The position numbers and the translations under genes were made by a program. A stretch of 7,319 bases of DNA from Acidobacteriota bacterium (lineage in GTDB: Bacteria; Acidobacteriota; Terriglobia; UBA7540). Under the pieces are notes generated by a model. That model saw only the letters and a program-made list of their open reading frames with translations, was not told the DNA's origin and made no database searches. The DNA lies in assembly GCA_021827245.1 (NCBI GenBank), contig JAKAWN010000346.1, forward strand, positions 1 through 7,319. The letters are read 5' to 3'. Numbering within the stretch: position 1 is the stretch's first letter; each line of letters begins with the position of its first letter. This document shows positions 1 through 7,319 of this stretch, one piece after another.

Positions 1-95
1 AGACAAACCCATGACTCCATTCTCCTTTCGATGGCATTTTCATGCCATTCGCTGAATTTTGAGTCTTAACTGTTTGTCTCAAAAATGGGGACAAG
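1..95. repeat. Palindromic repeat remnant downstream of the toroid-HEPN gene
   Basis: The 8-mer AGACAAAC at 1-8 is matched by its reverse complement at 72-79. Between them lies a perfect hairpin with 7-bp arms (ATGGCAT at 31-37, ATGCCAT at 42-48) and a 4-nt loop. Next to the outer arm is AATGGGGACAAGTCC (84-98), the kind of GGGGAC/GTCCCC motif often seen in dispersed palindromic repeats and at borders of REP-associated transposase elements (family comparison from memory). No T-run follows the hairpin on the minus strand, so it is a poor intrinsic terminator for the gene ending at 66. The outer half may continue past the window edge. The hairpin and inverted repeat are seen directly; the mobile or REP origin is inference. 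Confidence 0.4.
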
Positions 96-1772
96 TCCAG
101 TCTCCAAATCGCTGTCACTAATATCCTGTCCTTTGAAAATCCTGATCTTGTAACGATCGCCTTCTCCGAATTCATCGTATTGCGATGCCAACACCAAAAA
201 TGAATTGCTACTTGCGAGAAAGCGGATTCGGTCAAAGAACGAGTAGAGCCTCCCTTCTTCCTTTTCTACCATCAGCTTGTATTCGTAGAGAGTCCGCAAG
301 GCACCGTGCCCGGTTGTCGTGTTTCTAAGAGATGTGATGGCGGAAAGCACTTGATTCAAATTTGACTTTTCTGCGCTCTCATCCAGATAGTCACGTCTCG
401 AACGGAGGATATCCTCGCCTGTCAAGGGGTGGAGGAGCCTGCCGAATCCAGCAGAGGATTTCGATAAGAGTTGCAGTAGATTGCACCAATCACCAAAGCT
501 GGGGCGCCTAAAGTTGGTGGCAAGCAACCCGTTTATAGTGGGGTCCTTTTCCTTCTCATATAGATAGCCTGCGAGAGCCACAACGACCGAATATTTGACT
601 GCAACTTCGTACAACTGGAGTCCCAACTGGAATTTGCGCTGAAAATCAAGTTCATGCTGGTAGGCAGAAAACTCATGACTTATCGGGTACGGAAACTCGT
701 GCTGAAGACGAGAGTCCATTTGGTGCTTCCGATGCTGGACGAATTCCCGAGCTTTATGCTCCAAAAAGATACGATATTCGCGTTCCTTCGATGACACAAA
801 AGTCCTGTATTTCACCATCGCTTCCAGCATGTACGGAATCGACCACGCAAGATCTGGAGGTGCGTTCGGTGAAATAGAAACACTGCCGTCGGTGTGAATT
901 AACTCTATCAGCTTCCGATAAGTATCGTGAAGTTCGTCTATTGGGACAACACCTAGCTCTGAGAAAAAAATGAGAGCGCGAAAACAGAGTGCCGAAGTAA
1001 ACCATTCTTGAGGTAGTTCGTATCCTTCACTAGTCACAATGATTTCGATTTCTGGTTCCCAGAGGCCTCCTCGCATACCCGATCGTAAAAACTCGCACGA
1101 GCGCTTGAACTCAATGGGATTCATCCCCTCGAGAAACAAGGTTAATAATGCAACCGCAGTGCTCGTGTATTGAGGTGGCGCGCCATGCCTTGTGCCCCAA
1201 CTTCCGTCATCATTCTTGGATCTCAACAACCAATCCCTTGCACCTTCGACCGCTTTTTCCATTTCACCCACAAAAGGGCTTGATCCGTCTTTAAAGCACG
1301 TTCGCAATAATCTCGATAGGCAATAACTGGCGATCCAGGTGGAATATGTGCGATCCGATTCGTACGCTGTAAGACCCCATGCTTCCTCAGAATTACTTCC
1401 TTCGTTTGTTCGAGCGTTCAAGATGAATGTAACCCCCCTCGAAACCTCCTGCGGGCAATCGAACTGACTGAGCGCAAGACAACACCAAGCGGTTATGTCC
1501 GTTATCGATTTTCCATTCTTTCGAAACGGCCACCCCCCATCAGGATTCTGACATGCAATCAGATAGTCGCGGCCACGGATGAGCCAGCCGCGGTCTGCAT
1601 CAGTATACATTTTGGAAACAATATGCAGTATTTCTGCGGAGGTCCAAACACCACTGCATGAATCGTGACAATAGTATGCCTTGAATCCACCGTCGTCATT
1701 CTGAAGGGTCCTTAGTTTGGATAGAAGCGCCCCCACCCTTGTCTGAATTTCACTGTTCAATGTATCAAGCAT
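66..1772 (-). CDS. Alpha/alpha-toroid (terpenoid cyclase/prenyltransferase-like repeat) protein with C-terminal HEPN-like domain
   Basis: Protein of 568 aa. Residues 1 to about 325 are helical repeats with QW-like turns (DGGF 27-30, DGGW 78-81, DGSW 189-192, DGSV 295-298), as in squalene-hopene cyclase/prenyltransferase alpha-alpha toroids. The DxDD catalytic acid motif of class II cyclases is not intact: the matching stretch reads ITDITAW (90-96), so terpene cyclisation is unlikely and a binding or sensor role is more plausible. After a charged linker (about 326-375), residues 376-540 form a helical region with R483-N-T-T-T-G-H489, the R-polar-x(n)-H signature of HEPN ribonucleases. No signal peptide or membrane segment is seen, so it is probably cytoplasmic. 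The ATG at 1772 is chosen because AGGAGG lies 5 nt upstream; a TTG start at 1805 would add 11 residues without a better site. It follows the DUF499 fragment by 106 bp in the same direction, suggesting an old shared operon. The last residues (ETGLVPIFETNS) are encoded within the flanking repeat, so the original C-terminus may have been altered. The toroid call is fairly firm; HEPN is an inference from one motif. Confidence 0.8.
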   Translation of the reverse strand: MLDTLNSEIQTRVGALLSKLRTLQNDDGGFKAYYCHDSCSGVWTSAEILHIVSKMYTDADRGWLIRGRDYLIACQNPDGGWPFRKNGKSITDITAWCCLALSQFDCPQEVSRGVTFILNARTNEGSNSEEAWGLTAYESDRTYSTWIASYCLSRLLRTCFKDGSSPFVGEMEKAVEGARDWLLRSKNDDGSWGTRHGAPPQYTSTAVALLTLFLEGMNPIEFKRSCEFLRSGMRGGLWEPEIEIIVTSEGYELPQEWFTSALCFRALIFFSELGVVPIDELHDTYRKLIELIHTDGSVSISPNAPPDLAWSIPYMLEAMVKYRTFVSSKEREYRIFLEHKAREFVQHRKHQMDSRLQHEFPYPISHEFSAYQHELDFQRKFQLGLQLYEVAVKYSVVVALAGYLYEKEKDPTINGLLATNFRRPSFGDWCNLLQLLSKSSAGFGRLLHPLTGEDILRSRRDYLDESAEKSNLNQVLSAITSLRNTTTGHGALRTLYEYKLMVEKEEGRLYSFFDRIRFLASSNSFLVLASQYDEFGEGDRYKIRIFKGQDISDSDLETGLVPIFETNS

Positions 1773-1777
1773 GGTGC

Positions 1778-1783
1778 CCTCCT
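1778..1783 (-). promoter_or_regulatory. Strong Shine-Dalgarno site deciding the toroid-HEPN start
   Basis: On the minus strand AGGAGG sits 5 nt before the ATG at 1772. This supports that ATG over the in-frame TTG at 1805, which would place the AGGAGG inside the coding sequence. Confidence 0.7.
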
Positions 1784-1878
1784 GTGTGCTCCGCACGATT
1801 GACAATGATCCCGCAGTTGTGGGCAGGCCGACCTTTGCTATCTCAAAAGAGACGTGCCTGCACCGTCGGGAGAACAGA

Positions 1879-2769
1879 TCACCTCATTTCCAAATTCGGG
1901 CTCAGCCCCAACTCATCTAGGGCGGCCTTCGTCTCTTCGATTTTCTGTGCTGAAATCCCACTTTCAGGCGCCGCCTCAAAAGTCAGCGTAAGCTTGAGTC
2001 CCTTCCCGCCGGCAAATTTGGAAAGCACCTTCGTGTAGAAGTTCATCCATTTCTGTGGCGGTACCTCGCCGCTCCACCTCAACACGCCCGGAGGAGGGGG
2101 TGGAAGGGGAGGCGTAATAATGCGGCCAGGCTTCGCAATCGTCAGTGTCGCGGAACCTTTCACGGTATCCTCGGTCACGGTCACGACAAAATTGCCCTCG
2201 TCATTGCCAGCTGTAAACACTCCCTCATTGTCAATTATTCCGCCTGTTGATTTCCACTCAAGTGGCCCTATGGCGATCTCGCCGCCGTACTGGTTGGCCC
2301 CCTTTGCCACAAACGATTGTTTCATCCCTGGTTGCAATTGGACATCTGCGGGCGATATGACAATCGACGTAAGAACTGGTGGTTTCTCCTTTTGCTTCTT
2401 ATAGACCTCCGCTGTCTCTCGAGTGATGATGTACATGTCATTGGAAATTTCAACTTCCGGCGCAGCGAGGCTGCGTTCGTAGTTAAAAGGTTGGTAGTCC
2501 CCTTGCGCTGACTTACCCACGTAACCTAAAAGGCCGCCAGACACGCCCCGTGCGATCGTGTCCCGGACAGCCTCGGGATCAAGAAGGCGAGGAAACAACG
2601 GTGACGCAAAGAAAGCATCTCTTACCGCCTTGGTGCTCCACTCTTTGAATGCGGGGTTCCAGTTACGGATCAGAAGATTCGGGCTAATGTCTTTCTCAAT
2701 CTCGCCATCTTTACGCAGCCGCTCGATGATGTACGTGACCATTGTGTCGGACGCGCTTGAATGAACCAA
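1879..2769 (-). pseudogene. C-terminal fragment of a DUF499-family (defence-associated ATPase) protein with inserted Ig-like domain
   Basis: A 296-codon open frame whose C-terminus (about 229-296, with VLRWSGEVPPQKW, FYTKVLSKF, GLKLTLTFE and GISAQKIEETKAAL) matches my memory of the tail of DUF499 proteins, large predicted P-loop ATPases of around 1000 aa found beside DUF1156 methyltransferases and helicases in restriction/defence islands. Residues 1-125 (RNWNPAFKEWSTKAVRDAFFASPLFPRLL split by helices, then VEISNDMYII) fit the family's preceding helical region. Between them residues 131-213 form a beta-rich segment opening LTSIVISPADVQLQPG, like bacterial Ig-like (Big_2) domains, followed by a proline run (217-228). 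No Walker A or B motif is present because roughly the first two thirds are missing. The only start is a TTG at 2769 with no ribosome binding site, directly at the join with the truncated radical SAM gene, whose frame overlaps by 100 bp. I therefore read it as a remnant. It could alternatively be expressed by read-through, but nothing suggests function. Confidence 0.7.
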
Positions 2770-3875
2770 CCCAAGGCTTTAGCTTGGGTGAAATGGGCCA
2801 CACCTTCAGCGTCTAGCCCGCCCACTTCGACCCCCTGCTTATCTTTGCCTGGACTGCATTTGTACAGCGTCCATTCTGGTCCGATCTGCAAGTTCCCCGA
2901 CTTGTCGGCTTGACAGAATGTCTTTCGACCCAAAGGGATTTGATTGTCATAGTAAAGGAAACCGCTCCTCAGCGCGCACCGGAGCACTAGGTTGATACGC
3001 CTATATAACTCCAGCGATGGGCTCCTGTCGCCAACAAGAATTGGAGTTATGTTGACTTGAATCCGATGACGATATGCGGGAGGTACGTCATCCAAGACTT
3101 GGTAGAAGGAGTCTACGCTCGAATCGTCGGCATTCATTCTCAGCGTGATGCGTGACTCTTCGATTTCCCGTAGAACATTGTTTAGATTTTCTTTGACTCT
3201 CTCGTACGTCGGCCGTCCGCTCGACAATGGCCGCCGCTGATCGTGGTAAACCGCCGGACCGTCGATAGTAAGGTGGAAAAAGCGGATGCCAGCCTTGAAA
3301 AGCTCTCGGACAGCTTCACGGCTTAGCAGATAGCCGTTCGTGCTAACCATGGAATACAGCTGTGTTTGATGTTCAGACGCTAATTCGGTCATCTTAGTAG
3401 ACACCCGCATCACTGTTTCCAGGCGGAGCAAAGGCTCGCCTCCAAACCAAGTAACATTGACTTGCCGATACTGTGGCAGTACGCGTTCGAAGTATTTTAC
3501 GATCCGCCTTTCCACTTCGCGCGACATCACACCTGTCTTGAAATTCACATAGCAATATTTGCATCGGAAATTACACTCATAGGTGGGAACCAGAAATAGC
3601 TCCAAAATTTCATGGGGCGCACATGCTGCTCTCGCCTGTTTCGTCAGGAGGTAAATCTCATCCACGTGCCCCGGTATTAGGAATCCCCCGTCAACGAGGG
3701 ACTGTTGCATCTCGCTCTCTGCTAGAAAGTCGCGTCCACCTGGCGCGCTGAGGATCTTCAGTACCGTGTCTTTTTCTTGAGAAGTGAGTTCGTAGAGTGC
3801 ACCCGAGATTCCATTAAAGAGAAGATGCTGATCCGGGTTGAAAGTCGCCCAAAAGTTGTATCGGGAGGGCTTCAT
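2670..3875 (-). CDS. Radical SAM peptide maturase B, truncated in the SPASM domain
   Basis: The 401-residue frame starts MKPSRYNFW, the same N-terminus as the upstream paralogue. The N-terminal 90 residues resemble the small recognition region found before the barrel in peptide-modifying radical SAM enzymes. The [4Fe-4S]-SAM motif is C101-x3-C105-x2-C108 (CNFRCKYC), followed by WFGGEP (143-148), STNGYLL (178-184) and LTIDGP (202-207). C321 and C340 begin the auxiliary-cluster region, but the following CxxCxxxPxCxGGC block seen in the paralogue is absent: homology stops near residue 370 and the last 30 or so codons run out of frame through DUF499-derived DNA. At least one auxiliary cluster is therefore lost and the enzyme is probably inactive or impaired. 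The ATG at 3875 is preferred over a GTG at 3995, which would overlap the precursor gene and precede a non-conserved 40-residue extension. The upstream signal (GGAAACGAACGG) is weak, and hairpins lie between it and the precursor, suggesting lower expression than the precursor. Substrate: presumably the adjacent Cys-rich peptide. Confidence 0.75.
   Translation of the reverse strand: MKPSRYNFWATFNPDQHLLFNGISGALYELTSQEKDTVLKILSAPGGRDFLAESEMQQSLVDGGFLIPGHVDEIYLLTKQARAACAPHEILELFLVPTYECNFRCKYCYVNFKTGVMSREVERRIVKYFERVLPQYRQVNVTWFGGEPLLRLETVMRVSTKMTELASEHQTQLYSMVSTNGYLLSREAVRELFKAGIRFFHLTIDGPAVYHDQRRPLSSGRPTYERVKENLNNVLREIEESRITLRMNADDSSVDSFYQVLDDVPPAYRHRIQVNITPILVGDRSPSLELYRRINLVLRCALRSGFLYYDNQIPLGRKTFCQADKSGNLQIGPEWTLYKCSPGKDKQGVEVGGLDAEGVAHFTQAKALGWFIQARPTQWSRTSSSGCVKMARLRKTLARIF
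2769..2789. repeat. Hairpin at the gene-fusion junction, IS200/IS605-end-like
   Basis: Perfect 7-bp arms ACCCAAG (2769-2775) and CTTGGGT (2783-2789) enclose GCTTTAG. Stem-GCTTTAG-stem hairpins resemble those at ends of IS200/IS605-type elements (from memory). It lies where radical SAM homology ends and DUF499 homology begins. No tnpA or tnpB is present, and the sequence also reads plausibly as radical SAM codons (FTQAKALGW), so coincidence remains possible. Confidence 0.4.
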
Positions 3876-3908
3876 CCGTTCGTTTCCGATTGCAATAAAA
3901 TGAATAGA

Positions 3909-3947
3909 GGGGAACGGTGCGGCACGTTCCCCTGATATGAGGGAACG
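3909..3947 (-). promoter_or_regulatory. Two mutually exclusive hairpins between precursor and maturase B (attenuator-like)
   Basis: Read on the minus strand there are three arms: CGTTCCC (3947-3941), GGGGAACG (3932-3925) and CGTTCCCC (3916-3909). Arms 2 and 3 form a perfect 8-bp stem with an 8-nt loop. Arm 1 can instead pair with arm 2 (7 bp, 9-nt loop). Only one stem can form at a time. The block starts 5 nt after the precursor stop codon and ends 33 nt before the maturase start. The sequence after arm 3 is T-rich (TCTATTCATTTTATT) but is not a clean U-tract, so partial termination, RNA end protection or ribosome-coupled switching are all possible. Hairpins after RiPP precursor genes commonly set a high precursor-to-enzyme ratio; applying this here is inference. 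Confidence 0.6.
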
Positions 3948-3952
3948 CTCGG

Positions 3953-4099
3953 CTAGCAGCCGCGAGAGCAACCGCACAAGTGATCCACACAACACTCCGC
4001 CTTCGCCACTATGCTATTGAAGATTTCCTTTGCATCGGCCTCCTTCGTTGTGGATGCCAGGATCTCTTCCTCCTGCCTAGGCTTGGCGATTACTTTCAT
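3953..4099 (-). CDS. Cys-rich RiPP precursor peptide (48 aa)
   Basis: The frame begins MKVIAKPRQEEEILAS, continues with a charged, helix-prone leader (to about residue 35), and ends ECCVDHLCGCSRGC followed by TAG. All five cysteines (36, 37, 42, 44, 48) are in the last 13 residues, the division expected of a leader plus modified core. The start is well supported: GGAGG lies 8 nt before the ATG and is the best ribosome binding site in the locus. It lies between two radical SAM/SPASM maturase genes, 64 bp after the first and 77 bp before the second, all co-directional. By analogy with sactipeptides and ranthipeptides the enzymes may form thioether bonds from core cysteines, but other radical chemistry on Cys-rich peptides is possible. 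No GG protease site, transporter or peptidase gene is visible. I do not recognise a named precursor family. Role (antimicrobial, metal-binding, signal) is unknown. Confidence 0.8.
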   Translation of the reverse strand: MKVIAKPRQEEEILASTTKEADAKEIFNSIVAKAECCVDHLCGCSRGC

Positions 4100-4107
4100 T
4101 TGCACCA

Positions 4108-4115
4108 CCTCCTCT
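4108..4115 (-). promoter_or_regulatory. Shine-Dalgarno site of the RiPP precursor
   Basis: Minus-strand AGAGGAGG lies 8 nt upstream of the ATG at 4099. It is much stronger than the sites before either maturase, consistent with the precursor being made in excess of its enzymes, and is the main evidence that this short frame is translated. Confidence 0.7.
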
Positions 4116-4120
4116 CTTCA

Positions 4121-4151
4121 GGAAATTTCCCGGCGTTGCCGCACGAACGCC
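4121..4151 (-). promoter_or_regulatory. Palindrome and hairpin in the precursor leader region
   Basis: GGAAATTTCC at 4121-4130 is a perfect 10-bp palindrome. Beside it GGCGTT (4132-4137) and AACGCC (4146-4151) form a 6-bp stem with an 8-nt loop. Both lie in the 64-bp gap between maturase A and the precursor. They could be a processing site, a weak attenuator or an operator; no T-run makes this a classical terminator. Confidence 0.35.
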
Positions 4152-4163
4152 TTGCCTTCAGAC

Positions 4164-5498
4164 CTATTTACTCGCTTCCTGTTGAAGGACGGTACCAAGA
4201 CTGCCCAAAGCCACTTGCTTCAAAATGTATGAGGCGTTTGTTGGTACCAAAGAGCAATAGCTACCTGTCCCTTTGTGGGACAAACGCATCCTTCGGCAGC
4301 CACCCATACACAACGGAAGGAACGCACAGGAATAGCATTTCTCTTCAAACAGATCCCCGTTTATCCATGTGTCCCATTTTTCATGGTCCCTTGTGAACGA
4401 ACCATCAGGACTCATAAAACCGACTCTGTCATCTGGGCCGAACTCGCTGACGCTGCATTTAAAGACGCTACCGTCCGGTCCAAGGATTACCTGGTGTTCT
4501 CGTTCTGCGTAACAGTAAACAAGCTTCCCCGTCGGAACTCCAGTCCACCCCAGGATGACCTCGTACCCAAGCTGTTCTGCCATTTTATAATATTTGGCCA
4601 CCGCTTCAGAAATCTCCCCACTCGCCAGGTTGTCCGTCGCACTGAGGGAACAGTGACCAAAGATTGGTTCGTAGACAACCCGAAGATGTGGTCGAACATC
4701 TTGGGGAAACATTTCGAGTAATCGAGGGATGCTGTGGAGGTTGCTGTGATTGAAATTGACACGAAGTGAAACCTTCACGCGGTCATCCGCGCGAGCGAGA
4801 CTGCAGACATTGTCGAAAACTCTCTTGAAGGTTCCTTTGCCGTTTCTCAAGACTCGCATCTTATCGTGCGTCTCGGGCGGGCCATCGACCGTAATCTGGA
4901 AATCCAGGATACCCGCACGGACAAGCCCGTTGACCCGATCTGGATTCAGCAGATATCCGTTTGTGGTAATGTGGGCAATAATGGAGACCCCGGATTCCGA
5001 GGCGATCCTTGCGGCAGCCGCAGAAATGGATATGACTCGCTCGTAGCATATCAGGGGTTCGCCCCCGAACCAGAGCAGCATGACAACCTTGAATTTAGGA
5101 ATCTCGGCTGCCAACCACAAGCGGATGCCCTTCTCGGTTTCGTCCGTCATTACCGAAGGTCGCCGAACCTCATAGCAATACGTACACGCAAAGTTGCAAT
5201 CAAGAGTCGGCATAATGATGACGTCTAGACGATTGGCATCCTGTATCCCTGATCTTTTTCGCGCCTCGATGATCCTTAATTCGTCGGCAGAGTCCTCCAC
5301 CAGGTATTTTTGCTCGATAAGGACAGCTTTAGTTTCAGAATCGGTCTCCTGGCATCGATCAGGTTCCGTCAGAATCCGCCTCACAACGTCTGTTTCCTTT
5401 TGATCACAGGCTACGAGGCTGCCATAGAGCGAGTTATAAAGGAGAGTGCGGCCGCTCGTAGGGTCATCCACCCAAATGTTGTACCTAGAGGGTTTCAT
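4164..5498 (-). CDS. Radical SAM/SPASM peptide maturase A
   Basis: Complete 444-aa enzyme starting MKPSRYNIW. Its N-terminal 90 residues look like the substrate-recognition region typical of peptide-modifying radical SAM enzymes. The SAM-cluster motif is C101-x3-C105-x2-C108 (CNFACTYC); LWFGGEP (142-148), TTNGYLL (178-184) and ITVDGP (202-207) are the expected conserved barrel motifs. The C-terminal SPASM domain is intact: C329, C348, then C388-x2-C391-x5-C397-x3-C401 (CYSCAFLPLCMGGC) and C415, enough ligands for two auxiliary [4Fe-4S] clusters. Length fits the family. The likely reaction is radical modification (for example Cys thioether crosslinking) of the Cys-rich precursor encoded 64 bp downstream; the substrate is inferred from position. 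The frame stays open to a TTG at 5618, but that extension is not shared with the paralogue and MKPSRYN is conserved in both, so the ATG at 5498 is preferred although its ribosome binding site is weak (GACGAGCGAAC). It is soluble, with no signal peptide. Exact subfamily is not recognised. Confidence 0.88.
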   Translation of the reverse strand: MKPSRYNIWVDDPTSGRTLLYNSLYGSLVACDQKETDVVRRILTEPDRCQETDSETKAVLIEQKYLVEDSADELRIIEARKRSGIQDANRLDVIIMPTLDCNFACTYCYEVRRPSVMTDETEKGIRLWLAAEIPKFKVVMLLWFGGEPLICYERVISISAAAARIASESGVSIIAHITTNGYLLNPDRVNGLVRAGILDFQITVDGPPETHDKMRVLRNGKGTFKRVFDNVCSLARADDRVKVSLRVNFNHSNLHSIPRLLEMFPQDVRPHLRVVYEPIFGHCSLSATDNLASGEISEAVAKYYKMAEQLGYEVILGWTGVPTGKLVYCYAEREHQVILGPDGSVFKCSVSEFGPDDRVGFMSPDGSFTRDHEKWDTWINGDLFEEKCYSCAFLPLCMGGCRRMRLSHKGTGSYCSLVPTNASYILKQVALGSLGTVLQQEASK

Positions 5499-6000
5499 GA
5501 GATGTGTTCGCTCGTCGCTTCTGTGCTGCCCATTCAAAGAAGTGCCGCAACTGAATCGGACGACGCCAGACTTGCACGCCGAACCATGCCGACTGCTTTC
5601 GACGAATATTCGCACCAACCGCGCGATGGCAGTAAGTACCTCAACACAACAAGATGGGATAACATATATGTTCTAGGTTTGCAATGGGCAGGCCCATACA
5701 CGATGATCCCAGACAGAAGCCAACAGCGAGTGACTCCAGAGAGTAAAGGAACCCGGGTGAGCCAATAAGATTGCGTTAGGTCGCCCAACCAAGAAATAGG
5801 GTCTCACGGTAAGCAACTCCTCGTTATGACTTGGATGGTCCAAAATAGTGACTGACCGCGCACCCCGCCGCCCATTAAGGCTAATCATAGCAAAATATTA
5901 TGGCCGAGTGTGCCGTGTTTGCTGCCGATCCGGCGGGGGCTCCACCGCGACAGTCGAGCGAATGTCCACCCTGTAACAGGACGTCTGGCACAGTACACAG
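5499..6000. other. About 500 bp with no convincing gene; probable promoter region of the RiPP locus
   Basis: Minus-strand frames here lack ribosome binding sites or protein-like composition, and none ends in a Cys-rich core like the precursor. The stretch should hold the promoter for maturase A and the precursor. TTGCAA (minus strand, about 5682-5677) lies just upstream of the AT-rich palindrome at 5661-5672, but no good -10 follows at standard spacing, so I do not call a promoter. Degraded sequence is another possibility. Confidence 0.4.
5661..5672. promoter_or_regulatory. Perfect 12-bp palindrome AACATATATGTT, possible operator
   Basis: AACATATATGTT equals its own reverse complement. It lies 163 bp upstream of the maturase A start, in an intergenic region otherwise richer in GC, where a dimeric regulator could bind. 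Only the symmetry is seen; the regulator and function are unknown and a chance AT-rich palindrome is possible. Confidence 0.3.
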
Positions 6001-6315
6001 TCAGAGGAGGGACACCTGCCTCCCATTTACACGGGTGAACTTACCGTCAATCTCGACACTGCCAATTACAACCAGGTCGAATGCCTGTCCTTCGACGGGA
6101 ATGATTGAGAGAAGATCTGGGCGTTCCGCTTCGGGCACCTGGCCGAGGTATTCGACGAACTCGGCGAACGTCATCTTGAGGCGGATGCATGCTGCCGGAA
6201 TGCCTTTCCCAATAAAAAGTTCTCCGCGCTCGGTCGCGAACGCCGGCGGCCTCTCTGTACAGGCTGCCAAGTCTCGCAAGACATTCTTACTAATCTTTAC
6301 GGGGCACGGTGCCAC
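6001..6315 (-). CDS. Hypothetical protein (104 aa)
   Basis: Starts at GTG (6315) with GGAG 6 nt upstream (ACGGAGAATCAAGTG). The product has a mixed alpha/beta character: a helical N-terminus (MAPCPVKISKNVLRDLAAC), a central TFAEFVEYLGQVPEAER helix, then a beta-like C-terminal half (FDLVVIGSVEIDGKFTRVNGRQVSLL). It looks like a soluble, folded protein with good codon texture, but I recognise no family or catalytic motif. It is the last of three small co-oriented genes, 126 bp after the zinc-finger-like one, and may share their transcript. No link to the RiPP genes 500 bp downstream is evident. Confidence 0.6.
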   Translation of the reverse strand: MAPCPVKISKNVLRDLAACTERPPAFATERGELFIGKGIPAACIRLKMTFAEFVEYLGQVPEAERPDLLSIIPVEGQAFDLVVIGSVEIDGKFTRVNGRQVSLL

Positions 6316-6441
6316 TTGATTCTCCGTATCTGCCTACCGATCCAATTGCAGTCTTCTAAGCTCTATCATCCGGGAAAGCAATACCATGACCTTGTGAGCA
6401 ATGGCGGGTGCAACTAGCGTCCCCGCCCCTCGCCTTGTCCT

Positions 6442-6708
6442 TCATTGTTTGGTACTAATGGCCCTGACGATGACACGTGCCATGGTCCTGAGTCGCATTC
6501 TCTTTTTTTCGGGCAACGACTCTACATAGCGGTCAATCGTTTCCTGGTACTTATGCGCGCACAGGTCGCACTTTTTGATGTGTGCCCTCACCTCGTCGCC
6601 ATGATCGGCAATAAACTGCATCGCCTTCTCAGCAGGCGTTCGAACGAATTCCGCGTGGATTTCTCGTGCTGAGGCCAAATTGTCGGATGCGGAGCTTCCG
6701 CAATTCAT
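6442..6708 (-). CDS. Small protein with HxxxCxxC zinc-finger-like motif (zf-HC2/anti-sigma-like)
   Basis: An 88-aa frame from ATG 6708, with AGGGGA about 8 nt upstream as ribosome binding site. Residues H43-x3-C47-x2-C50 (HIKKCDLC) match the core of the zf-HC2/ZAS zinc-binding motif of anti-sigma factors, in which one more ligand comes from further upstream (H36 could serve). The motif is followed by a long basic helix ending in SLPEKKRMRLRTMARVIVRA. There is no transmembrane segment, unlike many anti-sigma factors, so it would be a soluble zinc-binding regulator if real. No sigma-factor gene is visible in the window; the small 77-aa gene upstream does not contain recognisable sigma regions. 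The motif is seen directly; the regulatory role is inference. Confidence 0.6.
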   Translation of the reverse strand: MNCGSSASDNLASAREIHAEFVRTPAEKAMQFIADHGDEVRAHIKKCDLCAHKYQETIDRYVESLPEKKRMRLRTMARVIVRAISTKQ

Positions 6709-6784
6709 GTTCTACATCCCCTGGGAGGAAAGGCGAAATGTTAATTTGGGAACAGAGCCTTCGAAACACATCACAAGCTGCGTA

Positions 6785-7018
6785 TTAATTCGGGCCGAAC
6801 CGGGTTGAGTATATCTCTTCGAGGGCATCTTCTATTCTCGCGCGATCCACAATCGCCTCGTATTCCCTCCTTTCGTCGGGGGTCAACCTATCCCAAAGTG
6901 ATTCAAAGAGACGCTCGGCAGCATCGCAAATGTTTAATGTTCCATTGCCTTTCGCCCGTTCCATAATGCACCGGGCCAGGAGCGCATCATGAACGATGGC
7001 GCTTATTCTCCGTTTCAC
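6785..7018 (-). CDS. Hypothetical small helical protein (77 aa)
   Basis: Starts at GTG (7018) behind a moderate ribosome binding site (GGTGAG). The protein is predicted largely helical and acidic in its C-terminal half (LTPDERREYEAIVDRARIEDALEEIY), with a basic N-terminus (MKRRISAIVHDALLARC). It lies 76 bp upstream of the zinc-finger-like gene in the same direction, so the two may be co-transcribed. I do not recognise a family. The charged helical character would suit a small regulatory or partner protein, but that is speculation; the open frame could also be fortuitous. Confidence 0.5.
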   Translation of the reverse strand: MKRRISAIVHDALLARCIMERAKGNGTLNICDAAERLFESLWDRLTPDERREYEAIVDRARIEDALEEIYSTRFGPN

Positions 7019-7319
7019 GTCTCACCGCCCTTCGCTCGAGTGAGAACAGAGCAGACTCAGAAACTCACAAGTTTACAGCGTAAATCGCCCGCGTTCAACG
7101 CGTATCCGGGCACGTGTCCGGGCACGCCGACACCGTGGAATGGGGACAAACCCGGTAAGATTTCCGCTGGCTGATGGCAGTGCATGGAAAACCGGTTCCA
7201 TAGCAGAATTTGTGGGTAAATCTCCACCTGAGATAAGGGACGACTACGAAAAGAAGCACAGGGGGGGCGCCGCACAAGGCGCAGCTGAGAGAAAACTGGT
7301 CTCCGTGGCTGGGGTTAAT
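7019..7319. repeat. Gene-free 300 bp with clustered short palindromes and a direct repeat
   Basis: No frame here has a ribosome binding site or protein-like composition. It holds GCGTT-C-AACGC (7091-7101), a 10-bp direct repeat TCCGGGCACG at 7105-7114 and 7117-7126 with a near-palindrome at 7106-7121, the 11-mer AATGGGGACAA (7139-7149) also found at 84-94, and ATGGAA/TTCCAT arms (7184-7189, 7196-7201). The density suggests a REP-like or mobile-element-derived repeat, and the region should also contain the promoter of the small-gene trio; no clear -35/-10 pair was found. Confidence 0.4.

Follow-up and report, generated by a model that had tools for sequence, protein, structure and literature searches.

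The locus described here raises the question of whether a short Cys-rich frame lying between two radical SAM genes encodes a RiPP precursor and, if it does, which enzyme acts on it. The window, that is the whole 7,319-nucleotide stretch of DNA that was analysed, belongs to an Acidobacteriota bacterium. An earlier note, made from its letters, had proposed an unannotated Cys-rich precursor sandwiched between two maturases. The features on which the present analysis rests are collected in Table 1.

Table 1 Features of the peptide locus and its surroundings (window coordinates).
Feature	Coordinates	Strand	Basis or remark
Radical SAM/SPASM maturase rSAM1, 444 aa, full length	4164..5498	minus	Cys motifs, PF04055
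Shine-Dalgarno AGGAGG	4108..4113	minus	8 nt 5' of the peptide ATG
Precursor peptide, 48 aa	3953..4099	minus	leader ~1-32, core KAECCVDHLCGC and tail SRGC
Terminator-like hairpin, 9-pair stem	3908..3933	minus	separates peptide and rSAM2 fragment
rSAM2, incomplete second radical SAM gene, distant relative of rSAM1	2670..3875	minus	PF04055, alignment to rSAM1
C-terminal remnant of a DUF499-type gene, abutting the rSAM2 fragment	1879..2769	minus	

The 48-residue frame is under selection

Minus-strand positions 4099-3953 translate to MKVIAKPRQEEEILASTTKEADAKEIFNSIVAKAECCVDHLCGCSRGC (48 aa). The ribosome binding site described in the earlier note precedes the ATG, and all five Cys fall, as the note had also stated, within the final 13 residues. 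An initial search returned 10 relatives of the peptide (E 4e-17 to 3e-6). Two of the loci that carry it, L001 (a Bryobacterales MAG) and L002 (a phage-tail contig), were compared with the window at the DNA level. Over the stretch from KA to CGC, 7-9 of 12 codons differ in each pairwise comparison with 0-1 amino acids changed, and the synonymous distances among the three peptide sequences are saturated. The 48-residue frame is thus real and under selection at the amino acid level. The idea that it is a chance ORF draws on the frequency of small ORFs, of which the window holds 82 of at least 30 aa; it is contradicted by the conservation of the peptide, its linkage to an enzyme and the codon evidence, and can be considered refuted. 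The peptide gave no match to solved structures at E ≤ 1 and no fitting NCBIfam or Pfam model.

An invariant CxxHLCxC core

A profile search with the peptide retrieved 231 proteins at E ≤ 1. Among the matches listed, all 120 family members contain C-x-x-H-L-C-x-C, which lies no more than nine residues from the C-terminus in 118 of them. In 21 of the 120 listed members the CC pair has S, Y, N, T, F or L in place of its first Cys, and only 27 have any Cys beyond the CxC. The adjacent Cys pair and terminal Cys of the spacing singled out in the earlier note are therefore not conserved, and it is CxxHLCxC that constitutes the invariant part. Whole peptides share a median pairwise identity of 51%, with a column identity of 0.52 at residues 1-32 versus 0.98 at residues 37-44, so that a variable leader is joined to a distinct C-terminal core. 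RiPP precursor models of NCBIfam, that for the SCIFF peptide included, matched none of 116 peptides.

The near-invariance of the last ~eight residues suggests a single fixed modified product. Since the core is fixed while the leaders diverge, we infer one product with a defined role, a signal, cofactor or metal-binding peptide rather than a diversifying antibiotic. It is also conceivable that the mature product binds metal and that the role of the radical SAM enzyme is confined to shaping or trimming the peptide, CxxHxCxC providing four possible soft ligands (C37, H40, C42 and C44). None of the four varies in the 116 sequences, whereas D39 and the extra cysteines do. However, the ligand reading is a pattern only, and the window frames scanned, like eight neighbouring frames of L001 and L002, contained no recognisable gene for the transport, sensing or storage of metals; we regard this explanation as unlikely.

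Linkage of peptide and enzyme

In the window the peptide is located directly downstream of rSAM1, and the same order, an rSAM1-type gene followed by the peptide, recurs in L001 and L002. Metagenome data contained 23 peptide/enzyme pairs (the window itself and 22 further) whose longest contigs are equally long, where 0.8 would be expected. Peptide and enzyme have also diverged in step, their distances in the metagenome pairs correlating with r of 0.70-0.77; the correlation was computed without the doubtful pairs as well. Several unrelated loci thus have a small conserved ORF next to an enzyme of peptide-modifying type. The presence of a conserved short Cys-rich frame beside relatives of the maturase, in L001, L002 and the equal-length contig pairs, bears out the proposal of an unannotated Cys-rich RiPP precursor.

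The upstream enzyme and its predicted leader-binding domain

The signature of SPASM radical SAM enzymes combines CX3CX2C with CX9-15GX4C, CX2CX5CX3C and a last Cys. rSAM1 matches Radical_SAM (PF04055, E 1.8e-14) and carries CX3CX2C (C102/106/109), CX13GX4C (C330-349), CX2CX5CX3C (C389-402) and the last Cys (C416; numbering of window:4164-5501). The gene adjoining the peptide thus encodes a SPASM-type enzyme, as had been surmised. By both sequence and Foldseek, the best match of rSAM1 is entry 5wgg/5why, CteB (Grove et al. 2017, cited in PMC8326336). On the rSAM1 fold, anSME and ChlB score about equal to CteB, and TigE matches along the full length and is the best of all on the N-terminal domain; the predicted fold is common to known peptide maturases.

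When folded alone, the 88 N-terminal residues of rSAM1 yield a predicted RRE domain (pLDDT 93.4) with the elements E7-12, E17-22, E27-31, H33-44, H51-62 and H73-85, three strands and three helices that match solved leader-binding domains. The highest structure scores of this domain were obtained with TigE (8.2), MccB (7.7), TbiB1 (6.7) and lasso B1 (6.2), and lower ones with PbtF RRE (5.2), PqqD (4.3) and CteB (4.2). Against the RRE assignment, Foldseek with the domain alone gave a best E of only 0.086; a Pfam scan of rSAM1 returned no PqqD match. The domain is predicted to resemble the leader-binding domains of RiPP enzymes, and on that account the pairing of rSAM1 and the peptide as maturase and precursor is well supported.

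We consider it likely that rSAM1 and the peptide form a two-gene RiPP unit in which the leader is bound by the N-terminal domain and the core is modified, most probably by one or more thioethers. The leader, through its conserved positions P7, E10 and [IV]13-L14, would bind the RRE-like domain, probably as a β-strand in the manner of CteB. Modification of the core C-V-[D/N]-H-L-C-G-C by the radical SAM centre together with the SPASM clusters would follow, most likely as one or more thioether cross-links to a neighbouring residue, with the invariant C37, C42 and C44 as donors. The invariance of H40 and L41 in 116 of 116 peptides is not explained by thioether donors alone. Together with the scores of anSME and ChlB and the match to TigE, it would fit a RiPP pair with a different modification, for example a C-C or C-N cross-link or a cyclopropane-type change at H40 or L41, epimerisation, or the oxidation of a Cys, to formylglycine or something similar. 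Such chemistry is possible but rather unlikely, given three invariant Cys within eight residues and CteB as the top match of rSAM1.

The downstream radical SAM gene is a fragment

Two co-oriented radical SAM genes do flank the peptide, as reported earlier, inasmuch as both lie on the minus strand and both match PF04055 (E 2.5e-20 for rSAM2); the downstream one, however, is a fragment. In its alignment to rSAM1, 112 of 368 columns are identical (30%) and the radical SAM cysteines are present, while the SPASM motif CX2CX5CX3C is absent from the frame at 2670-3875. The likeness stops near base 2800, and the last ~130 bases show none. The DUF499-type remnant that follows is outside the peptide system. 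The two-maturase reading was dropped because rSAM2 is truncated and because only the upstream gene accompanies the peptide in L001 and L002, where no rSAM2-type gene comes directly after it.

In view of L001 and L002, sequential action of rSAM1 and rSAM2, in which the fragment would be what a recent break or a misassembly has left of another maturase, is improbable; the terminator-like hairpin between the peptide and rSAM2 also argues against it. The same-strand position of rSAM2 behind the peptide and its 30% identity to rSAM1 are consistent with such a scheme, as is a further radical SAM gene of L001 (11647-13608, PF04055 E 5.8e-21), which begins 1.5 kb beyond the peptide. The L001 gene, though, is of another type and is not counted here as part of the unit: it lies behind a desaturase gene, and the NCBIfam models that it matches best are for the most part B12-binding ones, all far under cut-off. 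At E ≤ 1e-50, a survey of 396 genomes from the phylum of G001 gave no rSAM2, although an empty result of this survey is uninformative.

Given the position of the hairpin between peptide and rSAM2, the rSAM1-peptide unit may end there. The fold of 3885-3955 has a z of -3.26; the region 3700-5900 holds two terminator-like sites, no more than shuffled sequences (mean 2.2). In L001 and L002 the scans found nothing resembling a terminator after the peptide on the same strand, promoter scans of all three loci were empty, and no RNA element or tRNA was found in the window. A defence system was considered and rejected, as PADLOC yielded only viperin matches on both radical SAM proteins.

Comparison with known systems

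The nearest NCBIfam models of rSAM1 all fall far under cut-off. Clo7bot (TIGR04334), CefB (NF038107), TIGR04463 and geopeptide (TIGR04280), whose names all denote maturases of the radical SAM peptide kind, are the top four for rSAM1 and for nine of ten relatives scanned, and they match rSAM1-type proteins mostly near full length. rSAM1 scores 207, 195, 192 and 173 bits, respectively, against cut-offs of 600, 600, 525 and 400. All 11 proteins (rSAM1 and the ten relatives) reach 145-210 bits against cut-offs of 400-600, and the rSAM1 family therefore forms a separate branch; for one relative, P0070, three of the four models passed E 1e-40.

TigE (8vpo) is 13-15% identical to rSAM1, and neither its substrate nor its product is known to resemble a Cys-rich core. 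The SCIFF system CteA-CteB (ranthipeptides) is similar in its ~45-aa peptide with several Cys and its single RRE-radical SAM-SPASM enzyme. SCIFF has six Cys in about forty-five residues, whereas the present peptide has five, three of them invariant in the family (CxxHLCxC), and rSAM1 scores 69 with the SCIFF maturase model TIGR03974 against a cut-off of 425. Ranthipeptides are defined by a bond from the Cys sulphur to a carbon other than the alpha carbon, sactipeptides by a bond to the alpha carbon itself. PapA-PapB (freyrasin) likewise combines a Cys-rich peptide with a radical SAM enzyme and forms Cys-to-Asp thioethers (PMC9413430). Unlike PapA, the present peptide has no repeated Cys-x3-Asp motif; in 20 of the 116 peptides D39 gives way to N, V, Q or I, and rSAM1 scores 92 with the PapB model versus 340. 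The PQQ and mycofactocin precursors provide a precedent for a near-invariant core converted to one product by a radical SAM enzyme; to our knowledge, neither has a Cys-rich core. The HLCGC/VDHLC core, Clo7bot, geopeptide, the four NCBIfam accessions and two model names were not found in the open-access full text searched. We would class rSAM1 and the peptide as a new and as yet unnamed family among the Cys-rich radical SAM RiPPs.

Significance and distribution

The family combines a nearly invariant eight-residue core and diverging leaders with a single enzyme, and an exporter was recognised neither among the window frames nor among the L001 and L002 neighbouring frames scanned. A review takes the broad occurrence of SCIFFs among Clostridia to speak against an antimicrobial role (PMC8326336). 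The minimal peptide/enzyme pair should be easily reconstituted, and the product, once identified, would hold for the entire family. It would be more speculative, and is distinctly unlikely, that the pair is a mobile radical SAM peptide system supplying one fixed, CxxHLCxC-derived, cross-linked metal-binding or redox peptide as cofactor or signal, its two-gene unit having become dispersed among distant bacteria and, in at least one case, being carried inside a phage tail gene cluster.

Peptide carriers include records named Bryobacterales, Thermodesulfovibrionales and Chitinophagaceae. A phylum survey with rSAM1 (E ≤ 1e-60) found 2 of 396 genomes, one being the source of L001; in the other, G122 (L006), a 34% relative is preceded by a Cys-rich ORF that differs from the peptide. 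An order survey with peptide alignment A1 found only the genome of L001 among 257. Of 403 stretches fitting the pattern in genome contigs, one was confirmed as the peptide, and two scans of viral contigs confirmed 1 of 47 stretches and 2 of 2, in either case at one and the same locus; 72,556 plasmid records gave no peptide match. Sequenced species thus rarely carry the system, whose listed members are mostly metagenomic. A protein distantly like the L002 enzyme occurs in 13 records of named phages (23-30% identity in the ten listed), and a viral contig, L003, contains a 32% partial match.

Peptide family and conserved core

The 48-residue frame described in the earlier note, with its ribosome binding site and five cysteines within the last 13 residues, was confirmed on the sequence, as were the radical SAM frames flanking it on both sides; no Rfam or tRNA match was found in the window. 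Searching with this query returned 10 relatives of 52-79% identity. A second query, an alignment of 13 sequences that included two DNA-derived peptides from a Bryobacterales MAG locus (L001) and a phage-tail IMG/VR contig (L002), matched 231 proteins at E ≤ 1 out of 599 candidates, 120 of which were listed. Among these listed matches the C-terminal core CxxHLCxC (residues 37-44) is present in 120/120 peptides, CC precedes V or I in 99, and an extra tail cysteine occurs in 27. The same listed peptides end one residue beyond the last core cysteine in 70 cases and within nine residues in 118.

Alignment A4 (116 rows) comprises 114 of the 120 listed peptides together with those of L001 and L002; P0137, P0158, P0190, P0206, P0233 and P0240, which are longer or N-terminally extended, were left out. 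Glu10, Cys37, His40, Leu41, Cys42 and Cys44 are invariant, position 38 is Val in 114 rows and position 43 is Gly in 115. Mean column identity is 0.98 in columns 37-44 versus 0.52 in leader columns 1-32. The core invariance is partly a product of retrieval, because candidates had to have exact five-residue words in common with the query set; of the 109 new peptides, 85 have a leader word in common with that set and 24 have no such word. Between the window, L001 and L002, 7-9 of the 12 codons in the KA-to-CGC stretch differ with 0-1 amino acid changes, and synonymous distances are saturated.

The 116 members scanned fit no model of Pfam or NCBIfam and gave scattered weak matches only. The strongest is to a conotoxin model (best E 0.0032; seven members match this model at E ≤ 10), a likeness attributed to cysteine composition. 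The core letters were found in no paper in open-access full text. The peptide represents a new, unnamed sequence family, while the system itself is of a known kind.

Linkage of peptide and enzyme

As in the window, an rSAM1-type gene immediately precedes the peptide in L001 and L002, in the same orientation, the encoded enzymes being 48% and 51% identical to rSAM1, respectively. For clusters known only from listings, linkage was judged by equal size of the longest contig. Comparison of 120 listed peptides with 120 listed enzymes gave 23 pairs equal to the base, the window itself being one, versus an average of 0.8 and a maximum of 4 in a chance control with offset contig sizes. Of the 53 peptides whose contig is 3 kb or longer, 21 are paired in this way; two pairs, P0149/P0108 and P0173/P0116, have no common data source listed. 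Peptide and enzyme distances correlate with r of 0.70 over 22 pairs (P0196 dropped) and 0.77 over 21 pairs (P0149 and P0173 dropped), the latter also without the window, and 0 of 20000 permutations reached the observed r. Since two different core-bearing peptides, P0149 and P0196, match the longest-contig size (17,480) of the same enzyme, P0108 (Thermodesulfovibrionales), some loci may carry two precursors.

Proposed modification

The N-terminal domain of rSAM1 probably binds the peptide leader, after which the radical SAM and SPASM centres would modify the core. A review (PMC8326336) describes the leader bound to CteB as a β-strand and a Cys-to-Thr thioether formed in SCIFF peptides by CteB-type enzymes; PapB is reported to link Cys to Asp (PMC9413430). 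By analogy with these enzymes, thioethers from Cys37, Cys42 or Cys44 would be expected. Residue 39 (Asp in the window) is variable, and Asp is therefore unlikely to be the only acceptor. The invariant His and Leu of the core and the likeness of the enzyme to TigE leave room for a modification other than a thioether, or for metal binding by the peptide.

Genomic surroundings

In L002 two long frames are encoded on the other strand from the pair, and the peptide is followed by a phage tail frame. One of the long frames has hits to the tail fibre families phrog_5616 (E 2.8e-8) and central tail fibre J (E 2.6e-6); for the second, hits were to the Pfam model of a tail sheath TIM barrel (E 5.3e-11) and to a phage family without assigned function. 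Close by, a further frame resembles tape measure and endolysin families at E values near 1e-8; PHROG gave no match for a frame of 1066 aa. This is the layout of accessory genes that a phage or prophage carries. Because a peptide and enzyme identical to those of L002 (P0139 and P0119) are listed on a 21,225-base contig, L002 may have been cut from a longer contig. Beyond the L001 peptide lies a fatty-acid desaturase gene, followed by a radical SAM gene whose type is not that of rSAM2.

rSAM2 is 30% identical to rSAM1, with likeness reaching approximately base 2800, and lacks CX2CX5CX3C. Residues 1-294 of the overlapping DUF499 frame match a 2997-base gene on a Planktothrix plasmid at 47%. As rSAM2 is cut off and only the C-terminal part of the DUF499 protein is present, two broken genes meet at ~2740-2800, either at a natural breakpoint or through a wrong join in a chimeric assembly.

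The L006 frame is a candidate for another Cys-rich peptide, with a core unlike that of the CxxHLCxC family.

Features of the window and of related loci
Sequence	Position	Strand	Feature
Window	66-1805	-	579-aa protein, squalene-cyclase-like toroid repeats (PF13243, E 1.7e-7)
Window	1879-2769		C-terminal part of DUF499 protein, overlapping rSAM2
Window	2670-2801		Junction of truncated radical SAM gene and C-terminal remnant of DUF499 gene
Window	2670-3875	-	rSAM2, radical SAM gene fragment
Window	3933-3908		Hairpin with weakly T-rich tail, between peptide and rSAM2
Window	4099-3953	-	48-aa peptide
Window	4164-5498	-	rSAM1, full-length radical SAM/SPASM enzyme
Window	6001-7018	-	Three consecutive small frames (104, 88, 77 aa), no Pfam match at cut-off
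L001	5329-16727		Tubulin-like gene and desaturase flanking enzyme/peptide pair; further on, B12-type-like radical SAM, patatin-like and protein kinase genes
L002	6698-8195	opposite to neighbours	Radical SAM/peptide pair within phage tail gene cluster
L006	1270-1446		58-aa frame, several Cys, C-terminal end CAEWCETYCRSWQGCDVCYGWKSCAG, upstream of 34% relative of rSAM1
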